Below the pieces are notes generated by a model that did no database searches, was not told the DNA's origin, and worked only from the letters and a program-made list of their open reading frames with translations. A DNA stretch of 10,739 nucleotides from Sediminibacterium sp. (GTDB lineage Bacteria; Bacteroidota; Bacteroidia; Chitinophagales; Chitinophagaceae): the NCBI GenBank assembly GCA_028288645.1, contig JAQBNJ010000205.1, positions 1 to 10,739 on the forward strand, read 5' to 3'. Each line of letters opens with the position of its first letter. Position 1 is the first letter of the stretch. Made by a program: the position numbers and the translations under genes. Below are positions 1-10,739 of the stretch, in pieces.

Positions 1-1
1 C

Positions 2-370
2 GGCCTGATACCCGCCTATATTAAAACAGCTTATAAGAAAGAGCCTGTTTTTGGTAACAGCAAAGTGGTCTTTACGATCGGCGCCAATACATTTAAAGAG
101 AAGCTGGGTACCGATTTTGTGCAGAAAGCGATCATTAACGCCAATATCAAAGAAAAAGACCTGGAAGCTTTCAAAGAAGGCAATAATACAGCCATGTTCA
201 GGGGCGGGGCGAGCTTCGCGGATGCCATCACTTTTGGTGCTGACACGATAGAGAAAAAACTGGTTGACGAATTCGCTAAAGTAAAGGGAAAAAAAGTAGT
301 TCCATTTAAAGGATGGGATTCTGATTTAACAGAGTATTTAGAATTGTACAACGACCTTGCGGGCAAGTAA
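2..370 (+). CDS. Glycogen/starch synthase-like GT5 protein, C-terminal part (5' truncated by window edge)
   Basis: The frame is open from the first bases of the window and ends at TAA 368-370, so only the last 122 residues are visible. The start lies outside; the internal GTG at 65 is a Val codon, not a start. The visible part begins GLIPAYIKTAYKKEPVFGNS and continues with KVVFTIG, FADAITFGAD and a Lys-rich end. This matches my memory of the short (about 270-residue) Bacteroidota proteins annotated as glycogen/starch synthase (GT5 catalytic domain only), which would use a nucleotide-sugar donor for alpha-glucan synthesis in the cytoplasm. The characteristic N-terminal donor-binding region is not in the window, so activity cannot be judged. 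The DUF4270 gene follows after only 10 bp, a pairing I recall from other Bacteroidota genomes and one that supports the call. Co-transcription with it is likely. Confidence 0.72.
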   Translation, partial: GLIPAYIKTAYKKEPVFGNSKVVFTIGANTFKEKLGTDFVQKAIINANIKEKDLEAFKEGNNTAMFRGGASFADAITFGADTIEKKLVDEFAKVKGKKVVPFKGWDSDLTEYLELYNDLAGK

Positions 371-380
371 TTACTAACTC

Positions 381-1859
381 ATGCATTCATTTTTTACGCT
401 GCGTAGAATATTTATTTCGGGTATTGTTTTGATCGCTTTTTCTTCGGGCTGTACGCGTATCAGTTCTACCGATATAGGGGCAGGTTTAATTCCCCCGATA
501 GATGGTGTGATCACCAAAGACACATTACTGGATGTAATTACCGATTCATTTGATGATCTTGATTCTGCCAGGCTGTACTCGGCAGATAATCACCTGGTAG
601 GTGCGATAACCAACGATCCTTTATTCGGCACCACAACCGCTTCCATGTTTTTTGAGATGAAGCCGCCAACGTTCCCTTATTATATTCCAGGTAATAAAGA
701 CAGCCTGGTGGTTGATTCTGCCGTGCTGATACTTAGCTACAGGGGTGTGTATGGCGATTCAACCAAGCCGCTTACCCTTCGTCTTTTCGAGATCAATGGA
801 AATACCCTGCTTGACCCTGCTATTAGTTATCCGGTGAACTACCCAAGCCCTATTTCAACCGGGTTCGCGTTGGCTCCGCCGGTAACGCTTGATATCCGCC
901 GTTTAACAGATTCAGTTAATAACCGCTACGAGAATTCAAACAACCAGATCCGTATCCGACTCAATTCTGCGCAGGCATTCCGTTTTCTGAAAAGTTATGA
1001 TTCATTGGGTGCGTACAAGTCAGACTCGATGTTCAGAACAAATTTTGCGGGTTTTGCTTTGCAGGCTGATGCTTCTGGCGGTGCAAATGCGCTTTTAAAA
1101 GTTAACCTGCTTGATACCAATTCGAAGTTCGCTTTGTATTATAGTTCCAGTTCAACGGGCGCAACTGTCAGGGATACCTCGGTTGCCTATTTCAATTTTA
1201 TTGGCGGAACAGATGGACACCTGAATAGGGTCACCAGGAATAAAGCAGGAAGTGAGGCTGCCACACATTTTACTACCACTTCAAAACCTGATTCACTCGT
1301 ATATGTTCAAACCTCACCAGGATCTTATGTAAGGGTACGCATACCGGGTTTACAGGGATTATCGAACCGCATCATACACAGGGCAGAGCTGATAGCAGAG
1401 CAGGTGCCGGATGATGCACACCCCCTTGTTGAACCCTTTATGCTTCCGCCCCGGTATTTATTACTGAGCCGTTATGATTCAGTTCTAAAGGTGAAGAAAA
1501 ATATTCCGAACGATTATACGATCAGTTCCGACGGAAGCCCGAATATTTCCACCTTTGGCGGTTACCTCAGTTCAAAAGCCATCAATGGCTATGATAAAGT
1601 AGCTTCTTATACATTTGATCTCAGCCGCTATGTGCAGGGCATTGTTACCAGGAAAGACACTTCGTTCACTTTGCGTTTGAGTGCACCTGCCCAGGATTCA
1701 TTGCATTATACACCTCCTTACCCGGGAAACACAAGCTCACAGATGTACTATCTCACGCCAACTGTCGGAAACGATGTCGGAGATGGCAGGGTAAGATTGG
1801 GCGGAGGCACCCATTCCCGTTTCAGAATGCGTTTGAGGGTTATTTTCTCACGTATCTGA
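381..1859 (+). CDS. DUF4270 family lipoprotein
   Basis: The product has 492 residues. It starts with a charged segment, a hydrophobic stretch (about residues 11-20) and a lipobox-like FSSGC with Cys24, which indicates export and lipidation at an envelope membrane. Just after the Cys comes a DIGAGLIPP segment (31-39), which resembles the DIGxxLIP element near the N-terminus of DUF4270 proteins; the length is also usual for that family. The rest looks like a beta-rich extracytoplasmic domain with many Asp, Ser, Thr and aromatic residues, and it ends in an Arg-rich strand. The molecular function of DUF4270 is not known. The ATG at 381 puts the signal peptide right at the N-terminus, and the gene lies 10 bp after the GT5 gene, so the two probably share a transcript. 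The family call rests on motif memory, not a profile search. Confidence 0.8.
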   Translation: MHSFFTLRRIFISGIVLIAFSSGCTRISSTDIGAGLIPPIDGVITKDTLLDVITDSFDDLDSARLYSADNHLVGAITNDPLFGTTTASMFFEMKPPTFPYYIPGNKDSLVVDSAVLILSYRGVYGDSTKPLTLRLFEINGNTLLDPAISYPVNYPSPISTGFALAPPVTLDIRRLTDSVNNRYENSNNQIRIRLNSAQAFRFLKSYDSLGAYKSDSMFRTNFAGFALQADASGGANALLKVNLLDTNSKFALYYSSSSTGATVRDTSVAYFNFIGGTDGHLNRVTRNKAGSEAATHFTTTSKPDSLVYVQTSPGSYVRVRIPGLQGLSNRIIHRAELIAEQVPDDAHPLVEPFMLPPRYLLLSRYDSVLKVKKNIPNDYTISSDGSPNISTFGGYLSSKAINGYDKVASYTFDLSRYVQGIVTRKDTSFTLRLSAPAQDSLHYTPPYPGNTSSQMYYLTPTVGNDVGDGRVRLGGGTHSRFRMRLRVIFSRI

Positions 1860-1866
1860 TAACTGG

Positions 1867-1897
1867 TTCTGTTGTATTGTTCGTTAGTATATATTTG
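1867..1897 (+). promoter_or_regulatory. Probable metK promoter (Bacteroidota -33/-7 type)
   Basis: TATATTTG at 1890-1897 fits the Bacteroidota primary-sigma -7 consensus TAnnTTTG exactly. The -33 region is weak: TTC at 1867-1869 lies 20 bp upstream where TTG is expected, while a true TTG at 1872-1874 is too close (15 bp). Transcription would start a few bases after 1897, giving a leader of roughly 15-20 nt before the metK ATG at 1920. The whole gap between genes is only 60 bp, which leaves no room for a SAM riboswitch. Confidence 0.6.
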
Positions 1898-1919
1898 CAC
1901 CCATTAAAACCAAAATAAT

Positions 1920-3173
1920 ATGCCTTATTTGTTTACTTCTGAAAGTGTATCTGAAGGACATCCGGATAAAGTAGCCGACCAGATATCCGATGCGCTTATT
2001 GACAATTTTCTAGCATTTGATGCACAATCAAAAGTGGCTTGTGAAACATTGGTAACCACAGGGCAGGTTGTACTGGCCGGTGAAGTGAAATCAAAAGCAT
2101 ATCTCGATGTTCAGGAAATTGCACGTGGTGTGATCCGTAAGATCGGGTATACTAAGAGTGAGTACATGTTTGAAGCAAACAGTTGCGGAATATTTTCAGC
2201 TATTCATGAACAATCTGCAGATATCAACCAGGGTGTTGATAAAAAGAAGAAAGAAGAGCAGGGTGCAGGCGACCAGGGTATGATGTTTGGTTATGCTACC
2301 AACGAAACAGATGATTATATGCCATTGGCACTTGACCTGGCGCATAAGATCCTGATTGAGCTGGCCGCTTTGAGAAGAGAGAACAAACAGATCAAATACC
2401 TGCGTCCTGATGCCAAAAGCCAGGTAACGCTTGAGTATGATGATAATAACAAACCGGTTCGTATAGATGCGATCGTGGTTTCAACACAGCATGATGATTT
2501 TGATTCGGAAGCCAAGATGTTGGCTAAGATCAAAGAAGATATTATCAACATCCTGATCCCGCGTGTTAAATCAAAATATAAAAAATACGGCAAACTGTTC
2601 AATGATAAGATCAAGTATCATATCAACCCAACAGGTAAATTCGTGATCGGTGGCCCGCATGGTGATACCGGTTTAACAGGGCGTAAGATCATTGTAGATA
2701 CCTATGGTGGTAAAGGCGCACATGGTGGTGGTGCGTTTAGCGGAAAAGATCCAAGCAAGGTTGACCGTTCTGCAGCGTACGCAACACGCCATATTGCAAA
2801 GAACCTGGTAGCAGCGGGTATTGCGGATGAAGTATTGGTACAGGTTTCCTATGCGATCGGGGTGGCACAACCAACCTCCATCAATGTAAATACCTATGGC
2901 ACAGCTAAGGTTGACCTGACTGATGGCCAGATCGGCAAAATGATAGAAGGTATTTTTGACCTTCGTCCTTACTTTATCGAGCAGCGTTTGAAATTACGTA
3001 CACCCATTTACAGTGAAACAGCTGCTTACGGACACATGGGCCGTAAGAATGAAGTGGTAACTAAACAATTCACTTCACCGGATGGTAAGGTTAAGAATGT
3101 AAAAGTAGAACTGTTTACCTGGGAAAAACTTGACTATGTTACCAAAGTGAAAAAAGCTTTTGGTGTTAAATAG
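1920..3173 (+). CDS. metK: S-adenosylmethionine synthetase (methionine adenosyltransferase)
   Basis: MetK makes S-adenosylmethionine from methionine and ATP in the cytoplasm, releasing phosphate and pyrophosphate; the enzyme is normally a homotetramer. The 417-residue product carries the family signatures: [13 protein letters not shown] at 5-17 with catalytic His14, the [12 protein letters not shown] hexapeptide region at 115-126, the [13 protein letters not shown] segment at 234-246 followed by GDTGLTGRK, and the P-loop-like GGGAFSGKD at 269-277. Length is slightly above the usual 380-400 residues; a Lys/Glu-rich stretch at 108-113 just before the hexapeptide and a Lys-rich segment at 217-232 are the visible local features. 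The start is preceded by A-rich sequence and a good -7 box. The stop is TAG at 3171-3173, followed by a strong terminator, so this is a clear single-gene transcription unit. It also shows that TAG is a genuine stop in this genome. Confidence 0.98.
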
Positions 3174-3191
3174 GTTATTAAGAAAATAATC

Positions 3192-3222
3192 AAAACCTCT
3201 GCTCAGTTGGCAGAGGTTTTTT
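3192..3222 (+). terminator. Rho-independent terminator of metK
   Basis: Arm 3192-3202 (AAAACCTCTGC) and arm 3210-3220 (GCAGAGGTTTT) pair perfectly over 11 bp around a 7-nt loop (3203-3209), and a T-rich run follows (3217-3222, then TTTT again at 3225-3228). It lies 19 bp after the metK stop. The A-run on the 5' side would also make it usable in reverse, but no gene converges here. Confidence 0.93.
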
Positions 3223-3226
3223 AATT

Positions 3227-3296
3227 TTAGGTATTGGGCATTAGGTGTTAGGCATTAGCTCCTGGCCGTTGCTAAAAGCTAATGGCTAATACCTAA
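3227..3296. repeat. Imperfect inverted repeat built from TTAGG/GCATTAG words
   Basis: Arm 3227-3252 matches the reverse complement of arm 3271-3296 at 21 of 26 positions by hand count, with an 18-base spacer. Inside the left arm and spacer GGCATTAG occurs twice (3237-3244 and 3251-3258), so the element is made of short related words (TTAGG, GCATTAG, and CTAAT on the other arm). It fills most of the gap between the metK terminator and the next gene. This composition resembles low-complexity intergenic repeats of Bacteroidota genomes, a REP-like or noncoding hairpin element. There is no sign of a transposase or of coding capacity. Confidence 0.65.
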
Positions 3297-3318
3297 TAGC
3301 TTCTTCTCAAACCAGCGT

Positions 3319-3813
3319 ATGAAAAAAAATATCTCTCTTGCTGCTTTTCTCACAGTAGTAATGATCATTGTGCTGCGTTGGCAGGGCAATAGCCTTGTGA
3401 ATACTACCAGTCCGGGGGGTATCGTGAATCTTGAATTTGCCTATACGCCGCAAAGGTTACTGGAATTGCTTTCCCATTGGGATATCACCGCTGTGAAGAC
3501 AAATATCTGGCTCGATTTTCTTTTTATCATCTCGTATACGCTCTTTCTATCTGTTGCAGCAGAACTTTGCTCCGAAAGATGGCCGGAAAACAGTGTGCCA
3601 CGCCAGGCAGGATTGTTCTTTGCAAAAATGGCCTACCTGGCAGGTATTTTTGATATTGCTGAGAACCTGTTGATGATGCAAAGCATCGAAGGAAACTATA
3701 CGATCACATTGCTTCAATTTACTTTTTACTTTGCGGCGATCAAATTTGTATTGGCAGGGATCATTGTTATTTACCTGCTTGCCTCTTTGCCTTTTATCAT
3801 TCGAAAAAAATAA
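3319..3813 (+). CDS. Four-helix integral membrane protein of unknown function
   Basis: The product has 164 residues and I do not recognise the family. Hydrophobic segments lie at about 4-19, 63-84, 97-118 and 134-158, so four membrane helices are likely. The loop between helices 1 and 2 (about 20-62) contains a polar segment with FAYTPQRLLELL. Helix 2 carries Asp66 in NIWLDFLFIISYT, and helix 3 contains FDIAENLLMM at 111-120, whose acidic residues inside or at the edge of the membrane could matter for function. The protein ends in the basic IIRKK, consistent with a cytoplasmic C-terminus. The Nudix gene begins 7 bp after the stop, so the two are almost certainly co-transcribed. No promoter of the TAnnTTTG kind is visible upstream; the region holds the inverted repeat. 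Confidence 0.75.
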   Translation: MKKNISLAAFLTVVMIIVLRWQGNSLVNTTSPGGIVNLEFAYTPQRLLELLSHWDITAVKTNIWLDFLFIISYTLFLSVAAELCSERWPENSVPRQAGLFFAKMAYLAGIFDIAENLLMMQSIEGNYTITLLQFTFYFAAIKFVLAGIIVIYLLASLPFIIRKK

Positions 3814-3820
3814 ACGCATA

Positions 3821-4375
3821 ATGGAGAATAATCCATGGATCATCAAAGAAGAGAAAAAAGTGTATGAGAATCCATGGATATCCGTTACAGAATATGATGT
3901 ATTGAATCCTGCTGGCAACAAAGGCATTTACGGGAAAGTACATTTTAAAAATACAGCCGTTGGCATCATGGTATTGGATGAAGAAATGAATACCTGGCTG
4001 GTGGGACAATACCGTTTCCCTTTAAATAGTTATAGTTGGGAAATTCCCGAAGGTGGTTCACCTGTTGCGGATGATCCGTTAGCAGGCGCAAAACGGGAAT
4101 TACTGGAAGAAACAGGTTTGGCAGCGGCGCATTGGCAACCATTGTTGCGAATGCATCTGTCAAACTCTGTAAGCGATGAGTTAGCTATCGTGTATCTCGC
4201 TACAGGTTTAACTCAGTTGGAACCGGAACCGGAAGAAACAGAGCAGCTCATTGTGAAAAAAATTCCCTTCGATGAAGCATACAGGATGGTGGAAGAGGGG
4301 CTGATCACCGATTCGATGAGCGTATCGGCTATCATAAAAATAAAACTACTGTTCGCAGAAGGAAAATTGAAATAA
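3821..4375 (+). CDS. Nudix hydrolase, ADP-ribose pyrophosphatase-like
   Basis: The product has 184 residues, and the Nudix fold is clear. After an N-terminal strand region with YENPWISVTEYDV comes VGQYRFPLNSYSWEIPEGG (61-79) and then a Nudix box at 78-100 ending RELLEETGL, with the metal-binding Glu residues E93, E96 and E97. The first Glu of the canonical GX5EX7REUXEEXGU box is Asp84 here, a conservative change. SNSVSDE at 114-120 resembles the segment after the box in ADP-ribose/NDP-sugar hydrolases. The likely reaction is hydrolysis of a nucleoside diphosphate linked to another moiety, such as ADP-ribose; the exact substrate is inference. The frame is open back to 3731, but that part overlaps the previous gene; ATG 3821 gives the natural N-terminus and a 7-bp spacing. 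It is probably co-transcribed with the membrane gene, and the methyltransferase gene follows closely. Confidence 0.92.
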   Translation: MENNPWIIKEEKKVYENPWISVTEYDVLNPAGNKGIYGKVHFKNTAVGIMVLDEEMNTWLVGQYRFPLNSYSWEIPEGGSPVADDPLAGAKRELLEETGLAAAHWQPLLRMHLSNSVSDELAIVYLATGLTQLEPEPEETEQLIVKKIPFDEAYRMVEEGLITDSMSVSAIIKIKLLFAEGKLK

Positions 4376-4383
4376 TACATTTG
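4352..4383 (+). promoter_or_regulatory. Possible promoter giving a near-leaderless rlmB transcript
   Basis: TACATTTG at 4376-4383 matches the TAnnTTTG -7 consensus exactly and ends three bases before the ATG at 4387. TTC at 4352-4354, 21 bp upstream, would be a one-mismatch -33 element, the same kind of near-match seen before metK. If used, the transcript would begin at or next to the start codon. It overlaps the stop of the Nudix gene, so a chance match remains possible. Confidence 0.4.
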
Positions 4384-4386
4384 CAG

Positions 4387-5133
4387 ATGCCTGTTAAACA
4401 AAGTTCACTTATTATCGGCCGGCAACCATTGGTTGAGGCCCTGCAGTCCGGAAAAGCCATCGATAAGATATTGCTTCAGAAGAATGCGGTTGGAGACGTG
4501 ATCAACACGATCCGCCAGTTGGCGAGAGAACACAATGTTCCCATACAGGTTGTGCCCATCGAAAAATTAAATGGGTTAACAAAAGCCAACCACCAGGGGC
4601 TGATCGCATTCGCAGCAAGGGTTCAATACATGGATCTTCAGCAGGTGATCGATCATGTGGTTTCTAACGGTGAACTTCCTTTGTTCTTAATGCTGGATGG
4701 CGTAACCGATGTTCGCAACATCGGAGCAATTGCAAGAAGCGCGGTTTGTTGTGGCGCGCAGGCCATCATCATACCCGATAAAGGTGTGGGTGCTTTGAAT
4801 GAAGAAGCGATGAAAAGCAGCGCCGGTGCATTGGAGCAGATACATATCTGCCGTGTAAACAGTTTATTAAAAGCTGTCGATACTTTACACTTGAATGGCA
4901 TCAAAGTTTTTACAAGTGAAATGCGTGCGGAGCAAAATGTATTTGAACTTCCTTTCACCGACCCCTGTTGTATTATTATGGGTGATGAAGGAAAAGGCGT
5001 ACAACCCTATCTCGCAAAAGCCGCGGATCATTTCTTTAAGATACCGATGGCTGCGGCATTTGATTCATTCAATGTATCTGTGGCAACAGGTATCATTCTA
5101 TACGAAGCAATGAAACATAGGATGGGAAAGTAA
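4387..5133 (+). CDS. rlmB: 23S rRNA (guanosine-2'-O)-methyltransferase, TrmH/SpoU family
   Basis: The 248-residue product has the two-part layout of RlmB. An N-terminal substrate-binding domain opens with LIIGRQPLVEAL (8-19) and contains NHQGLIAFAA (68-77). A SPOUT (knotted) catalytic domain follows with motif 1 DVRNIGAIARSA (108-119; N111 and R117), motif 2 IIMGDEGKGV (196-205; E201) and motif 3 SFNVSVATGIILYEA (227-241; N229). The enzyme would transfer a methyl group from S-adenosylmethionine to the ribose of a guanosine in 23S rRNA; a tRNA 2'-O-methyltransferase of the same family is the main alternative. I take ATG 4387 as start; an in-frame TTG at 4381 would add only two residues and lies inside the -7-like box. 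The gene follows the Nudix gene by 11 bp and ends 20 bp before the convergent kelch gene. Confidence 0.92.
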   Translation: MPVKQSSLIIGRQPLVEALQSGKAIDKILLQKNAVGDVINTIRQLAREHNVPIQVVPIEKLNGLTKANHQGLIAFAARVQYMDLQQVIDHVVSNGELPLFLMLDGVTDVRNIGAIARSAVCCGAQAIIIPDKGVGALNEEAMKSSAGALEQIHICRVNSLLKAVDTLHLNGIKVFTSEMRAEQNVFELPFTDPCCIIMGDEGKGVQPYLAKAADHFFKIPMAAAFDSFNVSVATGIILYEAMKHRMGK

Positions 5134-5153
5134 CTGCCAGTATGTATAGCGCT

Positions 5154-6860
5154 TTATAGTTTGATCCATTTTTTTGTTTGCAATACTTTATCCTCTCCCA
5201 TTAATTTGATAAAATAAGTGCCGGCGGGAAGGTTATTAATTTGCATGCTGGCCATTGAGCCTTTCGATACTCCTTTGAACACACCTTCCTTCAATAACCT
5301 GCTATTAATATCCAACACCTGCCAGTTGAGTTTTTGGTAAAATTTGTTACTGAGTATACTGAACTGGTTTATTGCCGATGGATTGTTCAATAAAATAATT
5401 GATGATGGATCTGCGGTTATGCCTGGCGGCTTAACTGCTGTTACAACACCACTGCCGGTTCCATAATTGAATTTCCAAAGTTCAGAATAGCCATTATATG
5501 CTGAATTAGGAACTACGGGCACCGAAAAAGGAATATCATTTTCGCCGCCGTATAAACAAAAGTTACCGCTGATATCTCTCCATCTGAAACTGTTTGCCCT
5601 GGCGCCGGGTGTATTGGCGGCAGCATTAATACCCAAAGTGCCATAAGTACCCCGGTCCTTTATATCGTTACTGCCACTTATCCAGGCCCAGGCAGTTCCA
5701 TCCCATTTCCACAGATCATTTAAATAACCCATAGTACCGGTACCGTATCCTTCTCCTCCAAACAGCCAGAAATGACCGCTGTTATCGGCCCAGCCAACGC
5801 CATGCTTTCTGGCGCCAGGTGTATTGGAAGCGGCTGCAATACCTTTTACACCATAACTGGCTTTCGCATCATGGGTACTACTGCCATTTACCCATGTCCA
5901 GTTACTGCCATCCCATTTCCATAGATCATTGAGGAAGTTGCCGATGGCTGGAGAAGATATAAGTGCGGCCGAGGTTTGACCGGTCCCACCGAATAACCAT
6001 AGATTATCTTTATCATCTACCCATGAAACACTTCCATATCTTGGTTCGGGTATATTGGCAGCAGCGGGAATACCTTTTGTTCCATAGTTTCCTGCAACAT
6101 AATTATACTCGCCACTCACCCATGTCCAGTTAGTGCCGTCCCATTTCCAGAGATCATTTGAGTAGGTGATATAACCTCGGTAGTAATAATCAATTCCCCC
6201 AAACACCCATACAATGCCTTTGCTGTCGACCCATGTTACACTATTCTGTTTGCCGGGTGGCAAATTTGCCGGATCAGTAACACCTTTTGTTCCGTAGTGA
6301 TAGTTGATGGTTGGGGGAACAGTAACCAATGAGCCAGTATTCTCACCACCATTGATCCAAGTCCAGTTGATACCATCCCATTTCCAGAGATCATTGAACC
6401 AGGAATTATATCCATCAGATCCGCCGAATAACCACAGGTTACCTTTATTGTCTGTCCAGCCCACACTACCGGTTCTTGCACCGGGCCGGTTAGCCGGATC
6501 AGCAACCCCTTTGGTACCATAAATGGTTCTCTCATTAAAAACATTGCTTCCGCTGATCCATGTCCAGTTGGTACCATCCCATTTCCAAAGATCATTCAGG
6601 TTATTGCTTGAATTCGGCGGGGTTTTTACCTTACCTCCAAACAACCATAGGTTTCCGGTGATGTCCGTCCAGCTAACCCCATCAGACCTTACCCCAGGAG
6701 AATTGGTTGCAGCAGCAACTCCTTTCACGCCATAATTAGCTAATTGGTTATGTGCAGTGTCCCCATTTATCCAGGTCCACTGATTGGTTTGCGCTTTTAA
6801 TAAATGCAATGAAATGATACAGAGAACAAGTGTAAGAAGAAGCCTGTTGATTTTTTTCAT
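5154..6860 (-). CDS. Secreted kelch-type beta-propeller protein with T9SS sorting domain
   Basis: The product has 568 residues. Residues 1-24 are a signal peptide (MKK start, hydrophobic core, LKAQ end). Six repeats of about 70-77 residues start at Tyr43, Tyr114, Tyr189, Tyr259, Tyr336 and Tyr406. Each unit reads roughly YGTKGVxxxxNxPGxR, then SVxWxDxxGNLWLFGG, then NDLWKWDGTNWTWxxG. The last ends ELWKF without the WTW strand, while an extra QWTWING (27-33) precedes the first, so the N-terminal strand probably closes a six-bladed propeller. Residues about 494-568 form a T9SS type A sorting domain with INNLPAGTYFIKL (541-553) and a final KKWIKL, so the mature protein should cross the outer membrane and be released or anchored at the surface. 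Ligand or activity is unknown; no catalytic residues can be assigned. It is the last gene of the minus-strand run, 33 bp after the radical SAM gene. Confidence 0.87.
   Translation of the reverse strand: MKKINRLLLTLVLCIISLHLLKAQTNQWTWINGDTAHNQLANYGVKGVAAATNSPGVRSDGVSWTDITGNLWLFGGKVKTPPNSSNNLNDLWKWDGTNWTWISGSNVFNERTIYGTKGVADPANRPGARTGSVGWTDNKGNLWLFGGSDGYNSWFNDLWKWDGINWTWINGGENTGSLVTVPPTINYHYGTKGVTDPANLPPGKQNSVTWVDSKGIVWVFGGIDYYYRGYITYSNDLWKWDGTNWTWVSGEYNYVAGNYGTKGIPAAANIPEPRYGSVSWVDDKDNLWLFGGTGQTSAALISSPAIGNFLNDLWKWDGSNWTWVNGSSTHDAKASYGVKGIAAASNTPGARKHGVGWADNSGHFWLFGGEGYGTGTMGYLNDLWKWDGTAWAWISGSNDIKDRGTYGTLGINAAANTPGARANSFRWRDISGNFCLYGGENDIPFSVPVVPNSAYNGYSELWKFNYGTGSGVVTAVKPPGITADPSSIILLNNPSAINQFSILSNKFYQKLNWQVLDINSRLLKEGVFKGVSKGSMASMQINNLPAGTYFIKLMGEDKVLQTKKWIKL
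5454..6734 (-). repeat. Six tandem in-frame repeats encoding the propeller blades
   Basis: Repeat starts fall at 6734, 6521, 6296, 6086, 5855 and 5645 on the minus strand, so units are about 210-231 bp. The DNA stays recognisably similar in the block coding NDLWKWDG, seen on the plus strand as variants of CCATCCCATTTCC followed by AGATCATT. Unit length differs mainly through loops after the FGG motif, as expected for divergence of old duplications rather than recent expansion. Confidence 0.85.
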
Positions 6861-6893
6861 AACATGATATTTACTTTCAGGATCACATTTTTG

Positions 6894-8117
6894 TCAGGCA
6901 ATTTTTTCATACCTGGGGCATGCATTTTCTTTCAACGGAAGCGTCGCATGTTCGCCCCTGATTATGTCCAGGATATTGTAGGCGCTGGTATGACAAAACG
7001 GGCAGGCATGCACATCGCCAACAGAATCCACATATACGCTGCGGCTCCCCGAAAAACAACCCACGCGTCTTTGATGATAGCCATGATACATAAGTGTTGG
7101 ATAATCTTTATAAACAGGTGAATGATTTACGTTGGTAAAAATCTTTTCAAGTTGAACAATATGTTGTTCTTCCAGTAAAACATCTTTCCCGCTGTAATTT
7201 CCAACATTTTTTGGTTCAAGAACCTGTACAAAATTAACACCCAGTGTTTTTGCAAATTCTATATACGGCATTGTATGACCGCTGCTGATAAAATGTTTGG
7301 TAGCACATACACTCACTGCTGTTACCAGTCCTGCGTTTCGGGCAGCTTTTACGCCTTCAACCGCTTTATTGAAAGAATCAGGGTGATTGCGGAACAGGTT
7401 ATGCAATTCAGGGATGTAATGATCGATACTTACCACAACGCCTTTACAGCCGGCTTTTTTCAGGAGGCCCGCGTTTTCTTTTGTTAAATTAAATCCAGAG
7501 GTAACTACCCAGCATTCACTTTTATTACTCGCCAGTTTTATTACTTCCAGTAAATCTTTTATCCGTACCATGGGTTCACCTCCGCTGAAATGGATCTGTA
7601 ACACGCCTTCTTTTTGAAACAGCTCTACCGTTTTTAATAATTCTTCTTTTGTAAAAGATTCTTTTTGATTGAGGTTATCCCATTCAAAGCAGTGTTCGCA
7701 GCGGAGCGGGCACTTTCTTGTAACAGCGAAAAAAATAAAGGAAAGTTTTTCACTTATTGTAAGGGGCGATGCATGCCTGCGTAGTTCGCTTTTAATAAGG
7801 TCGTCATATGCTTTTGAGGGCCATCCCGGTGTATAAATATTATAGTAGTACCTGTTGCCGATCCTGTGTATCTTTTCCAGGTCGCCACCCCAGATATTTT
7901 TTCTCAGTTTTAGCATCACGGCAAATAATTTCATAATTCTTTTTGGATGTTTTATCGTAATACAGGTAAGATAAAATAATCGCAGTTTAATGGCCCACCA
8001 AACGATTTTCTTTTCCGCATTGGAGAGGTTACCCGAAGATTGTTTTTTGGATGGGTTGCTTATATAAACCTGCATAAGACTTTTGCCCGGAACTGCTATG
8101 GTTGAAATGGAGCGCAT
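6894..8117 (-). CDS. Radical SAM protein with C-terminal auxiliary-cluster (SPASM/twitch-like) cysteines
   Basis: The product has 407 residues. The radical SAM core is shown by the CPLRCEHC motif (C136, C140, C143), which would bind the [4Fe-4S] cluster that cleaves S-adenosylmethionine, and by FSGGEP at 178-182. The C-terminal part has C354, the C372-x2-C375 pair in YVDSVGDVHACPFC, and C400 in ENACPRY, enough for one auxiliary cluster but fewer than a full SPASM set. About 130 residues precede the core, including RYYYNIYTPGWPSKAYDDLI (89-108) and a basic, partly hydrophobic segment (37-72). The substrate is unknown; relatives modify peptides or proteins or act in cofactor synthesis. No small precursor-peptide gene is visible beside it. 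ATG 8117 is the first start; Met15 and Met62 are alternatives. It lies 63 bp after the split lipoprotein gene and 33 bp before the kelch gene. Confidence 0.85.
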   Translation of the reverse strand: MRSISTIAVPGKSLMQVYISNPSKKQSSGNLSNAEKKIVWWAIKLRLFYLTCITIKHPKRIMKLFAVMLKLRKNIWGGDLEKIHRIGNRYYYNIYTPGWPSKAYDDLIKSELRRHASPLTISEKLSFIFFAVTRKCPLRCEHCFEWDNLNQKESFTKEELLKTVELFQKEGVLQIHFSGGEPMVRIKDLLEVIKLASNKSECWVVTSGFNLTKENAGLLKKAGCKGVVVSIDHYIPELHNLFRNHPDSFNKAVEGVKAARNAGLVTAVSVCATKHFISSGHTMPYIEFAKTLGVNFVQVLEPKNVGNYSGKDVLLEEQHIVQLEKIFTNVNHSPVYKDYPTLMYHGYHQRRVGCFSGSRSVYVDSVGDVHACPFCHTSAYNILDIIRGEHATLPLKENACPRYEKIA

Positions 8118-8180
8118 AAATTAATTTTTTAGAAATTGACTGAATAAGATTCTTCCTATTATTCTTTGAGAAACACCTGG

Positions 8181-8819
8181 TTATTTCACTGCCAATGTTT
8201 CAAGATTTGTACTTCGCACTTTTTTATACATTTCAATGCTGAACTTTGGAAAACCACCCGGTTTTTTAAATTGCTCAAGAAAAGCAAGTTTAGGGCCGCC
8301 TTCAAAATTTCTAACATGCTCGTAATAACCCCTGGTATGCAGAATGTATGTCTGCATTTTTCCGTCAGGCGCGGGCTTATAATGGTAGCTGATCGTGGTC
8401 ACCGTGCCGGGTAGGGGCTGTTCAAGATAATTTTCATCAGCCGATACTAATTTATCCAGAACATTCTTGCCGGTTTCGTCAACAGCCGCAACCGGCGATA
8501 GTTGTTGAACGGTAAAGGATCTATTATCACTATAATCTATCGCCGCATAGTCAATTTCCCAAAACATAAAACCACTGGTTAATTTTATTTCTGTGAACGG
8601 CTGGAGAACGGTTTCCATAGCGAGCGGTACAACAATTTCCCTGGTAGTAAGCGGGCCAATGGTTGTTAGTCCGGTTATTTTTTGCCAGCCTGCTGTAGTT
8701 TTTACAGAAATTTCCAATGGCAGCTGTTGCTCACGTGTCCATTTCTCCAACTCTGTTACAGGCTTACCATGTTGCTGTTTAATGAAACTATTGTAATAGC
8801 TGCCAAAGCCTTCGGCCAT
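8181..8819 (-). CDS. C-terminal part of the TAG-interrupted protein (possible reinitiation product)
   Basis: The 212-residue open frame runs from the first ATG after the TAG (25 bases on) to TAA. It has no signal peptide and would be cytoplasmic if made alone, which makes little sense for a domain whose N-terminal half is exported. Visible segments are PLEISVKTTAGWQKI, IGPLTTREIVVPLAMET, FMFWEIDYAAIDYSDN, a VAAVDETGKNV region, and a GYYEHVR segment near the C-terminus. These look like a beta-sandwich-rich continuation of the SCPF-type protein. The Met at the start is more likely an internal residue of the original protein (KMAEGFG). No function is known. The radical SAM gene starts 63 bp downstream. 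Confidence 0.65.
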   Translation of the reverse strand: MAEGFGSYYNSFIKQQHGKPVTELEKWTREQQLPLEISVKTTAGWQKITGLTTIGPLTTREIVVPLAMETVLQPFTEIKLTSGFMFWEIDYAAIDYSDNRSFTVQQLSPVAAVDETGKNVLDKLVSADENYLEQPLPGTVTTISYHYKPAPDGKMQTYILHTRGYYEHVRNFEGGPKLAFLEQFKKPGGFPKFSIEMYKKVRSTNLETLAVK

Positions 8820-8843
8820 TTTCCCAGACAGATAATCTAACCA

Positions 8844-9842
8844 CTAAGAATTTTTCAGCGCAAGAACGAGTTTTGCTTTTTTTGTATTTGTGGGGTTGTT
8901 GAATTTTAATACAAGCTCGTTAGTTGCTGCGGCCGCCAACGTATCATCAAAATGCAGTAATTGATTGTCCCCGGCATATAGTAAGGGTGCAAGAACATCT
9001 TTATGATTGCTGAGGGTTGCAGCAACGGGCGGTTCCGGTTTTTCGATGCTGTATAAATTACCCTGTTCGTCTGAAAGAATTTTGGAATTTTTGTCATGGG
9101 TAACCACCATCAATTCGGCAAGGTCAGTGTATTGACGTTCTTTTAATTCATTGCTGATTTTTAATTGTAAACCACCGTTTGCATCTGGCGCCATTTTTAA
9201 TTTGATATAGTCATTGCGGCAGAGTTGCGGGTAAATGGCACCGCCATAAATTTCACCCTGGAGTGAAAAATCATTTCCATCGTAAGCGCTTACAAACGGG
9301 CAGGAACTCTTTGTAGCGGCAATAATAATGCCTGCTACCATAAAGGCCCCGATAGTATAACCAATCGCTCCTATCACATAGCTTCCTGTGGTACGTCCTT
9401 TGTCTTTTTCCAGTACTTCTATCTTTTGTACTTTATCAAGCGCTAATGTGTATACAGCGCCTGGCTTGGCGGCTTCATCCGCCGGAGAATAAAAATGCAC
9501 TTCATTTAAAACATTGGTTTCCGGCGAATTCGTTTTGTACCTGAGTTTACCACGACGGCCTTTTGAAAGGTGCAGTTTATGTTGGGGGGGCAAACTGTCT
9601 AATGTGCATTGTAAAGTTTTCTGATCAGCACTTAGCGTAACTTCTTTCATATACCAGGCGGTGGTTCCGCTTCGCAGAATGAAGTCGCGGTTTTGCAATT
9701 TTAATTGTTCAATATCGTTGGTTGCAACGGTTACCGGGGTTTTGCTTATCATATAAAAATTATGACAGGCCGTTTGCATAATAAAAAGAGATAAAACGGT
9801 TAAGCCAAAAACAATCCGGTGCAGCGTAATTTTGTAATGCAT
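8844..9842 (-). CDS. Probable lipoprotein, N-terminal part of the TAG-interrupted gene
   Basis: From ATG 9842 the product has 332 residues. It opens with a signal peptide and a lipobox-like MQTAC (Cys26), so an envelope location is likely. An earlier in-frame ATG at 9908 would add 22 residues before the signal, making it the less likely start. Residues about 30-150 are polar with beta character; a Gly-rich hydrophobic stretch follows (about 153-177) and looks membrane-embedded. Next come SSCPFVSAYDGNDFSLQGE (179-197) and YGGAIYPQLCRNDYIKLK (199-216). This SCPFVxxxDG...GE...GGA...RxDY pattern belongs to a family I have seen in Bacteroidota and related envelope proteins but cannot name. The chain stops at TAG in what looks like mid-domain (KLVLALKNS). 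The barrel gene ends 90 bp upstream of this start. Confidence 0.7.
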   Translation of the reverse strand: MHYKITLHRIVFGLTVLSLFIMQTACHNFYMISKTPVTVATNDIEQLKLQNRDFILRSGTTAWYMKEVTLSADQKTLQCTLDSLPPQHKLHLSKGRRGKLRYKTNSPETNVLNEVHFYSPADEAAKPGAVYTLALDKVQKIEVLEKDKGRTTGSYVIGAIGYTIGAFMVAGIIIAATKSSCPFVSAYDGNDFSLQGEIYGGAIYPQLCRNDYIKLKMAPDANGGLQLKISNELKERQYTDLAELMVVTHDKNSKILSDEQGNLYSIEKPEPPVAATLSNHKDVLAPLLYAGDNQLLHFDDTLAAAATNELVLKFNNPTNTKKAKLVLALKNS

Positions 9843-9932
9843 AAAAATTGATTTTTTGAGATTTAAAAATTCAAATGAGAGTGATGAGATAAAATGAGAT
9901 TTAGTCATGATAAAAAACTGGAAATCATTTTT

Positions 9933-10451
9933 TTAAAATTTGTAACCAAATCCAATACCGGCCCAGAACAGATAGCCACCATCTTTTTCCAGGCCGACCA
10001 ACGGAGAAACAACAATCCTTCCAAAGAAGCCGCTGATTTCGGGCTGGTATCGATAACCGATGCTGGGCACTAACACGCTGCCCGATACATTCCCTATAAA
10101 GTCAGTATTGCTTGCATAGTTTGCATAGGTAAAACCGATACCCGATTCAAAATAATTCGGTGCCTTTCCGGCAAGATGATTGATGCTGACAGGGATACTG
10201 AATATTCCACCGCTAAAAACCCTGAAATATCCAAGACCTAACCGCATACCAAGCCCCTTTTGACTCCTGGTAAACCTGAAATCGTAGTTAACAGAACAAA
10301 AGGGGCCATTCCCACCCAGTTCCATATAAATAGCCTGGGCGCGTGAATTGTTATTTGTCGTTTCTACGGCACCGGGTGTAACATTTTGTGAAAAGATGTT
10401 AACGGCTGGCACTAGTAATACCAGTAAAAGCAGTTTTAGTTTTGGTTGCAT
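9933..10451 (-). CDS. Small outer-membrane beta-barrel protein
   Basis: The product has 172 residues. A signal peptide covers about residues 1-21 (basic start, LLLLVLLVP core, cleavage after IFSQ). The mature part alternates Gly and aromatic residues in strands such as YMELGGNGPF, GLGMRLGLGYF and YFESGIGFTYANY, and ends in WAGIGFGYKF with a terminal Phe, the usual recognition feature for outer-membrane barrel insertion. The size suits a barrel of about eight strands. No specific function can be read; such proteins in Bacteroidota are mostly uncharacterised. It is the first gene of the minus-strand run, so its upstream region should contain the promoter for the run, though no exact TAnnTTTG box is visible there. 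Confidence 0.82.
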   Translation of the reverse strand: MQPKLKLLLLVLLVPAVNIFSQNVTPGAVETTNNNSRAQAIYMELGGNGPFCSVNYDFRFTRSQKGLGMRLGLGYFRVFSGGIFSIPVSINHLAGKAPNYFESGIGFTYANYASNTDFIGNVSGSVLVPSIGYRYQPEISGFFGRIVVSPLVGLEKDGGYLFWAGIGFGYKF

Positions 10452-10739
10452 AACTTGATTTTGTATGAGATGATTTTATAGTTCTTAACAGGGCCTGGTT
10501 CTGTTATTGATAGCGCTAATCTATTGTGCGATGAAGTACTTTCATAATTGGTTCCTGCGCCAGCTTTTTTATAAAAAGTAATTTTTATTGATCCTTTAAT
10601 AAATTGTTTTCGGTATACTGATATTTTGCGTTTTGGGGCACCCAGACAATCTTATTTTGGCAGATTTCACTAAAAGATTACCGGCTGTTTTTAATTTTTA
10701 CCAAAACTTAAGTGGGGATTCAAAATGGGAACGGGCTGC
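10452..10739. other. A/T-rich region upstream of the barrel gene, no confident gene
   Basis: These 288 bases to the window edge probably hold the control region of the minus-strand run. I see two small palindromes: TAACAG 10486-10491 with CTGTTA 10501-10506, and ATAAAAA 10571-10577 with TTTTTAT 10582-10588. The closest minus-strand -7 match is one base off (plus-strand CAAAACTT, 10702-10709), without a well-spaced -33 element. No tRNA or clear coding sequence is visible. Confidence 0.4.

Follow-up and report, generated by a model that had tools for sequence, protein, structure and literature searches.

The in-frame TAG codon that interrupts an envelope-protein gene in the window (the whole stretch of DNA analysed here, 10,739 nucleotides from a draft genome of Sediminibacterium sp., called G000 below) is probably an erroneous base, or one taken from a minority strain, in a low-quality draft consensus; most or all of the population would then carry an unbroken gene. 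We observed the stop itself, a conserved tyrosine at its position, purifying selection on both halves of the gene, and further genes of this draft that also contain a lone stop. The TAG would be a consensus error or a minority-strain base and would not be present in the living cells, and the intact gene would make a full-length envelope protein of 553 residues, paired with a radical SAM protein. The features concerned are the following.

8181..9842, minus strand: interrupted envelope-protein gene of a Bacteroidota family, 553 codons if the stop is read across
8844..8846, minus strand: in-frame TAG, codon 333 of 553; tyrosine in 120 of the 120 other aligned rows
8826..8828, minus strand: second unusual codon, serine at column 339; tyrosine in 120 of the 120 other rows
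8181..8819, minus strand: C-terminal half as a separate ORF of 212 amino acids with its ATG at 8819; start not conserved
6894..8117, minus strand: radical SAM gene directly 3' of the envelope gene; in 25 of 27 loci the family has a homologue of it as neighbour

The earlier note placed the TAG (8846-8844) in frame between the minus-strand ORFs 9908-8844 and 8819-8181, and this was borne out; past the TAG the frame stays open as far as a TAA at 8181 on the minus strand. Its proposal that a single gene reads across the stop agrees with the homologues. A search that scored 7,997 candidates sharing most words returned 973 homologues at E ≤0.001, the closest four of which (among the best 120 listed) are 553-577 amino acids long, at 78-82% identity. 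The stop-column alignment has 121 rows, namely the window, its nearest DNA relative L008 and 119 of the 973 database homologues, these being the best 120 listed minus P0012, which is the window's own N-terminal half. In this alignment, of the kind the note had proposed, tyrosine stands at the TAG in all 120 other rows (the 119 database proteins and L008). The 27 related loci, which include L008 and many distant relatives, are all without a stop at this column: 17 have Tyr there, 8 Leu, one Phe and one Met. The start that had been given at 9908 was corrected to 9842, as three of the four closest relatives (553 amino acids) start at the corresponding methionine, which makes the stop codon 333 of 553; the predicted protein of the fourth, P0004, is 24 residues longer.

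Comparison of coding sequences indicates that both halves of the gene are under equally strong purifying selection. Against L008, dN/dS is 0.071 before the stop and 0.078 after it (computed over the diverged part, with dS ~0.8), and with such similar ratios on both sides, the lesion should be either not real or very recent. Among 154 conserved columns the window deviates at 4, a number that lies within the family range of 0 to 10 and places it 102nd of 121 rows in rising order; an old pseudogene, or general decay of the gene, was rejected on these counts and on the dN/dS ratios. The earlier statement that neither side shows other damage needs a small correction at codon 339 (8828-8826), a serine where all 120 other rows have tyrosine. 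Among 66 columns invariant in all other rows the window departs from two, codons 333 (the stop) and 339, both of them tyrosine elsewhere and the second sitting six codons past the TAG. The chance of two random invariant columns falling this close is ~0.05 (a post hoc figure), and deviations at two or more columns that are invariant in the rest also occur in 3 of the 120 other rows.

The window is contig 517 of G000, an assembly of 2.8 Mb in 571 contigs with an estimated completeness of 56.6%, and from this fragmentation and completeness G000 is presumably a metagenome bin. We surveyed 120 of the 571 contigs (594,068 bases) for lone in-frame stops, as distinct from frameshifts, taking pairs of adjacent ORFs (≥60 codons each) that share a frame, have one stop between them and are not shadowed by a longer frame. 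Dropping the pairs overlapped by a longer frame reduced 162 to 25 and 81 to 19 in G000, and 339 to 20 in the one-contig congener G010, so that 44 pairs of G000 passed the filter. Eight of these 44, picked by eye as suspicious, were scanned with Pfam, and in five of the eight one Pfam domain spans the stop (three TAA and two TAG):

L079: aldehyde dehydrogenase, TAA inside a single Pfam domain
L080: dihydrolipoyl dehydrogenase, TAA inside a single Pfam domain
L180: S9 peptidase, TAA inside a single Pfam domain
L180: GH95, TAG inside a single Pfam domain
L196: UPF0029, TAG inside a single Pfam domain

The two lone stops of L180 fall in neighbouring genes. The pairs of L168 and L174 have no Pfam domain spanning the stop; the pair of L156, also among the eight scanned, has TAG as its lone stop. 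The dihydrolipoyl dehydrogenase of G000 passes the NCBIfam equivalog cut-off, carries no stop in any of the 16 same-genus genomes, out of 18 searched, that gave a match, and has no second copy in G000 detectable at E up to 1e-50. The aldehyde dehydrogenase is likewise free of stops in all six same-genus genomes with a match, again with 18 searched. In the control, 400 kb of G010, a domain spans the stop in none of the 20 filtered pairs, at a Pfam threshold of 1e-5 versus 1e-3 for the pairs of G000. A split of 5 to 0 would be expected ~8% of the time at equal per-base rates, by simple arithmetic, and with one control genome and 8 of 44 versus 20 of 20 pairs scanned the contrast between G000 and G010 is suggestive and is not a measured rate. 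A first tblastn comparison against the ORFs of G010 aligned 6,618 codons with 7 stops and was not used; six of these stops are antisense to the window's metK and TrmH and the seventh is in L083.

Lone stops, both TAA and TAG, therefore seem to be a property of the G000 draft. Metagenome-assembled genomes carry single-base consensus errors and strain mixing, and the pattern seen here resembles these: genes that are otherwise intact and under selection are interrupted by single in-frame stops, in an assembly both fragmentary and incomplete. It differs from such errors in that we infer both the artefact in G000 and the status of G000 as a metagenome bin. Two further observations favour a consensus error, namely the changed invariant tyrosine six codons past the TAG and the pair of stops that a tight cluster of differences brings into L008, another draft contig described below.

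Less probable, though still to be taken seriously, is that a nonsense mutation arose recently in the sampled strain; the protein would then be cut after 332 residues and its C-terminal 220 lost. Such a true mutation would give the same sequence as a consensus error, and the lone stops of G000 could themselves be real pseudogenes of the strain. As in a recent nonsense pseudogene, the window gene has one stop and both of its halves are conserved, and dN/dS ratios of 0.071 and 0.078 allow for a very recent event. The gene is also accessory in the genus: among 147 genomes only G000 has a strong match, the 146 others yielding two weak ones, and loss of the gene may therefore be tolerated. The change of a second invariant residue nearby points in the same direction, as do the private amino-acid changes, judged only where P0001-P0004 agree. 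Before the stop (residues 119-332) there are 5 of these in the window versus 6 in L008, and after it 6 (the stop counted) versus 3, an excess that could hint at relaxed selection, the numbers being small and too few to show it. Unlike the case of a recent nonsense pseudogene, however, at least five other genes of G000 are hit too, and a common technical cause explains this more simply. Dihydrolipoyl dehydrogenase, intact in all 16 same-genus genomes with a match, is among the genes hit. Because the same draft has at least five other lone intragenic stops, we place an erroneous or minority-strain base ahead of a nonsense mutation. If the mutation were true, the truncated protein would probably be non-functional, and polarity may lower translation of the downstream radical SAM gene. 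The earlier note listed four readings and chose none; nonsense mutation and base error are the two that these results favour, readthrough and reinitiation faring poorly.

Programmed or suppressed amber readthrough, which would yield a short and a long envelope protein, is very improbable. It would account for purifying selection on both halves and for a frame continuous across the TAG, and the window gene resembles known amber suppression and readthrough genes in that its frame stays open past the stop. It differs from them in that the stop is not common to the relatives examined (none of the 120 other rows or of the 27 loci has one at this column) and in that the lone stops of G000, three of them TAA, are not specific to TAG, so that the two-form surface protein envisaged earlier is unsupported. 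The search for an amber-suppressor tRNA that had been suggested found 11 tRNAs in G000, none with a CTA anticodon, which is weak evidence in a bin 57% complete, where many tRNAs must be absent, and a further difference from amber suppression genes. The gene metK does end in TAG, as the earlier note had it, followed by a hairpin and a T run that look terminator-like by eye; this ending also argues against readthrough and, together with the two kinds of lone stop, led us to reject a global reassignment of TAG. In the predicted structure of the intact relative P0003 a strand ends just before the stop column and a helix starts there, within a stretch whose mean pLDDT is 88; this placement may speak against readthrough as well. 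We give scarcely any credence to the variant in which the stop is real and is read through at some rate, truncated and full-length forms of the envelope protein, the partner of the radical SAM protein, coexisting in the lineage. Recoding is without support in these data, and an in-frame stop in one draft is weak evidence for it until the lone-stop rate of the assembly has been checked.

Reinitiation at the ATG at 8819, giving two separately made halves that work together, is just as hard to credit. The ATG does lie in frame 25 bases past the TAG, as had been described, but inspection by eye of the 30 bases preceding it shows no obvious ribosome-binding site, bearing in mind that such sites are often weak in Bacteroidota. 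Its methionine is moreover an ordinary family residue, the column being Met in 41 of the 121 rows and Leu in 74. A search with the C-terminal half found 49 proteins, and the starts of these C-terminal-only homologues are spread from ~193 to 426 of the full-length protein, with 3 of 49 at Met 342, the window's own among the three. Many are encoded on contigs ~1 kb long, which is what fragments at contig ends would look like. A naturally split family, which the earlier note had raised as a counter-indication to its reading, was rejected, given that uninterrupted relatives exist and that the starts of the C-terminal-only pieces are scattered.

The nearest DNA relative, L008, is a contig of a Chitinophagaceae draft that is near-identical to the window from 10611 to ~9500. 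Its positions 1-3640 show near-identity over ~1.1 kb and then ~86% identity, the latter by arithmetic. Within the near-identical stretch, four differences in 39 bases give L008 two stops in the frame of ORF 9908-8844, one of which falls at codon 3 when the gene is read as 553 codons. The genome bin of L008 has another copy of the locus, 64-67% identical, and L008 looks like a mosaic or misbinned contig.

As for the window itself, its metK shares 93-95% identity with those of the four congeners that score best and the order DUF4270-metK-NUDIX-TrmH is syntenic in G010, with synteny seen up to TrmH. On account of this identity and synteny the left half of the window belongs to the genus, and misbinning of that half was rejected. 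To the right, from 5154 to 10739, the window has kelch, radical SAM and envelope genes and a gene for a 172-amino-acid protein, none of which was found in the 40 kb of G010 around metK. The boundary at which synteny with G010 stops lies at 5133-5154 of the window. The right half is either a species-specific island or a chimeric join, between which the data do not discriminate.

The uncharacterised envelope family and its pairing with a radical SAM protein merit study more than the stop does. The closest relatives of the envelope protein are from Chitinophagaceae. Neither half has a Pfam match above cut-off, the joined protein matches no NCBIfam family at E ≤0.01, and a search by sequence for a solved relative gave none that convinces, with one chance-level match at E 0.63. 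The N-terminus is hydrophobic and the cysteine C26 is invariant in 70 of 70 rows of alignment A1 (70 of 71 selected proteins, P0036 being left out), a combination that we take to be a putative lipoprotein signal (lipobox). Assignment of a function from the fold was abandoned, the matches to the P0003 model (mean pLDDT 86) being weak, with whole-model TM-scores ≤0.2 among the matches listed; judged by their titles, many of these weak matches are beta-sandwich proteins. Of the 80 NCBIfam families that the radical SAM protein matches, 25 are listed, and its score reaches the cut-off of none of these 25. In 25 of 27 loci a homologue of it follows the family member downstream, at a distance within ~1.3 kb (L023 showed none, and L034 stops where the match does), and the envelope protein and the radical SAM protein are a conserved pair in several groups of Bacteroidota.
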